A stretch of DNA of 64,000 nt from Ramlibacter sp. WS9 (GTDB lineage Bacteria; Pseudomonadota; Gammaproteobacteria; Burkholderiales; Burkholderiaceae_C), in contig NZ_RKMB01000008.1 of assembly GCF_003797765.1 (NCBI RefSeq), forward strand, positions 124,001-188,000. Reading direction: 5' to 3'. The notes beneath the pieces are model-generated. The model was given only the letters and a program-made list of their open reading frames with translations, was not told the DNA's origin and searched no databases. Positions 1-64,000 of this stretch are shown here, in pieces (the stretch's first letter is position 1; the number at the start of each line of letters is the position of its first letter). Position numbers and translations under genes: made by a program.

Positions 1-482
1 AGCCGGTCGTCGAGGGCGGTGTCGTCACAGCCGGCAACTCGAGCCAGCTGTCGGATGGCGCATCGGCCTGCGTCCTCGTGGAGCGGGCGGTCGCAGAACG
101 CCGCGGGCTCAAAGCGCTGGGCACGTACCGCGGCATCGCGGTGGCCGGGTTGGCGCCCGAAGAAATGGGAATCGGCCCGGTCCTTGCCGTACCCAAGCTG
201 CTGAAGACCCACGGACTGAAAGTGAGCGATATCGGCTTGTGGGAGTTGAACGAGGCCTTCGCTTGCCAGGTCCTGTACTCGCGCGATCGTCTGGGCATCG
301 ATCCGGAGAAGTTGAACGTCAACGGGGGCGGAATCACGATCGGGCATCCCTATGGCATGACCGGTTCGCGCCTGGTGGGACATGCACTCATCGAGGGCAA
401 GCGGCGCGGCGCGCGCTTCGTCGTCGTGACGATGTGCATCGGCGGCGGCATGGGTGCCGCAGGCCTGTTCGAAGTTGCTTGA
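1..482 (+). CDS. Thiolase (acetyl-CoA acyltransferase), C-terminal part
   Basis: This is the 3' part of a thiolase gene cut by the window edge; the reading frame starts at base 3. The translation has thiolase landmarks: [12 protein letters not shown] near the visible start, the histidine loop [14 protein letters not shown], and the C-terminal [13 protein letters not shown] loop carrying the second catalytic cysteine. The nucleophilic cysteine of the N-terminal half lies outside the window. Thiolases cleave 3-oxoacyl-CoA with CoA, or condense acyl-CoAs, in the cytoplasm. The next gene, an acyl-CoA dehydrogenase, starts 16 bases after the stop, so the two are probably co-transcribed in a beta-oxidation-like pathway. 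The exact substrate cannot be told from this fragment. Confidence 0.93.
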
Positions 483-498
483 AGAAAGAAGCGTCACC

Positions 499-2277
499 AT
501 GACTTACCAAAGCCCATCGCGCGACATGCAATTCGTATTGCAGGAGCTGCTTCAGGTGCCGGCCATGCTGGCTTCATGCGGCAAGCCGGAGTTCGACGCC
601 GAGACGATCGATCAGGTGCTCACCGCCGCCAGCCAATTCGCATCCAAGGTGATTGCGCCGCTGAACGAGCTGGGAGACGAGCACGGTTGCAGCATGCCGG
701 CGCCCGGTGTGGTGCAGACGCCACCGGGCTTCAAGGAAGCCTACGACGAATTCACGAAGAACGGCTGGCATGGCCTGGCTTGCAGCCCGGAGCACGGCGG
801 CCAAGGCTTCCCTTCCGTCGTGGAAAACGCGGTGTACGAAATCCTCGGCGGCGCGAACATGGCATGGTCGTCTTATCCGGGCATGTCGCATGCGACGTAC
901 GTGAATGTGGCTACCAACGGGTCTCCCGAGCAGAAGGCACTTTACCTTCCGAAAATCGCTAGCGGCGAGTGGGCAGGCACCATGTGCCTGACCGAGCCGA
1001 ACGCGGGCACCGACCTGGGCCTGATGCGAACCCGGGCCGTACCGCAGGCCGATGGCAGCTACCTCATCACGGGGAGCAAGATCTTTATCTCGGGCGGCGA
1101 ACAAGACCTGACCGATAACATCATGCACCTGGTGCTGGCACGCATGCCGGACGCGCCTCCGGGCGTGAAGGGCATCTCGCTTTTCATCGTTCCGAAATTT
1201 CTGCCCGATGCACACGGGGTTGCCGGCGCGCGCAACGCGGTGGTCTGCGGCTCCATCGAGCACAAGCTGGGTATCCACGGAAACTCGACTTGCACCATCA
1301 ATTTCGATGGCGCGACAGGTTGGTTGCTCGGCGCGGCCAACAAGGGGTTGGCGGGCATGTTCGTCCAGATGAACCACATGCGTGTTCTGGTCGGCGTGAT
1401 TGCGATCGGGTTAATGGAATCGGCCTACCAGAAGGCGTTGGCCTATGCGAAAGAGCGCTTGCAAGGCCGCATCAGCGGGACAAGAGCATCCGGCGAGAAC
1501 GCCGACCCGATCATCGGCCATGCCGACGTGCGCCGCATGCTGCTCACGCAAAAGGCGAACATCGAAGGAGCGCGTGCGCTCGCGTTATGGACGGCGCAGC
1601 TGAGCGATCTGCAGCGCATTCACCCTGACGCCGCCAAGCGCGAAGAGGCCGTCGAGCTGCTAGGTCTGCTGACCCCGCTGGTCAAAGCGCTGTCCAGCGA
1701 CCTCGCGGTGGAATCCACGCTGCTCGCCATGCAGGTGTTAGGCGGGCACGGCTACATTCGTGAAAACGGCGTCGAGCAGCATCTGCGAGATGTACGCATC
1801 GTCGGGCTCTACGAGGGCACGAACGGCGTGCAGTCTATGGACTTGCTCGGGCGCAAAGTGCTGGGGGACGGGGGCCGGCAAATGGGCAAGTTCCTGGACA
1901 TGGCCGCCGCATTTACCGAAACGTGCAGCCCGCGTAAAGCGATGCGCGAGTTTGCGGAGCCGCTCGCGCAATTGATCGCTGACGTGAGGCAGCTCACGAG
2001 CGAGCTCGTTGGTACGTCCGCGGATGACCCGCACGCGGCTGGGGCCGCCGCAGTGCCTTATCTGCGTCTGGTGGGACATCTGGCCCTCGCCTGGACGTGG
2101 GCTCGCATGGCGGAAGTCGCGCTCAAGCACTCCGAATCGACAGACTCCATCTACGCGTCGAAGATTGCCACTGCCCGCTTCTACTACCAGCGGCTTTTGC
2201 CGCAGACGGCGGCACTCTGCGGGGAAATTCGAGCAGGATCGTCCGCATTGATGGAACCGGCGATAGACCTCTTCTAG
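499..2277 (+). CDS. Acyl-CoA dehydrogenase, long FadE-like form
   Basis: A 592-residue FAD-dependent acyl-CoA dehydrogenase, which introduces the alpha-beta double bond into acyl-CoA. The ATG at 499 is chosen because a purine-rich site (gaagaaagaa) lies just upstream and the protein then begins like its family; an upstream in-frame start would overlap the thiolase. Visible motifs are the FAD/substrate segment CLTEPNAGTDLG (about residues 163-174) and, near residue 430, GGHGYIRENGVEQHLRD followed by YEGTNGVQS, whose Glu is at the catalytic-base position of medium-chain-type enzymes. The length of about 590 residues matches the group with an extra C-terminal domain. It sits between thiolase and an AraC regulator, which suggests regulated degradation of a specific acyl-CoA. 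Confidence 0.93.
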   Translation: MTYQSPSRDMQFVLQELLQVPAMLASCGKPEFDAETIDQVLTAASQFASKVIAPLNELGDEHGCSMPAPGVVQTPPGFKEAYDEFTKNGWHGLACSPEHGGQGFPSVVENAVYEILGGANMAWSSYPGMSHATYVNVATNGSPEQKALYLPKIASGEWAGTMCLTEPNAGTDLGLMRTRAVPQADGSYLITGSKIFISGGEQDLTDNIMHLVLARMPDAPPGVKGISLFIVPKFLPDAHGVAGARNAVVCGSIEHKLGIHGNSTCTINFDGATGWLLGAANKGLAGMFVQMNHMRVLVGVIAIGLMESAYQKALAYAKERLQGRISGTRASGENADPIIGHADVRRMLLTQKANIEGARALALWTAQLSDLQRIHPDAAKREEAVELLGLLTPLVKALSSDLAVESTLLAMQVLGGHGYIRENGVEQHLRDVRIVGLYEGTNGVQSMDLLGRKVLGDGGRQMGKFLDMAAAFTETCSPRKAMREFAEPLAQLIADVRQLTSELVGTSADDPHAAGAAAVPYLRLVGHLALAWTWARMAEVALKHSESTDSIYASKIATARFYYQRLLPQTAALCGEIRAGSSALMEPAIDLF

Positions 2278-2304
2278 TGGCGCAGTCGCTGCTGAATCGC
2301 CGCC

Positions 2305-3333
2305 ATGACGCTCAATGCCATAAGCCCCCAGACCGTTGAACCTAGCGCCGCCCTGCTGGGCTTTTCGGCGCTCGTGGCGCAGCTGCGATGCGAGGGGGTT
2401 GCCCTGTCCGACCTCTTCGCGCGCACGGGGCTGCAGCCCGGCGACATCGACAACGCATACGTCCCCCTATCGCAGGCCCAGCGGTTGGCGGTCTTTGCCA
2501 ATGCGCAAAAGCTGTCGCCGGAGTCCGAGGTGGCCCTGCGCGCCGGGGCACGCCAGCGCATCGGCGACTTCGGCATCTGCGGCTTCGCGATGGCCAGCAG
2601 CGCCACGTTCCGCGACGGACTTGATTTCGGGCTCGCGCATATGCAGCCTGCCATGCCGTTTCTGCAGCCCACGCTGCGCGTTCAGGGTGACGTGGCCGTC
2701 TTGGCCTGCGCGCCCGCCGAGCGATTTGGCACCGTCCTCCCGTTCGTGGCGGAATTTTGGCGCAGCTCGCTCAACGCCCTGTTTCAGCGCGTACTCGAGG
2801 CGCCCTTCCCCACCCGGCGTCTCGTATGCAATTACCCGGCCCCACCTCATTGGCGGTCCTACGCGCAGGTGTTCGGTTGCCCCGCGGAATTTGACGCCGA
2901 CGTACTCGAGTGGCATTTCGATGCAGCGGTCTTGGATGCAGCCTGCCCGGGTGCCAATTCGATCACGCACGAGTTGTGCAGGCGGCTGTGCGCCGCCCCC
3001 GCTTACGAAGAGCATCAGGGCGGCGGCTGGGCAGGGCGCGTTCGCGGCGCCTGTCTGGACGATGCCCACTGCATGGTTTCGGTCACGCGCCTGGCCGAGC
3101 GGCTGGGTGTGTCGATACGCACGTTGCACCGGCGTCTGGCGGACGAGGGCGTGACATTCAAGAGTGTGGTCGATCAGGCTCGCAAAGAACTCGCGATCGG
3201 CTACCTCAGCAACTCCAAGCTGCCGGTCGTCGACATCGCCGAGCGGGTGGGCTTCAGCGAAGCGACCAATTTCCGCAAGGCGTTCAGGCGCTGGACCGGA
3301 AAAGTGCCGAGCGACTACCGCGCCGCAGCCTGA
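2305..3333 (+). CDS. AraC family regulator with arabinose-binding-type N-terminal domain
   Basis: A 342-residue transcription regulator. The N-terminal 200 residues match the AraC-type ligand domain common in regulators of lipid and aromatic catabolism (RIGDFGICGFAMASS, LPFVAEFWRSS, PAPPHWRSY). The C-terminal 100 residues hold two helix-turn-helix units: LAERLGVSIRTLHRRLADEG and the signature VVDIAERVGFSEATNFRKAFRRWTGKVPSDYR. It starts 28 bases after the acyl-CoA dehydrogenase stop on the same strand, with no clear ribosome binding site. Its central domain is strikingly like the regulator at 25557 (both have LPFVAEFWRSS, LEAP and YPAPPHWR), so the two are paralogues. It may control the upstream beta-oxidation genes or the downstream acid operon. 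Confidence 0.93.
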   Translation: MTLNAISPQTVEPSAALLGFSALVAQLRCEGVALSDLFARTGLQPGDIDNAYVPLSQAQRLAVFANAQKLSPESEVALRAGARQRIGDFGICGFAMASSATFRDGLDFGLAHMQPAMPFLQPTLRVQGDVAVLACAPAERFGTVLPFVAEFWRSSLNALFQRVLEAPFPTRRLVCNYPAPPHWRSYAQVFGCPAEFDADVLEWHFDAAVLDAACPGANSITHELCRRLCAAPAYEEHQGGGWAGRVRGACLDDAHCMVSVTRLAERLGVSIRTLHRRLADEGVTFKSVVDQARKELAIGYLSNSKLPVVDIAERVGFSEATNFRKAFRRWTGKVPSDYRAAA

Positions 3334-3506
3334 GCAGCGCGGCAAGGCCCAGGACCGCACCGTCAGCAGACAGGCCCCCATGGCACAAACAAACCCCAGA
3401 CTGGCACGACCAAACCTCGCGGGTCGAAGACGTCCCTCAGAGAATCCACCGACACGAGGCACACCGACGTGCTCGCGTGGAAACAGCATCACACCAAGGA
3501 GTGGGC

Positions 3507-4289
3507 ATGGATCTGGGGATCAAGGGAAGACGCGCCATTGTCTGCGGCGCAAGCAAGGGGCTGGGCAAGGGCTGCGCCCTGGCGCTCGCGAGCGAAGGCG
3601 TTGAGCTGCTCATCACCGCGCGCGGCGTGGACGCGCTGGAGAGCACGGCGCACGAAATCCGCAAGAGCACCGGCGCGGTGGTAAACACAGTGGGGGCCGA
3701 CATCGCAACGCCGCAGGGCCGCCAAGCCGTGCTTGCGGCCATGCCGTCGCCCGACATCCTGGTCAACAACGCTGGCGGCCCACCACCGGGCGACTTCAGG
3801 GAATGGGACCGTGACGCGTGGATCGCCGCCCTGGACGCCAACATGCTGGCGCCGATCGAACTGATGCGCGCCACGGTGGACGGCATGATCGGCCGCAAGT
3901 TCGGGCGCATCGTCAACATCACCTCGAGCGCTGTCAAGTCGCCAATTGATTTTCTCGGGCTTAGCAACGGCGCGCGCCTGGGGTTGACCGGCTTTGTCGC
4001 CGGACTGTCACGGCAAATCGTGAAGCACAACGTGACCATCAACTCCCTGCTGCCCGGATTCCACGCGACCGACCGTCTGCTCCTGGGCTTGCCCATGCTG
4101 GGAAGGCGCAGCGGCAAGAGCGCGGACGAAGTACGCGACGCCATGCTGCTGCAAGTGCCCGCTGGGCGCTTCGGCACGCCCGAGGAATTCGGCCAGGCCT
4201 GCGCTTTTGTGTGCGGCGCCCAAGCCGGCTTCATGACCGGGCAGAACCTGCTTCTCGACGGCGGCGCCTTCACGGGCACCCTGGGCTGA
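3507..4289 (+). CDS. SDR family oxidoreductase lacking the usual YxxxK pair
   Basis: A 260-residue short-chain dehydrogenase/reductase. The ATG at 3507 has an AAGGAG site six bases upstream, and the protein opens directly with the Rossmann motif (GASKGLGKG). NNAGGPPPG is the SDR NNAG element. The active-site region reads NITSSAVKSPIDFLGLSNGARLG: the Ser is kept, but Ser and Arg occupy the usual Tyr and Lys positions. This is a known SDR subgroup that may not use normal reductase chemistry. A 173-base gap separates it from the AraC gene, so it is likely the first gene of the plus-strand operon. The enolase-superfamily gene follows after 14 bases. Confidence 0.88.
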   Translation: MDLGIKGRRAIVCGASKGLGKGCALALASEGVELLITARGVDALESTAHEIRKSTGAVVNTVGADIATPQGRQAVLAAMPSPDILVNNAGGPPPGDFREWDRDAWIAALDANMLAPIELMRATVDGMIGRKFGRIVNITSSAVKSPIDFLGLSNGARLGLTGFVAGLSRQIVKHNVTINSLLPGFHATDRLLLGLPMLGRRSGKSADEVRDAMLLQVPAGRFGTPEEFGQACAFVCGAQAGFMTGQNLLLDGGAFTGTLG

Positions 4290-4303
4290 ACGCGGTGGTT
4301 GCC

Positions 4304-5404
4304 ATGCACCCTCCCCTGACCATCGAGTCCGTCGACGTGCGTGCCGTGATGGTGCCACTCAAGCGCACGCCGGTGCTCAAGCACATTTCGCTGCCGCCTC
4401 GCTGGCCCATCATCCTGATCGACCTGCACATGGAGGAAGGCGTGGTGGGACGCAGCTACCTGCAGCCCTACCTGCCAACCGGCGTGCGCTACGTCGCCAC
4501 GGTCATCCACGACCTGGTCGAACGCTTCAAGGGCAAGCCCGCCAATCCGGTCGACCTGTTCCAACACATGCGCCGAAGCTTGTCGCCCCTGGGGCTGGAA
4601 GGCGTCACGCTGGCTGCCGTCTCCGGCCTTGACATGGCGCTCTGGGACGCGCACGCCAAGGCGGCACAGTTGCCGCTCGCCCGCTACCTGGGCGGCAGCG
4701 TGGGCGCGGTCAAGGCGTACAACAGCAACGGCCTGTGGCTGATCGATCCTTCGGAGGTGGCACGCGAGACGGAGGAGCTTATCGCGGAGGGGCAGTTCAC
4801 CGCCCTCAAGGTGCGGCTGGGACGCGACAGCCTGGCGCAGGATGTCGCGTCCATCGCGGCAGCCCGGCGCGTCGGCGGCGCGTCGCTGCAGCTCATGGCC
4901 GATTTCAGCCAAGTCTTCACCATGGACGAAGCCATTGCGCGCTGCCGCGCGCTGGACGGCGAAGGGCTCTACTGGATGGAAGAGCCGATCGCGTGCGACA
5001 ACCTCGCGGGACTGGCGGAGTTGCGCCGCCGGCTGGCGACTCCGATCCAGGTCGGCGAGAACTTCTGGGGTCCGCGCGCCCTGCAAATCGCACTCGAACT
5101 GGACGCCACGGACTTCGTGATGCCCGACCTGATGCGCATCGGCGGCGTGACCGGCTGGATGCGCGCGGCGGGGATCGCGGCAGCCAAAGGGGTGCCAGTG
5201 TCCACGCACCTGTACCCCGAGTTCTCGGCTCACCTGATGCGAGTGACGGAAACCGCGCACTGGGTGGAGTGGTGCGACTGGGCCGAAGTGATCCTGGCCG
5301 AGCCCTTCGAGGTCCGCAACGGCGAAGTACAGATCCCTGAACGGCCCGGCAGCGGCATCGACTGGAATGAAGGCGCGATCGCCAAGTACGCCCACAGTTT
5401 CTGA
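4304..5404 (+). CDS. Mandelate racemase/muconate lactonizing family protein (enolase superfamily), copy 1
   Basis: A 366-residue enolase-superfamily enzyme. Members abstract the alpha proton of a carboxylate using a Mg2+-stabilised enolate. Metal-ligand segments are visible: LMADFSQ (Asp), EEPIACDNL (Glu) and QVGENFWGP (Glu). The His-Asp dyad is present as VMPDLMRIGGVTGW and STHLYPEFSAHL. The KxK base motif reads LKVRLG, so the second Lys is Arg. That argues for a dehydratase or a one-base enzyme rather than a racemase. It is followed by two Bug binding proteins and is paired with a second family member at 11937, pointing to breakdown of one or more hydroxy acids. The ATG at 4304 begins the family-like sequence; no strong ribosome binding site is seen. 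Confidence 0.9.
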   Translation: MHPPLTIESVDVRAVMVPLKRTPVLKHISLPPRWPIILIDLHMEEGVVGRSYLQPYLPTGVRYVATVIHDLVERFKGKPANPVDLFQHMRRSLSPLGLEGVTLAAVSGLDMALWDAHAKAAQLPLARYLGGSVGAVKAYNSNGLWLIDPSEVARETEELIAEGQFTALKVRLGRDSLAQDVASIAAARRVGGASLQLMADFSQVFTMDEAIARCRALDGEGLYWMEEPIACDNLAGLAELRRRLATPIQVGENFWGPRALQIALELDATDFVMPDLMRIGGVTGWMRAAGIAAAKGVPVSTHLYPEFSAHLMRVTETAHWVEWCDWAEVILAEPFEVRNGEVQIPERPGSGIDWNEGAIAKYAHSF

Positions 5405-5450
5405 AAGCGCAACAGCGATGAAGAACCCAACTAGAACGGAGACATTTTTC

Positions 5451-6425
5451 ATGCACATCAAGCAATCGATCTTTCTCGGGGCGTTCATCGCCGCCGCGGC
5501 CCTCGGCTCGAATTCGTGGGCGCAGGCCTACCCGACGAAGCCAGTCACGATCCGGGTGGCCTTTCCCGCGGGCGGGCCCGCCGACGTCTTCATCAGGCAG
5601 ACCCTGCCCAAGATGCAGGCCGAACTGGGCCAGCCACTGATCATTGAGAACCTGTCCGGCGCCGGCGGAACTATCGGTGCCGCCAATGTCGTGAAGGCGC
5701 CGGCTGACGGCTATGTCGTGCTCGGGCACACCAATGACCTCGTCATCGCCCCCCTGGCAATGGCTTCGGCTCAATACAAGGCCGAGCAGCTTCGGCTGGT
5801 GGCGCCACTGGGATTCAGCGATATGCTGCTGGTGGCACGGCCTTCGATGACAGCCCGTACCCTGGCTGAGCTTGTGGACTACAGCAAGACATTGCCAAAC
5901 GGCCTGTCGCTCGCCCACCAGGGCCCGGGGTCGACCACGCAGCTCGCGGGCGAGGATCTGAAGGCGGTCAGCGGTGTCAAGGCAACAGGTGTACCGTACA
6001 AGGGAACCGCGCCGATCGTGCAGGATATGCTAGGTGGGCACGTGGACTTCGGGTTCGTCCCGCTGGGCATGGCCACCGTGGCGATGGTTCAGCAAAAGAA
6101 GCTGATCGCCATCGGCATCGCGGCCGCCAAGCGCAATCCCATGCTGCCCGATGTGCCCACGCTGTCCGAAGGGCGCCCCGAGCGGCCGTTCCTGCACAGG
6201 CAATGGATCGGCCTGCTGGTGCCCCGAGCCACGCCTGAAGCCGTAGTGCAACGCCTAAACAAGGCGCTGACCGAGGCTGTACAGAGCCCCGAATTCCAAA
6301 AGTTCTCCACTGACGGCGGAGTCGTCACCGTGACGATGTCGGCCAAGGAAGCTGAGGATTTCTACCACGCCGAAATTCGCAAGTACGGCGAACTGGCGCG
6401 GCAGACCAACCTGCAGCCGCAGTAG
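5451..6425 (+). CDS. Bug/TctC-type tripartite tricarboxylate receptor protein
   Basis: A 324-residue periplasmic solute-binding protein. The ATG at 5451 gives a clean Sec signal peptide ending near NSWAQA, and ACGGAGAC lies just upstream. Hallmarks of the Bug family follow: YPTKPVTIRVAFPAGGPAD near the mature N-terminus, then VVIENLSGAGG-type and APADGY segments, and VPYKGTAPIVQDMLGG in the hinge region. Bug proteins bind carboxylates or related small molecules. No TctA/TctB membrane genes occur in the window, so this receptor must use permease subunits encoded elsewhere or act as a sensor. A second Bug gene follows after 20 bases. Confidence 0.93.
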   Translation: MHIKQSIFLGAFIAAAALGSNSWAQAYPTKPVTIRVAFPAGGPADVFIRQTLPKMQAELGQPLIIENLSGAGGTIGAANVVKAPADGYVVLGHTNDLVIAPLAMASAQYKAEQLRLVAPLGFSDMLLVARPSMTARTLAELVDYSKTLPNGLSLAHQGPGSTTQLAGEDLKAVSGVKATGVPYKGTAPIVQDMLGGHVDFGFVPLGMATVAMVQQKKLIAIGIAAAKRNPMLPDVPTLSEGRPERPFLHRQWIGLLVPRATPEAVVQRLNKALTEAVQSPEFQKFSTDGGVVTVTMSAKEAEDFYHAEIRKYGELARQTNLQPQ

Positions 6426-6445
6426 CAAACCACAAGGGCAACGCA

Positions 6446-7420
6446 ATGAAAAAATTCCTGTTCGCCGTGGCTGTCGCCGCTTCTTGTTTCCTTCCCGCCG
6501 CCCACGCACAAAACGCGAGCGGCAAGCCCCTCAACATTCGAGTTGCCTGGCCCGCCGGTGGCGCGGTGGACGCGACGTTCCGGCAGATACAGCTGTCCTT
6601 GCAGGACAGCTTGGGCCGGCCGGTCGTCATCGAAAACCTTCCGGGCCTGGGCGGCGCGCTGGGCGCGATGAACGTGGCGTCGGCGACGCCCGACAACGCT
6701 GTGGTGCTGGGCACGAGCGGGCCCGACCTGGTGCTCGCGCCGCTGAGCATCGCCACTGCGAAATATTCGCCCGAGTCATTCAAGCTGGTGGCTCCGCTGG
6801 GGGCGACGGACTTCATCTTGGTGAGCGCGCCCAAGCATTCCTTCAGGAACGTCGACGAGCTCGCGGCCTACCTGCGCGTATCCGGCAACCAACCACTGAC
6901 GATGGGCAACATCGGCTACGGGTCCTCAGGCCACATTGCGGCTGCCGACTTCGAAACGCGTATCGGCGCAAAGCTGATGGCGGTGCCTTACAAAGGGACC
7001 ACCGCGATGGTGCCCGACCTGGTGGGCAGCCAGATCGATCTGGCGTTCCTTCCCATCGTCGGACCGGTAGTCGGCCTGCTGAAGGCCGGCAAGCTCAAGG
7101 CGATCGGCATTGCGAGCGAGCAGCGCCACCCCACCCTGCCCGACGTGCCGACCTTGAACGAAGGCAGTTCACTCAAGGCGTTCAATCACTCGGTCTGGAG
7201 CGGCCTGTTCGTCTCGACCCGCGTTCCGGACGCCGAGGTGGCGCGCCTGAACCGCGCCAGCACCGAGGCGCTGAGCAAGCCCGAATTCCTGCGCTTCGTG
7301 CGCGAAAACGCCTCCCGGCCCCTGGGCCCGATGGACGCCGCACAGGCGGCAAACTTCTTCAGGGACGAGACCGCCAAGATCCGGGCCGTGGCCAAGTCGA
7401 TCAATTTACAAGCGCAATAA
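6446..7420 (+). CDS. Bug/TctC-type receptor protein, tandem copy
   Basis: A second 324-residue Bug protein directly after the first, with its own signal peptide (cleavage near AAHAQN) and family motifs IRVAWPAGGAVDATFRQ, IENLPGLGGALGAMNV and VPYKGTTAMVPDLVG. The two are clearly homologous but differ at many positions, so this is an old duplication. Two tandem receptors may recognise two related substrates, for example the stereoisomers handled by the two enolase-superfamily enzymes of the operon; that is inference. Fourteen bases separate its stop from the next gene. Confidence 0.93.
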   Translation: MKKFLFAVAVAASCFLPAAHAQNASGKPLNIRVAWPAGGAVDATFRQIQLSLQDSLGRPVVIENLPGLGGALGAMNVASATPDNAVVLGTSGPDLVLAPLSIATAKYSPESFKLVAPLGATDFILVSAPKHSFRNVDELAAYLRVSGNQPLTMGNIGYGSSGHIAAADFETRIGAKLMAVPYKGTTAMVPDLVGSQIDLAFLPIVGPVVGLLKAGKLKAIGIASEQRHPTLPDVPTLNEGSSLKAFNHSVWSGLFVSTRVPDAEVARLNRASTEALSKPEFLRFVRENASRPLGPMDAAQAANFFRDETAKIRAVAKSINLQAQ

Positions 7421-7434
7421 ACCGAGAAATTATC

Positions 7435-8379
7435 ATGAAAATTCTAGTCTTGGGAGCCGGTGCCACCGGCGGTTATTACGGGGCCCGCCTGCAACAGGCC
7501 GGCGCGCAAGTGCATTTCCTCGTGCGCGAGCGGCGCCGTGGGCAACTGCGCGAGCACGGGCTGGTCGCGCGTAGTGCTTTGGGCGACATGAGCTTGCCTG
7601 TTGCGACGCTCGTCCGTGATGAACTGGCTGGGGCTGCGGCGCAGGCCGATGTAGTGCTCTTGACCTGCAAGGCCTTCGAGCTCGACGAGGCAATGGACAC
7701 GATCGCCCCCGCAGTGGCAGCGGGCGCGCTGGTGCTGCCCGTCATCAACGGCATGGAAGCCTATACACGGCTGGACCAGCGCTTCGGCCGCGAGAAGGTG
7801 CTCGGCGGAATTGCTTACATCGCCACCATGCTGATGCCCGACGGGGGGATCCAGCACTTCGGGCCCAACGACGTGTTTGTCGTCGGCGCACGCGCTGCGT
7901 CGCAGGAGGCCGCTGCAAAGCGCTTTCACGAACTCATCGCGCGCACGCCCGGCATGCGCAGGCTCTCCGCCGACATCGAGCAGGAGTTGTGGGAAAAGTG
8001 GGTGATGCTCGCCTCCGGGGCCACGGCGACCACACTGATGCGCGCGAATGTCAGCGAGATATTGCGCGTCGCAGGCGGGGAGGTAGTGATGCGGCAGTCG
8101 ATCGACGAGGTGACACGCGTCGCAAGCCTGTCCGGCCACCCGCCGGGCCCGGCCTCGGTCGCCATGGTCGAGCGCGTCCTGCTGGACCCCGCCTCGCCCT
8201 GGGCTGCATCAATGGCGCGCGACATAGCGGCGGGTACACCCCGCCTGGAGTCACAGGCCATCCTGGGGGACCTGATTGCGCAAGCAAAGCTCGTGGGCAC
8301 AGCGGTGCCCCTGGTGCAGACCGCTTACTGCAATCTGCAGGTCTACGAGGCGCAGCGCGCGGCAGCTTCCGCACGATGA
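7435..8379 (+). CDS. Ketopantoate reductase (ApbA/PanE) family 2-oxoacid reductase
   Basis: A 314-residue NADPH-dependent dehydrogenase. The N-terminus MKILVLGAGATGGYYGARL is the GxGxxG nucleotide fold. NGMEAYTRLDQRF and GGIAYIATML resemble the PanE substrate region, and LWEKWVMLASGATATTLMR carries the family catalytic Lys. PanE reduces 2-oxopantoate in coenzyme A synthesis, but copies inside catabolic operons usually act on other 2-oxoacids or hydroxy acids. Here it is flanked by a Bug receptor and a 2-oxoacid:ferredoxin oxidoreductase, so a role in 2-hydroxy/2-oxo acid interconversion is likelier than vitamin synthesis. Its stop overlaps the start of the next gene in an ATGA junction. Confidence 0.88.
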   Translation: MKILVLGAGATGGYYGARLQQAGAQVHFLVRERRRGQLREHGLVARSALGDMSLPVATLVRDELAGAAAQADVVLLTCKAFELDEAMDTIAPAVAAGALVLPVINGMEAYTRLDQRFGREKVLGGIAYIATMLMPDGGIQHFGPNDVFVVGARAASQEAAAKRFHELIARTPGMRRLSADIEQELWEKWVMLASGATATTLMRANVSEILRVAGGEVVMRQSIDEVTRVASLSGHPPGPASVAMVERVLLDPASPWAASMARDIAAGTPRLESQAILGDLIAQAKLVGTAVPLVQTAYCNLQVYEAQRAAASAR

Positions 8380-11300
8380 GCCCGACGCCCGACACCACCG
8401 ATCTCGCGCGACCACCGGTCGAAGCCGGCGCGCTGCGATCGCTCGCCAGCCTGGACGAGCGCTTCAACCTGGCGCAGGGCTCGGCGTTCCTGACCGGTGC
8501 GCAGGCGTTGATCGCCGTGCTGCTGATGCAGCGGGAACGCGATCGCCGCGCGGGCATGTCCACCGGCGGCTACATCAGCGGCTATCGCGGTTCGCCGCTG
8601 GGCACCTTCGACCAGGCACTGTGGGCGGCGGCGCCGCGCCTGAAGGCGGCGGGCATCGTTTTCGATCCGGGAGTCAACGAGGACCTGGCCGCGACAGCGG
8701 TGTGGGGTACGCAGCAGCTGGACGCGCTGGGTCCCGCCAGCGTCGATGGTGTGTTCGCCATGTGGTACGGCAAAGGGCCTGGCGTCGATCGCTCGGGCGA
8801 CCCTTTCAAGCACGCCAACTACACCGGCACGCATCCGCGCGGCGGCGTGTTGGCGGTGTTCGGCGACGATCACCCCGGCAAGTCCTCGACGGTCGCGCAT
8901 CAAAGCGAGCAGGCGATGGCCGCCAACTCGATTCCGGTGCTCTATCCATCCAACGTTGAGGACATCGTGCGCTTCGGTTTGCTGGGCTTCGCGCTATCGC
9001 GCTACGCCGGCTGCTGGGCCAGCCTCAAAGTGGTCAACGAAACCATCGAGCAGACAGCTACGGTTGACGTCGACCCCCAGGCGCAGCACATCGCCCTGCC
9101 CGATCCGGCCGATCTGTTGCCGCCCGAGGGCGTGCATTACCGTGGCGCGTTCACGCCGGCGCGCGACGAAACCATCCTGATGCATCACCGCTTGCCGCTG
9201 GTGCTGCGCTTTGCGCGCGCCAACCGCGTCGACCAATGCACGATGGGCGACAACAGCGCGCGGTTCGGCCTGGTGTCAGCCGGCAAGGCCTACCAGGACA
9301 CGCGCCAGGCGCTTTCCTATCTCGGCATCGACGACGCGCGGGCGCGCACGCTCGGCTTGGCGCTGTACAAGGTCGGCATGGTGTGGCCACTGGAGCCGCT
9401 CGGGCTCAAGGAATTTGCTGCCGGCAAGGCCGAGCTGTTCTTCATCGAGGAAAAAGCCGCCTTCGTCGAGCGGCAGGCCGCTGGCGTGCTGTACAACGAG
9501 CCCGCGCGCCCGCGCATCGTCGGCAAATACGACCAGCACGGCGCCGCGCTGGTGGCCCTCGAGAAGCAACTCGAACCCTTGGACCTCGCGCTGGCGATCG
9601 CCGCAAGGCTTCGCGCGGCGGGCCTGGTCGATGAAGCGCTACAGGCCCGCGCGGCGCTGCTGGCCCCTCGCCGTGGCGGTGTAATTTCGTTGGCCACCGC
9701 CCAAGACAGCCGCCCTCCCTATTTCTGCTCGGGCTGCCCACACAACACATCCACCAACGTGCCGGAAGGCAGCTTCGCATTGGCGGGCATCGGCTGTCAT
9801 AGCATGTCGATGTTCTACAAACCGCGCACCCTGCTGTCCACGCAGATGGGCGGAGAAGGGATGAACTGGAGCGGCCTGCACCATTTCACCAAGACGCGCC
9901 ATGTGTTCCAGAACCTTGGCGACGGCACTTACTACCACTCCGGCTTGTTGGCTCTGCGCGGCGCGGTTGCCAGCAAAGCCAACATCACCTACAAGATCCT
10001 CTACAACGACGCCGTGGCCATGACGGGCGGTCAGCCTGTGGATGGGCCTATCTCGGTCAGCCGGGTGGCCCGCCAGGTGTTGGGCGAGGGCGTGAAGCAG
10101 GTGGTGCTGGTGTCGGACAACCCGGATCTGCACCGGTCCGACGCTGCCATGCCCAAAGAGGTGACGATACGTCACCGCAACGATCTCGATGCCGTGCAGC
10201 GCGAGTTGCGCGAAGTGGAGGGCTGCACCGTCCTCATCTACGAGCAGACCTGTGCCGCTGAGAAACGCCGTCGGCGCAAGCGCAAGGTCATGGTCGATCC
10301 GCCCAAGCGGCTGTTCATCAATCAGGCCGTGTGCGAGGGCTGCGGGGACTGCTCCGCGCAATCCGGGTGTATCAGCATCGAACCCGTGGAAACCGCCCTG
10401 GGCCGCAAGCGCGCGATCAACCAGTCCTCGTGCAACAAGGACTATCGCTGCGCGGAAGGCTTTTGCCCATCGTTCGTCACGGTTACCTCGGGCAACCTGC
10501 GCCGGCCCGCGCAGGGCGACATACCCGAGGCGCTGCTGCAGAACATTCCGGCACCGCCGGTGCGGCCGGTTGGCGAAGGCTTTTCAGTCATGGTGGCCGG
10601 TATCGGTGGCACCGGCGTGATCACCATCAGCGCCGTGCTGGCCATGGCGGCGCACCTGGAACACAAGGCCGCCTCGGTCTACGACATGACCGGCGTGGCC
10701 CAGAAGAACGGCACGGTATTCAGCCACCTGCGCATTGCGGCGGCGCCATCGGGCATCGCCAGCCAGCGCATCGGGCTGCGCGAAGCCGACCTGATGCTGG
10801 CCTTCGACATGCTCGCCGGTCTGGCGGACGAGGCGTCCCGCACGCTGGATGTGCAACGCAGCCGTTTTCTCGGCAACGACCGCGTGCCGCCGAGCGCGAT
10901 TTTCACCAGGAACCCGGACCATCGCGTCGAGGTGTCGATGCTCCAGCGCAAGGTCGCGAGCGTCGTTCGCGCCGAGCATGCGGACTATGTCGACGCGACC
11001 GGACTGGCCACCGCGCTGTGTGGCGATGCGGTGGCGGCCAACACGTTCCTGCTTGGCGTGGCGGCGCAGAAGGGCTGGCTGCCGGTGGGCGTGGCCGCCA
11101 TCGAACGGGCCCTGGAGCTCAATGGCGTTCAGGTCGAGTCCAACCGTCGCGCTCTGCGCTTGGGCCGCCTGTGGGTCACGAACCGTGCCGCGGTCGAGGC
11201 GGCCTCGGCTGGTATCTCGCCGCCCGCGCCGAAGCTGCCGCAGGGACTGCAGGAGGTGCTGGCGCACCGCACCGAACTGCTGACGCGCTACCAGAACGCC

Positions 11301-11915
11301 GACTACGCCCAGCGCTACCGTGCGCTGGTCGAAAAGATCGCGCAAGCCGAGGCCGCAGCGGCGCCCGGCAGCCAGCGGCTGGCGCTGGCCGTCGCAGAAA
11401 ACCTCGCCAAGCTGATGGCCTACAAGGACGAATACGAGGTGGCGCGCCTGCACACGGCGCCGGAGTTCCAGGCCGCGCTCGCCGCGCAATTCGAGGGCGG
11501 GCAGCGCCTGCGCTTCAACCTGGCACCTCCCCTGCTGTCGCGCCGCGACCCGCTGACCGGACAGTTGAAGAAAAGCGAATACGGCCCGTGGATCCTGCCT
11601 GCGATGCGCGTGCTGGCTCGTCTTCGATTTGTGCGCGGAACGCCATTCGATATTTTCGGCTACACCGCCGAGCGCCGTGACGAACGCCAGCTAATCGCCG
11701 GCTACGAGTCACTGCTGCAACGCCTGGCAAGTGAACTGTGCGCGGACAACCTGGAGGCTGCCATCCAGTTGGCCCAAATCCCGCAGCGCATCCGGGGCTA
11801 TGGCCACGTGAAGGAGCGCAGCATGGCCGAAGCAAAGACCACCCGGCAGGTCCTGCTGGCCGAATTCGAGGCCTCCTCTGCGGCACCGGCAACAGCGGCG
11901 CGGGTGGCCGCCTAA
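8376..11915 (+). CDS. Indolepyruvate:ferredoxin oxidoreductase family fusion protein
   Basis: A 1179-residue fusion of the alpha, beta and gamma parts of a 2-oxoacid:ferredoxin oxidoreductase, which oxidatively decarboxylates 2-oxoacids to acyl-CoA using thiamine diphosphate and iron-sulfur clusters. The N-terminal domain shows STGGYISGYRGSPLGTFD. Around residue 450 is YFCSGCPHNTSTNVPEGS, and around 514 GDGTYYHSG with a downstream YND, the thiamine/Mg site. A cysteine-rich region near 651 (CEGCGDCSAQSGC, then CNKDYRCAEGFCP) should bind clusters. A gamma-type domain begins near 738 (GIGGTGVIT). The length is normal for the aerobic fused form. ATGA overlap with the preceding gene indicates translational coupling. 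The substrate is unknown; aryl pyruvates and branched 2-oxoacids are used by relatives. Confidence 0.92.
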   Translation: MSPTPDTTDLARPPVEAGALRSLASLDERFNLAQGSAFLTGAQALIAVLLMQRERDRRAGMSTGGYISGYRGSPLGTFDQALWAAAPRLKAAGIVFDPGVNEDLAATAVWGTQQLDALGPASVDGVFAMWYGKGPGVDRSGDPFKHANYTGTHPRGGVLAVFGDDHPGKSSTVAHQSEQAMAANSIPVLYPSNVEDIVRFGLLGFALSRYAGCWASLKVVNETIEQTATVDVDPQAQHIALPDPADLLPPEGVHYRGAFTPARDETILMHHRLPLVLRFARANRVDQCTMGDNSARFGLVSAGKAYQDTRQALSYLGIDDARARTLGLALYKVGMVWPLEPLGLKEFAAGKAELFFIEEKAAFVERQAAGVLYNEPARPRIVGKYDQHGAALVALEKQLEPLDLALAIAARLRAAGLVDEALQARAALLAPRRGGVISLATAQDSRPPYFCSGCPHNTSTNVPEGSFALAGIGCHSMSMFYKPRTLLSTQMGGEGMNWSGLHHFTKTRHVFQNLGDGTYYHSGLLALRGAVASKANITYKILYNDAVAMTGGQPVDGPISVSRVARQVLGEGVKQVVLVSDNPDLHRSDAAMPKEVTIRHRNDLDAVQRELREVEGCTVLIYEQTCAAEKRRRRKRKVMVDPPKRLFINQAVCEGCGDCSAQSGCISIEPVETALGRKRAINQSSCNKDYRCAEGFCPSFVTVTSGNLRRPAQGDIPEALLQNIPAPPVRPVGEGFSVMVAGIGGTGVITISAVLAMAAHLEHKAASVYDMTGVAQKNGTVFSHLRIAAAPSGIASQRIGLREADLMLAFDMLAGLADEASRTLDVQRSRFLGNDRVPPSAIFTRNPDHRVEVSMLQRKVASVVRAEHADYVDATGLATALCGDAVAANTFLLGVAAQKGWLPVGVAAIERALELNGVQVESNRRALRLGRLWVTNRAAVEAASAGISPPAPKLPQGLQEVLAHRTELLTRYQNADYAQRYRALVEKIAQAEAAAAPGSQRLALAVAENLAKLMAYKDEYEVARLHTAPEFQAALAAQFEGGQRLRFNLAPPLLSRRDPLTGQLKKSEYGPWILPAMRVLARLRFVRGTPFDIFGYTAERRDERQLIAGYESLLQRLASELCADNLEAAIQLAQIPQRIRGYGHVKERSMAEAKTTRQVLLAEFEASSAAPATAARVAA

Positions 11916-11936
11916 ATCAATCTTGGAAATCACCAA

Positions 11937-13010
11937 ATGAAAATCACCTCCTTCCAGGTCCGCTGCGTCGCCGTTCCCATGCCCGAGCCCCTGCGCATCG
12001 CCGCCGTCGGCACAATCGGGGTGTCGCCTCTCGTGCTCCTCACCATCAACACGGACGCCGGCACACAAGGCCATAGCATCCTCTTCAGCTTCGGGATCGC
12101 CGCGCTGAAGCCGTTGGCCGAGCTGATACGCAATCTCGAGTCGGTCGCCGTCGGCCAGGCCCTGGCGCCCGCCGATCTCTCGAGCAGGCTGCATGGGCAC
12201 TTCCGGATGCTCGGCACCGAAGGCTTGGTCGGGATGGCACTGGCCGGGATCGATATGGCGGTATGGGACGCTTTCGCTCGCGCACACGAGATGCCGCTGT
12301 CCGCCATGCTGGGCTCAGCACCGCGACCGATCCAGGCCTATGCGGGCATCGGCTTCGACGGCGAGCTGGGCAGCGGCCAGTCCGCCGAGAAGTGGGCGCG
12401 CAAAGGCTTCAAGGCGGTCAAGGTGAAGATCGGCTACCCGACCGTCGCGGAAGACCTGGCCGTCGTGCGCGCCCTGCGCTCGGCGATGGGCCCGGACGCG
12501 GCCATCATGGTCGACTACAACCAGTCGCTTCGCACCAGCGAGGCGGCGGCCCGCCTGCGCGCCCTGGAGGGCGAAGGGCTCGCCTGGATAGAGGAGCCCA
12601 TCGTTGCCCACGACTATGCCGGGCTGGTGCAGTTGGCAGCGGCTACCACCACACCGTTGCAAGCTGGCGAGAACTGGTTGGGGGCCCTCGATTTCCGCCA
12701 CGCCTTCGACGCGGGCGTGCGCGGCCTGGCCATGCCCGACGCCATGAGATGCGGCGGCGTCACCGGTTGGCAACAAATTGCCGCCCTGGGGCAGCTTTAT
12801 GGTGTGGCGCTGTCCAACCATTTCTGGCCGGAAGTCAGCGCCCATCTGCTTTGCGCAACGCCGACCGCGCATTGGCTCGAGTACATGGACTGGTGGAACC
12901 CGATCCTGAAGGAACCGCTTGAAGTGCGTGACGGGATGGCATACACCAGCGAGCGGCCAGGTTCGGGCGTCGAGTTCAACGAAGAGGCCGTTCACCGATA
13001 CCTGGTGTGA
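11937..13010 (+). CDS. Mandelate racemase/muconate lactonizing family protein, copy 2
   Basis: A 357-residue enolase-superfamily enzyme starting 21 bases after the oxidoreductase. It has the full mandelate racemase-type set: VKVKIGYP with KxK intact, IMVDYNQ, IEEPIVAHD and AGENWLG metal-ligand segments, the dyad Asp in AMPDAMRCGGVTGW and the dyad His in SNHFWPEVSAHL. It could therefore do two-base (racemase) or dehydratase chemistry, in contrast to the copy at 4304, where the second Lys is Arg. It is the last gene of the plus-strand operon and meets the minus-strand operon tail to tail. Confidence 0.92.
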   Translation: MKITSFQVRCVAVPMPEPLRIAAVGTIGVSPLVLLTINTDAGTQGHSILFSFGIAALKPLAELIRNLESVAVGQALAPADLSSRLHGHFRMLGTEGLVGMALAGIDMAVWDAFARAHEMPLSAMLGSAPRPIQAYAGIGFDGELGSGQSAEKWARKGFKAVKVKIGYPTVAEDLAVVRALRSAMGPDAAIMVDYNQSLRTSEAAARLRALEGEGLAWIEEPIVAHDYAGLVQLAAATTTPLQAGENWLGALDFRHAFDAGVRGLAMPDAMRCGGVTGWQQIAALGQLYGVALSNHFWPEVSAHLLCATPTAHWLEYMDWWNPILKEPLEVRDGMAYTSERPGSGVEFNEEAVHRYLV

Positions 13011-13015
13011 ACGCA

Positions 13016-13032
13016 AGGGCCGGCATGGCCCT
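13016..13032. terminator. Short inverted repeat between convergent operons
   Basis: AGGGCC and GGCCCT form a 6-base-pair GC-rich stem around a 5-base loop just after the enolase-superfamily gene, in the 80-base gap before the tail of the minus-strand operon. It lacks a strong T run, so it is at best a weak terminator. Confidence 0.35.
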
Positions 13033-13090
13033 GTGTCTCCACCACGTTTAGCATTTCATCGGGCCGATGAGGCGGCACAGCGGCGCTCCT

Positions 13091-14224
13091 TCAGCGCAGA
13101 AACTTTCCGTCCCCTGCCATGTACACGAGCTCGGTGAACGTAGAACCAGTGTTCGAGGTACCCGTGAAATCGACATCCAGCCCGCCAAAACGTCCTTTCA
13201 CCCGCTTGAGAGCCGCATGGAGTTTCGCCGGCGATAGATCTTTGCCGGCGCGTTTGAGCATCTCCACAAGAATCGAAGCGTTGATGTAGCCCTCGAGGCT
13301 GGAGTAGCCGACCGGTACCGAAGCGGCTGTCGCGAGGCTCCGAAATGCCTGCAACGCGGGATTCTCTTTAGCCCAGGGATATGGAATAACCTGGGTAATG
13401 ATCAGGTTACGCAGTTTCGGACCGAGTGATTTAGCAGTCAATTCGCCGGGCACAACCGACATCCCGTAGTAGTTAGGGAATGCGCCCAGCGCATTGACCG
13501 CTTCTATGAGCTTGCCTGGCAAGCCGCCGGCCAGGAAAATGACCACGGCTTGCGGCCTATCCTCCGCCAGAGCGGTGGCGCAAGCAGCGATGTTGCTTCC
13601 ATCGACATTCACCGCGGTAGTCACGCCGGGAGTCATGCCTAGTTTCTGAAGGCTTTGCGTGAAGACTGTTTTGAACTCTTCACCCCCCGTGTTGTTGAAG
13701 TGAGCAAGCGCAATGCGACGGATCCCGATCGTCGTGATCTGCTGCAACGTCTTCTGGACTTCGCGCCCATAACCGGCCCGCACGAAATACACCAGATCGC
13801 GTGTTTTTTCGCGAGCACTGTCAGTCACGCCGATGCATCCGACGACGGGTACACCGGTTTTCTCGAGCAGCGGCAGCACGGTGAGCAGGTTGCCGGTACC
13901 CAACAGGCCGTATAGCGCCACGACACGGTGCTCCTGCAGGAGCTGCTCGCAGTTCGCAAGGGTCTTGGCCGGTTGAAACTCGTCGTCCAGCGAGATCAGC
14001 TCGATAGGCAGGCCATTGATGCCTCCGCTTCGATTGACGGCGTCGAAAACCATCGCCACGCCGCGGTTGCCGAGTCGGAGCTGCTCTCCCAAGGGACCCG
14101 AAAGAACGCAGGACTGCCCGATCTTGATGCTTGCGGTTACCGCACCCCAAGCGGGAAGCTTCAGCGCGGATCCGAATGCTATGGCAGTTGCCCCAGCAGA
14201 TCTAACCAAGGTACGTCTTTTCAT
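13091..14224 (-). CDS. ABC transporter substrate-binding protein, branched-chain amino acid (LivK) type
   Basis: A 377-residue periplasmic binding protein of the Leu/Ile/Val-binding type. It has an N-terminal export signal with a twin arginine (MKRRTLVRSAG) and cleavage likely near PAWGA. The mature part begins IKIGQSCVLSGPLGEQ, the usual strand and ligand loop, with NRSGGINGLPIELISLDDE following. GAGGAGA lies just before the ATG. No permease or ATPase partner is present nearby, so it either uses distant ABC subunits or functions as a solitary binding protein. It is the last gene of the long minus-strand operon that carries the molybdenum hydroxylase, so its ligand is probably an aromatic or related acid of that pathway (inference). 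Confidence 0.9.
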   Translation of the reverse strand: MKRRTLVRSAGATAIAFGSALKLPAWGAVTASIKIGQSCVLSGPLGEQLRLGNRGVAMVFDAVNRSGGINGLPIELISLDDEFQPAKTLANCEQLLQEHRVVALYGLLGTGNLLTVLPLLEKTGVPVVGCIGVTDSAREKTRDLVYFVRAGYGREVQKTLQQITTIGIRRIALAHFNNTGGEEFKTVFTQSLQKLGMTPGVTTAVNVDGSNIAACATALAEDRPQAVVIFLAGGLPGKLIEAVNALGAFPNYYGMSVVPGELTAKSLGPKLRNLIITQVIPYPWAKENPALQAFRSLATAASVPVGYSSLEGYINASILVEMLKRAGKDLSPAKLHAALKRVKGRFGGLDVDFTGTSNTGSTFTELVYMAGDGKFLR

Positions 14225-14300
14225 CTGTTCTCCTCACTCGGCCATCGGCAGCCACGCGAAACGGCGGGGACGATGGCGGTCTTGCGCAGCCATCGTTGTC

Positions 14301-14582
14301 TCAGGACGTCGGCGTCATCTTCAACACTTCGGGTCTGCCATCGATGTACTGGCCCAGTTGCCGGCCAAGTGTGCGATAGTGATCTGTCTTGAGATGGGCC
14401 GCCGCGGAATCCGCGTCCTTGTACCGTTCGAGGAAGGCAAAACGGTTATCACCTTCCGCAAGCAACTCGTACCCGATAACTCCGGCTTCCTTGCAAGAGG
14501 CCTGGACCAGCTGTCCTGCTGTCTGCAAAAATTGCTCGGAAGTTCCGGGCACGATTTTGAGTCTGGCTAGTACGACGATCAT
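14301..14582 (-). CDS. Antibiotic biosynthesis monooxygenase (ABM) family small protein
   Basis: A 93-residue dimeric alpha-beta barrel protein of the ABM/YgiN quinol monooxygenase kind, with the typical start MIVVLARLKIVPGTSEQFLQ and later FLERYKDADSAAAHLKTDHY. Two in-frame ATGs are close together; the second (14582) is preferred because TAGGAA sits about six bases before it, whereas it abuts the first (14588). Members oxidise quinols or aromatics without a cofactor, or act in detoxification. It lies between a flavin reductase and an ABC binding protein gene in the same operon. Confidence 0.85.
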   Translation of the reverse strand: MIVVLARLKIVPGTSEQFLQTAGQLVQASCKEAGVIGYELLAEGDNRFAFLERYKDADSAAAHLKTDHYRTLGRQLGQYIDGRPEVLKMTPTS

Positions 14583-14619
14583 TTGCATTTCCTAAGTTCA
14601 GGTGTGTTAACGATGGCGA

Positions 14620-15276
14620 TCAACTGGTGCCATGACTGGAAGGGCTGCTGACGTCCGCAAGCCGGTTGATCTGAAAGACGGTTTCGGGCGTCACCTGGAC
14701 GTAGTCATTCAATCCACCGGACCGCATGATCGGATACGCGTCAGCTGTCTGGTAGACGCCATCCTTAAGGAGCGACTTGTCGATGTAGACAGCCACTACC
14801 TCTCCCAAAGCCAGCCAACCGCCCACCTTTTCGCCAGCCGTATTTCGAAACTGAACGATGTCGATGACCTTGCACTCCATGGCAGCCCGGCTTTCCGCCA
14901 CTCGTGGAACATTGACGACCCGACCCGGAACGGCCGTGAGGCCGGCCAGCGGGAACTCGTCCACGCCATGCGGGTGCGGAGCTGAGGTCTGGTTCATCTT
15001 GTCGCCCAGCTCACGGGTCACCAGGTTCCAGACGAATTCACCTGTTTCGGAAGCGTTTTGTACGCTGTCTTTCCAGGCGATCGAGGAAAATCCGATGATC
15101 GGCGGGTCATAGTTGAACGCGTTGAAGAAACTATAGGGCGCAAGATTGACTCGCCCCTGAGCGTCTCGCGACGAGATCCAACCAATTGGCCGCGGCGCGA
15201 CTAGGGCATTGAGTGGGTTATGGCTCAGGCCGTGGCCCTTGGAAGGTTCGTAGTAGTGAAAGTCTGTGACGGCCAT
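14620..15276 (-). CDS. Flavin reductase-like FMN-binding split-barrel protein
   Basis: A 218-residue protein of the flavin reductase/split-barrel family. Signature stretches are NPLNALVAPRPIGWISSRD near the N-terminus, NLAPYSFFNAFNYDPPIIGF for FMN contact, and KDSVQNASETGEFVWNL. Members reduce FMN with NAD(P)H to supply a monooxygenase, or serve as flavoenzymes themselves. Its partner could be the neighbouring small monooxygenase gene or another oxygenase elsewhere. It is the tenth gene of the minus-strand operon. Confidence 0.88.
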   Translation of the reverse strand: MAVTDFHYYEPSKGHGLSHNPLNALVAPRPIGWISSRDAQGRVNLAPYSFFNAFNYDPPIIGFSSIAWKDSVQNASETGEFVWNLVTRELGDKMNQTSAPHPHGVDEFPLAGLTAVPGRVVNVPRVAESRAAMECKVIDIVQFRNTAGEKVGGWLALGEVVAVYIDKSLLKDGVYQTADAYPIMRSGGLNDYVQVTPETVFQINRLADVSSPSSHGTS

Positions 15277-15307
15277 GGTGTTCGATCTGTTGGCGCCGCG
15301 CGAGCCA

Positions 15308-16288
15308 TTACTCGGGTTGAAGCTTGATCAATCGCGCGATGTCCGTCAGGCGTTTGGTTTCGGCTTTGAAGTACTCGTCGGCCTGCGCGGGCGTCATCGG
15401 ATCGAAGGTGCGGCCGGGTTGCTCCGCTGCGAACTTGGCGAACTCCGGCGTCCTGGTGACCGCGTTGATCGCCTGAGCCAGCTTGGCCACCTCGACGCTG
15501 CCAACTTTGCGGTCGGCGAAGACACCGGTCCAGATCGCATGCTCGAATCCTTTGATCACCTTACCCTCGTTGAGGGTCGGCACGTCAGGCAAGCCTGCGA
15601 CGCGCTTCGCGGCAGATACCCCGATGGGAATGACCTTGCCGCTCTTGATCAGGCCCATCGTCGGGCCGGCGAGAGGAAGGAAAGTAAGGTCCACTTGCCC
15701 GCCAATCAGATCGGGAATGATGGGCGCAACGCCCTTGTAAGGAACCTCGAGAAAACGCAAGTTCCCGCGATTCTGGAAGTCGGCCCCGGCGATGTGCGTG
15801 GTCGATCCACGTCCCCAGTGGGCAATCGAGAGTTCCTTGTTGCCCGGCTGCTGAGCATAGGCCAAAAGGTCGTCCACGCCTTTGAACGAGTGGCGCGGAG
15901 AGCTGACGAGCACGAAATCCGTGCTCAGCAACGGCGCGACCAGCCGCAGCTGGCCCGGCTCATACTTCGCGGTGGCAAGGGCCAAGGGCGCCAGGATCAT
16001 ATCCGTCGCCGTGTGCCCCACGACGTTGTACCCGTCGGCGGGCAGGCCTAGCACTTTCATCACGCCAATCGAGCCACCTGCACCCGGCAGGTTGTCGATG
16101 ACAACCGTTTGGCCGAGTTGCGCCTGAAGCCCCGGTTGCAGTTGGCGAAACCCGGCGTCCGCCGGCCCGCCGGCGGGGAACGGCACGCGGATGGTGACAA
16201 GCTTGCTAGGGTAGGTTTGAGCCGATGCGCTCAATGCAGGCACCAGCAGTGCCACGGCAAAGGCCAGCTGGAAAAGAAGTTTTTTCAT
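15308..16288 (-). CDS. Bug/TctC-type receptor protein
   Basis: A 326-residue periplasmic Bug protein. The ATG at 16288 follows an AGGAGA site and gives a standard signal peptide (MKKLLFQLAFAVALL, cleavage near SASAQ). Family motifs are YPSKLVTIRVPFPAGGPADA, VIDNLPGAGGSIGVMKV, LPADGYNVVGHT and VPYKGVAPIIPDLIGG. It is the third Bug receptor in the window and, like the others, has no TctA/TctB neighbours. A gap of 146 bases separates it from the CoxG-like gene upstream, which leaves room for an internal promoter, though none is obvious. Confidence 0.92.
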   Translation of the reverse strand: MKKLLFQLAFAVALLVPALSASAQTYPSKLVTIRVPFPAGGPADAGFRQLQPGLQAQLGQTVVIDNLPGAGGSIGVMKVLGLPADGYNVVGHTATDMILAPLALATAKYEPGQLRLVAPLLSTDFVLVSSPRHSFKGVDDLLAYAQQPGNKELSIAHWGRGSTTHIAGADFQNRGNLRFLEVPYKGVAPIIPDLIGGQVDLTFLPLAGPTMGLIKSGKVIPIGVSAAKRVAGLPDVPTLNEGKVIKGFEHAIWTGVFADRKVGSVEVAKLAQAINAVTRTPEFAKFAAEQPGRTFDPMTPAQADEYFKAETKRLTDIARLIKLQPE

Positions 16289-16434
16289 AAATTTGTCTCC
16301 TGTTTTAAGAATGTCGGCGTCAGATTGCGCCGGGCGGATCTTGTTTCTTTGCATCACTGTCTCCGGTTGTTTGCGATCACTCGTTCAAGCTAGTCTTGAA
16401 GGTGCGACGCGAGATCGCTTCGCTCTCACGTCAA

Positions 16435-17622
16435 CTAAGCCCACATGGCAAAAGCGGCTGCGGTGCTGGTCGCGGCCAACAGAGCCCACCACCATTTACT
16501 TGCCCAGGACCGGGTCTCTCCCTGAACTGCGGACCGATTCGCCGGCGCCGATCGCAACTGAGCCTCGAAAGCCGAAAAGAAGATCTTGAGGAGGATCGCT
16601 GACACGGCCTCGATCAGCGTTGATCCGACCAAGCTCAAGGGGCCGCGGATCCTGGCCTGGAGCACGTAACGCACGCGTGTCTTCCGGCCCTCTTCGACCA
16701 GCAAAATGTTGGCCGCACCCTTGGTGCCGCCGGGTCCGTCGAACGCCAGCACGTAACTGGTTGGAATATCGAGGTCTCTCACTTGGAGCGTTCCCCTCAT
16801 ACGCGCCTTGACGGGCCCGATGCCCAGAGCCAGCACGGTCGTCAGGCTGTCCACCCGCAACTGATCCAATGCTTCGCAAGCGAAAATGCAGGGCTTCAGT
16901 GACTCCGCATTGTTCAGCGCATTGAAAGTGGCAAACAGCGGTGCGGGCACCAGTCTTTCTCCCACCAGTTTTATCGGCGTGCCAGCAACGGTTGGGCGCG
17001 AGTTTGCCGACGCGGTGGCCTTGCCGAGGACCATGGGCTGATCCAACCTCGCTTCCGGCTTTGCGGACCGCGACCGAGCCTCGGTAGTCTTCAGCGTGGC
17101 AACACCAACCTGGCGTGATGTGGCCCAAGCGTGCGTCCTTCCGGCGACGGCAGGCTCATGCCCGCTTGTCGCTTCGGTCGTTGCCAGCCGCAGCCGGTTT
17201 TCGAAGGCTGAAAAGAAATCCTCGGTGACCTTCGCCGCGGCGGCATCGACAAGGCGTGAGCCGACCTGCGCCAAGCGCCCGCCCACCTGGGCTCGGGCGT
17301 CGTAACGCAGAAGCGTCTGATGGCCCTCTTCCGTGAGCGACACGTTTGCCGACCCCTTGCCAAAACCGGCAATCCCGCCCTGACCTTCGAAGGTCACCAC
17401 ATAGCTGTGCGGCGGCAGTAGGTTGCTCAACTTCAAAGTGCCTTTGAAGCGGGCGCTGATGGGCCCGATCCGCGCGACCAGCACGGCCACCAGCGTGTCC
17501 GGCTGCATCCATTCCAGCGAGTCGCAGCCGGCAATGCAGGACTTGAGGACCTCGGGGTCGTTCAGCGACTGCCAGGTCGCCGAGATCGGTGCGGGTATCA
17601 GCCTTTCGCCAACAAGTTCCAT
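16435..17622 (-). CDS. Tandem CoxG-like SRPBCC protein with C-terminal membrane anchor
   Basis: A 395-residue protein made of two CoxG (carbon monoxide dehydrogenase subunit G) domains in tandem. Repeat 1 covers about residues 2-145 and begins LVGERLIPAPISATWQSLNDPEVLKSCI. Repeat 2 covers about 217-355 and begins LVGERLVPAPLFATFNALNNAESLKPCI. Both run to a matching FFSAFE helix. The C-terminus WWALLAATSTAAAFAMW is a single membrane span. CoxG proteins attach or help mature Mo-Cu hydroxylases of the xanthine oxidase family at the membrane. Normal CoxG has one domain, so the duplication is unusual. It lies downstream of coxSLM-type genes, consistent with serving that enzyme. Confidence 0.9.
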   Translation of the reverse strand: MELVGERLIPAPISATWQSLNDPEVLKSCIAGCDSLEWMQPDTLVAVLVARIGPISARFKGTLKLSNLLPPHSYVVTFEGQGGIAGFGKGSANVSLTEEGHQTLLRYDARAQVGGRLAQVGSRLVDAAAAKVTEDFFSAFENRLRLATTEATSGHEPAVAGRTHAWATSRQVGVATLKTTEARSRSAKPEARLDQPMVLGKATASANSRPTVAGTPIKLVGERLVPAPLFATFNALNNAESLKPCIFACEALDQLRVDSLTTVLALGIGPVKARMRGTLQVRDLDIPTSYVLAFDGPGGTKGAANILLVEEGRKTRVRYVLQARIRGPLSLVGSTLIEAVSAILLKIFFSAFEAQLRSAPANRSAVQGETRSWASKWWWALLAATSTAAAFAMWA

Positions 17623-17670
17623 GCGTTCAGCCCAAGGGCTCCAAAAGAATGATTGAGTAAAACGGGAACC

Positions 17671-18285
17671 TTACTTGCCGACGTCCATCAGAAGTTCCTT
17701 CAGCGCGGCGTCCAGTTGACCAGCCACGCTGTTGATAGAAGCGTTGCCTAGTAATCCGAACATCGAAGAAGGCCTGTCGTATTCGAATACTGCGGTACCG
17801 TCGGCGCCCTCGTACAGAATCACACGGATGGGCGCGTAGAGACCGGCGGCCACGTCGTGCTTGTTCATGGAGACGGCGGTCAGGACATTGCCAATGCCAT
17901 ATCCAACTGCCTTGCGGGGCCTCCCGTCCATGGCCAGCGCAGCGCCGTGATTCAGTGAGTACAGGATCGACAATCCGGTTGGCGCTGCCAGCCGCTCCAG
18001 TTCGGCGCGCGCACCGGCCATGTCCTTTTTTTGCAGGTACGGAATCAGCAGATCGACCTGGACAAAACGGACCCGCGACTCAAGTGCGGTCTTCACGTCG
18101 TCAAACGATCTCTTTGAACTGATGCGGATGTGCTCCACCGTCAAAGGCCGCGTGCTCACGCGTTCCTCCTGGGTTGCGGCTGCCGCAAGACCGTGCGCTG
18201 TCAACAGGCCGAAGGTTTCCAGCCCAATCAGAGCGGCGCTTGCGAATGACCGCAAGTGGCTCGTGGCGGTTGGTTTCGTCGTCAT
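17671..18285 (-). CDS. DUF302 domain protein, exported
   Basis: A 204-residue protein. The ATG at 18285 is chosen because AAGGAGA lies five bases before it; an earlier in-frame start at 18312 would overlap the flavin-subunit gene. The N-terminus (about residues 1-40) contains a hydrophobic stretch with Ala-rich cleavage-like sequence, so export is likely. The C-terminal half has the DUF302 pattern with APIRVILYEGADGTAVFEYDRPSSMFG. DUF302 proteins have no settled function. The location between the molybdenum hydroxylase and its CoxG-like partner hints at a role in assembly or envelope attachment (inference). Confidence 0.8.
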   Translation of the reverse strand: MTTKPTATSHLRSFASAALIGLETFGLLTAHGLAAAATQEERVSTRPLTVEHIRISSKRSFDDVKTALESRVRFVQVDLLIPYLQKKDMAGARAELERLAAPTGLSILYSLNHGAALAMDGRPRKAVGYGIGNVLTAVSMNKHDVAAGLYAPIRVILYEGADGTAVFEYDRPSSMFGLLGNASINSVAGQLDAALKELLMDVGK

Positions 18286-18308
18286 GGTTGTCTCCTTCTT
18301 ATCCTTGC

Positions 18309-19162
18309 TCAAACGGGGGAAATTGCATCGACCAGCGCGCGACGAAGCATCGTGCGCCCCAGCTGAGTGCGATAGTCGGCGTCGGCGAAGCGGTCCTCCA
18401 GAGGTGAGGCGCCCGTAAACGCCAGGTCGATCAGGCGTTCCGTTTGGTCGGGCTGGCCGGCATATCCGGCCAACGCGGCTTCGGCGGCTTTGGCACGGAA
18501 TGCATGGGCCGAATGACCTGTCACCGCAATCCGTCCGCCACTGCAGCGATTGGCCTCGTAGGCCAGAACCACGGCCACGCCGACGACGGCATATCCCGAT
18601 GCTGGATGGCGGAACTTGCGGTAAGCCCCGCGCTGGTTCGACCCCGCCGGGATGCGCACGCGTACGACGATCTCATCGAGCCGCAGGTCGGTTTCGAACA
18701 GGCCCTTGAAGAACGAAGCGGCGGGAATCGAACGCTGGCCTTTGGGCCCGATGACCTCGACCGTCGCGTCAAGTGCCAACATCGCCGCCGGCCAATCGGC
18801 CGAAGGATCGGCGTGCGCCAGGGAGCCGCCAATGGTGCCGCGATTGCGCACGGTCGGGTCCGCGATCAGTCCGGCGATGCTCGGAAGTAACGGCATTGCC
18901 TCGGCCAGCTCAGCGTGATGTTCAAGCTGGGCGTGGGTTGTCGCCGCGCCGATGACAATCTCGTTTGTGCCGATCATGATGCCTTGAAGTTCAGGCAGTT
19001 CGGCGATGTCGATCAGCGTCCCGGGCGCGGCAAGCCGCAGTTTCATCATTGGCAGCAGCGAGTGGCCGCCACTCATCAACTTCGCACCATCGCCCCCTTG
19101 CGCGAGTTGAGCGAGTGCCTCGGACAAACTGCCGGGTCGGATGTACTCAAATGCACTCGGGA

Positions 19163-19166
<4 letters not shown>
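18309..19166 (-). CDS. FAD-binding medium subunit of molybdenum hydroxylase (CoxM-like)
   Basis: A 285-residue FAD subunit of the xanthine oxidase family. It opens MIPSAFEYIRPGSLSEAL, then shows the FAD loop GGHSLLPMMKLRLAAPGTLIDI and the second FAD motif TVRNRGTIGGSLAHADPSADWPA. In these trimeric enzymes it passes electrons from the iron-sulfur subunit to the acceptor. Its ATG overlaps the stop of the large-subunit gene in an ATGA junction at 19163-19166. The gene order small-large-medium is that of form II cox-type clusters, not the M-S-L order of proven CO dehydrogenases. Confidence 0.93.
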
Positions 19167-21555
<2,389 letters not shown>

Positions 21556-21559
<4 letters not shown>

Positions 21560-22065
21560 TGCGCGAGCTCCCCATTGCCTGAAGCGCGGCCTGTGTTACC
21601 GGCACGGGTGGCAGCCAGCATGACCGCATTGACAATGTTTTGATAGCCGGTGCAGCGGCACAGATTGCCATGCAAGGCTTCACGCACCTGCTCTTCGGTC
21701 GGATTGGGAACCCGGTCCAGCAGCGCCTGCCCCGCGAAGACCATGCCCGGCGTGCAAAAACCGCATTGAAGCCCATGCACCTCCGTGAAGGCCTGTTGCA
21801 GCGGCGTCATCTTCTTTGGCGTGCCCAGCCCCTCGATGGTCGTGACGCGGTGGCCTTGCGCCTGAACCGCCAGCACCGTACAGGACTTGGCCGTCTTGCC
21901 GTCGATCTGCACAGTGCAAGCCCCGCATTGCGAGGTATCACAGCCGATGTGCGTGCCCGTCATGCCCGCGTGGTCCCGTAGGAAATGCACCAGCAATTCG
22001 CGCGGCTCGATCTCCGCACTGACCGGAGCTCCGTTGACTTCGACGGTCACTGTTCGCGGCGTCAT
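21556..22065 (-). CDS. 2Fe-2S small subunit of molybdenum hydroxylase (CoxS-like)
   Basis: A 169-residue iron-sulfur subunit with two 2Fe-2S clusters. The plant-ferredoxin-type site is GCDTSQCGACTVQIDGK plus a downstream SCTVLAVQA. The second, alpha-helical cluster has CGFCTPGMVFAGQAL and LCRCTGYQNIVNAV. The ATG at 22065 overlaps the fumarylacetoacetase-like stop in an ATGA junction, so it is favoured over an upstream in-frame start. It carries electrons between the molybdenum centre and FAD. It is the first of the three hydroxylase genes in transcription order. Confidence 0.94.
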
Positions 22066-23378
22066 CTCGCATCCCCCACGATTTGGCCTTTGCACTCGCC
22101 GAATCCGATCGGCTTGTAGCCATCCCGCTCGCACACGCCGCGCAGCCACACCGTGTCGCCGTCTTCGAGGAAAAGCCGCATTTCACCCGAAGGCAATGTC
22201 AGGGCCTGCTTGCCCCCGGCATTGAACTCGATCAGGCATCCCGAGTCCTTGCGTTCCGGGCCCGAGACGGTTCCACTGGACAACAAGTCGCCGGTGCGCA
22301 GGCTGCATCCGTTGCTGGCGTGGTGGGTCAGCATCTGCGTGAGCGTCCAGTACTGGTCGCTAAATTGCGGCTGCGAAATCACGGCCGGCGCCATGCCGCT
22401 TTTTTGCATCGCCGCCGTCTGCAGCAGAACCTGCAGCGAGATCGAGATGCCACCCTGGGCCACATGCTTGGCCGATGTGAGCGCCGCCGGCACCGGCGTC
22501 TCGCCCGCGTCTCGTGTCGGCGCCGGCATGCGATACGGCGCCAGCGCTTCCAGGGTCACCACCCACGGCGACGCCGTCGTCATGAAGCTCTTGGCGAGGA
22601 ACGGCCCCAAGGGATAGCTCTCCCACATCTGAATGTCCCGCGCCGACCAGTCATTGACCAGGCAGAGCCCGAACATGTGGTCGTCGGCGTCGTCGATCGA
22701 AATGGGCTGACCCAGGGCGTTCTCGCGGCCAACGAAGCAACCCACCTCCAGTTCGAAGTCCATGCGTTGCGACGGCGCGTAGACCTGAGCTGCTCCTTGT
22801 GGATCCCCAAGCTGTCCCCGCGGCCGGATACAGGGGACCCCGCTCTCGACCACGGTGGACGCACGGCCGTGGTAGGCAATCGGCATGTTCCGAAAGTTGG
22901 GTGCCACGGGCATCTCGGGCCGCATCAGTTCGCCCGTACGCCGCACATGGTGGATGGAGGTAAAGAAATCGGTGAAATTGCCGATCTGTGCCGGCAGGTG
23001 CATCTGCGCGTCGCGCATCGGCACCAGGCAGGCACCGGCCGCTGCCGCGTGGCCACTGTCGGTGCGCAGCAGTGTAAAAATCGCGTCCCGCACCGCTTGC
23101 CTTGCGGCGCGTCCACTCGACATCAGCAAGTTAAGACTATTCCTGCGTAACGCGGGCGACAGGTCATTCAGGCCCGGCAGCAGACCCCCGTCCAGGACAG
23201 CGCTCAGATCGAGGATTTGGTCGCCGATAGCGACGCCGATCCTGCGCACTTTCGCACCCGCCGTGCTGAACACACCGAGAGGCAGGTTCTGGATGGGAAA
23301 CTCAGTGCCGGGCGCGTTCGCGCTGGTGACCCAGCTTTGAACACTCGCATCGTGGGTGTGATCGGTTTCGAAGATCAT
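22062..23378 (-). CDS. Fumarylacetoacetase-like hydrolase
   Basis: A 438-residue protein matching full-length fumarylacetoacetase, which splits fumarylacetoacetate to fumarate and acetoacetate. It has the small N-terminal domain (EFPIQNLPLGVFST, RIGVAIGDQILDL) and the catalytic domain with NFTDFFTSIHHV, YHGRASTVV, MDFELEVGCFVG, NDWSARDIQMWESYPLGPF and LLSSGTVSGPE. Homogentisate dioxygenase and maleylacetoacetate isomerase are not in the window, so it may hydrolyse another 1,3-diketo ring-cleavage product made in this operon. It is five bases from the CoA-transferase gene and overlaps the coxS-like gene. Confidence 0.9.
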   Translation of the reverse strand: MIFETDHTHDASVQSWVTSANAPGTEFPIQNLPLGVFSTAGAKVRRIGVAIGDQILDLSAVLDGGLLPGLNDLSPALRRNSLNLLMSSGRAARQAVRDAIFTLLRTDSGHAAAAGACLVPMRDAQMHLPAQIGNFTDFFTSIHHVRRTGELMRPEMPVAPNFRNMPIAYHGRASTVVESGVPCIRPRGQLGDPQGAAQVYAPSQRMDFELEVGCFVGRENALGQPISIDDADDHMFGLCLVNDWSARDIQMWESYPLGPFLAKSFMTTASPWVVTLEALAPYRMPAPTRDAGETPVPAALTSAKHVAQGGISISLQVLLQTAAMQKSGMAPAVISQPQFSDQYWTLTQMLTHHASNGCSLRTGDLLSSGTVSGPERKDSGCLIEFNAGGKQALTLPSGEMRLFLEDGDTVWLRGVCERDGYKPIGFGECKGQIVGDAR

Positions 23379-23383
23379 GGCGA

Positions 23384-24655
23384 TCAGGCGCTCACTGGGT
23401 CGGCTGGTGCCTCGGTCGTTGCCGGGACCACGACAGAGGGAATCGCCTGCTCGTGCTCGACCAGCATGCCCGCCGCAGCCGCTGCCTTGATCGCTTCCTG
23501 GCTCATGCCCAAGGCCGCAAAGACCTCAGCATTGTTCTCACCCCGGAACGAAGGCGCCGTGGGCGCGGGAAGCTTGTCCTCCGAGAAGCGCCAGGGCCGG
23601 CCGTGCAAACGGTAAGAGCCCCCGCGGCGGTCCGGCACGTCCTGCACCGCGCCCCAGTACTCCGCCCATTCGGAATTGGCAATTTCCTCGGTCGTCCGAA
23701 TCTGGCCCATGGCAATCTTGGCTTCGTCCAACTGTGCATCGAGCGTTGCCATGTCGCGGAAGGTGAGCACCCAGGCCTGCACGATCGCATGGAGCGCGTC
23801 GTAGTTCGCCGCTCGCGCTTCTGCCGTCGCGAAGCGGGGGTCACTCGCCAAGTCGATACGGCGCATCGCGCCCAGGTACTGCGGGAACGTGCCGCTAAAC
23901 ACCAGACTCTGCGGCGTCAGGAAGCGCTCGCCCCCGGGCCCGACGAAGAAAGCACCATCGGTGGCGCCCAGAATTCCCGGCTCAGCACCCAAGTCGACGC
24001 CGGCCATATCGATGTGCGCGCGCTCATTGACGGCCAGCATGACTGCCGCCATGGCGACATCGATGTATTGGCCGCGACCGGTCACATCCCGGCTCCTTAC
24101 GGCCGCCAGCACGGCGATCGTCGCTTGCAAGCCGGCGTAAACGTCGGCGTGCGACAGCGGATCAGGGCGCTGGCGGCTGAGCGCGTCCCCGTAGTGGCGC
24201 ATCGTGTTGTGCGTGAACCCGACCTCTGCTTGTACCGTTGGCGCATAGGCCATGCGCGACGACCAAGGGCCGCCCTGACCGTAGCCCGAGATCGACACGT
24301 AGATCAGACGCGGATTGCGCTTTGCGACAGTCTCATAGTCGAGCCCAAAGAACTTGAGCGTTCCAGCCCGAAAATTCTCGACCACGATGTCTGCCTGGTC
24401 GATCATCTTCAAGACCAGATCCACAGAGCCCTGGACGTTCAGGTCGATGCTGACGTTGCGCTTGCCGACGTTCTGCTGGGCGTAATAGCCGGACATGCCG
24501 TCGACGAACGGCCAAGACATCCGGGACACGTCGGGACGAGGAGGCTCAATCTTGATCACCTCAGCGCCCAGGTCCGCCAAGGTCCGGGCGCACAGAGGCC
24601 CAGCCAGCACGCGGGAGAAGTCGACGACTTTGAGGCCTTGCAGGGGTCCGGACAT
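23384..24655 (-). CDS. CaiB/BaiF family (type III) CoA transferase
   Basis: A 423-residue class III CoA transferase, which moves CoA between acids through an Asp-bound anhydride. Family motifs are LKVVDFSRVLAGPLCARTLADLGAEVIKIEPP at the N-terminus (nucleotide contact), VVENFRAGTLKFFGLDYE, and LSHADVYAGLQATIAVL, where the Asp is at the nucleophile position. The ATG at 24655 lies beside the enoyl-CoA hydratase stop, so the two are coupled. It probably activates the pathway acid for the hydratase step. Confidence 0.92.
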   Translation of the reverse strand: MSGPLQGLKVVDFSRVLAGPLCARTLADLGAEVIKIEPPRPDVSRMSWPFVDGMSGYYAQQNVGKRNVSIDLNVQGSVDLVLKMIDQADIVVENFRAGTLKFFGLDYETVAKRNPRLIYVSISGYGQGGPWSSRMAYAPTVQAEVGFTHNTMRHYGDALSRQRPDPLSHADVYAGLQATIAVLAAVRSRDVTGRGQYIDVAMAAVMLAVNERAHIDMAGVDLGAEPGILGATDGAFFVGPGGERFLTPQSLVFSGTFPQYLGAMRRIDLASDPRFATAEARAANYDALHAIVQAWVLTFRDMATLDAQLDEAKIAMGQIRTTEEIANSEWAEYWGAVQDVPDRRGGSYRLHGRPWRFSEDKLPAPTAPSFRGENNAEVFAALGMSQEAIKAAAAAGMLVEHEQAIPSVVVPATTEAPADPVSA

Positions 24656-24657
24656 GA

Positions 24658-25455
24658 TCAGCACCCCTCAAACTTGGCGAGACCGGGGCCCTGCTTGAGG
24701 AAGGATTCGAGTCCCACCCTCACGTCGTTCGAAGCCCATATCGGCTTTTGCAACTCAGCCATCGCCAGGTCCGCTGCTTCAACGCCTTGATTGGCGGCGA
24801 TCCGGGCAATCTGCTTGGTGATTGCATGCGCAATGGTCGGCCCGGCGGCCAACTCCTGGGCCACCATCATGGTGGACTCCTCCAGCTTGTCGTCTGCTAC
24901 GACCAGGTTGATCAGCCCCCAACGCTCCAGCGTCTCGGCATCGTAGCGGCGGCCGAGCATCGACATTTCCTTGGCGCGGGCCACACCGATGCGCTGAACC
25001 TGCCGCTGGATGGCGCCCATCAGAGGGTGCAGGCCGAGTGCACTTTCCACCGAGCCAAACTTGGCCGACCGGGTGGCGATGATGTAGTCACAGGCCAAGG
25101 CGAGCTCAACCCCACCGCCCAGGCAGGCGCCGTGAACGCTGGCCACGATGGGCACGGGCAAAGTCTCGAACGCATTCAGTACCTCCACCGGATCCCACAT
25201 CGGTGCAGTCGCTGATTTGCTGTCCTTCTTGCCCTGCTCCAAAAGCGCTTCAAACTGGGTGACGTCCGCACCCGCGCAGAAGTGCCGCAGGCCGCTGCGT
25301 AGAACGATGGAGCGACAGCCCTGAGCAACGGCGTCGCGCATCTTCGCAATCAGCGGATCGAACAGCGTCGGCCCCATCAAGTTGTAGGGACGGTAGTTCA
25401 TGGTCAGCACGGTCACATTGCCATGCTTTGCCGCAACAATGATCTCTTCACTCAT
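24658..25455 (-). CDS. Enoyl-CoA hydratase/isomerase family protein
   Basis: A 265-residue crotonase-fold protein. The ATG at 25455 has AGGAGA nine bases upstream. The oxyanion segments are FCAGADVTQFEALL and HGACLGGGVELALACDYIIAT, and the region after it reads FGSVESALGLHPLMGAIQR. The usual PGxGGTQR is altered, so it may not be a simple hydratase. It is the first gene of the long minus-strand operon, with the AraC regulator divergent to it. Confidence 0.9.
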   Translation of the reverse strand: MSEEIIVAAKHGNVTVLTMNYRPYNLMGPTLFDPLIAKMRDAVAQGCRSIVLRSGLRHFCAGADVTQFEALLEQGKKDSKSATAPMWDPVEVLNAFETLPVPIVASVHGACLGGGVELALACDYIIATRSAKFGSVESALGLHPLMGAIQRQVQRIGVARAKEMSMLGRRYDAETLERWGLINLVVADDKLEESTMMVAQELAAGPTIAHAITKQIARIAANQGVEAADLAMAELQKPIWASNDVRVGLESFLKQGPGLAKFEGC

Positions 25456-25556
25456 CAGGGTGTCTCCTAGTGGATAGCAAGCACATTTCGGGCGCCGTGG
25501 CGCTCGTTTCTGGGTGCGATTGTCTGAGCGCAAGGCCTGAAGAGAAAGGTGATTTA

Positions 25557-26666
25557 ATGCCAATATGCGGGTTGGTTAGTGCCACCCTTGCAACCAACGG
25601 GGTCACGATGACACTACCCAAGCTGACTTTCATCCACCGCCCAGGAGATCGCAATGCGCCGCAACTCAGCCTGTTCGGGTTGAACGCACTCGTCGATGAA
25701 ATGGAGAGCCAGGGCGTGTCTTTGCGGGCCCTGCTCAGTCGAACAGGGGTTCCAAGCGAGCAGTTCGACGACCATTCAGCGCTGATCTCCCGGGGCCAGC
25801 GCTTGGCCATCTATCGCAATGCGCAGCGCCTCGCGAAGCGATCGGATGTGGCGCTGCGCGCGGGGGCGCGGCAGCGCATCAGCGATTTCGGCATCTGGGG
25901 CTATGCCTTGGCCAGCAGCAAGACACTCGGTGATGCGATGGACCTGTCATTTCGGCAGCTTCGGCATTTAGGACCTGTTCTGCAGATCACCTCACGCGTC
26001 GAAGGTGGAGCGATCAAGTTGCGCAGTCATGATCCCGCGTCGCTGGGCGAACTCCTGCCATTCGTTGCGGAGTTCTGGCGCAGCTCGAACCATGCCTTCC
26101 TCAGCCACATGCTGGAGGCGCCGCTTCCTTCCGCGCGAATGTTGCTGCCTTACCCCGCGCCGCCTCATTGGCGAACCTACAGCCAGATGTTCAACTGCCC
26201 GGTCGAGTTCGCAGCCGAAACCATGGAGTGGCACTTTCCCGAATCGGCCTGGAGCTTGCCTTTGCCCAACGCGAACCCCGTGCTGGCCAAGGTTTGCCAA
26301 CGCTTCTGCGAACAGGTCTTGTCGGAGCAACCCCCGGCGTCGGAGCTCGCTGACTCCATCAGAGTCATTCTCGTGAATCAGCCGGGGCGCTTTCCCAATA
26401 TCGATGAGATTGCTGCCGACCTTGGCACGTCGCTGCGCACGCTCAACCGCAGACTGGCTTCAGAGGGACTGTCCTACCAGTCCATCATCGACGATGTTCG
26501 CCGGACGCTCGCAGTGGAGTACCTCGAACGTACCGCGCTCTCGGTCGAAGAGGTCTGCGAGCGTGTTGGCTTTTCGGATCCGTCCAACTTCCGGAAGGCG
26601 TTCAGAAAGTGGACGGGGAGATCGCCAACCCATTTCCGAGCCGAGACTGCGGCAACCAAGACGTAG
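25557..26666 (+). CDS. AraC family regulator, divergent to the molybdenum hydroxylase operon
   Basis: A 369-residue AraC regulator, with ATG at 25557 behind an AAAGGTGA site; a second ATG at 25608 fits the length of its paralogue and cannot be excluded. The N-terminal ligand domain has QRISDFGIWGYALASSKTLGDAM, LLPFVAEFWRSSNHAF and YPAPPHWRTYSQMFNCPVEF. The C-terminal DNA-binding part has IAADLGTSLRTLNRRLASEG and VEEVCERVGFSDPSNFRKAFRKWTGRSP. It is transcribed away from the enoyl-CoA hydratase operon across about 100 bases, the usual layout for a local activator. Confidence 0.92.
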   Translation: MPICGLVSATLATNGVTMTLPKLTFIHRPGDRNAPQLSLFGLNALVDEMESQGVSLRALLSRTGVPSEQFDDHSALISRGQRLAIYRNAQRLAKRSDVALRAGARQRISDFGIWGYALASSKTLGDAMDLSFRQLRHLGPVLQITSRVEGGAIKLRSHDPASLGELLPFVAEFWRSSNHAFLSHMLEAPLPSARMLLPYPAPPHWRTYSQMFNCPVEFAAETMEWHFPESAWSLPLPNANPVLAKVCQRFCEQVLSEQPPASELADSIRVILVNQPGRFPNIDEIAADLGTSLRTLNRRLASEGLSYQSIIDDVRRTLAVEYLERTALSVEEVCERVGFSDPSNFRKAFRKWTGRSPTHFRAETAATKT

Positions 26667-26698
26667 GGGGAGGAACGTCGCGCCGGGGATTGACAATG

Positions 26699-26723
26699 TA
26701 CGGTCGTTTGTCTAACGTTCGTA
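26699..26723. promoter_or_regulatory. Palindromic operator TACGnnCGTT-N5-AACGnnCGTA over a promoter
   Basis: A 25-base near-perfect palindrome lies upstream of the epoxide hydrolase-like gene. It sits in the spacer after a TTGACA box at 26690-26695, with TAACGT 17 bases further on as a poor -10. The same core, CGTT-N5-AACG, occurs at 34888-34912 and 37884-37896. The form is typical of TetR-family operators. Confidence 0.7.
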
Positions 26724-26820
26724 AAACAATGCGGAGTGCGATGCCGGCCGAACGCTCATGCCGTCACCGCGTCGTGCACCCGCTTCGAGCAAGTCTTGCC
26801 AACATAGCGATCGGCCTCCA

Positions 26821-27852
26821 ATGTCGCCATTTCAGATCACAGAGAACACGTTCCGAAGTGGCCGCAGCAGTACTTTTTATTTCGCAAGCGGCCCGAGCCA
26901 AGGGACACCGATCATCTTTGTTCATGGCTGGCCTGAACTTGCGTTGAGCTGGCGGCATCAGCTTCCGGTATTCGGTGCGCTCGGCTTCAGGGCGATTGCT
27001 CCGGACTTGCGAGGCCACGGAAGGTCGTCGCTGTACAGCACGCATGACGCGTATGCCCAACGCGAAATTGTTGCCGACATGATCGAACTGCTCGACTCCC
27101 TCGGCCAGGAAAAGGCGATCTGGGTGGGGCACGATTGGGGCGCATCGGTCGTCTGGAACATTGCCAGTCACCATCCGGACCGTTGCGTTGCGGTGACCAA
27201 CCTGTGTGTGCCCTACGCGACGTTGGAGCGGGGACTTGATGTGTTGGTCGGGCTGGTCAATCGCGATCTGTACCCGCAAAGCGAATACCCGTTCGGGAAC
27301 TGGGAGTACCAGCGCTTCTACGAAGAGCACTTCGCGAAGGCCACGGGCGCGATGGAGGCAAACGTCGCAGGAACCTTCAAGACACTTTTTCGCGCGGGCA
27401 ATCCCGAGGGGAAGGGCAAGCCGGCGCTTTTGTCCAAGGTTCGCCGTGAAGGAGGCTGGTTCGGTGGAAAGGGAATCGCGCCAAACCCTCCCTGTGATGA
27501 GCGAGTCATCACCGAAAATGACCTGCACGCCTATGCCTCCGCCTACGAGCGAACGAGCTTTTTCGGCACGGACTCCCTGTACATGAATCATGCAGCCAAT
27601 GCCCGCTATGCGTCCGAGGCGTTGAATGACGGCTATCTCGACATGCCAGTTCTATTTCTGGAAGCGGCATATGACTACACATGCGACTGCGTGAACTCGC
27701 CTTTGGCTGAACCAATGAAGAAGCTTTGTCGCGATCTGACCATTGCGCGGATCGAGTCAGGACACTGGATGGCACAGGAAAAGCCCGCGGAGGTCAATGC
27801 AAGACTCGCGCAATGGCTAGGTGCCAGGATCCCGCATGCCTGGGGTGGTTAG
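26821..27852 (+). CDS. Alpha/beta hydrolase, soluble epoxide hydrolase-like
   Basis: A 343-residue alpha/beta hydrolase. FVHGWPELALSWRHQ carries the HGxP oxyanion motif, WVGHDWGASVVWN the Asp nucleophile, and ESGHWMAQEKP the catalytic His. An Asp rather than Ser nucleophile in a GHDWG setting, with the large lid, points to epoxide hydrolase. The start at 26821 is chosen because the family sequence begins there; an in-frame ATG at 26758 is possible, and neither has a clear ribosome binding site. The gene stands alone on the plus strand behind a palindromic operator. Confidence 0.85.
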   Translation: MSPFQITENTFRSGRSSTFYFASGPSQGTPIIFVHGWPELALSWRHQLPVFGALGFRAIAPDLRGHGRSSLYSTHDAYAQREIVADMIELLDSLGQEKAIWVGHDWGASVVWNIASHHPDRCVAVTNLCVPYATLERGLDVLVGLVNRDLYPQSEYPFGNWEYQRFYEEHFAKATGAMEANVAGTFKTLFRAGNPEGKGKPALLSKVRREGGWFGGKGIAPNPPCDERVITENDLHAYASAYERTSFFGTDSLYMNHAANARYASEALNDGYLDMPVLFLEAAYDYTCDCVNSPLAEPMKKLCRDLTIARIESGHWMAQEKPAEVNARLAQWLGARIPHAWGG

Positions 27853-27918
27853 GTGTGGATTGCGTCAGCGAAGACCACGCCGTCCGGACTCTGCCATTTC
27901 GCCGCCGTGCCTTTGCAA

Positions 27919-28374
27919 CTAACTTACGATTTGTTCGGCGACAGCTTCTTTGAGCCCGGTTGCTGCTTGGCTGGCAAGAGCACCGGCCGCTGCTTGTGAG
28001 TCTTGAAATTCCTCAAGCGCATAAACTCTACCCCAGCGTAGGGTGAACACATGGAGACCACGATTGACATATGCATCCCCGTTGCGTAGCGTTGCCGTTC
28101 CGTCCCACTCGACAAACACATTGGTATTCCACGGCCAACCCACTACCCAGACTTTGTTGACCTTGAGATGCAGATTGGGCTGAACACGGCCGATGCGTTC
28201 AAACCAGCGGCGCAGACCCGCTTTATCGTGGCGCTCACCACCAAGCGTGTGTGTGCCAGAAACACGGTGATGGATATTTGGCGCGACTGCTTCCACTGCC
28301 TCATCCCAGCGATGATTGTTGACGTGGTCAAAGGTCTGACGGATTTTTTTCCGAACAATGTAGCCGTATAACAT
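27919..28374 (-). CDS. SnoaL-like/NTF2-fold protein
   Basis: A 151-residue protein with the NTF2/SnoaL cone fold. The ATG at 28374 follows a GGAG eight bases before. Visible pattern: WDEAVEAVAPNIHHRVSGTHTLGGERHDKAGLRRWFERI, then WNTNVFVEWDGTATLRNGDAYVNRG. Such proteins act as small isomerases, hydrolases or binding domains, and many have no known role. It lies 30 bases after the acetoacetyl-CoA synthetase gene as the last gene of its operon. Confidence 0.75.
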   Translation of the reverse strand: MLYGYIVRKKIRQTFDHVNNHRWDEAVEAVAPNIHHRVSGTHTLGGERHDKAGLRRWFERIGRVQPNLHLKVNKVWVVGWPWNTNVFVEWDGTATLRNGDAYVNRGLHVFTLRWGRVYALEEFQDSQAAAGALASQAATGLKEAVAEQIVS

Positions 28375-28404
28375 CAGCAATTCTCCAATTGTTTGTCGCC
28401 TGGG

Positions 28405-30429
28405 TCAGTCAGGCGCCGATGCCGCCGCACGCTGCTGTGCGAACGCCACGAACCAGTCCAGGCTGGAAGGGTTGGCCATTGCGTCCTTGTTCACCACCTT
28501 GTCCAGCGGCTGCCCCAGCAATAGCTTCTTGATCGGCAGCTCCTGCTTCTTGCCGGACAGCGTGCGCGGAATCTCGGCCACCTGGAACATCTCGTCGGGC
28601 ACAAAGCGCGGCGAGAGCGCGATGCGCAGGCTGGCTGCGATGCGGGCGCGCATGGCCTCGTCGAGCACGGCGCCCGGACGCAACACCACGAACAGCGGCA
28701 TGTAGCTGTCGCGGCCCAGGTATTCGAGGTCGACCACCATGGAATCGAGCACCTCGGGCAGCGCTTCCACCGCGCTGTACAGCTCGCTGGTGCCCATGCG
28801 CAATCCGTGGCGGTTGATGGTGGCGTCGCTGCGGCCGTAGATGATGCAGCCGCCATCGGGGGTGACCTTGAGCCAGTCGCCGTGGCGCCAGATGCCGGGG
28901 TAGGTATCGAAGTAGGAGGACAGGTAGCGTTGGTTCCCTTCGTCACCCCAAAAGTACAGCGGCATCGAGGGGATAGGGCGCGTGCAGACCAATTCGCCGA
29001 CCTGGTCGACGACCGGCTGGCCCTGTTCGTTCCAGGCTTCCACCGCGCAACCGAGCAGCCGGCACTGCATCTGCCCCGGTATCTGCGGCAGCTCGCGGTT
29101 GCCGCCTATGAAAGCTCCTGCGAAATCGGTACCGCCGGCCATGTTGCACCACCAGATATCCCCCCCGCGCACCTCTCGCATCTCTTGCGTGCCCCAGCGC
29201 TGCACCTCCTCGCTCAAGGGCGAGCCAGTGGTACCCAGCGAACGCACGCGGCGCAGATCGCCACACTGGGCGACCTCCAGCCCCGCCTTCATGCAGTTGG
29301 CGAAGAAGGCCGCGCCAGCGCCGAAGAACGTGGTCCCGGTCTCTGCGGCAAAGCGCCACAGCACGCCCCAATCGGGCTTGTCCTTCGTGCCGCCGGGGTT
29401 GCCATCGAAGATGCAGCACGTGGTGCCATTGAGCAGGCCCGCCACCTGGGCGTTCCACATCACCCATCCGGTGGAGCTGTACCAGTGATAGCGCTCGCCC
29501 AGGCTATTGGGCTGGTAGCTGCACCCCAAGTCGTTGTGCAGCACCATAAGGCCCAGGTGCACGAGGACCATGCCGCCATGACCATGGACGATGGGCTTGG
29601 GCAGGCCCGTAGTGCCACTGGAATAGACGATCCACAACGGGTGATCGAAGGGCAGCCACAGCGGCTCGAAAGCCGCAGTCCTCGTATCGTCTCCGGCACA
29701 GGCCTGGGCCAGCGACGTGAAGGGCTGTAGCCGCTGCGTGACCTGCGGTGCCACCCCGGGATCGGCCAGCAGCAGAAGGTGCTGCACGCTGGGCAGGCCG
29801 TCGCGAAGCTGCGCCACCACGTCGATGCGAGTCGCCTCCCGGCCCCCGTAAGTGATGCCGTCGCACGCAATCAGCACCTTCGGTGCGATCTGGCGGAAGC
29901 GGTCCAGTACGGCGTTGCTGCCCATGTCGGGCGCGCACAGGCTCCAGACGGCCCCGATGCTCGCGGTCGCGAGAAACGCGACGATGGCTTCGGGCACATT
30001 CGGCAGGTAGGCCGCTACCCGGTCGCCGGGCAGCACGCCCTGGGCCTGCAGGTGCAGCGCCAGCGAAGCCACCTGTTGGCGCAGCTGCGGCCAGCCGAGT
30101 TCACGCCGCAGGCCCTGTTCGTTGTAGCTGACGATGGCAGGAGCACCGGCCGCCTGCGCTGCGTCCACATGGCGCAACACCTGCCGGGCATAGTTGAACT
30201 GCGCGCCTTCGAACCACCGCGCGCCGGGCATGCGGGCATCGGAAAGAACCGCGCGGTGCGGCGTGGGAGACTGCAAGTCGAAGTAGTCCCACACGCTTTG
30301 CCAGAAGGCTGGCAGGTCGTCGGTGGACCAGCGCCACAGGGCGTCGTAGTCGCCGAATGCCAGGCCGCGCTGCGTGCGCAGCCAGTCCTGGTAGAGCCGG
30401 ATCTGGGGAATGAAGGGTGCCGCAGTCAA
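28405..30429 (-). CDS. Acetoacetate-CoA ligase (acetoacetyl-CoA synthetase)
   Basis: A 674-residue adenylate-forming enzyme that activates acetoacetate with ATP and CoA. It has the N-terminal acetyl-CoA synthetase-type domain (YDALWRWSTDDLPAFWQSVWDYF, GARWFEGAQFNYA), the phosphate loop YSSGTTGLPKPIVHGHGG, and SLGTTGSPL. The C-terminal LSGKKQELPIKKLL carries the catalytic Lys. Length and the WSTDDLPAFW start are characteristic of the acetoacetate branch. It may salvage acetoacetate, for example from a fumarylacetoacetase-type step, into acetoacetyl-CoA for thiolysis. Three bases separate it from the sorbosone dehydrogenase-like gene upstream. Confidence 0.93.
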   Translation of the reverse strand: MTAAPFIPQIRLYQDWLRTQRGLAFGDYDALWRWSTDDLPAFWQSVWDYFDLQSPTPHRAVLSDARMPGARWFEGAQFNYARQVLRHVDAAQAAGAPAIVSYNEQGLRRELGWPQLRQQVASLALHLQAQGVLPGDRVAAYLPNVPEAIVAFLATASIGAVWSLCAPDMGSNAVLDRFRQIAPKVLIACDGITYGGREATRIDVVAQLRDGLPSVQHLLLLADPGVAPQVTQRLQPFTSLAQACAGDDTRTAAFEPLWLPFDHPLWIVYSSGTTGLPKPIVHGHGGMVLVHLGLMVLHNDLGCSYQPNSLGERYHWYSSTGWVMWNAQVAGLLNGTTCCIFDGNPGGTKDKPDWGVLWRFAAETGTTFFGAGAAFFANCMKAGLEVAQCGDLRRVRSLGTTGSPLSEEVQRWGTQEMREVRGGDIWWCNMAGGTDFAGAFIGGNRELPQIPGQMQCRLLGCAVEAWNEQGQPVVDQVGELVCTRPIPSMPLYFWGDEGNQRYLSSYFDTYPGIWRHGDWLKVTPDGGCIIYGRSDATINRHGLRMGTSELYSAVEALPEVLDSMVVDLEYLGRDSYMPLFVVLRPGAVLDEAMRARIAASLRIALSPRFVPDEMFQVAEIPRTLSGKKQELPIKKLLLGQPLDKVVNKDAMANPSSLDWFVAFAQQRAAASAPD

Positions 30430-30432
30430 GGG

Positions 30433-31761
30433 CTATCCCGGCGAGCGTGCCGTGCCGGTGACGCGCCAGATCACGTTGCCGACGTCGTCGGCCACCAGCA
30501 GGGCGCCGCGCCGGTCTTGCACCACGCCGACCGGGCGGCCGCGCGCCTTGCCATCTTCGGAAAGGAAGCCGGTCAGCAGGTCCACCGGCGGACCGGCAGG
30601 CTTGCCCGCGCCGAACGGCACGAAGATGACCTTGTAGCCGCTGTACGGACGTCGGTTCCATGAGCCATGCTGCCCGATGAAGGCGCCGGCACCGAAGGTG
30701 GCGGGCAGGCTCAGGCCCGGCTCGGCGAACGCCAGGCCGAGCGAGGCGGTGTGCGCCCCCAGTGCGTAGTCCGGCGCCAGCGCCTTGGACACCAGGTCGG
30801 GCCGCTGCGGCTTGACCCGCTCATCAACGTGCGAGCCGTAGTAGCTGTACGGCCAGCCATAGAAGCCGCCGTCGCGCACGGAGGTCAAATAGTCGGGCAC
30901 CAGATCGCTGCCGATCTCGTCGCGCTCGTTGGCGACGGTCCACAGCGTACCGGTCACCGGCTCGAGCGCCATGCCATTCGGGTTGCGCAGGCCGGTTGCG
31001 AACAGGCGCTTGGTGCCGCTCCTCAGATCGATCTCCCAGATCGCGGCGCGGCCCTCCTCCTGGTCGATGCCGTTCTCGCCGACGTTGCTGTTGGAGCCGA
31101 CCGTTGCGTAGAGCTTGCTGCCGTCGCGGCTGGCGATGATGTTCTTCGTCCAGTGATGGTTCAGCGGCCCGGCGGGCAGGCCGGTCACCGGCGTGCCGGG
31201 CGCATCGATGTGCTGTGCACCGGGCGTGTAGGGGAAGCGCAGCACGCCGTCGGTGTTGGCGACGTACAGGTTGTTGCCGACCAGCGCGATGCCAAACGGC
31301 GAGTTGAGCTTGTCGATGAAGACGCTGCGCGACTCGGCGACGCCGTCGCCGTCGGCATCACGCAGCAAGGTGATGCGGTTGGCGCTCGGCACGCCGGCGC
31401 CGGCACGCGCCATGATCATTTTGGCCACCATGCCCCTGATGCCATCCCCGGCCCCCGACTTCGGCGGGGCATTGCTCTCGGCCACCAGCACATCGCCGTT
31501 CGGCAGCACATGCAGCCAGCGCGGATGGTCGAGCCCGCTCGCGAAGGCGTTGACCCGCGTGCCCGGTGCGGGCGTGGGCTGGGCGCCGCCGGTCCAACCC
31601 TCGGGCAGTGCGATATTGACGGTAGGCAGCAAGGTTTGGTTCGGTGCGGGCAACTCCGGCTTTGCGCCAAAGCCTGCTTCCACCGGCAGCCTGGCGGAGT
31701 CGCCGCAGGCGCCCAGCGCGGCCAGCGCTATGGCCGACAGCATCAAGGGAAGGAGTTTCAT
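30433..31761 (-). CDS. L-sorbosone dehydrogenase-like PQQ beta-propeller lipoprotein
   Basis: A 442-residue secreted protein with lipoprotein signal ([19 protein letters not shown]). The body is the glucose/sorbosone dehydrogenase six-bladed propeller: [64 protein letters not shown], and [14 protein letters not shown]. Relatives use PQQ to oxidise aldehydes or sugars in the periplasm. No PQQ biosynthesis genes are in the window. It is in one operon with a secreted hydrolase and acetoacetyl-CoA synthetase, an odd mix whose shared purpose is unclear. Confidence 0.9.
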
Positions 31762-31785
31762 AACGTATCTCCGGAGCGAGCAGGT

Positions 31786-32952
31786 CTAGTTCTTTGCCTG
31801 GGAGGGCGTGTCGCCGAGCCACTGCATGAAACTGCCGACATGCTGAGCCCAAAGGGCGGGGATCGTCATCGCGAAATGGCCGGGTGACCTTGCCGTTCCG
31901 GGTTGAACCACGTAACGGCCCTGTTTGAGTTTTGGCACGGTGTTCTGAAGCACCTGCAGCTCGTCAGGATTGAACTCATCGTCTGAAAAATTCAGCGCGA
32001 AAACCTTCGTTTTGATCTCCGAAAGTCTAGGTTCGGGATCGTAGTTCAATGACGATTTCAGGGAGTAAAGCATGTCGTTGGGGTCAACGCTCTCGGCCTG
32101 CATGCGGGTGGTCGCCAGAAATTTGTCCGCTGCCGCGCCATTGGGAAGTTGTTGTTGAAGCGCTGGGGCGCTGTCGATCATCATCCGCAGCACCCTGAAG
32201 CCATTGACCCAGCCGCGCGGCGTTTGCGTGTAATCCCCGCCCTTCCAGTCCGGATCGGAGCGGATCGCGTCGATCACCATGCGCCGCCACAAGAGGTTGC
32301 GGCCCGAGACCGAGATCGGCAGCGAGACCACCGGCATGACCCCGTCCATCATGTCGGGATAGGCCTGCGCCCACTGCCAGGCATTCATGCCGCCCATGGA
32401 CATGCCAAGGATGGCGTGGAGATGCTTGATGCCCAGCGTCTCGGTTACCAGCTTGTGCTGGAGATCGACGATGTCGCCGTAGTCGTAGTCGGGAAATTTC
32501 GTCTTCTGGCCGTCGCTTGGCTTGCTCGATTGGCCATGGCCCACGCTGTCAGGAAAAATCAAGTAGTAGCGCTTGGCGTCCAGCGGACGGCCTGGATTGA
32601 AGAATGCCTGGGTGAAGGTCGGGCTCAGAAGGGCCCGGCTGTCTCCGCCGGTCCAATGCAGCACAAGAACGGCATTGTCGATGTCGCCTTTGGCGTCTCG
32701 ATGGGGCGTACCCAGGGTCGCGTAATGAATCCTCACACGATCAAGCGTTCCCCCGTTTCGGAATTTGTAATTCTGGAACCAGGCATCGGCCTGAATGGCG
32801 TCCGAATTGACCCGCTGGTCCCAAGGCGATGCCGTCCCGCTGGCGGCGGGTGAAGGAGTCGATTGGGCAAATGCTGAACCTGCAAGCGTTGTTGCGGATA
32901 GCAGCACTCCGAGCAGCACGCTGGCTGCAGTGCAGGCAAGTTGAGATTTCAT
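31786..32952 (-). CDS. Secreted homoserine acetyltransferase-like alpha/beta hydrolase
   Basis: A 388-residue alpha/beta hydrolase with a Sec signal (MKSQLACTAASVLLGVLL, cleavage near GSAFAQ). The nucleophile motif is LGMSMGGMNAWQW. The Asp (NFSDDEFNP) and His (SPGHFAMTIP) complete a triad. The fold resembles MetX homoserine O-acetyltransferase, but the export signal rules out methionine synthesis, so it is probably a periplasmic esterase or acyltransferase. It is the first gene of the operon that continues with the sorbosone dehydrogenase-like protein, 24 bases downstream. Confidence 0.85.
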   Translation of the reverse strand: MKSQLACTAASVLLGVLLSATTLAGSAFAQSTPSPAASGTASPWDQRVNSDAIQADAWFQNYKFRNGGTLDRVRIHYATLGTPHRDAKGDIDNAVLVLHWTGGDSRALLSPTFTQAFFNPGRPLDAKRYYLIFPDSVGHGQSSKPSDGQKTKFPDYDYGDIVDLQHKLVTETLGIKHLHAILGMSMGGMNAWQWAQAYPDMMDGVMPVVSLPISVSGRNLLWRRMVIDAIRSDPDWKGGDYTQTPRGWVNGFRVLRMMIDSAPALQQQLPNGAAADKFLATTRMQAESVDPNDMLYSLKSSLNYDPEPRLSEIKTKVFALNFSDDEFNPDELQVLQNTVPKLKQGRYVVQPGTARSPGHFAMTIPALWAQHVGSFMQWLGDTPSQAKN

Positions 32953-33036
32953 GACGATTTTCTATACTCCGTTTGGGACAGCGGACAGAACCCGCGGGGC
33001 TCTTGAAATCCGCACACGCACATGTGGGACAGTGCT

Positions 33037-34023
33037 CTAGGCCAGCGCAGGTTCGAGGAATCCGGCGAGCCGTCGTGTGATCAATTGCTCGGCCTCATCC
33101 ATGATGCGATCCATCAGCTCTTGAACTGTAGGAATGTCGTTGATCAGGCCGACCACCATGCCGCAGCTCCAGGCGCCGGCGTCCATTTCGCCTTCCAGCA
33201 TCACGCGCGGGTAGACACCCGCGACCTGGTCGATGATGTCTTCGAACTTGAGCGCGTCGCCTTTTTCCTTCTCGGTCCGGATCAATTGCTCGACGGCGGA
33301 GTTGGTCAAGACGCGCTCCGTGTTGCGCAGGCTGCGCATCACCAGTCGCGTGTCGAGCTCGGTGGCCGCGACGATCGCATCCTTGACGTTCTGGTGAACC
33401 GGCGCTTCCTGGGTAGCCACGAAGCGAGTGCCCATGTTCATGCCCTCCGCGCCCATCGCGAGGGCCGCCACCAGGCTGCGGGCGTCGGCCATTCCGCCTG
33501 AGGCCACGAACGGAATCGTCAGCTCCTCGGCTGCCCGGGGCAAAAGGATCATGTTCGGCATGTCGTCCTCGCCCGGGTGGCCACCACACTCGAACCCGTC
33601 TACGCTCACGGCGTCGCATCCGATCGCTTCGGCCTTCAGCGCGTGCCGCACCGACGTGCACTTGTGGATGACCTTGATGCCGGCTTTCTTTAGCGCGGGC
33701 ATGTAAGCCTCAGGACTGCGCCCCGCTGTCTCGACGATGCGCACCCCCCCTTCGGCAATCGCGGCGATGTACTCGGGGTAGGGCGGCGAAGACAAGGTCG
33801 GCAGGAAAGTGAGGTTCACGCCAAAGGGTTGGTCGGTCATTTCGCGGCAGCGGCGAATTTCCTTGGCCAGGAGCTCGGGTGTCCTTTGCGTGAGGCCCGT
33901 GATGAGCCCGAGTCCGCCGGCATTGGACACGGCCGCGGCGAGTTCGGCGAAGCCGACGTAGTGCATGCCGCCCTGGATGATCGGGTGACGAATGCCGAAG
34001 AGTTCAGTGATGCGTGTTTTCAT
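33037..34023 (-). CDS. Nitronate monooxygenase/2-nitropropane dioxygenase-like flavoprotein
   Basis: A 328-residue FMN TIM-barrel protein. The N-terminus is RITELFGIRHPIIQGGMHYVGFAELAAAVSNAGGLG. The phosphate site reads GFECGGHPGEDD and IPFVASGGMADARSLVAALAMGAEGMNMGTRFVAT. The family includes nitronate monooxygenase and 2,3-dimethylmalate-type or enoyl reductases. In CoA-rich clusters these flavoproteins often act on acyl or cyclic enone substrates rather than nitronates. ATG at 34023 has GAAAG before it. It lies seven bases after the SDR gene in the same operon. Confidence 0.9.
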   Translation of the reverse strand: MKTRITELFGIRHPIIQGGMHYVGFAELAAAVSNAGGLGLITGLTQRTPELLAKEIRRCREMTDQPFGVNLTFLPTLSSPPYPEYIAAIAEGGVRIVETAGRSPEAYMPALKKAGIKVIHKCTSVRHALKAEAIGCDAVSVDGFECGGHPGEDDMPNMILLPRAAEELTIPFVASGGMADARSLVAALAMGAEGMNMGTRFVATQEAPVHQNVKDAIVAATELDTRLVMRSLRNTERVLTNSAVEQLIRTEKEKGDALKFEDIIDQVAGVYPRVMLEGEMDAGAWSCGMVVGLINDIPTVQELMDRIMDEAEQLITRRLAGFLEPALA

Positions 34024-34030
34024 GTGTCTT

Positions 34031-34771
34031 TCACCAGGTTTCCATGTAAGGGCGCAGGTCCATCTCGAATGTCCAGGCATCTCGAGGCTGGGTATGCAGG
34101 TACCAGTAGTTTTCCGCGATGTGCTCTGGGTTCAGGATGCCGCCCTGCTCCTTGAGCGCATAGCGTTCGGGGAAATTGGTCCGGATGAATTCCGTGTCGA
34201 TGGCGCCGTCGATGACGAGATGTGCCACGTGAATGCCCCGCGGGCCGAGTTCGCGCGCCATGCTCTGGGCGAGCGCGCGCAGCGCATGCTTGGCGCCTGC
34301 GAAGGCGGCGAAATTGGCCGAGCCGCGGATGCCCGCCGTCGCGCCGGTGAAGAGAATCGTGCCTCGCCCCCGCTCGACCATCCTGCGGGCGACCTCACGC
34401 GCATTCAGGAATGCGCTGAAGGTGGCCATCTCCCAGATCTTCATGTACTTGCGGCCGGTCTCCTCGAGGATGCTGCTGGGCACATTGGCGCCGATGTTGA
34501 ACACCATCACCTCGATGGGGCCGCGCTCCTTTTCGATCTGGTCTATGAGCGCGACGACGTCTTCCTCCTTGCGTGCATCGCTGCCGTAGCCGAACGCCTG
34601 GCCGCCTGCCGCGCGGATGCGCTCGATGGCCGGCTCCAGCTTGTCGGCCGATCGCCGCGTCAGGCACGCGACGTAGCCCTCACGGGCGAAGCGCGCGCCG
34701 ATTGCGCTGCCCGTGGCGTCGCCCGCGCCGACGACGAGAGCCACACCGCGGGGGTTGGCTGATTTGTCCAT
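34031..34771 (-). CDS. SDR family oxidoreductase with Phe at the catalytic Tyr position
   Basis: A 246-residue SDR. ALVVGAGDATGSAIGARFA is the nucleotide motif and MVFNIGANVPSSI the variant of NNAG. In the active site FTGATAGIRGSANFAAFAGAKHALRALAQ the residue at the Tyr position of YxxxK is Phe (FAGAK), so classical hydride chemistry may be impaired; this appears as a stable SDR subgroup. AAGGAGA precedes the ATG. The promoter region (34787-34830) has two AACGnnCGTT elements and is divergent from the isomerase/ligase operon. Confidence 0.88.
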   Translation of the reverse strand: MDKSANPRGVALVVGAGDATGSAIGARFAREGYVACLTRRSADKLEPAIERIRAAGGQAFGYGSDARKEEDVVALIDQIEKERGPIEVMVFNIGANVPSSILEETGRKYMKIWEMATFSAFLNAREVARRMVERGRGTILFTGATAGIRGSANFAAFAGAKHALRALAQSMARELGPRGIHVAHLVIDGAIDTEFIRTNFPERYALKEQGGILNPEHIAENYWYLHTQPRDAWTFEMDLRPYMETW

Positions 34772-34786
34772 GCGTTCTCCTTAAAT

Positions 34787-34830
34787 AACGGTCGTTCAGT
34801 CATCTGAACATTAATCAATTAACGATCGTT
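34787..34830. promoter_or_regulatory. Two AACGnnCGTT elements upstream of the SDR/NMO operon
   Basis: AACGGTCGTT (34787-34796) and AACGATCGTT (34821-34830, a perfect palindrome) lie before the minus-strand SDR gene. Read on the minus strand, TTGACA directly precedes the second element, so it would occupy the promoter spacer. Between them is GTTCAG-N4-CTGAAC. The elements share sequence with the operator on the other side of this divergent region. Confidence 0.6.
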
Positions 34831-34887
34831 TGTCAATAAAGACTGAGATCGAGTCAAACCCCGTTGACAGACGCTCTGGAATCACAT

Positions 34888-34912
34888 AGCGTTCGTTCAT
34901 CTAACGACCGTT
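34888..34912. promoter_or_regulatory. Palindromic operator upstream of isomerase/CoA ligase operon
   Basis: AGCGTTCGTT-CATCT-AACGACCGTT repeats the architecture of the site at 26699-26723: CGnnCGTT, five bases, AACGnnCG. A TTGACA box lies at 34864-34869, so bound repressor would cover the -10 region. The start codon at 34932 follows a GGAG site. Confidence 0.7.
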
Positions 34913-34931
34913 AATTTAAAGGAGCCCGTTG

Positions 34932-35522
34932 ATGAGCAAGTCAGTTGATTTTTTCTTTGATGTCGGAAGTCCGTCGTCATACTTGGCGTGGACGCAGCTG
35001 CCGGGCTTGTGCGCAAGCCATGGCGCGGAGCTTGTCTACCGTCCGATGCTGCTCGGCGGCGTCTACCAAGCCACTGGCAACGCCTCGCCGGCGACCATCC
35101 CCGTCAAGGGGCGCTATACGCAAATGGACTACGAACGCCATGCGCGCCGGTATGGCGTCCCGTTCAGGGGCAATCCGCACTTCCCTGTCATCACGCTGTT
35201 TCTCATGCGTGCGGTCACCGGGATCCAATTGCGCCGCCCCGAGCAGCTGCAGCAATTTCTTGGTTGCGTCTTCAAGGCGCTCTGGATCGACGCGCTCAAC
35301 CTGAATGATCCGCAACTCACGGCGAGCGTCCTGACCGATGGAGGCTTCGACCCTGCCGAGATCGAGCGGCTGACTCAGGATCCCGAAACGAAAGCCGCGC
35401 TGAAGGCGACGACCGAGGAAGCGGTCAAGCGCGGCGTTTTCGGCGCGCCCACGCTGTTCGTCGGCGACGAGATGTTCTTCGGCCAGGACCGAATGGACTT
35501 CGTGCGCGAAGCACTGTCCTAA
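34932..35522 (+). CDS. 2-hydroxychromene-2-carboxylate isomerase-like (GST kappa/DsbA fold)
   Basis: A 196-residue thioredoxin-fold protein of the GST-kappa/HCCA isomerase group. SVDFFFDVGSPSSYLAWTQLPGL supplies the catalytic Ser position in DVGSP(S)SY, RPMLLGGVYQATGN follows, and the C-terminal GVFGAPTLFVGDEMFFGQDRMDFV is the conserved glutathione-contact region. Such enzymes isomerise ring-cleavage products of polycyclic aromatics with glutathione. The ATG at 34932 has GGAG seven bases before. The CoA ligase gene follows after 22 bases. Confidence 0.9.
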   Translation: MSKSVDFFFDVGSPSSYLAWTQLPGLCASHGAELVYRPMLLGGVYQATGNASPATIPVKGRYTQMDYERHARRYGVPFRGNPHFPVITLFLMRAVTGIQLRRPEQLQQFLGCVFKALWIDALNLNDPQLTASVLTDGGFDPAEIERLTQDPETKAALKATTEEAVKRGVFGAPTLFVGDEMFFGQDRMDFVREALS

Positions 35523-35544
35523 GCGAACCCCAAAAGGAGACAAC

Positions 35545-37185
35545 GTGGAACAACGAATCTGGCATGCATCCTATCCGGCAGGGCTGCCCCGCGACCTTGT
35601 GTACGGTGAGCACGACACCCTCGTCACCCTGCTCGAAGGCGCTTTTGCGCGACACGCCAGTCAGACGGCCGTGACATGCAATGGCGAATCGCTCACGTTC
35701 GCCGAGCTCGAAAATGCATCGGCTCGATTCGCAGCATTCCTGCAAGCCGCCGGTCTGCGGCCCGGCGATCGCGTGGCGCTGCTGCTGCCAAATCACCTCC
35801 TCTACCCCGTCGCCTTGGCCGCGATTGCGCGCGCGGGCTTCGTGGGGGTGACGATGAACCCGCTCTACACCAGTCGCGAGGTGGAGTACCAGTTGGTGGA
35901 TTCCGGCGCGGCCGCGCTGGTGGTTGCCGATCCGTTCACAGCACTCGTCGCCGAGGTCTTCGAGCGGACAGAAGTTCGGCACGTCATCACAGTGCCGATG
36001 CATGACGTCAAGCGATCGCTGCTCGCGCCCGCCGGTGATCAGCCGGTTCGGTCCCGAGGCCGAGAGGTGCAACTCGTACCGCTGCACGCCGCGATCGCGT
36101 CGGTGCAGGAGGCCGACTTCAGCGCGGCGAAGGTGAGCCCTTCCGATCTCGCGTTCCTGCAATACACCGGGGGCACGACCGGCGTGTCAAAGGGGGCCTG
36201 TCTCACGCATCGCAATGTCCTCGTGAGTGTGTTGCAGATGCAGTCCTGGTTGCGACTGACCCTCGAAGTCGAGAACTTCGAACTGGTCACGCCGCTGCCC
36301 CTGTATCACATCTTTCCGCTCGGCATGGCGCTGATGGCCCTCGTGAGCGGCGGGCATAACCGTCTTGTCATGAATCCGCGAGACATCAAGGCTCTATGCG
36401 CCGAGATGCACCGGGCGCCCTTCGACGTGCTGATTGGCGTCAACACCATGTTCAACGGCATGGTGAACATGCCCGAACTGGCATCGGTCGACTTCTCGCG
36501 TTGCGGCATGGTGATTGGGGCGGGCGCCTCGATCCAGGCAGCGGTCGCGCGCAAATGGGAAGCGGCGGGCGGGCCGCCGATCACCGAGGCCTATGGGCTC
36601 ACCGAGACGTCGCCCAGCGCTACTTTCAATGCGCCAGGCTCCAACGGGACCATCGGCGTGCCGGTGCCCTCCACTGACGTGCTGATCGTGGACGACGCGG
36701 GTGAGCCGGTTCCGCAGGGTACGCCCGGTGAATTGCTCATCAAGGGCCCGCAAGTGTTCGCGGGCTACTGGAAGCGCGAAGACGAAACCCGCAAGGCATT
36801 CACCAGCGACGGCTGGTTTCGCACGGGCGATGTCGTCACGATGGATACGAAGGGACTGATGACCATCGTCGACCGGAAGAAGGACATGATCCTGGTGTCC
36901 GGGTTCAACGTGTACCCGAACGAGATCGAGGGCGTGGTCGCGCTGCACCCGGACGTGCTGGAGTGCGCGTGCGTCGGCGTGCCCGACGAGCGCTCCGGCG
37001 AGGTGCCTCACCTGTTCGTCGTGCGCCGCTCACCGGGGCTGCAGGAGGATCACGTCGAATCACACTGCCGCAAGCTACTGGCGCCCTACAAGGTGCCTCG
37101 CCACATCACCTTTCTCGAGGCCCTACCGAAATCGACCGTGGGCAAGATCCTTCGCAAGGAACTGCGGACACCAGCATCAGCCTGA
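35545..37185 (+). CDS. Acyl-CoA ligase, FadD-like AMP-binding enzyme
   Basis: A 546-residue adenylate-forming ligase starting at GTG 35545 behind AAAGGAGA. Motifs: LQYTGGTTGVSKGACLTHRN (ATP loop), YGLTETSPSATFN, DGWFRTGDVVTMDTKGLMTIVDRKKDMILVSGFNVYPNEIE (hinge and C domain) and LPKSTVGKILRKELR with the catalytic Lys. It resembles long-chain fatty acid CoA ligases, but specificity cannot be read. It is paired with the isomerase-like gene under a palindromic operator, suggesting activation of a pathway-specific acid. Confidence 0.92.
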   Translation: MEQRIWHASYPAGLPRDLVYGEHDTLVTLLEGAFARHASQTAVTCNGESLTFAELENASARFAAFLQAAGLRPGDRVALLLPNHLLYPVALAAIARAGFVGVTMNPLYTSREVEYQLVDSGAAALVVADPFTALVAEVFERTEVRHVITVPMHDVKRSLLAPAGDQPVRSRGREVQLVPLHAAIASVQEADFSAAKVSPSDLAFLQYTGGTTGVSKGACLTHRNVLVSVLQMQSWLRLTLEVENFELVTPLPLYHIFPLGMALMALVSGGHNRLVMNPRDIKALCAEMHRAPFDVLIGVNTMFNGMVNMPELASVDFSRCGMVIGAGASIQAAVARKWEAAGGPPITEAYGLTETSPSATFNAPGSNGTIGVPVPSTDVLIVDDAGEPVPQGTPGELLIKGPQVFAGYWKREDETRKAFTSDGWFRTGDVVTMDTKGLMTIVDRKKDMILVSGFNVYPNEIEGVVALHPDVLECACVGVPDERSGEVPHLFVVRRSPGLQEDHVESHCRKLLAPYKVPRHITFLEALPKSTVGKILRKELRTPASA

Positions 37186-37200
37186 CGGCGGGATGGGGCT

Positions 37201-37860
37201 TCAGCCTGCAGCGGAGCGCAGGCGCTCCATCCCGGCGTCGCGTATGCCGAGCGTCTCGAGCTTTTGAAGCGTGGCATCGAAGTACTCGCGGCAGGTACCG
37301 AGGGTGCCCGCTCCTGTGTTGATCATTCGGGCCATCTCATGCAGGGAGAGCGCTTTCGTGTAACGCGGATGCGATCGATTGACCGCAAAGGTGATCGCCC
37401 TCACCGGTACCCCGTCCACATCAGCGTTCACCCATCGCGGTTCGTACACCTCGGTCAGCATCTCCCTGCGCCAGAGCACCCGCAGCTCGTCGCGCACTTT
37501 GCGCGGCTCGATCTGCAGCAGCAATCCCTGGCACGCGCCACCCCGGTCGAGGGCGAGCATCAGCCCGGGGCGCTCTTGGGACCCACGCCCGATGACCGAA
37601 CGAAGGCAGAAGGAGCGGTGCCAACCGTGGACTTTTGCCGGACGCGCGCCAGTGTGCTCCAGCGCGGGGTTCCACATCAGCGATCCATATCCGAACACAT
37701 GAACGGCAGCATCGCCATCGTGCCGCGACAGGGCGGTTTCGATCGACGCTTCAAGTTCCTCTGCCGTGCGCAGCCGTGTGCCGGGGGGGAGCTGCGCATA
37801 GACCTGCGCCATGAACGCGTCGTCGAGGAGCCCTTCGCGAGTGACTTGCGCGGTTGACAC
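37201..37860 (-). CDS. ChaC-like gamma-glutamylcyclotransferase
   Basis: A ChaC-type enzyme that releases 5-oxoproline from glutathione. The BtrG-like core is HVFGYGSLMWNPALEHTGARPAKVHGWHRSFCL (substrate loop YGSL) and ends ACQGLLLQIE, with YEPRWV and AITFAVNRSHPRYT later. An in-frame ATG at 37920 would overlap the start codon of the divergent gene (CATG shared), so GTG 37860 (219 residues) is preferred; ATG 37812 is also possible. It lies tail to tail with the ligase operon, 15 bases away. The neighbouring GST-kappa isomerase is glutathione dependent, so a link to glutathione turnover is possible. Confidence 0.85.
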   Translation of the reverse strand: MSTAQVTREGLLDDAFMAQVYAQLPPGTRLRTAEELEASIETALSRHDGDAAVHVFGYGSLMWNPALEHTGARPAKVHGWHRSFCLRSVIGRGSQERPGLMLALDRGGACQGLLLQIEPRKVRDELRVLWRREMLTEVYEPRWVNADVDGVPVRAITFAVNRSHPRYTKALSLHEMARMINTGAGTLGTCREYFDATLQKLETLGIRDAGMERLRSAAG

Positions 37861-37883
37861 GGCAGCGATCTTAACATAGGCTT

Positions 37884-37896
37884 CGTTTACTAAACG
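37884..37896. promoter_or_regulatory. CGTT-N5-AACG operator core between chaC-like and enoyl-CoA hydratase genes
   Basis: TCGTTTA-C-TAAACGA (37883-37897) is a perfect 7-base inverted repeat in the short divergent region. Its core CGTT-TACTA-AACG matches the operators at 26699 and 34888 in arm sequence and spacing, though the outer CG pairs are absent. Confidence 0.6.
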
Positions 37897-37918
37897 ATAT
37901 CTATCTATTGGAAAGCCC

Positions 37919-38686
37919 ATGAATCAGGAAATTCGGATTCGCGCTGAGGGCAGTGTTGTCACAGTCACATTCAACCGGCTCGAGCGAAAGAACTCCATCA
38001 CCGCCGCGATGTACGCCAATGTGACCGCCGCGCTGACTGGCGCTGCAAGCGATCGCGTTGTGAGAGCGGTCGTGCTGGAAGGCGATGAATCCATTTTCAC
38101 CGCGGGCAACGACATGGGCGACTTCCTGAGGCATCCCGGTGATGGCGAGCACTCGCCCGCACACGCTTTCATGCTTTCGCTTGCGAACTTCCCGAAACCT
38201 CTGATCGCGGCCGTGTGCGGGCCAGCGATCGGCATCGGCACGACCATGCTGCTGCATTGCGACCTCGTCTACGCGGGCGACAACGCCATGTTCTCGATGC
38301 CGTTCGTCGACCTGGGGCTGTGTCCAGAGGCCGGCTCAAGCCTGCTCGTGCCACGGATGTTCGGCCATCACCGCGCCGCTGCCGCACTTCTCCTGGGAGA
38401 GCCGCTGAATGCCCAATCCGCGTTCGAGGCAGGTCTTGTCAACAAAATCCTGCCGGCCGGGGAGGTCAAGGCGTTTGCGCAGCAGCAGGCTCGCAAGGCG
38501 GCTGCAAAGCCCCTGAGCAGCCTCATGGAAACCAAGCGCCTGATGAAGCAGGGCCAAGCGGCAGAAGTCCTGCGTCAGATCGACGACGAGGGCGTGAGTT
38601 TCGCGCGAATGCTGGCCGAACCTGCGGCGAAGGAGGCCATCAGTGCCTTCCTGGCAAAGCGCAAGCCCGATTTCTCGATGCTGTGA
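37919..38686 (+). CDS. Enoyl-CoA hydratase/isomerase family protein
   Basis: A 255-residue crotonase-fold enzyme. IFTAGNDMGDFL and CGPAIGIGTTMLLHCDLVYAGD form the oxyanion hole. MPFVDLGLCPEAGSSLLVPRMFG places a Glu as in enoyl-CoA isomerases of the PaaG/ECI type. GGAAAG lies before the ATG. Its TGA overlaps the GTG start proposed for the Crp-type regulator. It probably serves the CoA pathway that begins with the ligase at 35545. Confidence 0.92.
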   Translation: MNQEIRIRAEGSVVTVTFNRLERKNSITAAMYANVTAALTGAASDRVVRAVVLEGDESIFTAGNDMGDFLRHPGDGEHSPAHAFMLSLANFPKPLIAAVCGPAIGIGTTMLLHCDLVYAGDNAMFSMPFVDLGLCPEAGSSLLVPRMFGHHRAAAALLLGEPLNAQSAFEAGLVNKILPAGEVKAFAQQQARKAAAKPLSSLMETKRLMKQGQAAEVLRQIDDEGVSFARMLAEPAAKEAISAFLAKRKPDFSML

Positions 38687-39426
38687 CGCGGGTACCCATC
38701 TTGAAAGACGCCGTCCATCCTCCGCTCGCCGACGAGGCATTCATCGGCCTGAATGCCGCCGAAATGGCTGCGCTCCGTGCGAACGACTGGTTCAACCCGC
38801 TTCCCCTGCAGTTGCAGCGAGCCCTCCTCCAGCATTGTGCGATCTGGCATGTGCCGGCGCATCAAACCGTGGCGACGCAGGGTTCGGTGCCCGATGTCTG
38901 GTTCGGCGTGGCCGCGGGCGCGGTCAAGTTGTCGATCTGCCCACCTTCGGGGCGCGAAACGATCGTCGACCTGCTGGAGCCAGGTCAATGGTTTGGGGAC
39001 GTCCCACTGCTGTCCGGATTGCCGGCCCCGTATGAAGCAAGGACTTGGGCACCCTCCACCCTGCTGCTGATGCGGCGAAGCACTTTGCGCCAGCTTCTGG
39101 CTGCACACGAAGACCTGGGTCCCGCGCTGCTGCGCCTGAACTGGGAACGATCCGCGCGCCTGATGGATCGGCTCGTCGACCAAGGCGAACCGCTGCTCGA
39201 ACATCGGGCGCGGCGACTCCTTTCCAGGCTGGCAAGCCAGTTCGGCGTCGCCCACCGTGATGCCACGCGAATTACGCTGTCGATGACGCAATCACAGCTC
39301 GGGCTTTTGCTCGGCTCAAGCCGCCAGCGCGTCAACGAACTGGCCAACAAGCTGGAACGGCGAGGAGAAATCCGCCGATCGCAGCAGTACATCGACTTCG
39401 TCATGGCGGGCGACGGGCCTGCTTGA
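38683..39426 (+). CDS. Crp/Fnr family transcription regulator
   Basis: A 247-residue regulator from GTG 38683, which overlaps the enoyl-CoA hydratase stop (GTGA); TTG 38701 is an alternative start. The effector domain has TVATQGSVPDVWFGVAAGAVKLS and RETIVDLLEPGQWFGDVPLL. It lacks the cysteine set of Fnr. The C-terminal winged helix reads LSMTQSQLGLLLGSSRQRVNELANKLERRGEI. Translational coupling to a catabolic enzyme suggests local regulation, possibly sensing a CoA metabolite or nucleotide. Confidence 0.88.
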   Translation: MTRVPILKDAVHPPLADEAFIGLNAAEMAALRANDWFNPLPLQLQRALLQHCAIWHVPAHQTVATQGSVPDVWFGVAAGAVKLSICPPSGRETIVDLLEPGQWFGDVPLLSGLPAPYEARTWAPSTLLLMRRSTLRQLLAAHEDLGPALLRLNWERSARLMDRLVDQGEPLLEHRARRLLSRLASQFGVAHRDATRITLSMTQSQLGLLLGSSRQRVNELANKLERRGEIRRSQQYIDFVMAGDGPA

Positions 39427-39440
39427 GGAGGTCATCTTTG

Positions 39441-39478
39441 CGCACGGGCCGCTGACAAACCTTCAGGCGGCCCGTGCG
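39441..39478. terminator. Bidirectional terminator-like hairpin
   Basis: CGCACGGGCCGC and GCGGCCCGTGCG form a perfect 12-base-pair stem around a 14-base loop, between the convergent crp-like and tetR-like genes. The right arm is inside the last codons of the tetR-like gene. A T run is weak, so termination efficiency is uncertain. Confidence 0.55.
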
Positions 39479-40113
39479 TAGGCTGCCATGAACACCCTGA
39501 CGCCCTCGCGAAGCAGCGCCCTGTTTTCCTGGGCGGAGGGCATGTCGAGCATGAGCAGACCCCGCACGTGCCCATCACCCATGAACATCGACAGGAAGAG
39601 GTCCGCCGCCAGCCGCGGACGTGGCACCTTCAGCGTCTTTGCGGCGTCAGCGCGGCGCAGGTACGTGGCCAGTTCGTCGATCAGTCGCTCAGAGCCCTGC
39701 CGGTAGAAGGCCCGGCAGGCTTCGGGTTGCGAACCGGCCGCGCCGTAGACCGAGCGGAACTTGCCTAGCGCATCCTCCTCACGCGTGAGCATCAGGAATT
39801 TCTCGCCGACGGTGAGCAACTCCTGTTCGGGTTGCTTCGGATCCAGCGTTTGGGCACCTGCGGCCCCGCCCATCACGCGTTCCGTGCGCCCTTGGATGAC
39901 CGCCTCGAACAGCCCTTCCTTGGATCCGAAGTGGCTATAGACGGTCATTTTTGAAACGCCGGCGTCGGCCGCGATGGCATCCAGGCTCGCGCGCTCCAGG
40001 CCGTGCGAATAGAAGTGGCTGCGCGCCGCTTCAAGGATGCGCTCCCGGCGCTCGGGGTCCCGCGGCCTGCCGCGCCGCGGCTTGGGAGCCGCGCTCTCGT
40101 CCTTCTGGGACAT
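39463..40113 (-). CDS. TetR family regulator of the RND pump
   Basis: A 216-residue TetR regulator. The ATG at 40113 has AAAGG before it. The N-terminal helix-turn-helix is RILEAARSHFYSHGLERASLDAIAADAGVSKMTVYSHFGSKEGLF. The C-terminal half fits the AcrR-like ligand domain. It is divergent from the pump operon across a 69-base region that holds an inverted pair of sites, so it very likely represses the pump and itself. Confidence 0.92.
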   Translation of the reverse strand: MSQKDESAAPKPRRGRPRDPERRERILEAARSHFYSHGLERASLDAIAADAGVSKMTVYSHFGSKEGLFEAVIQGRTERVMGGAAGAQTLDPKQPEQELLTVGEKFLMLTREEDALGKFRSVYGAAGSQPEACRAFYRQGSERLIDELATYLRRADAAKTLKVPRPRLAADLFLSMFMGDGHVRGLLMLDMPSAQENRALLREGVRVFMAAYARAA

Positions 40114-40132
40114 TGCTGCCTTTAATGTACTT

Positions 40133-40181
40133 GACAGTTCAGTATATCCGCCTGACAATTACTGGACTATACAGTACAGTT
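40133..40181. promoter_or_regulatory. Inverted TATACnGnACnGT sites in the tetR-pump divergent promoter
   Basis: GACAGTTCAGTATA (40133-40146) and TATACAGTACAGTT (40168-40181) are inverted copies of one element. They flank and overlap the TTGACA box (40131-40136). The second copy ends one base before the pump start codon. No Shine-Dalgarno sequence is visible before ATG 40183. Confidence 0.65.
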
Positions 40182-40182
40182 T

Positions 40183-41658
40183 ATGACGACGTTCACCAGA
40201 TCACTCGCGCCTCGCGCGGCCCTCCGCCCTCTTGCGCTGGCAGCACTCGCCCTCCTGTCCGCGTGCTCGATCACTCCCGTTCAGCCTCTGTCGCCCAGCA
40301 CGCCTCTGTCGGCCGCCTACAGCCAGGGAGCGCGGGCGGCTGCGGCCACCCGGGACGTCGATGCCGCCTGGTGGATGGGATATGCCGATCCGGTACTGAC
40401 GGCGTTGGTCGATGAAGCGATGGCCGCCAACCAGGACGTGTCCGTCGCGCTGCAACGTGTCATCCAGGCGCGAGCAGGCAGTGATGCCCAGGGCTCTCGC
40501 CTGTGGCCTACGGTCGGTCTGCAGGTTTCGGCTTCGCGCAGCGAAACCGGTCTGCCCGCTCCGGTCAAGCAGGGCCTGCCGGACACGGGTGCGCTGCGGG
40601 CCGGCGTCGAGGTGGCTTGGGAGATCGACCTTGCGGGCGGCGTGCGCGCCGCTCGAGACGCAGCAAGGGCTGATGCCGCGGCCGCGGTGGCAGGCGTAGC
40701 AGGCGCGCGACTGCTGGTGGCCAGCGAGGTGGCTCGGCAGTATTTCGTGCTGCGCGGCGCCGACGAGCGGCTGCGCATCGTGCAGGCCCTGGCCGCGACG
40801 CAGCGCGAAACGGCTACTCGCGTGGCCAGCCGCGTGCGCGAAGGCCAAGCCAGCGCCTTCGATCTGGACCGCGCGCGCGCCGAGGCCGACGCGCTCGATG
40901 CCCAAGTGCCTGCGCTGCGAACGCTGGCTGGCATCTCGCAGACGCGGCTCGCCGTGCTGCTCGGTCGCAACCCCTCGGTACGCGTCACCGACGACACGGC
41001 GTCGTATTCATGGCCCGGGACGCGCGAGATTGCCACCGGACAGCCCAGCGAACTATTGATGCGCCGACCCGACCTGATCGCCGCCGAGGCGCGCTTCGCG
41101 GCCGAGACGCTCCGTGGCGAGGAGGCCCGCGCCCAGTGGTGGCCCAAGCTCTTCGTCAGCGTCCTGCTCGGCAGCCAAGACCTGCGGCTGAACGCGCTGA
41201 ACCTTGCGCCTGTGCACTTTTCCAACGTCGCCCTCGCGTTAGCCGCGCCGCTCTTCAATGCAGGTCGGATCGACGCCGGCATTCGCGCGCAGTCCGCGCG
41301 CGCCGAAGAGGCGTTGCTGGCCTGGCAAAAAGCGGTGCTGGTGGCGGTTCAGGAAGTGGAAGACAGCCTTCTCGCACGCGGTGAAGAGGCCAGGCGCGGC
41401 GCAGCGCTGGCCACCGCCGTGGAACACCGCCGCCGCTCGCTGCAGCGCGCCCAGTCACTGCAGCGTGAAGGCCAGATCGATTTGCTGGTGTTGCTGGACG
41501 TTCAGCGATCCGTGCTGGCCAGCGAACTGGCCTTGTCGGACAGCCGCCTTCAGCAGGCGCTGGCCGACGTGCAGCTCTTCAAGGCATTGGGCGGCGGCTT
41601 CGCCTCCGCGCGGGCCGCTCTCCCGTCGACTTCTCTTGCTGATGGAACCGCTCGATGA
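40183..41658 (+). CDS. NodT/OprM-type outer membrane efflux lipoprotein
   Basis: A 491-residue outer membrane factor with a lipoprotein signal (LALAALALLSACS). The two repeats of the TolC family are seen in DAAWWMGYADPVLTALVDEAMAANQDV and LLMRRPDLIAAEARFAAETLRGEEARAQWWPKLF. It forms the trimeric exit channel of the RND pump. Its stop overlaps the adaptor start in ATGA. Confidence 0.93.
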   Translation: MTTFTRSLAPRAALRPLALAALALLSACSITPVQPLSPSTPLSAAYSQGARAAAATRDVDAAWWMGYADPVLTALVDEAMAANQDVSVALQRVIQARAGSDAQGSRLWPTVGLQVSASRSETGLPAPVKQGLPDTGALRAGVEVAWEIDLAGGVRAARDAARADAAAAVAGVAGARLLVASEVARQYFVLRGADERLRIVQALAATQRETATRVASRVREGQASAFDLDRARAEADALDAQVPALRTLAGISQTRLAVLLGRNPSVRVTDDTASYSWPGTREIATGQPSELLMRRPDLIAAEARFAAETLRGEEARAQWWPKLFVSVLLGSQDLRLNALNLAPVHFSNVALALAAPLFNAGRIDAGIRAQSARAEEALLAWQKAVLVAVQEVEDSLLARGEEARRGAALATAVEHRRRSLQRAQSLQREGQIDLLVLLDVQRSVLASELALSDSRLQQALADVQLFKALGGGFASARAALPSTSLADGTAR

Positions 41659-42788
41659 ACAGAATTCCCGTTTTAGCGTCCCGCACCGCCCTGGCCGCCG
41701 CTTGCGCACTGGTGGCCGCCTGCAGCGGCCCGCCCGCACCCGTCGCCGCCGCCAAGCCGGTCTTCGTGACCACCGTTTCGCAGGCATCACTGGGCCAGAC
41801 GCGCGCGTTCACCGCCGTCGTGCGCGCCCGTGTGGAAACGGAACTGGGGTTTCGAACCGGGGGCAAGGTGACTGAGCGGCTGGTTGAAGTGGGGGACCTC
41901 GTCAGGGCCGGCCAGCCGCTCGCCCGGCTCGATCCGGCCGACTATCAACTGGCCATGCGGGCCGCCGCTGACCACGTGCAGGCCGCCTCCGTCGATGCGC
42001 AGCAGGCCGCATCAGACGAGGCACGCTTCGGAAGGTTGCTGGCGGACGGCTCGGTCGGCGCGGCCGACCATGAACGCCAGAAGGCGCGCGCCGACGGGGC
42101 TGCGGCCCGGCTGGACCAGGCACGCCGCCAGCTCGAACTGGCGCGCAACCGCGAAGGCTACGCGACGCTGGTGGCGCCCTACGCCGGGCTGGTCACCGCG
42201 CTGCGATTCGAGCGTGGCCAGGTGGTCACCGAGGGCCAGCCCGTGCTATCGATCGCCCGGGACGGCGAGCGCGAGATCGTCGCTGACCTTCCAGAGGAAT
42301 GGGTCGGCCGGGTGCGCACGCTCACCGCTGTGGCCACGCCCTGGCACGACGCGAAGTTACCGATGCAGCTGGTGCTGCGTGAAGTCTCGCCGCTGGCCAG
42401 CGTGCAGGGCCGCACCTTCCGCGTGCGCTACGCGGCGGCCCCGCAGTCACGCCCACAGGTTGCTGCCCTGCCGCTGGGCAGCACCATGCAGCTGACGCTG
42501 TCCGGACCGCCCGCGGGGCCGGCAGCCGCCGTCCTGCCGGTCACCGCGCTCGTGAAGGCCAGCGGAACGGCGGGCGTGTGGATGCTGGACGCCAAGGGCT
42601 CCGGCCTGGTCTTCAAACCCGTGCAGGTGGTAGGCACGGACGACGCCTGGGTGCACGTCACCGGCCTGGCCGCAGGCAGCCGCGTTGTCACCATCGGCGC
42701 GCAGAAGCTCGATGCCGGCATCACCGTGCGCGCCGTCGAACGCGCGCCGGATGCCGAACCCGCCTCAGCCACCAAGAGCAACTCATGA
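41655..42788 (+). CDS. RND efflux periplasmic adaptor (membrane fusion protein)
   Basis: A 377-residue adaptor with a lipoprotein-like signal (CALVAACSG). The lipoyl/hairpin region reads GFRTGGKVTERLVEVGDLVRAGQPLARLDPADYQLA, and after a coiled hairpin APYAGLVTALRFERGQVVTEGQPVLSIA. It links the inner membrane pump to the outer channel. Both junctions in the operon are 4-base overlaps, so the three proteins are made together. Confidence 0.93.
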   Translation: MNRIPVLASRTALAAACALVAACSGPPAPVAAAKPVFVTTVSQASLGQTRAFTAVVRARVETELGFRTGGKVTERLVEVGDLVRAGQPLARLDPADYQLAMRAAADHVQAASVDAQQAASDEARFGRLLADGSVGAADHERQKARADGAAARLDQARRQLELARNREGYATLVAPYAGLVTALRFERGQVVTEGQPVLSIARDGEREIVADLPEEWVGRVRTLTAVATPWHDAKLPMQLVLREVSPLASVQGRTFRVRYAAAPQSRPQVAALPLGSTMQLTLSGPPAGPAAAVLPVTALVKASGTAGVWMLDAKGSGLVFKPVQVVGTDDAWVHVTGLAAGSRVVTIGAQKLDAGITVRAVERAPDAEPASATKSNS

Positions 42789-45700
42789 GGCGCTTCAATC
42801 TCTCGGAATGGGCCGTCACGCACCGGCCGATGGTGTTGTTCCTCATCATTGCAACCCTCATCGTCGGCAGCATTTCCTTCAGCCGCCTGGGCCGCCTGGA
42901 GGATCCCAATTTCGACGTTCCGCAGATGACGGCCATCGTGGTGTGGCCGGGCGCCACCGCTCAGGACGTGCAAGACCAGGTGCTCAACCGCATCGAGCGC
43001 CGGCTGCAGGAGCTGGATCACTTCGACTACGTGCGCAGCTTCTCGCGCCAGGGCTACGGCGGCATCACGCTGTGGATGAAGGGCGGCAGCACCAAGGCCG
43101 AACTGGACAACGCCTGGTACCAGGTGCGCAAGAAGATCGGCGACGTGCGCCAGGAGTTCCCCGAGGGCGTGCGCGGGCCGTTCTTCAACGACGAGTACAA
43201 CGACCGCTACAGCGTGCTCTACGCGCTGAGCGCGCCCGGGCTGTCGATGGCGGAGTTGCTGGCGGTGACTGAAGACGTGAAGTTGCGCATCCAGGGCGTG
43301 ACAGGCGCCGGCAAGGTCGATGTGCTGGGCAAGCAGGCCGAACGCGTCTACGTGGAAATTTCCACGCGGCGACTGGCCGCGTTCGGCCTCGCGCCGTCAA
43401 CGGTCTTCGACGCATTGGCGCGCCAGAACCTGGTGGCCCCGGCCGGCTCGGCCGATGCCACGCACGACCGTGTGCAGGTGCGCGTGGACGGCGGGCTGCG
43501 CAGCGCCGCGGACGTCGCCAACGTGAAGCTCGAGGTGGGCGGGCAGTTGCTGCGGCTGGCGGACATCGCCACCGTGCACGCCGGCTATGAGGACCCGCCG
43601 AGCATGACCATCCGCCACAACGGCGTGCCGGTGCTGGCCATCGGCGTGACCATGCAGGCCAACGGCAACGTGCTGGACTTCGGGCGCGCTCTGGACAAGC
43701 GACTGGTGCAGCTGCGGCAGGAGCTGCCGGTGGGTGTCGAGATCCAGCAGTACGCCGACCAGCCGCGCGTCGTGGCGGAATCGGTGTGGGAGTTCGAGCG
43801 CGTGTTCCTGGAGGCGCTGGCCATTGTGCTGGCCGTGTCCTTCCTGTTCCTGGGTTGGCGCACCGGCATCGTGGTGGCCGCCTCGGTGCCGCTGGTGCTC
43901 GGGCTGGTGGCAGCGGTCATGTACGCCGCGGGCTGGAACCTGGACCGCATCTCGCTGGGCGCGCTGATCATCGCGCTGGGTCTGCTGGTGGACGACGCCA
44001 TCATCGTCGTGGAAACGATGGTGGTGAAACTGGAGGAAGGCTGGGACCGGCTGAGCGCGGCCAGCTATGCCTACACATCGACTGCGCTTCCGATGCTGAC
44101 CGGCACGCTCATCACGGCCGCCGGTTTCATGCCGGTGGGTTTCGCGAAGTCCATCGCCGGCCAGTACGCGGGCGGTATTTTCTGGGTCGTCGGGGTGGCG
44201 CTCATCCTGTCGTGGCTGGTGGCCGTGATTTTCACGCCGTACCTGGGCATGATGCTGCTGCCGAAGAAGCTGGCGGACGGCACGCACCACGACGTGTACG
44301 ACCGGCCCGTCTACCACCGGCTGCGCGGCGTCGTCGACTGGGCGGTGCAGTATCGGGCCTGGGTGCTGGGCATCACGGTGCTGGTCTTCGCCATCGCCGG
44401 CGCCGGCATGCTGACCGTGCAGCAGCAGTTTTTCCCCACCGCGTCGCGGCCGGAACTGCTGGTCGAGCTGCGACTGCGCGAAGGGGCGTCGTTCGCCGCC
44501 ACAGAGCGCCAGGTGAAGGCGCTCGAAGCGCAGCTGGCGAAGGACCCGGACGTCGAATTCTTCACCGCCTACACCGGGGCCGGCACGCCGATCTTCTATC
44601 TGTCGATCCTGCCGGAATTGCCCAACCCGGGTTTTGCGCAGTTCGTCGTCAAGACGGCGGGTATCGAACAGCGCGAACGCGTGCGCGCCCGACTCATGGA
44701 AATGTTCGCCAAGGATGAGGTTCTGCCCGACGTCAAGGCCCGCGTCACCCGTCTGGAGTTTGGACCGCCGGTGGGCTTCCCGGTGCAGTTCCGCGTCATC
44801 GGGCCCGACAAAGTGCAGGTGCGGGAGATCGCCTACCGGGTGCGCGACGCGGTGCGTCAAAGCGCGCTGGTGCGCGATACGCAACTGGACTGGAACGAGC
44901 AGGTGCGCTCGGTGCAGGTCCGCGTCGATCAGGACAAGGCACGCCTGCTGGGCCTGTCGAGCGCCGACATCCAGGGCCTGGTGCAGACGGCGCTGGACGG
45001 AGCCCCGGTGACGCAGATCCGTCGCGGCGAAGAACTGGTGGACGTGGTCGTACGGGCCACGCCCGAGGAGCGCAAACGCATCGGCCAGCTGGGCGACCTG
45101 CAGGTCTTCACGCGCAGCGGCGTGACCGTGCCACTGTCGCAGCTGGCCCATGTGGAGCCGAGCTTCGAAGAGCCGGTGCTGTGGCGGCGCAACCGCGACA
45201 TGGCACTCACCGTGCGCAGCGACGTGGTCGACGGCGTGCAGGGGCCTCACGCCACCGCCCAGATCCGGCCGTCGCTGCAACCCATCATCGATGGTCTGCC
45301 CGCGGGCTACCGCATCGAGGAAGGCGGCGCGATCGAGGAAAGCGACAAGGCCAACGAGGCGCTGTTCGCGGTGTTCCCTGCCATGTTCGCGGTGATGCTG
45401 ACGCTGCTGATGATCCAGCTGCAGAGCTTTTCCAGGGTGTTCATGGTCTTCATGACGGCACCGCTGGCGCTGATCGGGGTGGTGCCGGCGCTCTTGCTCT
45501 TCCAGGCACCGTTCGGCTTCGTCGCGCTACTGGGCGTGATTGCGCTGGGCGGCATGATCATGCGCAACTCCATCATCCTCGTCGACCAGATCGACCAGGA
45601 CATCGCGCGCGGCGCGGCGCCCTGGACCGCGATCGTCGACGCGACCGTGCGGCGCTCCCGCCCCGTGGTGCTGACAGCCGCCGCCGCGGTGCTGGCGATG

Positions 45701-45907
45701 ATCCCGCTCACGCGCAGCGTTTTCTGGGGACCGATGGCCATCTCGATCATGGGCGGCCTGGTTGTGGCCACGGCACTCACACTCGTCTTCGTGCCGGCGC
45801 TCTACGCTGCCTGGTTCCGCGTTCGGCGCGACTCCCCCGCGCAGAAGGAAACGGCAGGACCGATCACTTTCGTAGCCCCAGGCGCGGGCGAAAGGTCCCA
45901 TGCTTGA
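42785..45907 (+). CDS. RND efflux permease (HAE1 family)
   Basis: A 1040-residue inner membrane transporter with the usual twelve-span layout: first span near residues 12-30 ([16 protein letters not shown]), porter domain with [22 protein letters not shown], central spans with the essential aspartates in [19 protein letters not shown], and a second half repeating the pattern ([20 protein letters not shown]). Proton-driven export of drugs, solvents or aromatic compounds is expected. The nearby aromatic catabolism suggests a solvent or intermediate as substrate (inference). Confidence 0.95.
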
Positions 45908-46577
45908 GCTCGCAAACGCCGGCGGCCGGCGCCGCAAGCAGGAACGCCCTCGAGAACTGCTCGATGCCGCACTGGCTGTCTTTGTGGAAAGAGGTTTCGC
46001 TGCAGCCCGGGCGGAAGAAATCGCCTCGCGCGCTGGCGTTTCCAAGGGAACGCTGTACCTCTACTTCAACAGCAAGGAAGACCTGCTCAGGACGCTCATC
46101 TCCGAGGGCTTCTCCAGCCGAATCGAAGGGTGGGCGGATCAGATGGCAACGAGCGCGGGCGCAAGCAGCGAGCTGCTCCGCCAGGCGCTGACGAGGTGGC
46201 AGGCTTCGTTGGCGCAAAGCCAGGCTGGGGGCATCTTCAAGCTGGTCCTGACAGAGGCGCGGCACTTCCCGGGACTGGCGGACTGCTGGGACCGCGAGGT
46301 GATGCGCCCGGTGCGCGCGCTCGTTTCGCACATCCTTGCGCGCGGCATCGCGCGGGGGGAGTTCCGCACATTCGATGTCGACCTCGCAGTGCACGCGCTG
46401 ATCCTGCCGATCGTGATGGCGTGCTTGCACCGGCACACGATCGGGTCCCTCGTGCCGGACGACTTTCTGATGCACACCCCCGATCTTGTCGGCCGCCATA
46501 TCGAACTAGTCCTGGATGGCTTGTACCGGCATTCAGATCGCGGCCGGGAAGGCGGCGCCGCAATCACGGTCATCTAA
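45900..46577 (+). CDS. TetR/AcrR family regulator at the end of the pump operon
   Basis: A 225-residue TetR regulator whose ATG overlaps the permease stop by 8 bases. The helix-turn-helix is [44 protein letters not shown]. The C-terminal part includes [24 protein letters not shown], typical of TetR_C domains in AcrR proteins. With the TetR gene at 39463 it makes two TetR regulators for one pump. Confidence 0.92.
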
Positions 46578-46602
46578 CTTTTTCTTCACACAGGAGCAAC
46601 CC

Positions 46603-47430
46603 ATGTCCAATCGACAAAAACAGCAACCCACCCCCGTGGCGATAGTGACGGGAGCATCGGGCGGTATCGGAGAGCTGACCGCGCGGGCGCTGGCGCAGGC
46701 CGGATACCGCGTGTTCGGCACCTCGCGCAAGCGCCCCTCGCAGCCAAGCACGGGGGTAGAGCATGTGGTGTGCGACGTGGTCAGCGATGAGTCGGTCACG
46801 GCCGCGATCGCGGAGGTCCTCGCCAAAGCCGGCCGCATCGACTTGCTGGTCAACAACGCCGGGGTCGGCCTTATCGGAGCGGCCGAGGAATCATCGATCG
46901 AACAGGCGAAGGCGCTCTTCGACGTCAACCTGTTCGGCGTCATTCGAACCATCAAGGCCGTCCTCCCGGTGATGCGCCGTCAGCGTTCGGGCCGCATCGT
47001 CAATATCAGCTCCGTGCAGGGATTCATCCCGGCCCCCTACTTCGCGCTGTATGGGGCGAGCAAACACGCGTTGGAAGGCTACTCGGAATCGCTGGACCAC
47101 GAGGTCCGGGATGCAGGCGTCAGGGTGATACTCGTGGAACCCGCCTACACGCGCACCTCGTTCGAGAGCAATTTGATCCAGGCCGACCAGCCGTTGGGCG
47201 ATTACGCCCCCGCGCGTTCCAATGCGGAAACCGTGACACGCGAGGTGATGCTGACTGCCGACTCGCCGGATGTGGTCGCAAAGGCTGTCCTGAATGCGGC
47301 GACCGCGGCGAAGCCAAACACCCGGTACACCGCGGGTGGCTTCGCGAGGCAAGTGAGCCTGTTGCGCCGTTTCGTTCCACGGTCCGCGTTCGACAAGAGC
47401 CTGCGCAAACAACTGCGGATGCCCGCCTAG
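46603..47430 (+). CDS. SDR family oxidoreductase (classical, YxxxK intact)
   Basis: A 275-residue SDR. AIVTGASGGIGELTARALA, VNNAGVGLIGAAEESS and NISSVQGFIPAPYFALYGASKHALEGYSESL give a complete Ser-Tyr-Lys set. It resembles SDRs annotated as NAD(P)-dependent ketone or retinol-type reductases. CAGGAG precedes the ATG. It follows the pump regulator by 25 bases and may be read through with it. Confidence 0.9.
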   Translation: MSNRQKQQPTPVAIVTGASGGIGELTARALAQAGYRVFGTSRKRPSQPSTGVEHVVCDVVSDESVTAAIAEVLAKAGRIDLLVNNAGVGLIGAAEESSIEQAKALFDVNLFGVIRTIKAVLPVMRRQRSGRIVNISSVQGFIPAPYFALYGASKHALEGYSESLDHEVRDAGVRVILVEPAYTRTSFESNLIQADQPLGDYAPARSNAETVTREVMLTADSPDVVAKAVLNAATAAKPNTRYTAGGFARQVSLLRRFVPRSAFDKSLRKQLRMPA

Positions 47431-47490
47431 GCCGCGGTGTCCGGGCAAAGACGCCGACTCACGTTCTGCCTCACCCTCGTCCGTCAGCTC

Positions 47491-47961
47491 TCATCCCTTG
47501 CGACTGTGAGCGACCTTTTGCAGCAATTGAAGGAGCATGAGCCGCTCTGCCTCGGTCAGGTCCCTCAGGATCTCTCGATCGGCCTCGAGCAGCGCCGTGA
47601 GAGCCTTTGAGACGAGCGCTTCACCTTTACGGGTGATACGCAGATCCTGGGTGCGTCGATCCACGGAGCCGCGCTCGCGCGCAATGAGTCCGCGCTGCTC
47701 CAGCTGATCAAGCCACACCTTGACGCCGGGGGTTGTCACGGCCAGTGACTTGGCGACCCGGGCGGCGGTCACCGGCGCATTTGCCCGGACGAGCTGCAGG
47801 ATGGTGAACTCGACCTTCCGAAGGTCAAGCGGCTCCCCGACCGAGCGGGTAAAGGCCTCGCTGGTAAGGATCGCGGCCTGGGCCAGCTGGTAACCGAGCA
47901 GGTCATGCATGCCGCCCTCTGCGAGCGCACCCTGCGGCGTGAGGGTCTCTTCGGTCTTCAT
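47491..47961 (-). CDS. MarR family regulator
   Basis: A 156-residue MarR regulator: VEFTILQLVRANAPVTAARVAKSLAVTTPGVKVWLDQLEQRGLIARERGSVDRRTQDLRITRKGEAL is the winged helix with the wing DRRTQ. It is divergent from the tannase-like esterase gene across 264 bases, and convergent with the SDR. Regulation of the esterases by an aromatic acid is a reasonable guess. Confidence 0.9.
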   Translation of the reverse strand: MKTEETLTPQGALAEGGMHDLLGYQLAQAAILTSEAFTRSVGEPLDLRKVEFTILQLVRANAPVTAARVAKSLAVTTPGVKVWLDQLEQRGLIARERGSVDRRTQDLRITRKGEALVSKALTALLEADREILRDLTEAERLMLLQLLQKVAHSRKG

Positions 47962-48005
47962 CGGTCGAGTCTAACGGCTGGGTCGATGGGGACAGGTTTG
48001 GTCGC

Positions 48006-48099
48006 CTAATCGTAACTCTACTTAATCACTTTTAGCAAAGAACACCAGGGAATCCCCTAGTGTCAGAAGATATAGATCATTAACTAAACTAACGATTAG
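48006..48099. promoter_or_regulatory. Inverted repeat pair in the marR-esterase divergent region
   Basis: CTAATCGT (48006-48013) and ACGATTAG (48092-48099) are inverted copies, each with a few more matching flanking bases, 78 bases apart in an AT-rich stretch. They could be two operator sites for the MarR regulator. A promoter was not assigned. Confidence 0.4.
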
Positions 48100-48225
48100 T
48101 CAAACCGCCGCAGCAGCCATCGGGGCCGCGCGGGGCGCGACCGACCCACCGCTGGAAAAGCCTTCAACGTATGACTCTTTCATTCACGACATCTCGCCGG
48201 TCTTGACCGGCGCACGGAGAAACCC

Positions 48226-49983
48226 ATGAAGAAGATTCCGAATAGCCCCTGCCCTGCCCGCCCCGCCGGGACGGCGTCCCATTGGATTGCCGCCGCCTGC
48301 GCGGCCTTGCTCGCCGGCTGTGGCGGTGGTGGCAGCAGCGACGGGCTGCCACAGCTGGCCGCGGCCACAGGCGCGCAACTGGGCGCCTGTGCCGACCTGG
48401 CCAGCAAGTTCTCGTTCGCCAATACCACCATCACCTCGGCCGCTCCGGTGGCCGAGGGCCCACTGCCGGCCGCGACCGCCACCGCGGTGGCCGGCCCCGT
48501 GGTGGGCGCGCACTGCCAGGTAAAGGGTGAGATGTTCCGCCGCACCAGCCCGCAGGACACCAAGAGCTACGCCATCGGCTTCGAGATGCGCATGCCCAAT
48601 GACTGGAACGGCCGCTTCTTCTACCAAGCCAACGGCGGCCTGGACGGTAACGTCGGCACGGCCCTTGGGGCCATCGGCGGCAGCGCACCAAACTTCTCCA
48701 ACGCACTGAAGATGGGCTTTGCTGTCATCAGCAGCAATGCGGGTCACGACACACCGGGGCCCTCTTTCGGCATCGACGCCCAAGCCCGGCTGGACTACGG
48801 CTACAACGCGGCGGTCAAGCTCACGCCCATGGCCAAATCGCTGATTTCCTCGGCCTATGGCAAGGGACCTGATCGATCCTACTTCGGTGGCTGCTCCAAC
48901 GGGGGCCGCCACACCTTCGTGGCCACGACCCGCTTGCCCGACCAGTACGACGGCTTTTTGGCCGGTGCACCGGGTTACCGCCTGCCGCTGGCGGCCACCG
49001 CCAATATGTTCAGCGCCAAGCAGTTGTTGAAGGTGCCGGGGACCACTGTCGCAGACCTGAGCGTGGCTTTCCCAACCCCGGAACGCGTCGTGGTCTCCAA
49101 AGCCATCCTGTCCAAGTGCGACGCGCTAGACGGCGCGACTGACGGCATCGTTCAAGACGTGGCCGCCTGCCAGAAGGCCTTCGACCTCAACCGCGACGTG
49201 CCCACCTGCAGCGGCGCGCGGGACGGCACCTGCTTGTCGGCCGATCAGAAGACGGCCCTCGCGCCCATCTTCTCCGGCGCGACCGACAGCACGGGCAAAA
49301 AGTTCTATGCCAGCCTCGCGTATGACGCTGGTATTTCAGGCACCAGCTTTGCCACTTGGAAATTCGGTGCCTCGAAGAACCTGGACACAGGCGCCGTTGC
49401 CACGGTCTGGGGCGTACCGCCGATCAGTCAGACAGGCTTCGACGGCCCAACGTACTTGACGAGCACATCGGTCGACACCATGCTCGCGTCCATCGCCGCG
49501 ACCAACAGCACCTACCTCGAATCCGCGCTGTCGTTCATGCAGCCGGTGAATCCGAGCAACCTGAGCACCCTGAAAAACCGTGGCGCCAAGGTGATGGTCT
49601 ATCACGGCGTCAGCGATCCCATCTTCATGCACGATGACACGGTGACCTGGTACGAGAACCTGCGCAGCGCCAACAACGGCAACGCCGCTGACTTTGCGCG
49701 CTTCTACGCGGTGCCGGGCATGGGCCACTGCGCTGGCGGCCCTGCCACCGACCAGTTCGACATGCTCACGCCCCTGGTCAACTGGGTGGAAAAGGGCCAG
49801 GCGCCTGACTCGGTGATTGCCACCGCGCGCGGCGCTGCCACCACCGCCGGCGCTGCCAACGTTGACGTTCCGGCCAGTTGGGCCCCCGGCCGTACACGGC
49901 CGCTGTGCTCCTATCCGCAAGTCGCGCGCCTCAAGGCCGGCGCCACCGACCTTGAAAGCGCCAGCAGCTTCAGCTGCCAATAG
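48226..49983 (+). CDS. Tannase/feruloyl esterase family lipoprotein
   Basis: A 585-residue secreted ester hydrolase with lipoprotein signal (AAACAALLAGCGGGG). The nucleophile motif is YFGGCSNGGRHTF, with the family's Cys next to Ser. The lid contains KCDALDGATDGIVQDVAAC, a calcium-binding-like loop of tannases. PGMGHCAGGPATDQFD carries the His, next to a second Cys that pairs with the first in this family. Tannases, feruloyl esterases and MHETase share this fold, so aromatic ester hydrolysis in the envelope is expected. GGAGA precedes the ATG. The carboxylesterase follows 12 bases later. Confidence 0.92.
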   Translation: MKKIPNSPCPARPAGTASHWIAAACAALLAGCGGGGSSDGLPQLAAATGAQLGACADLASKFSFANTTITSAAPVAEGPLPAATATAVAGPVVGAHCQVKGEMFRRTSPQDTKSYAIGFEMRMPNDWNGRFFYQANGGLDGNVGTALGAIGGSAPNFSNALKMGFAVISSNAGHDTPGPSFGIDAQARLDYGYNAAVKLTPMAKSLISSAYGKGPDRSYFGGCSNGGRHTFVATTRLPDQYDGFLAGAPGYRLPLAATANMFSAKQLLKVPGTTVADLSVAFPTPERVVVSKAILSKCDALDGATDGIVQDVAACQKAFDLNRDVPTCSGARDGTCLSADQKTALAPIFSGATDSTGKKFYASLAYDAGISGTSFATWKFGASKNLDTGAVATVWGVPPISQTGFDGPTYLTSTSVDTMLASIAATNSTYLESALSFMQPVNPSNLSTLKNRGAKVMVYHGVSDPIFMHDDTVTWYENLRSANNGNAADFARFYAVPGMGHCAGGPATDQFDMLTPLVNWVEKGQAPDSVIATARGAATTAGAANVDVPASWAPGRTRPLCSYPQVARLKAGATDLESASSFSCQ

Positions 49984-49995
49984 TAGGAGTCCCCC

Positions 49996-51630
49996 GTGAT
50001 CCGTCGTCCCTTCTCGCTAGCCTTCTGGATCGCCACGAGCGCCGCCACCCTTGCAATGGTTGGCTGCGCGAACAAGGCGGGGGTTGCAGTCGATGCAAGC
50101 CGCTCGACCGCAACAACCGTAACGACCGAAAACGGCAGCGTCAAAGGTCTTGCGAAAGGAAGCGCGGAGGTATTCCTCGGCCTGCCTTTCGCAGCGCCAC
50201 CAATGGGAAGCCTGCGCTGGGCACCCCCCGAGAGAGCCGCTTCCTGGCAGGGCGTACGAGACGGGACGGTCGCGGGACCGAGTTGCCCGCAGATGGGCGG
50301 CTCCCCGGTCATCGGTCGGACCGAGAACGAGGACTGCCTTCTTCTCAACCTCTATCGTCCCGCCGGCACTGCTTCGGGCGCATCGCTCCCCGTACTTGTG
50401 TATGTTCACGGTGGGGCCAATACCGTCGGCGGCGCAGTCCAGATCGACGGCGCTCGCATGGCGACAGAAAACGGGGTTATGGTCGTTGCCATCAATCACC
50501 GCCTGGGATCACTCGGTTTCTTGAATCATCCCGCGCTCGCCCAGCAGGCCAAGGATCGCCTGGCGGGAAACTATGCATTGCTTGACATCAAAGCAGCGCT
50601 GGAATGGGTTCAACGCAACATCGGTGCATTCGGCGGCAATCCCAAAAAGGTGACGTTGGGAGGAACCTCGTCGGGAGGAACCAACGTTTGCCCGCTCCTT
50701 GTCAACCCTGGCACCGCTGGACTCATTCATGCGGCGATCATTTCCAGTGATGATTGCTTGCGGGACGTCGACACGGTCGCGCAATCGGAGGCGCGCGCGA
50801 CGGCGTTCGCGGCCAAGCTTGGATGTACGAAACCTGAGAATGTCGTGACCTGCCTGCGCTCCAAGAGCGCCGGCGAGTTGGTGACTGCGGGCGGCGCCTG
50901 GAATCCACATGTCGATCCCAAGGGCTTTCACCGCAAACCTGCGATCGACACGATCGCGGCAGGCGAATGGAGAGCCGTGCCTGTATTAATGGGCAGCACG
51001 CGGGAAGAAGGTCGTGGTTCCGGCGGGGCCTTCGCCAACTTCACGGCGCAGGCGTACGCGACCTGGGTCACCCGGCTGGTCGGGGCTGACCGCGCCCCAG
51101 CGCTGCTGGCGGCCTATCCAGCGGACAAATACTCGGGCCAGTACGCGCTGTCCTATGTGGTCGGAGACCTCATTACCGACAGCGGGATGCGCGGTCTCGG
51201 CGGTTGCACCAACCTGGCGCTGGCAAGATCTATCGCCCGGCAAGCACCCACTTACTACTATCAGTTCGAGGATTCAAGCCCACCGGCGCCCTCGACGCCG
51301 CCAGGCTATGAGTTTCGCGCCTCACATGGGCTCGATACGCCGTTCACGTGGCCCGATTCTCCTCACATGGCCCAGTCCTCCTCACGGTTTAGCGAAGCGC
51401 AGCGGCAGTTGTCGAAGGAGATGACCCGCTACTGGGCCGCTTTCGCCAAGAACTTCAACCCGGAGGTTCCGGGGCAGGCGGAGTGGCCTCGAATGATCGC
51501 CGACGGATCGTTGATGTCGCTGCGGCCAGGCGGACAGAGCCGAGCTACGCCTGTCGCACAGTTTGCAGAAATGCACAAATGCGCTTTGTGGGAAAAGATG
51601 CCTTGGGTGCTCGATCGCGGCGAACGCTGA
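49996..51630 (+). CDS. Type-B carboxylesterase, secreted lipoprotein
   Basis: A 544-residue carboxylesterase starting at GTG 49996 after TAGGAG. The signal ends in a lipobox (TLAMVGCANK). VYVHGGANTVGG forms the oxyanion hole, LGGTSSGGTNVCPLL holds the nucleophilic Ser (GTSSG instead of the usual GESAG), STREEGRG the acid residue and RASHGLDTPFTW the His. Co-transcription with the tannase-like enzyme suggests successive hydrolysis of ester substrates outside the inner membrane. Confidence 0.92.
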   Translation: MIRRPFSLAFWIATSAATLAMVGCANKAGVAVDASRSTATTVTTENGSVKGLAKGSAEVFLGLPFAAPPMGSLRWAPPERAASWQGVRDGTVAGPSCPQMGGSPVIGRTENEDCLLLNLYRPAGTASGASLPVLVYVHGGANTVGGAVQIDGARMATENGVMVVAINHRLGSLGFLNHPALAQQAKDRLAGNYALLDIKAALEWVQRNIGAFGGNPKKVTLGGTSSGGTNVCPLLVNPGTAGLIHAAIISSDDCLRDVDTVAQSEARATAFAAKLGCTKPENVVTCLRSKSAGELVTAGGAWNPHVDPKGFHRKPAIDTIAAGEWRAVPVLMGSTREEGRGSGGAFANFTAQAYATWVTRLVGADRAPALLAAYPADKYSGQYALSYVVGDLITDSGMRGLGGCTNLALARSIARQAPTYYYQFEDSSPPAPSTPPGYEFRASHGLDTPFTWPDSPHMAQSSSRFSEAQRQLSKEMTRYWAAFAKNFNPEVPGQAEWPRMIADGSLMSLRPGGQSRATPVAQFAEMHKCALWEKMPWVLDRGER

Positions 51631-51684
51631 CCTGCTGCCGGTGATCGCTGGTGCGGGCACGCTGCAGTCATCAGGGCCCACCTG

Positions 51685-52285
51685 AGCCGCACGGTCAACT
51701 GTACCGCCCCAAACAAAACCTGACAGGCCGCAGACCGTGTCCTTGGCGATGGCGATGGCGATGGCGATGGCGATGGCTTCTTGTTCGCTGTCATTGGAAT
51801 CGTCGTCAACACCGGCCGGAAGATTTCCCCCTGAGCGATACGTCCGTTATTGTTTGATGCACTGAACACGGTCGGCTTGGCGAAATAGCCGCGCGCCATC
51901 CGTCAGGACGACCCGTACCCCCGGCAGCAAGTTTTGCTTCCTCTTCGATGCCGGTCTGGATCATGGCCTGCACGCGGCGGTACTGTCGCTCATTGGAGAT
52001 GGGACCGGTGGCGGTCTTCGCATCCTATTGGTCACCTACGATCAGCGTGGCAGCGGCCGCTGCGGTTATGCGTTCAGCCTCGGCCAACCTGGATGCGGGG
52101 ACCAGCATGCGCGAAGGCGCGTTGCAGCTCTGACCGGTGTTGCTCATCATGCCCAGAACGCGAGCGGTGACGCTTTCCTGCAACGGCGCATCTTCTCAAA
52201 TGATATTGGCCGACTTGCCGCCCAGATCGAGCGATACAACTTTGATCGTGTCGATGGCGATGCTGGTGTGGACTTGTTGTAGGAG
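51685..52285 (-). pseudogene. Decayed aldehyde dehydrogenase gene
   Basis: Reading the minus strand in changing frames gives aldehyde dehydrogenase segments in the right order: VVSLDLGGKSANII, then MMSNTGQSCNAPSRMLVPASRLAEAE with the catalytic Cys, TATGPISNERQYRRVQAMIQTGIEE, ARGYFAKPTVFSAS, GRIAQGEIFRPVLTTIP, and EQEAIAIA with CGLSGFVWGG. At least four lesions break it: a frameshift after SANII, a TAG stop after IVGDQ, and shifts near PDG and before EQEAIA. Both ends of the normal gene are missing. It is a remnant of a gene once next to the esterases. Confidence 0.85.
51745..51777. repeat. GGCGAT hexanucleotide tandem repeat
   Basis: Five full copies of GGCGAT plus GGC lie inside the aldehyde dehydrogenase remnant, where on the minus strand they extend a natural Ala-Ile stretch (AIAIAIA). 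A slipped-strand expansion is the simple explanation. Confidence 0.9.
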
Positions 52286-52668
52286 ATCGAGTCTGGCGCG
52301 CCTCGAGCCTGCAGTGATTTTCTTCAAGCATCAGAGCGAGGAATAGGATATGGTCGCGCTCGACATCGCTCAGCAGCTTTCCTTGCGTGTCGGCGGTTTC
52401 GATCGCGTGAGCCAGCATCACCCGCGCGCCGTCAGCTCGTCGATGCTCACGCGTGCTCCCATTGCGCGTTATGTTGCGCGGGCTCTTCGTCAGGGCCCGC
52501 AATTCGGTTGTTTCTCGGACGTGCAAAGCGCCCCTTTTGGTGTAGCGTTGGCCCGGTGCAAGTTCGCCAAGGGTCAGGTGGCGCTGGGGAGCTCCGTCGT
52601 CGCCTTCTGCCTTGTCAAGCCGGTTCGCGACGAGCACGGCGTCGTCGTCGATCTGCGATGGGACTACC
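52286..52668. other. Unassigned stretch between pseudogene and catabolic island
   Basis: This 380-base stretch has no gene I can recognise. The minus strand has an open frame (52637-52074) that runs into the aldehyde dehydrogenase remnant in another frame, so it is not credible as one gene. A segment reading VMLAHAIETADTQGKLLSDVERDHI may be a fragment of a coding sequence. It looks like debris at the left edge of the island. Confidence 0.5.
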
Positions 52669-53829
52669 TCATGTGGGTTGGAGATTCGCGCTGCGCGGAT
52701 CGATCAGTATCTTGGCCTGCTCTTCGGGGTCGCCGAGGGCTGCAAAGGCATTCGCCACCCCATCCAGGCCGACCATGCCGGTCACCATGAAAGCGCAGCT
52801 GACCTTGCCTTCGGCAATCATGTGCAGAGCATCGCGGTATTCGAGCGGCGAGTAACCCATCACGAAACGCAAGTCAATTTCCTTGTGGATGCCGAGTGCC
52901 GGCTCAATGCGGTCTTCCTGCATGCAGACGCCCGCTACCACCACGCGCGAAAACAGCGGCGCGCCGTCGAGAATGGTCTGCAGGATGCCGGGCACGCCGA
53001 CGCATTCGAAGATCACCGGGCGCTTCGGTTTCAGGCCGAGTCCTTCCGCAATGCGCCAGACATGCCACCAGGGCAGCGGCAGCTTGCCCAGCCTTTCGCG
53101 CGTATCGACGGCCAGTTCCAGCAGGCCGCCGAAGCTGGCAATGTGGCCGTATTGCTGCCAGTTCGCATACGGCGACTCATCTTTCGGGTCGATTACCAGG
53201 TCGGCGCCGCAGTTCTTCGCCAGCGCCCGCCGGCCGGCGGAAAAATCGCTTGCCACCACGGTGCGCACGCCCTTGGCCTTCAGCATGCAGATCACGCCCA
53301 GGCCAACCGGACCGCAGCCGATCACGATCGCCACGTCACCCTGCTTCACTTCGGCGCGATTGACCGCATGCAGGGCGACGGCCAACGGTTCAGTCAGGGC
53401 CGCCTGGTCTTCATGCAAGCCGTTCGGAATCGGCATCATCATGTTTTCATCAACCAAGATGCGCTCGGCATAGGCGCCGGGGGCAAGGGCGGAAAGCCCG
53501 AGCAGCTCGATATTGTCAGCCTGGCGCGTGACCGGCACCACCGCTACGCGCGTGCCGGCGCGCTGCTTGCGCGTCGTGCCGGGTCCATGTTCGAGTATCT
53601 CGCCGCAGAACTCATGGCCGAACACGATCTCTTCTTCGGCGCGCAGGGAGTTCTTGTAGCCGATACGGGTCAGGAGATTGCCCATGTGGCTACAGTGATG
53701 GCGCACATGCAGATCCGAGCCGCAGATGCCGCAGCGCAGGACGCTCAGCAGCACCTGGCCCTTGCCCGGGACCGGTTCGGGACGCTCTACCACCGCGAGT
53801 TCGGCGTTCTTGCAAACGACTGCTTTCAT
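52669..53829 (-). CDS. Zinc-binding alcohol dehydrogenase (MDR family)
   Basis: A 386-residue medium-chain dehydrogenase. LRCGICGSDLHVRHHCSH and EIVFGHEFCGEILEHG give the catalytic zinc ligands Cys, His and Glu. VIGCGPVGLGVICMLKAKG is the NAD(P) motif. The four-Cys structural zinc lobe is absent where expected (VTRQADNIELLGLS). Such enzymes oxidise secondary or cyclic alcohols. It is the second gene after the alpha/beta hydrolase, transcribed from promoter site A, and no ribosome binding site is obvious. Confidence 0.92.
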   Translation of the reverse strand: MKAVVCKNAELAVVERPEPVPGKGQVLLSVLRCGICGSDLHVRHHCSHMGNLLTRIGYKNSLRAEEEIVFGHEFCGEILEHGPGTTRKQRAGTRVAVVPVTRQADNIELLGLSALAPGAYAERILVDENMMMPIPNGLHEDQAALTEPLAVALHAVNRAEVKQGDVAIVIGCGPVGLGVICMLKAKGVRTVVASDFSAGRRALAKNCGADLVIDPKDESPYANWQQYGHIASFGGLLELAVDTRERLGKLPLPWWHVWRIAEGLGLKPKRPVIFECVGVPGILQTILDGAPLFSRVVVAGVCMQEDRIEPALGIHKEIDLRFVMGYSPLEYRDALHMIAEGKVSCAFMVTGMVGLDGVANAFAALGDPEEQAKILIDPRSANLQPT

Positions 53830-53886
53830 GACAGGATTTTTTTCAAAAGATTGATAGTGAATTTCAGGCAGGACGCCGGTGAGTCT

Positions 53887-54756
53887 TCATTTGGACTCCG
53901 TAGGTGAGCTATGCAAGAAATCGAGCAGCAGCGCGTTCACGCGCACGGGATCATCGAGCTGCAGCCAATGGCTGGCGCCGTCGATGCGCTCGTAGCGCCA
54001 ACTGCCCTCGACCAATTTTTCGCAGTCGAGCATCTGCTTCTCGGCCAGGAATTTATCGCCGCTGCTCCAGATGCCAAGGACGGGGACCGTCACCGGCGGA
54101 TAAGCGCGCGGCATGAAGATGCCGAGGTTGGCGCGGTAATAATTGAGGGCCGCCGTCAGCCGTCCGGGCCGGGCCAGCCATTGGGTGGCCAGCACGCATT
54201 CCGGATGCTGCCCGGTCGCGGCGCGGAACAGGGACCAGTCAAACGAGCGCAGCGCCCATTCTGCGAGACCGCGCAGCTGAAACAGCAGGACGTAATACCC
54301 TTTGATTTTTTGTTCCAGCGGGCCGCGCGCATAGGCATTCGGATGGCCGACCGACAGCGCCGCGTAGCGCTCGACCCGCTCCGGATGGCGCATGCAGAAT
54401 TGCCAGCAGATCGCCGCGCCCCAGTCATGCCCGATCAATTGCGTGCGCGCCACGCCCAGCGCATCGAGCACGCCGACCAGATCAGCTACCAGAAGGTCAA
54501 TGCGATAGTCGGGCCTGGCCGCGGGCGCGTCCGACCTGCCGTAGCCGCGCATGTCTGGCACGATTACCTGGTAACCGGCGATCACCAGCGCGGGCACCTG
54601 CCGCCGCCAGACCGCCATATCGTCGGGAAAACCATGCACCAGCAACAGCGCGGGCCCCTCGCCATGCACTGCAACATTGAGCTCGATACCATTGACACGG
54701 AGCTTCCGGCTGGCCGCCGTGACGGCTGCCGCGCCAATTTCCAAGAACTGGGTCAT
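53887..54756 (-). CDS. Alpha/beta hydrolase, epoxide hydrolase/haloalkane type
   Basis: A 289-residue hydrolase, ATG 54756 behind GGGGAGAC. LLLVHGFPDDMAVWRRQVPAL provides HGxP, LIGHDWGAAICWQF the Asp nucleophile, and IDGASHWLQLDDP the catalytic His. It could open an epoxide or hydrolyse a lactone/ester. It is the first gene of the unit controlled by site A, divergent from araC. Confidence 0.9.
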   Translation of the reverse strand: MTQFLEIGAAAVTAASRKLRVNGIELNVAVHGEGPALLLVHGFPDDMAVWRRQVPALVIAGYQVIVPDMRGYGRSDAPAARPDYRIDLLVADLVGVLDALGVARTQLIGHDWGAAICWQFCMRHPERVERYAALSVGHPNAYARGPLEQKIKGYYVLLFQLRGLAEWALRSFDWSLFRAATGQHPECVLATQWLARPGRLTAALNYYRANLGIFMPRAYPPVTVPVLGIWSSGDKFLAEKQMLDCEKLVEGSWRYERIDGASHWLQLDDPVRVNALLLDFLHSSPTESK

Positions 54757-54833
54757 GTCTCCCCTTTTCATTAGTATTTGGACGGTGTCCAATACCTGTT
54801 ACCAAGACCGGCAAACATCTTTAATTTGTAGGA

Positions 54834-54898
54834 ATGATAGAAATAGAAGCTTTTAAATACGATGTCCGACGCCGCCAACTCCATGTCATTTCCCGACA
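54834..54898 (-). promoter_or_regulatory. AraC-type promoter site A (hydrolase-alcohol dehydrogenase unit)
   Basis: On the minus strand two 17-base half-sites, TGTCGGGAAATGACATG (54898-54882) and TGGCGGCGTCGGACATC (54877-54861), are direct repeats with a 21-base phase. Exactly 21 bases after the second is TATCAT (54839-54834) as the -10. The proximal half-site covers the -35 position, as in class II activation. The same design recurs at 61073 and 63525. The distal end is 30 bases from the araC start, so autoregulation is possible. Confidence 0.85.
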
Positions 54899-54928
54899 GC
54901 CGGCCGTAACGATGAAAGGCGGGCCGCA

Positions 54929-55972
54929 ATGAAGCCGCAGTCGCGTCGCATCCCGGTTCGTTACCTGCTGCAATTGCGCGACATGCTGCGCGAATCCGGC
55001 GTCGACACTGACCGCCTGCTGGTCATGGCCGGCATCAACGAGCCGCGGTTCAATGACGCCAGCTCTCTGCTTTCGGCGGCCGAGGTGGAAGCCTTTGTCT
55101 CGTCTGCGCGTCAGCTGACCGGCCGTACCGACCTGGGCTTCGAAGCCGGTCGCCTGATCAAGATGAATTCCCATGAATTGCTCGGCTATGGCATGCTGAG
55201 CTGTCGCAATGTGGACCAGGTCCTGCAACTGGTATCGCGCCACTATCACCTGATAACCGAAACTTTCACTCTGCGCTACCGGCGCGAGGACCGTTGCGGC
55301 GAAGCGATCTACACGCCGGCGATGCGCATGCCGCTGGAAACGCTGAATTTCTACTACGAGGTGCTGGTCACCGCGCATTGCAATCAGATCCGTCTTTTGC
55401 TGGGCAACGATGTACCACCCTACGACTGCTATCTGTCGATGGCCGAACCGGCGCACGGCAGGCGTTACCTGGCACTGGCGCCGGCGCGCTTTCATTTCGA
55501 GGAAAAAGCACTACCCGGCGTGCGCGTGGTCATGGGCACGGACTTGCTGAACCTGCCTTTGCCAATGGCTGACCAGCGCATGGTCAAGCAAATCGATGCA
55601 CGCTGCGACGCGCTGGGCCAGCGCCCGCCGGCCGACGATGAAGGATGGGGCGACTACGTCAGCATGATGCTGCGCCAGGCAAGCGGCGAAATCGTCACGC
55701 TGGAAGACCTCGCCCGCCGCATCAATATTTCGCCGCGCACGCTGGACCGCCATCTCAAAAAGGAAAAGCTGCAATTTCGAGACCTATCGCAGCAAGTGCG
55801 CTTCGAAAAGGCCCGCGAGCTGCTCAGCGCGCCCGGCGCCACGGTGGTTCAGGTCGCGCTATCGCTCGGCTTCTCCGACGCAGCGAACTTCAGCCGAGCC
55901 TTCCGGCGCACCGTGGGCATCTCGCCCAGCCAGTTTCAGCAGGACCTGGCCGGTGACAGTTCCAGCACCTGA
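54929..55972 (+). CDS. AraC family regulator of the catabolic island
   Basis: A 347-residue AraC regulator with an arabinose-binding-type N-terminal domain (VRYLLQLRDMLRESGVDTDRLL, LTGRTDLGFEAGRLIKMNSHELLGYGMLS) and a C-terminal double helix-turn-helix (LEDLARRINISPRTLDRHLKKE, VVQVALSLGFSDAANFSRAFRRTVGISPSQF). AAAGGCGGG lies before the ATG. It is not a close copy of the two AraC paralogues at 2305 and 25557. It is the only regulator in the island and lies beside site A, so it is the best candidate to bind all three promoter sites. Confidence 0.93.
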   Translation: MKPQSRRIPVRYLLQLRDMLRESGVDTDRLLVMAGINEPRFNDASSLLSAAEVEAFVSSARQLTGRTDLGFEAGRLIKMNSHELLGYGMLSCRNVDQVLQLVSRHYHLITETFTLRYRREDRCGEAIYTPAMRMPLETLNFYYEVLVTAHCNQIRLLLGNDVPPYDCYLSMAEPAHGRRYLALAPARFHFEEKALPGVRVVMGTDLLNLPLPMADQRMVKQIDARCDALGQRPPADDEGWGDYVSMMLRQASGEIVTLEDLARRINISPRTLDRHLKKEKLQFRDLSQQVRFEKARELLSAPGATVVQVALSLGFSDAANFSRAFRRTVGISPSQFQQDLAGDSSST

Positions 55973-56002
55973 GTCTGTGAGATTCCATAGACCCGCCCGT
56001 TG

Positions 56003-57760
56003 TCAGCCCAGCAAGGCATTAAAGAAAATTCGCGGAATTTTCAGAAAGCTCGGTCGGTACTGAAACGCTACCAGCAGCCGCCCCAAAATATGCCCCTTGC
56101 GGTTGGTGACGAACCATGGCGGACGGGGCAGCAGGGTAAACGACAAGCTCAGCAAATTGCGGGGAAACGGTCGGAACGGCGCTTCGACCACGGTGCGTTC
56201 CGGCCGATCAAACAAGGCGGTGTTATGCACGACACCAATCCCGCTCTGCACGTCCTCAAGCGTGTGTCCGGGAAAAGCGCCCCAGGTAGCTTGCGGTGTT
56301 AAAAACCCCAGACCAGTCCACGCATTGATGGCGATGGTGCCGTAGCGCAGCTCGATCAGGAGCTCTTCCATGCGCACCCTGCCGATTTGCGCGATGGTCG
56401 CCGGATGGATCACGATATTGGCGCCGAGCGTGCCATGCAATTCCGAATTGACGTAGGCAATGGCGGCCTTCAGAAAGGCCTCCGGATCGGCGGCCGATAG
56501 TTCAACCTGACTCATCGCAGGGGCAAATACTTCGGTGGTCCTGTCATAGGCGTTCTCTTTCCCCATCGGCGCGATCAGTACCGGTTCACCCCCGCGCCTT
56601 GGCACCCTTTTGGCCTTTGGATTATTTTTGGTGAATTCGGTGATCCTGTCCTTGGCGCCCGGGTAATAGAGACTACGCGCCTGGGAAGCCGAGATGACGT
56701 CTTCCAAGGCGCTGACGAAATCGGATTTCTGACTCCATTCCCTCGGCAAGACCAGCACCTGGCAAGCGACACAATTAAATCCGCTGTTATGCAATTTTTG
56801 TGTTGCCACCTGCTCGGCCTGGAATTCGATATCGGCGGCCGTCCACGGTCCTGGCACGACGATGGTCGGGCAGACGGCACCCAGTTCCGACGTGATGGTG
56901 CGGCTGTTTCTGGGTTTGCCGGCAGCCTTGCTGGCCTTGGCCTCATCTCCCGTACCCCAGACGATGGCATCGTGCGACGCACCGGACCCGGTGATGTGAA
57001 TTTCGTCCACCAACCTGTGATTGCACAAGTACTGGCCGCAGTCGGCGCCCCCCCGGACAATTCGCACAACGCCGCGTTCGATCAGCGGTTGAAAGACCGG
57101 CGTGAGAAATTCAATCAGGTAATCATTGACCGGATTCATTTTGAGAATCACGACCTGGTTCTCGCTAAAGAGCTTTTGAAACACATCCAGTGGCGCGATC
57201 GCCGCAATATTGCCCGCTCCCAGCACCAGCGCCACTTTGCCTTTCTTATGGGCGAAGCTCAATGGATCGTAAATCGATGCCGTATTGGCGCGCAGCGTCG
57301 CCGGCGTAATTCCGGGTTGCATCCATACATCGACCTTGACGCCACTCAACAGCAAATGGTCCCATATCGAATGCGGCAATACGCGTGCGGCAACCTGGCC
57401 ATTGGGAAGCTCGCGTACCAGCGTATGGTCCAGATGCTTTTTCCCCTTCACCTGCGATAAGGTCGCAATCATTTGATTACAGTAGCCCATCACGGTGTAG
57501 GGACCGGATATCCATTCTTCGCCGACCAGGGGAGAACCATTGGCGATGTCTTTCTTGCGGGCCGCTGTTTCCGCCCAGCTTCTGGCAACCGGCATCAGCC
57601 GGTCCTTGATTTCCTGCAGGATGCCGATGCGCTCCGCTACAGTCGTTTTAAGCCAGCGATCCTTGTTTCCAGCAAGAGTGTTTAATGCCTGATCGAGTTC
57701 GTCATAGGGAATCGAGGGAATCGAGGGAATCGATTGTTGGGACAATTTCGGGGAAATCAT
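56003..57760 (-). CDS. Aldehyde dehydrogenase family protein with C-terminal extension
   Basis: A 585-residue member of the aldehyde dehydrogenase superfamily, longer than the usual 480-500. The ATG at 57760 overlaps the upstream stop in ATGA. HNSGFNCVACQVLVLP places the catalytic Cys; TSELGAVCPTIVVP holds the Glu region; VALVLGAGNIAAIAPLDVF is the nucleotide segment. The C-terminal 60 residues (FRPFPRNLLSLSFTLLPRPPWF and on) are extra. It ends 30 bases from the convergent araC stop. It would oxidise an aldehyde made in the island pathway. Confidence 0.88.
   Translation of the reverse strand: MISPKLSQQSIPSIPSIPYDELDQALNTLAGNKDRWLKTTVAERIGILQEIKDRLMPVARSWAETAARKKDIANGSPLVGEEWISGPYTVMGYCNQMIATLSQVKGKKHLDHTLVRELPNGQVAARVLPHSIWDHLLLSGVKVDVWMQPGITPATLRANTASIYDPLSFAHKKGKVALVLGAGNIAAIAPLDVFQKLFSENQVVILKMNPVNDYLIEFLTPVFQPLIERGVVRIVRGGADCGQYLCNHRLVDEIHITGSGASHDAIVWGTGDEAKASKAAGKPRNSRTITSELGAVCPTIVVPGPWTAADIEFQAEQVATQKLHNSGFNCVACQVLVLPREWSQKSDFVSALEDVISASQARSLYYPGAKDRITEFTKNNPKAKRVPRRGGEPVLIAPMGKENAYDRTTEVFAPAMSQVELSAADPEAFLKAAIAYVNSELHGTLGANIVIHPATIAQIGRVRMEELLIELRYGTIAINAWTGLGFLTPQATWGAFPGHTLEDVQSGIGVVHNTALFDRPERTVVEAPFRPFPRNLLSLSFTLLPRPPWFVTNRKGHILGRLLVAFQYRPSFLKIPRIFFNALLG
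57707..57733. repeat. 9-base tandem repeat GGGAATCGA, three copies
   Basis: Three exact copies lie at the start of the aldehyde dehydrogenase gene and encode Ser-Ile-Pro repeats (QQSIPSIPSIPYDE). The frame is kept, so copy number changes would only lengthen the N-terminus. Confidence 0.9.
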
Positions 57761-59574
57761 GATTTGGCTTTTCCGGCAGCGAGGGCAGCCTGATCCTTTT
57801 CGGCACCGAGAGGGTCGATGCAAATAAAGGAAGGAACATGGTCTTCAATCGCGTAGGCCGGCATGTTCGATGAACTTGAACATACACGCCCATCCCTGGT
57901 GAACGACATGTCACGCAGGACGGTCACGCGGGTCGGGCTCGGATAACTCTGAAACGTTTTGCTGACCGGCGAAAAGCGCACGACGCGATCCGAATTATTT
58001 GCCGTGATCCACACGTCGCCGGTGCTTTTGTGCACGTTGAGCGCATAGGGCGTCTCGTATTCGCCAGCTGCCACGCCAGGGATTTTCCAGGTTTCGAAAT
58101 GTTTGGCGCTCGTGTCAAAACTCATCAGGCCGCCCTCGTCAAAGGAAGGAATCCAGAGCACACCCTTGCTATCGAATCGCGGTCGACGCGGCCCCTTCAT
58201 GGGCGTATCGAATTCGGTGATTTCCATCGTTTCTGCATCGATGCGGCCGATTTTCCCCGCGTACAGCTTGGCGTACCAGATGCTGCCATCGACTGGATTG
58301 ACATCAATTCCATATGGGAAGGCCAGCACCTGGTATCCCAGGAACTTATGGTGCGAGAAATCCAGCAGCAGAGCCTTGCCCGGGAACCAGGACGAAATCC
58401 TCAGAAGTGTCGGAAACAGCATGTCGCTGACCCACCGAAAAAATCCATTGGAGGGCAAGGCCATCACTTTCATCGATTCGGTCTTGGGGTCAAAACGCGC
58501 GACCATATTGGATGCGGCAATGGTGAACCAGACGATGTCGTGCTTGTCGACGCGTATCGTGTGCGGATAGAGGGCGTCGTTTCCGACCGGATAAGTCTTG
58601 AAGACCTTCGTTCCCGGGTCGAAGGACATCAGGGTGCTCGACAAGGCGTTGGTGATCCAGATACGGCCGTCGGAAGTTTGCGCCATGCTGTGCGGGCCGT
58701 GCTTGCCGCTGAACATGCCGATCGGCAGCTGCATGCCGGAGAATTTGCCGCCGCGCGGCAGGTCGATATCGGGCAGCGGATATTTTTCTACATTCCCCGA
58801 TTGTCGATCCAGCACCCAGACGAGATCGTGTCCTTCGTCGGTGCCGTACAGCTTCTGGTCTTCCGCGACATCGAGGTCGTGGATGAAAGACATGGCATCA
58901 CCGACCAGCCATTCCTCGGTCTTGGCGCGCGCCAATTCTGCCGTGGGGCCGTAATTGTGCTTGGCCTCAACCGGCTTGTTGGTAAAGCCGCGGCTCAACA
59001 CATCGGCTATCGTATTTACTTCACCGGATGACAGCATGGCCACCATGCCTTCCATCTTCGTGATGGTGCCGATCCAGGCATCGTGACTGCGCGGGATCCG
59101 CGTCGTTGAATTACCCATCTGATGACAGTAATTGCACTGGCTGACAAATGGTCCGCGATCCTCGATCTTTTGCCAGGGCAGCAATGCATTGTGGGCAGAA
59201 GCAGACAATGCATCCGATGCGTCCTGTACGTTGGCGAATGTCTTCAGTCGCAAATTCAGCGCGCTGTGCTGATCGGCGCTCACCTGCACAGTGGAGCGGT
59301 TGTCTTCATAGTTTGCCATGCGCACCCGCACACCGAGTTTGCCCTCGAAAGGAGTACGTATCGTGTAACCTCCATTGGCATCGGCATACACCGTTTCGCG
59401 CCGGTTGGCCGCTTCGTTAAATACCGTGACCATGGCGCCGAACGCCGGCTTGCCATCGGGCGTAGTGACTTGACCGGTAAAGGAAGCCGCGTAGGCTGCG
59501 GGAATCCACATTACACTGCCGAGCAAAAGAAAGGCAAGTCGCGCCTGGCGGGTAAGAGCGGGGGGATTCTTCAT
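57757..59574 (-). CDS. Exported protein: carboxypeptidase-regulatory-like domain, c-type haem site, Vgb-like beta-propeller
   Basis: A 605-residue exported protein. Signal peptide residues 1-30 (cleavage near AYAAS). Residues about 32-112 form a carboxypeptidase regulatory-like beta-sandwich (GQVTTPDGKPAFGAMVTVFNE). Residues 147-151 are CNYCH, a c-type haem site, followed by HDAWIGTITKMEGMVAML. From about 215 to 590 repeats such as HSMAQTSDGRIWITNALSSTLMSFDP, HTIRVDKHDIVWFTIAASNMVARFDP and YALNVHKSTGDVWITANNSDRVVRFSP make a virginiamycin B lyase/SMP-30-like propeller. It is likely a periplasmic electron-transfer or sensing protein; true lyase activity is not supported. It is coupled to the aldehyde dehydrogenase gene. 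Confidence 0.85.
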   Translation of the reverse strand: MKNPPALTRQARLAFLLLGSVMWIPAAYAASFTGQVTTPDGKPAFGAMVTVFNEAANRRETVYADANGGYTIRTPFEGKLGVRVRMANYEDNRSTVQVSADQHSALNLRLKTFANVQDASDALSASAHNALLPWQKIEDRGPFVSQCNYCHQMGNSTTRIPRSHDAWIGTITKMEGMVAMLSSGEVNTIADVLSRGFTNKPVEAKHNYGPTAELARAKTEEWLVGDAMSFIHDLDVAEDQKLYGTDEGHDLVWVLDRQSGNVEKYPLPDIDLPRGGKFSGMQLPIGMFSGKHGPHSMAQTSDGRIWITNALSSTLMSFDPGTKVFKTYPVGNDALYPHTIRVDKHDIVWFTIAASNMVARFDPKTESMKVMALPSNGFFRWVSDMLFPTLLRISSWFPGKALLLDFSHHKFLGYQVLAFPYGIDVNPVDGSIWYAKLYAGKIGRIDAETMEITEFDTPMKGPRRPRFDSKGVLWIPSFDEGGLMSFDTSAKHFETWKIPGVAAGEYETPYALNVHKSTGDVWITANNSDRVVRFSPVSKTFQSYPSPTRVTVLRDMSFTRDGRVCSSSSNMPAYAIEDHVPSFICIDPLGAEKDQAALAAGKAKS

Positions 59575-59613
59575 AAGTTGTCTCTTTTGAAATTGCCGAC
59601 CGAATTGATAGCT

Positions 59614-60051
59614 TCAGGCTTGTTCCCACAGGGGCAGGGGATATGCCTTTCCCTGCACCTTGCGCTGCGCGCTGCCTAACCAGACCGGCAGCGTATGACT
59701 GAAATGAAAGGATGCAAGGAGGCCGATCGCCAGGATCGACATCAATGGGCCACCAAATAGCAAATTCCCGAGCAGCATGACGCCGGAAATATCGAGCTTC
59801 GGCAAATGCAGCGCATCACCCAGCCACAGCACCACGATCAGCAGCAGGCCGGTAAGCTGGTTGAGTTGGAGGATCGACTTGAACAGCCGGAACCCGGTGC
59901 CTTTCCACATCAGGATTGCTTGCAAAAGCAGGCAGGCACCCGGCACGTAATAGGCACTGGCGCTCATGCCTAGCAGTGCCATGAAAATACTGGAGGCAAG
60001 CAGCAGTGCGGTGAACACTTTGGCTTGGGTTGGTCTGGTTTCTATTTTCAT
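59614..60051 (-). CDS. Unknown small membrane protein, about four spans
   Basis: A 145-residue hydrophobic protein that I do not recognise. Spans are likely at FTALLLASSIFMALLGMSA, YYVPGACLLLQAILMW, LTGLLLIVVLWLGDAL and VMLLGNLLFGGPLMSILAIGLLASF. It lies between an SDR and the haem/propeller protein in the same unit, so it could anchor or supply electrons to the exported protein (inference). The ATG at 60051 follows GAGGTGATTAC on the minus strand. Confidence 0.7.
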   Translation of the reverse strand: MKIETRPTQAKVFTALLLASSIFMALLGMSASAYYVPGACLLLQAILMWKGTGFRLFKSILQLNQLTGLLLIVVLWLGDALHLPKLDISGVMLLGNLLFGGPLMSILAIGLLASFHFSHTLPVWLGSAQRKVQGKAYPLPLWEQA

Positions 60052-60152
60052 GTAATCACCTCTCGTTTAATGACAATGCCGCAGGTGTACGGGACTCTGT
60101 TTCAAGGCATGCACGCTGCTGTTTCTTCTTGCTGGAAATTTGAGCTTCCGCC

Positions 60153-60986
60153 TCAGAGATATCCGGCCTGGCGGGAAAAGCGCAGCATCATCTTGCGCAT
60201 CAGCCGCAGCGACAGACGTCGCAGGTGATACGTCAGCGCCGCTCCGGGCCCGCTGAGCACGATGTCGCCGTCGTTCATCACCGCCCTGACCATGTCTTCA
60301 CCGACCACGTCAGGCGAGCAGCCCTTCGTCGCGTAAAAGTTCTGCAGCTTCGCCAGCGTGGCAGCGGTGACACTGGCTGCGACCAGCGCGTGCGCCTTGA
60401 CAATGGGCGTATTGATGATGCCTGGACAGATGGTGCTGATATGCGCAGGGGTATCCGCCAGCTCCAGTTTCAGTACTTCGCTGAAACAGAGCACCGCCCC
60501 CTTGGACGCCGCATAGGCCGCCATCGACGGGCCGGGATAGTTTGCCGCGCTCGAAGCAACGTTGAGGATGTGCCGTGGTCCGCCGGCGGCCAGCATCTGC
60601 GGCATGAAGGCGTGACAGCCATGCACCACGCCCATGACATTGATGGACATCACTCGGCGCCAGTGATCGAGATCGCCCTCCAGGAACTTGCCTAGGTAGC
60701 CAATGCCAGCATTGTTGATCAGCACATGGGCAGCGCCGACACGCTCTTGTACCGCAGCCGCGAAGGCGCGCACTGCCGCCTCGTCGGAGACATCGAGCAC
60801 GCCAGTCAGGCACTTTGCACCCAGGGCTTCGATTTCCCGTCTGACCTCCCCGAGCGCGGTTTCGCTGATGTCTGTGGCAACGATGTAGGCGGTGCGACGC
60901 GCAAAGGCGAGCGCTGCAGCGCGGCCGATGCCGGAACCGGCGCCGGTGATGACGACGATCTTGTCCTTCAAATGCTTGATGGCCAT
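60153..60986 (-). CDS. SDR family oxidoreductase (classical)
   Basis: A 277-residue SDR. The ATG at 60986 follows AAGGAGAC. VVITGAGSGIGRAAALAFA, LINNAGIGYLGKFLEGD and VASSAANYPGPSMAAYAASKGAVLCFSEV make a full active site. The C-terminus has a basic extension (LRRLSLRLMRKMMLRFSRQ) common in membrane-associated SDRs. It is the first gene of the unit behind promoter site B and may oxidise an alcohol in step with the aldehyde dehydrogenase. Confidence 0.9.
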   Translation of the reverse strand: MAIKHLKDKIVVITGAGSGIGRAAALAFARRTAYIVATDISETALGEVRREIEALGAKCLTGVLDVSDEAAVRAFAAAVQERVGAAHVLINNAGIGYLGKFLEGDLDHWRRVMSINVMGVVHGCHAFMPQMLAAGGPRHILNVASSAANYPGPSMAAYAASKGAVLCFSEVLKLELADTPAHISTICPGIINTPIVKAHALVAASVTAATLAKLQNFYATKGCSPDVVGEDMVRAVMNDGDIVLSGPGAALTYHLRRLSLRLMRKMMLRFSRQAGYL

Positions 60987-61072
60987 GGTTTGTCTCCTTA
61001 TTTGAATTTCTGATAGAGGAAATCCAAGTGAGCTTGCCGCAATGTGCAGGCACTGATTTCGCTTATGGAGAG

Positions 61073-61137
61073 ATGATAGGAAGCGAATCACATCGCGGCC
61101 ATGTTCGATGCCGCCACCTTCATGTCATTTGCCGACA
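61073..61137 (-). promoter_or_regulatory. AraC-type promoter site B (SDR-propeller-aldehyde dehydrogenase unit)
   Basis: On the minus strand TGTCGGCAAATGACATG (61137-61121) and TGGCGGCATCGAACATG (61116-61100) repeat with a 21-base phase, then 21 bases later TATCAT (61078-61073). The layout is identical to site A. The SDR start is 87 bases downstream of the -10. Confidence 0.85.
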
Positions 61138-61179
61138 ACCGGAGATGGGCCAAGCGGACTTCTGCGCGGCCCCTAACAA

Positions 61180-62805
61180 TCAGACCGTCGGCAATCGATG
61201 TGCGCAATACAGTTCGCGCAACTTGGTCTTCTGCATCTTCCCAGTCGCACCGAGCGGAATCGTATCGGCGAACACCACGTCATCCGGCGTCCACCACTTC
61301 GCGATCTTTCCGTCGAAAAATTCCAGCATCTGCTCGCGCGCCAGCTCCGCACCAGGCTTTCTGACGACCACCAGCAGCGGCCGCTCATCCCATTTCGGAT
61401 GCACGATCCCGATGCAGGCCGCCATCGCCACGGCCGGATGCGCCACCGCGACGTTTTCGATGTCGATCGAGCTGATCCATTCGCCGCCGGACTTGATCAC
61501 ATCCTTGGCCCGGTCGGTGATCTGCATGAAGCCGTCGACATCGATATTGGCCACGTCGCCGGTCGGGAACCAGCCATCGATCAACGGATTGCCGCCCTCG
61601 CCCTTGAAATAGCGATCGACGATCCACGGTCCACGCACCAGCAGTTCGCCGCTGGTCTCGCCGTCCCACGGGATTTCCTTTCCCAGGCTGTCTACCACTT
61701 TCATATCGACGCCGAACACGACACGGCCCTGTTTCGCTTGCACGGCATAGCGCTCGGCGCTGTCTTGTTCGAGGTTCCTGGCCTTGAAATTGCAAACGGT
61801 GCCCAGCGGACTCATTTCCGTCATGCCCCAGACATGCAGCACAAATACCCCGTACTTTTCCTGGAAGGTGCGCATCATCGTCGGCGGACAGGCCGAGCCG
61901 CCGATGATGGTGCGCTTCATCGTCGAGAATGTCAGGTTGTTCGATTCCACGTACGCGAGCAATCCCTGCCACACTGTCGGCACGCCGGCCGACAGCGTGA
62001 CGCGCTCGCCTTCGAACAGGTCATGCAGGGACTTGCCGTCGAGCGCCGCGCCGGGAAACACCAGTTTGGCGCCGACCATGCAGGCGATATACGGCAAACC
62101 CCAGGCGTTCACATGGAACATCGGCACGACCGGCAGCACCGCGTCATGCGCAGAACAATGCAGCGCATCAGGCAAGGCGGCGGCATAGGTGTGCAGCAGG
62201 GTCGAGCGATGGCTGTACAGGACGCCTTTTGGGTTGCCGGTGGTGCCGCTGGTGTAGCACAGGCTGGAGGCACTGTTCTCGTCAAACGATGGCCAGGCAA
62301 ACTGGTCGTCTTGCGCATCGACCAGGTCTTCATAACACAGGAGTCCGTCGATCTTCGATGCCGGCATGTGAGCGCGATCGGTCATGACGACAAAATGCCT
62401 TATCGTCTTTACGCGCGAAGCGATCGCTTCCACCAATGGCAGGAAAGTCAAATCGAAGAACAGCACCTGGTCTTCGGCGTGATCGGCGATGTACACGACC
62501 TGGTCCGGATGCAGGCGCGGATTGAGCGTGTGCAGGATCGAACCCGATCCCGACACTGCGTAATACAGTTCCATGTGACGGTAGCCGTTCCAGGCCAGGG
62601 TCGCAACCGTCGCGCCCGCCTGCACGCCCAGCGCCGCCAGGGCGTTCGCCATGCGCCGTGAGCGAGCCGCAAGATCGCGATAGGTATAACGGTGGATATC
62701 ACCTTCGATGCGGCGCGATACGATTTCCTGCTCGCCATGGTGGCGTTCAGCGTATACCAGGAGGCTCGAGATCAGCAGCGGCTGCTGCATCATTTGTCCG
62801 TTCAT
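61180..62805 (-). CDS. Medium-chain acyl-CoA ligase (AlkK-like AMP-binding enzyme)
   Basis: A 541-residue adenylate-forming ligase. LCYTSGTTGNPKGVLYSHRS is the ATP loop, HVWGMTEMSPLGTVCNF the aryl/acyl contact, DGWFPTGDVANIDVDGFMQITDRAKDVIKSGGEWISSIDIE the hinge, and IPLGATGKMQKTKLRELY ends with the catalytic Lys. It resembles medium-chain fatty acid ligases such as AlkK. It lies 166 bases after the cupin gene on the same strand, and no repeat of the AraC site is found in that gap, so read-through from site C is likely. Confidence 0.92.
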   Translation of the reverse strand: MNGQMMQQPLLISSLLVYAERHHGEQEIVSRRIEGDIHRYTYRDLAARSRRMANALAALGVQAGATVATLAWNGYRHMELYYAVSGSGSILHTLNPRLHPDQVVYIADHAEDQVLFFDLTFLPLVEAIASRVKTIRHFVVMTDRAHMPASKIDGLLCYEDLVDAQDDQFAWPSFDENSASSLCYTSGTTGNPKGVLYSHRSTLLHTYAAALPDALHCSAHDAVLPVVPMFHVNAWGLPYIACMVGAKLVFPGAALDGKSLHDLFEGERVTLSAGVPTVWQGLLAYVESNNLTFSTMKRTIIGGSACPPTMMRTFQEKYGVFVLHVWGMTEMSPLGTVCNFKARNLEQDSAERYAVQAKQGRVVFGVDMKVVDSLGKEIPWDGETSGELLVRGPWIVDRYFKGEGGNPLIDGWFPTGDVANIDVDGFMQITDRAKDVIKSGGEWISSIDIENVAVAHPAVAMAACIGIVHPKWDERPLLVVVRKPGAELAREQMLEFFDGKIAKWWTPDDVVFADTIPLGATGKMQKTKLRELYCAHRLPTV

Positions 62806-62971
62806 TTTTTCACTCTTATGTGTTGGTCGTGGCTTTTTTCCGCAAGTCAGGGCGTATCGATGGTGTGGATTCTTCTTGCACGGATAGTCTTCTTGGTTTT
62901 TCTAGGGGGGTGGAAATACATCAAACCTGATCAGGCTTGCGTTCCGCTGCATGCGGGCGAAGTACACGAAC

Positions 62972-63442
62972 TCAGGAAAACGCCGTCAGATCGCGCGGCG
63001 CGATGCCATGCCAACGGCAATGCGCCAGGTAGCGTTCCATCGCGGTCTTCCAGTTTTCGATGGCCAGAATCTTTCCATCCTCATCCTGGAAAAGCAGTTC
63101 GCCGACGACCACATCCAGCAACAGGACTTCGCCTTCCGTGATTCCAGTTTCAGGGGTATGGCGCGATGCAGCGGGCTCGAAGACCACACTGCCGGGGCCA
63201 GCGATCCATTCGTATTCCCTGAACTTCCAGCGGCCTTCGATGGTGTAACTGATCACGGTGCCGGACTGGTAATGCTGTGGCAACAGAACGCGCGCGGGTA
63301 CGCGCATGAGCGCGATCATCTCGCCGCGTATAGGATCCAGCTTGAAGTACTTGACGAATACGCCGTCCGAATACGGCAGGAACGGTATCCACGGCAACGA
63401 TTCATTGTCGATCAGTGCGGCCTGGACTTTTTCATATTGCAT
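62972..63442 (-). CDS. Cupin protein, 2,4'-dihydroxyacetophenone dioxygenase-like
   Basis: A 156-residue cupin. The ATG at 63442 has GGAG six bases before it. The core VPARVLLPQHYQSGTVISYTIEGRWKFREYEWIAGPGSVVFEPAASRHTPE matches the ChrR/2,4'-dihydroxyacetophenone dioxygenase type, which cleaves a C-C bond next to a ketone. Here the first cupin motif reads HYQ where HxH is usual, so one metal-ligand His appears replaced by Gln. The later His (SRHTP) and Glu are kept. It is the first gene of the unit behind site C. Confidence 0.82.
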   Translation of the reverse strand: MQYEKVQAALIDNESLPWIPFLPYSDGVFVKYFKLDPIRGEMIALMRVPARVLLPQHYQSGTVISYTIEGRWKFREYEWIAGPGSVVFEPAASRHTPETGITEGEVLLLDVVVGELLFQDEDGKILAIENWKTAMERYLAHCRWHGIAPRDLTAFS

Positions 63443-63524
63443 GGCATCTCCATTTGGCATCTTGATCGGTGCGATCCGGGCTACGCCTTGTTCACAGGTA
63501 CCCTGCCTGATTCTTGTTGACGCC

Positions 63525-63589
63525 ATCATAGAAAAGGGAGCGATCGGCGACGATGTCTGTAGCCGCCATCTGCATGTCAATTTCTGACA
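63525..63589 (-). promoter_or_regulatory. AraC-type promoter site C (cupin-CoA ligase unit)
   Basis: On the minus strand TGTCAGAAATTGACATG (63589-63573) and TGGCGGCTACAGACATC (63568-63552) repeat with a 21-base phase, then 21 bases later TATGAT (63530-63525). Spacing is the same as at sites A and B to the base. The cupin start is 83 bases beyond the -10. Confidence 0.85.
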
Positions 63590-63677
63590 GGGTGCGGGAA
63601 TTGATGAACTGACCTCCATCACATCGCGTCGGCTCGCGGAGGCGAGCATCGCGCCGCCTCGCTCCGTCAAATTCTCA

Positions 63678-63917
63678 GGCGGCCTGCCCGATGCGCGCTG
63701 GGGTGAGTCGGTGCATGCCGTAGTCGTCGCACGCCACGGGTCGGACGCGGAGCCGGAAGTACTGAAGGCTGCGTTGCTGGCCTGGTGCCGCACACACTTG
63801 GCCAGCTACAAATGCCCGCGAAGCGTGAGCTTCGTGGCCGCGATGCCTTTGTCGGCCGCGGGCAAGATCCTCAAAACCGCGTTGCGGGCTGCGCACAGGG
63901 CCGGGGTGACTGAGTGA
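63678..63917 (+). pseudogene. 5'-truncated AMP-binding CoA ligase remnant
   Basis: In frame from about 63678 the translation reads GGLPDARWGESVHAVVVARHG and then LASYKCPRSVSFVAAMPLSAAGKILKTALR, the C-terminal domain of an acyl-CoA ligase with its catalytic Lys (AGKILK). Everything before this domain is missing; the upstream DNA is island sequence ending in site C. It was probably cut by the event that placed the island here. A GTG at 63711 is the first possible start, but a working enzyme is unlikely. Confidence 0.85.
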
Positions 63918-64000
63918 GCGACGCCTTGCCCCCGGGCGCCATCACTTTCTCGACGGTGCCCTTCATGCGCCTGCTGGGCATCCGCCGCGAGTTCTCGCGC
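63914..64000 (+). CDS. Start of a PaaI-like thioesterase gene (partial)
   Basis: A GTG at 63914 overlaps the ligase remnant stop (GTGA) and opens a frame to the window end reading GAITFSTVPFMRLLGIRREFSR. The PFMRLLGIRREFS pattern is like the start of hotdog-fold PaaI/acyl-CoA thioesterases. Only 29 residues are visible, so the assignment is tentative. Confidence 0.5.
   Translation, partial: MSDALPPGAITFSTVPFMRLLGIRREFSR

Follow-up and report, generated by a model that had tools for sequence, protein, structure and literature searches.

The three sites described here very probably represent operators of a local AraC-family regulator, which, judged from sequence, is predicted to act as a class II activator of the three operons ABH-ADH, SDR-MEM-SMP-ALDH and CUP-ACS. 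All features lie in the window, meaning the whole stretch of 64,000 nucleotides that was analysed, and are compiled in Table 1. The three units hold two, four and two genes, that is eight structural genes, so the nine-gene regulon put forward in the preliminary description stands with respect to its three units but reaches nine only if araC itself is included. The gene cluster is probably catabolic. The regulator carries both hallmarks of the AraC/XylS family, an N-terminal sensing and dimerisation domain (PF12625) and a C-terminal DNA-binding domain with two helix-turn-helix motifs (PF12833), the latter aligning without gaps with its homologues in the printed stretch. Operon structure, AraC binding, activation, a ligand switch and autoregulation are what we infer for this control circuit, which looks real but ordinary and local.

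Table 1. Predicted operators, promoter elements and genes of the three units and their putative regulator (positions in the window).
Feature	Position	Strand	Remarks
Operator 1	54862..54898	-	distal half 54898-54883, proximal half 54877-54862; between araC and ABH; half-site scores 11.3 and 8.7 (of 11.3)
Operator 2	61101..61137	-	distal half 61137-61122, proximal half 61116-61101; before SDR; half-site scores 11.3 and 8.3
Operator 3	63553..63589	-	distal half 63589-63574, proximal half 63568-63553; before CUP; half-site scores 10.6 and 9.3
Predicted -10 TATCAT of ABH-ADH	54834..54839	-	best -10-like hexamer of 30 offsets
Predicted -10 TATCAT of SDR-MEM-SMP-ALDH	61073..61078	-	sequence and -10-like hexamer scoring
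Predicted -10 TATGAT of CUP-ACS	63525..63530	-	sequence and -10-like hexamer scoring
AraC-family regulator, 347 aa	54929..55972	+	N-terminal Arabinose_bd PF12625 E 3.5e-26; C-terminal HTH_18 PF12833 E 1.9e-22
ABH, alpha/beta hydrolase, unit 1	53887..54756	-	PF00561 E 6.5e-33
ADH, zinc-type dehydrogenase, unit 1	52669..53829	-	PF08240/PF00107
SDR, short-chain dehydrogenase, unit 2	60153..60986	-	PF00106 E 2.3e-49
MEM, 145 aa, unit 2	59614..60051	-	homologue beside SMP in 10/18 related loci; no Pfam or NCBIfam match
SMP, 605 aa, unit 2	57757..59574	-	CarboxypepD_reg and Vgb_lyase-like propeller; CNYCH motif read from translation
ALDH-like, 584 aa, unit 2	56003..57757	-	partial Aldedh match PF00171 E 1.2e-12, profile positions 157-292 of 461
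CUP, ChrR-type cupin, unit 3	62972..63442	-	PF12973 E 1.8e-9
ACS, acyl-CoA ligase, unit 3	61180..62805	-	NF005426 980.8 bits, cut-off 822

Searching the minus strand of the window with the 37-bp pattern TGTCNGNAANTGACATG-N4-TGGCGGCNNCNNACAT returned Operators 1–3 at 0 mismatches and no further match at up to three mismatches, and none of the three is expected in shuffled sequence (mean of 0.00 matches in 100 shuffles). The same three sites are the only matches at up to three mismatches in the whole genome (6,980,851 bases on 180 contigs), where the reversed-pattern control gave none at this limit; a genome-wide regulon was thereby ruled out. With a looser pattern of 16 fixed bases and up to two mismatches, 16 genome matches were obtained versus 4 for its control, but only the window sites matched it without mismatch, the other 13 lacking the AAnTGACA core by eye. 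At all three sites the half-sites form a direct repeat with a period of exactly 21 bp, from which it is exactly 21 bases, counted from the base after ACAT (23 after ACA), to TATCAT, TATCAT and TATGAT, respectively, and the distance from the proximal operator end to the ATG is 106 positions for ABH, 115 for SDR and 111 for CUP. The preliminary description, which had claimed a base-exact minus-strand architecture with this phasing before the first gene of each unit and nowhere else in the window, was thus borne out. Identity between the sites amounts to 75–86 % inside the operators, whereas the 60 bases before them share only 23–33 % and the 80 bases after them 38–45 %. The operators are therefore not recent copies of one another, and a recent promoter duplication was ruled out on the basis of these unrelated flanks.

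Each operator presents two 16-bp half-sites as a direct repeat on one face of the DNA, its 21-bp period corresponding to two helical turns. The distal half-site would occupy roughly -71 to -57 and the proximal one -50 to -35, with a non-consensus -35 element and then a good -10 element directly downstream, and an AraC dimer bound there would contact RNA polymerase and thereby activate CUP-ACS, SDR-MEM-SMP-ALDH and ABH-ADH. Of the two halves, the distal one is close to the consensus TGTCGGnAAnTGACA; the proximal half (TGGCGGC...ACAT) is weaker in like manner at all three promoters, for which reason it is perhaps occupied only when ligand is present.

If the spacer is taken as 17 bp, the proximal half extends to -35 and overlaps the -35 hexamer by only 1–2 bases. 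Of the class II form assigned earlier, the direct repeat (about 21–22 bp in AraC/XylS activators, 21 bp at all three window sites) and the fixed -10 distance hold, as does a proximal half adjoining or overlapping -35, but this half does not cover the -35 hexamer as had been stated. The -35 hexamers themselves match TTGACA at just 2–3 of 6 positions, as expected for an activator-dependent promoter. A plain sigma-70 promoter was rejected, as none of the three was picked up by the promoter scan.

AraC-family proteins are also able to repress, and as the sites touch -35 and one of them abuts araC, the local AraC might bind but chiefly repress the operons until its ligand comes. We give this reading a very slim chance, since the poor -35 hexamers argue against it and the sites lie upstream of the core promoter, as does that of the activator MtlR (PMC4514859). 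A degree of repression is nonetheless likely, at least for araC: Operator 1 begins 31 bp upstream of the start codon of araC, and AraC bound there would probably also repress its own gene.

The preferred reading, activation by the local AraC, was followed into related genomes. In a first scan with a 37-mer matrix, the weaker sites L012:9499 and L014:9426 (12.9) could not be separated from other matches in the 20-kb loci (up to 14.6), and later tests were therefore confined to upstream regions. As proposed in the preliminary description, a half-site matrix was then built from the window sites alone and tested on the regions upstream of AraC homologues, 10 of 17 distinct cases of which carry the 21-bp-phased pair (shuffle p ≤0.006). 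All four homologues with 48–63 % identity to the window AraC are preceded by the operator, compared to 6 of 13 at 33–44 %; the seven homologues of the latter group without it include two at about 42–44 %. When spacings of 16–27 were compared in six positives, 21 was clearly best in four (L011, L024, L047, L046), while upstream of the L018 AraC a spacing of 22 scores higher (13.7 vs 11.9 for 21) and for L021 it nearly equals 21 (12.0 vs 12.7).

Among related genomes, the operator also precedes homologues of the cluster genes in five of the six whose AraC reaches 42 % identity or more versus none of the eight without such an AraC (Fisher p 0.003), a result obtained with limits relaxed after a first version had given 4/6 versus 0/8 (p 0.015). 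The two tests overlap, as the araC-SDR site of L011 and L024 enters both. For L021, which has the closest AraC (63 %), no operator was found before the homologues of the window's cluster genes, and its sites precede other genes. The -10 distance is kept as well: among all relatives' sites scoring at least 16.3, counted as one row per physical site and with a cut-off chosen after viewing the list, the best -10-like hexamer lies 22–24 bases downstream in 13 of 14, the window value being 23. In a hand-picked set that leaves out L044, L007:3661 and L014:19002 this holds for 13 of 17. Because the operator accompanies close AraC relatives and cluster genes and its -10 distance is kept, the comparison supports its assignment as an AraC/XylS-type operator that would be read by the local AraC, the regulator already suspected from its position.

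The same comparison bears on two other candidate readers. The distal half of each site is a perfect TGTC-N7-GACA dyad, which could be bound by a TetR, GntR or MarR type regulator, the 21-bp repeat then reflecting two dimers side by side, and the window does hold a TetR-like (45900-46577) and a MarR-like (47491-47961) ORF, both named by eye. The proximal halves in the window lack such a dyad, however, and neither protein has a homologue at E 1e-5 in loci L001–L090, whereas it is close AraC relatives that the operator accompanies across genomes. Together with the nearly fixed, activator-like -10 distance, this makes a dyad-reading regulator highly improbable. Alternatively, another of the 12 PF12625-type AraC proteins encoded in the genome could be the true regulator, alone or beside the local one. 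Two Rugamonas genomes encode further AraC homologues of 39–42 % identity whose operators are very similar (L056, L057, L058), so that the operator code extends beyond a single orthologue. Yet only the local AraC reaches E 1e-40 against itself in the genome (34 of 56 first-look candidates scored), and upstream of the 11 other AraC genes p was at least 0.06 in ten, the exception being a weak matrix match at L094 (p 0.002), so that regulation by one of these appears very unlikely.

The proposed mechanism itself is textbook, and its geometry resembles that of MtlR and ArgR. According to PMC4514859, the AraC/XylS activator MtlR of Pseudomonas fluorescens, induced by mannitol, arabitol and glucitol, binds PmtlE at 15-bp blocks from -72 to -58 and -50 to -36; its site, located upstream of -35, spans 37 bp or more and has a strong upstream and a weak downstream half. 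The 15-bp cores in the window, placed near -71 to -57 and -50 to -36, share this arrangement including the strong and weak halves, but differ in half-site sequence (AGTGC-N5-AGTAT in MtlR, as given there) and in a period of 21 instead of 22. According to PMC11784139, APR1 of Acinetobacter venetianus is likewise an AraC/XylS activator acting on a catabolic promoter for hydrophobic substrates (AlmA) and on its own promoter, as predicted here, although no monooxygenase is found among the nine scanned window proteins. Pseudomonas ArgR (PMC10963909) recognises tandem 16-bp boxes, TGTCGCN6GNAA, separated by 5 bp, amounting to a 21-bp period, and the second repeat is generally less conserved, with variable separation in P. 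alloputida. The window operator shares the period, the TGTCG start and the weaker second half, but not the 3' part of the box, and ArgR governs the arginine regulon (PMC10963909). The window halves TGTCnGnAAnTGACAT and TGGCGGCnnCnnACAT do not carry the GNAA end of the ARG box. The window operator would work like the ArgR type without being a member of it.

In the mymA operon, the AraC regulator VirS is generally known to lie beside hydrolase, dehydrogenase and acyl-CoA ligase genes, a content that recurs next to the window araC, whose product matches the VirS PDB sequence 8rcx in its DNA-binding domain (E 3.4e-9). The likeness is one of gene content, and here too the nine scanned window proteins include no monooxygenase.

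At slightly under an even chance, and thus tentatively, TGTCnGnAAnTGACA at a 21-bp period may be the shared operator code of a PF12625-type AraC subfamily, 33–63 % identical to the window AraC and found in Burkholderiales and other proteobacteria, that would govern a pathway not yet described, whose markers are the CNYCH-motif SMP propeller and, in one of the relatives, a DUF1302-DUF1329-MMPL unit. If true, the TGTCnGnAAnTGACA code predicts regulon members genome-wide and also far from the cluster, such as the zero-mismatch operator on another contig of a relative with a 63 % identical AraC (G810:C9:10663). A pattern read by eye has become a testable operator with comparative support, which supplies a matrix that locates candidate regulon members in further genomes and ties three operons of an unassigned, probably catabolic pathway to one regulator. 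Possible uses are pathway assignment, an inducible promoter system and a set of natural operators varying in the strength of their two halves.

Searches of the open-licence PMC literature for the operator word, the family and the cluster did not find the operator. AraC and SMP gave no match on plasmids at E 1e-30, and none of the pattern matches of the AraC query to genome_contigs (22) and viral_contigs (1) was confirmed. At up to one mismatch, an operator pattern occurs among 399 genomes of the order only in G000, at two of its three sites. SMP matched three of these 399 genomes at E 1e-60, AraC two of 61 (the own genome and 60 relatives) at E 1e-40 and three of 369 genomes of the class at E 1e-50, the own genome included in each case.

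Read on the minus strand, the three sites are as first described: each operator is a direct repeat of a distal and a proximal 16-bp half-site with a 21-bp period. The preliminary description had confined them to three places in the window, and this was borne out by three matches at 0 mismatches and none further at up to 3 (shuffle mean 0.00); a search of the whole genome (6.98 Mb) for the pattern returned the same three sites and no more. A far looser pattern gave 13 extra matches across the genome (one with one mismatch, 12 with two) versus 4 for the reversed control, and the AAnTGACA core was absent, as judged by eye, from all 13. Pairwise identity among the three promoters is 75–86 % over the operator bases but 23–33 % over the preceding 60 and 38–45 % over the following 80 bases, and such a likeness between unlike flanks bears the stamp of selection acting on the operators. 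Recently copied DNA as the source of the three sites is ruled out by the same flank identities.

Features of the cluster, its surroundings and related loci (window positions unless a locus is named)
Feature	Position	Strand	Description
Operator 1	54862..54898	−	before ABH; predicted −10 TATCAT
Operator 2	61101..61137	−	before SDR; predicted −10 TATCAT
Operator 3	63553..63589	−	before CUP; predicted −10 TATGAT
Local araC	54929..55972	+	347 aa; PF12625 + HTH_18
Unit ABH, ADH		−	alpha/beta hydrolase; zinc dehydrogenase
Unit SDR, MEM, SMP, ALDH		−	MEM, no family assigned; SMP, propeller protein bearing a CNYCH motif; ALDH-like protein
Unit CUP, ACS		−	ChrR-type cupin; acyl-CoA ligase
SMP	57757-59574	−	CarboxypepD_reg + Vgb_lyase-like
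ALDH-like protein	56003-57757	−	584 aa; only part of Aldedh profile matched
Further PF12625-type AraC genes (L101, L097)	about 2395-2940; about 25713-26264		converted from contig coordinates
Carboxylesterase gene	49996-51630		3' part lies in the repeat
Direct repeat, left copy	51063-51633		~571 bases, 93.5 % identical
Direct repeat, right copy	G000:C169:188399-188968 (L045:1900-2469)		partial second gene copy just past the window's right end
Relative with 63 % AraC	L021:1497-8273		consecutive DUF1302, DUF1329, MMPL genes, divergent from araC, downstream of its operator
Sinimarinibacterium	L018:15591-18792		thiamine-diphosphate enzyme and wax ester synthase (WS/DGAT) amid cluster genes

With the −10 hexamer set at −12 to −7, the distal and proximal 15-bp cores span −71 to −57 and −50 to −36, respectively, base 16 falls at −35, and the last A of ACA is 23 bases from the hexamer at all three sites. 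The proximal half, proposed to cover −35, overlaps the hexamer there by just 1–2 bases, so that "covers" was too strong a word. At a 17-bp spacer, the −35 hexamers match TTGACA in 2, 3 and 3 of 6 positions and none of the three promoters was reported by the sigma-70 scan, which, at the sequence level, fits activator-dependent promoters.

Judging by its domains, the window regulator belongs to the AraC/XylS family, as do MtlR and ArgR, and the system appears to work alike. The two blocks bound by MtlR span −72 to −58 and −50 to −36, and their weaker downstream half is described as a key element for inducer-dependent regulation (PMC4514859); the ArgR boxes are 16 bp long with 5 bp between, the second less conserved (PMC10963909). 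Scored against the consensus TGTCGGnAAnTGACA, drawn by eye with the relatives' sites in view, the distal halves reach 11.3, 11.3 and 10.6 of 11.3 and the proximal halves 8.7, 8.3 and 9.3; by analogy to MtlR, the weaker proximal half may serve inducer-dependent regulation here. This role need not hold across the whole AraC subfamily; among 14 relatives' sites, 6 have the higher score in the distal half and 8 in the proximal half. Operator 1 starts 31 bp ahead of the araC start codon, where a bound protein should interfere with the promoter of araC itself, and AraC bound there would probably repress its own gene. The mechanism is textbook; new are the operator code, its conservation and the pathway tied to it, the half-site not being found in the open-licence PMC literature searched.

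The AraC-type interpretation is supported by scans with a half-site matrix built from the window's six half-sites only. The genome encodes 12 PF12625-type AraC genes; upstream of the 11 others the matrix gave p ≥0.06 in 10 and one weak match (L094, score 11.3, p 0.002, versus 43.3 for the local araC). Two of these 11 genes lie within the window, and the scan found no operator upstream of either. Homologues of the window's TetR-like and MarR-like proteins were not detected at E 1e-5 in loci L001–L090.

Relatives were gathered by an SMP search (18 loci), AraC searches and the surrounding stretches, and ~330 bases upstream of 17 distinct AraC homologues (33–63 % identity; genes seen in two loci counted once) were scanned. 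A 21-bp-phased pair was present in 10 (63, 55, 54, 48, 43, 42, 42, 39, 36 and 34 %; shuffle p ≤0.006) and absent from 7 (43, 42, 37, 37, 36, 35 and 33 %; p 0.07–0.82), that is, 4/4 positives at ≥48 % identity and 6/13 below. When spacings of 16–27 were compared in six positives, 21 was clearly best in L011, L024, L047 and L046, barely ahead of 22 in L021 (12.7 versus 12.0) and beaten by 22 in L018 (13.7 versus 11.9). Two of three remote AraC controls (24–26 % identity) had nothing upstream; the third, in L018, had the operator preceding the SMP gene, between the two genes.

Fourteen genomes were also searched for the operator before homologues of the structural genes. It was found in 5/6 genomes with an AraC of ≥42 % identity (L011, L012, L014, L018, L024) versus 0/8 without (six lacking a match at E 1e-45, two with an AraC of 33–35 %; Fisher p 0.003), although L012 and L014 are both Rugamonas and the L011 and L024 site is the araC–SDR intergenic one already counted upstream of araC, so that neither the rows nor the two tests are fully independent. 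An earlier run with a tighter gene threshold, 350 bases instead of 600 and p limited to 0.02 yielded 4/6 versus 0/8 (p 0.015); of these four, L011 depended on a chance-like match. In the sixth genome (L021, AraC 63 %) sites precede the DUF1302-DUF1329-MMPL unit divergent from araC and a glyoxalase/polyketide-cyclase-like gene; another contig of that genome (L063) carries an operator with zero mismatches and, at a distance of 23 bases, AATCAT. We guess that the DUF1302-DUF1329-MMPL genes perhaps provide envelope transport for a hydrophobic compound.

The distance to the −10 box is likewise shared. Among 20 aligned operators (3 window, 17 hand-picked relatives), the best −10-like hexamer of 30 offsets lay at 22–24 in 16 (13/17 among relatives); the exceptions were L021:17003, L018:14376, L058 and L066, the first and last with their second-best hexamer at 23. 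Selecting relatives' sites by a single score cut-off gave 13/14, L018:14376 being the exception. The binomial tails, 1.6e-10 (hand-picked) and 1.3e-12 (cut-off), assume independence and equally likely offsets, and the true figures are weaker because the sites of L012 and L014, and those of L056 and L057, are nearly identical and L018 alone contributes four.

The count of nine genes originally proposed for the regulon holds if araC, flanked by ABH (divergent) and ALDH (convergent), is included; the structural genes alone number eight, and gene order suggests one operon per unit. The CNYCH motif of SMP is a possible haem-c site, and a MEM homologue adjoins SMP in 10/18 related loci (tblastn, loci from the SMP search). 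The L021 and L018 clusters carry Aldedh matches of nearly full length instead of the partial one, and the L018 thiamine-diphosphate enzyme and WS/DGAT hint at long-chain alcohol or aldehyde chemistry. Beyond the right-hand copy of the direct repeat on both sides of the cluster lie housekeeping-like ORFs (lysC, tilS, accA, cysS, named by eye); recombination between the copies may have been the route of the cluster's arrival, or could be one of its possible loss.
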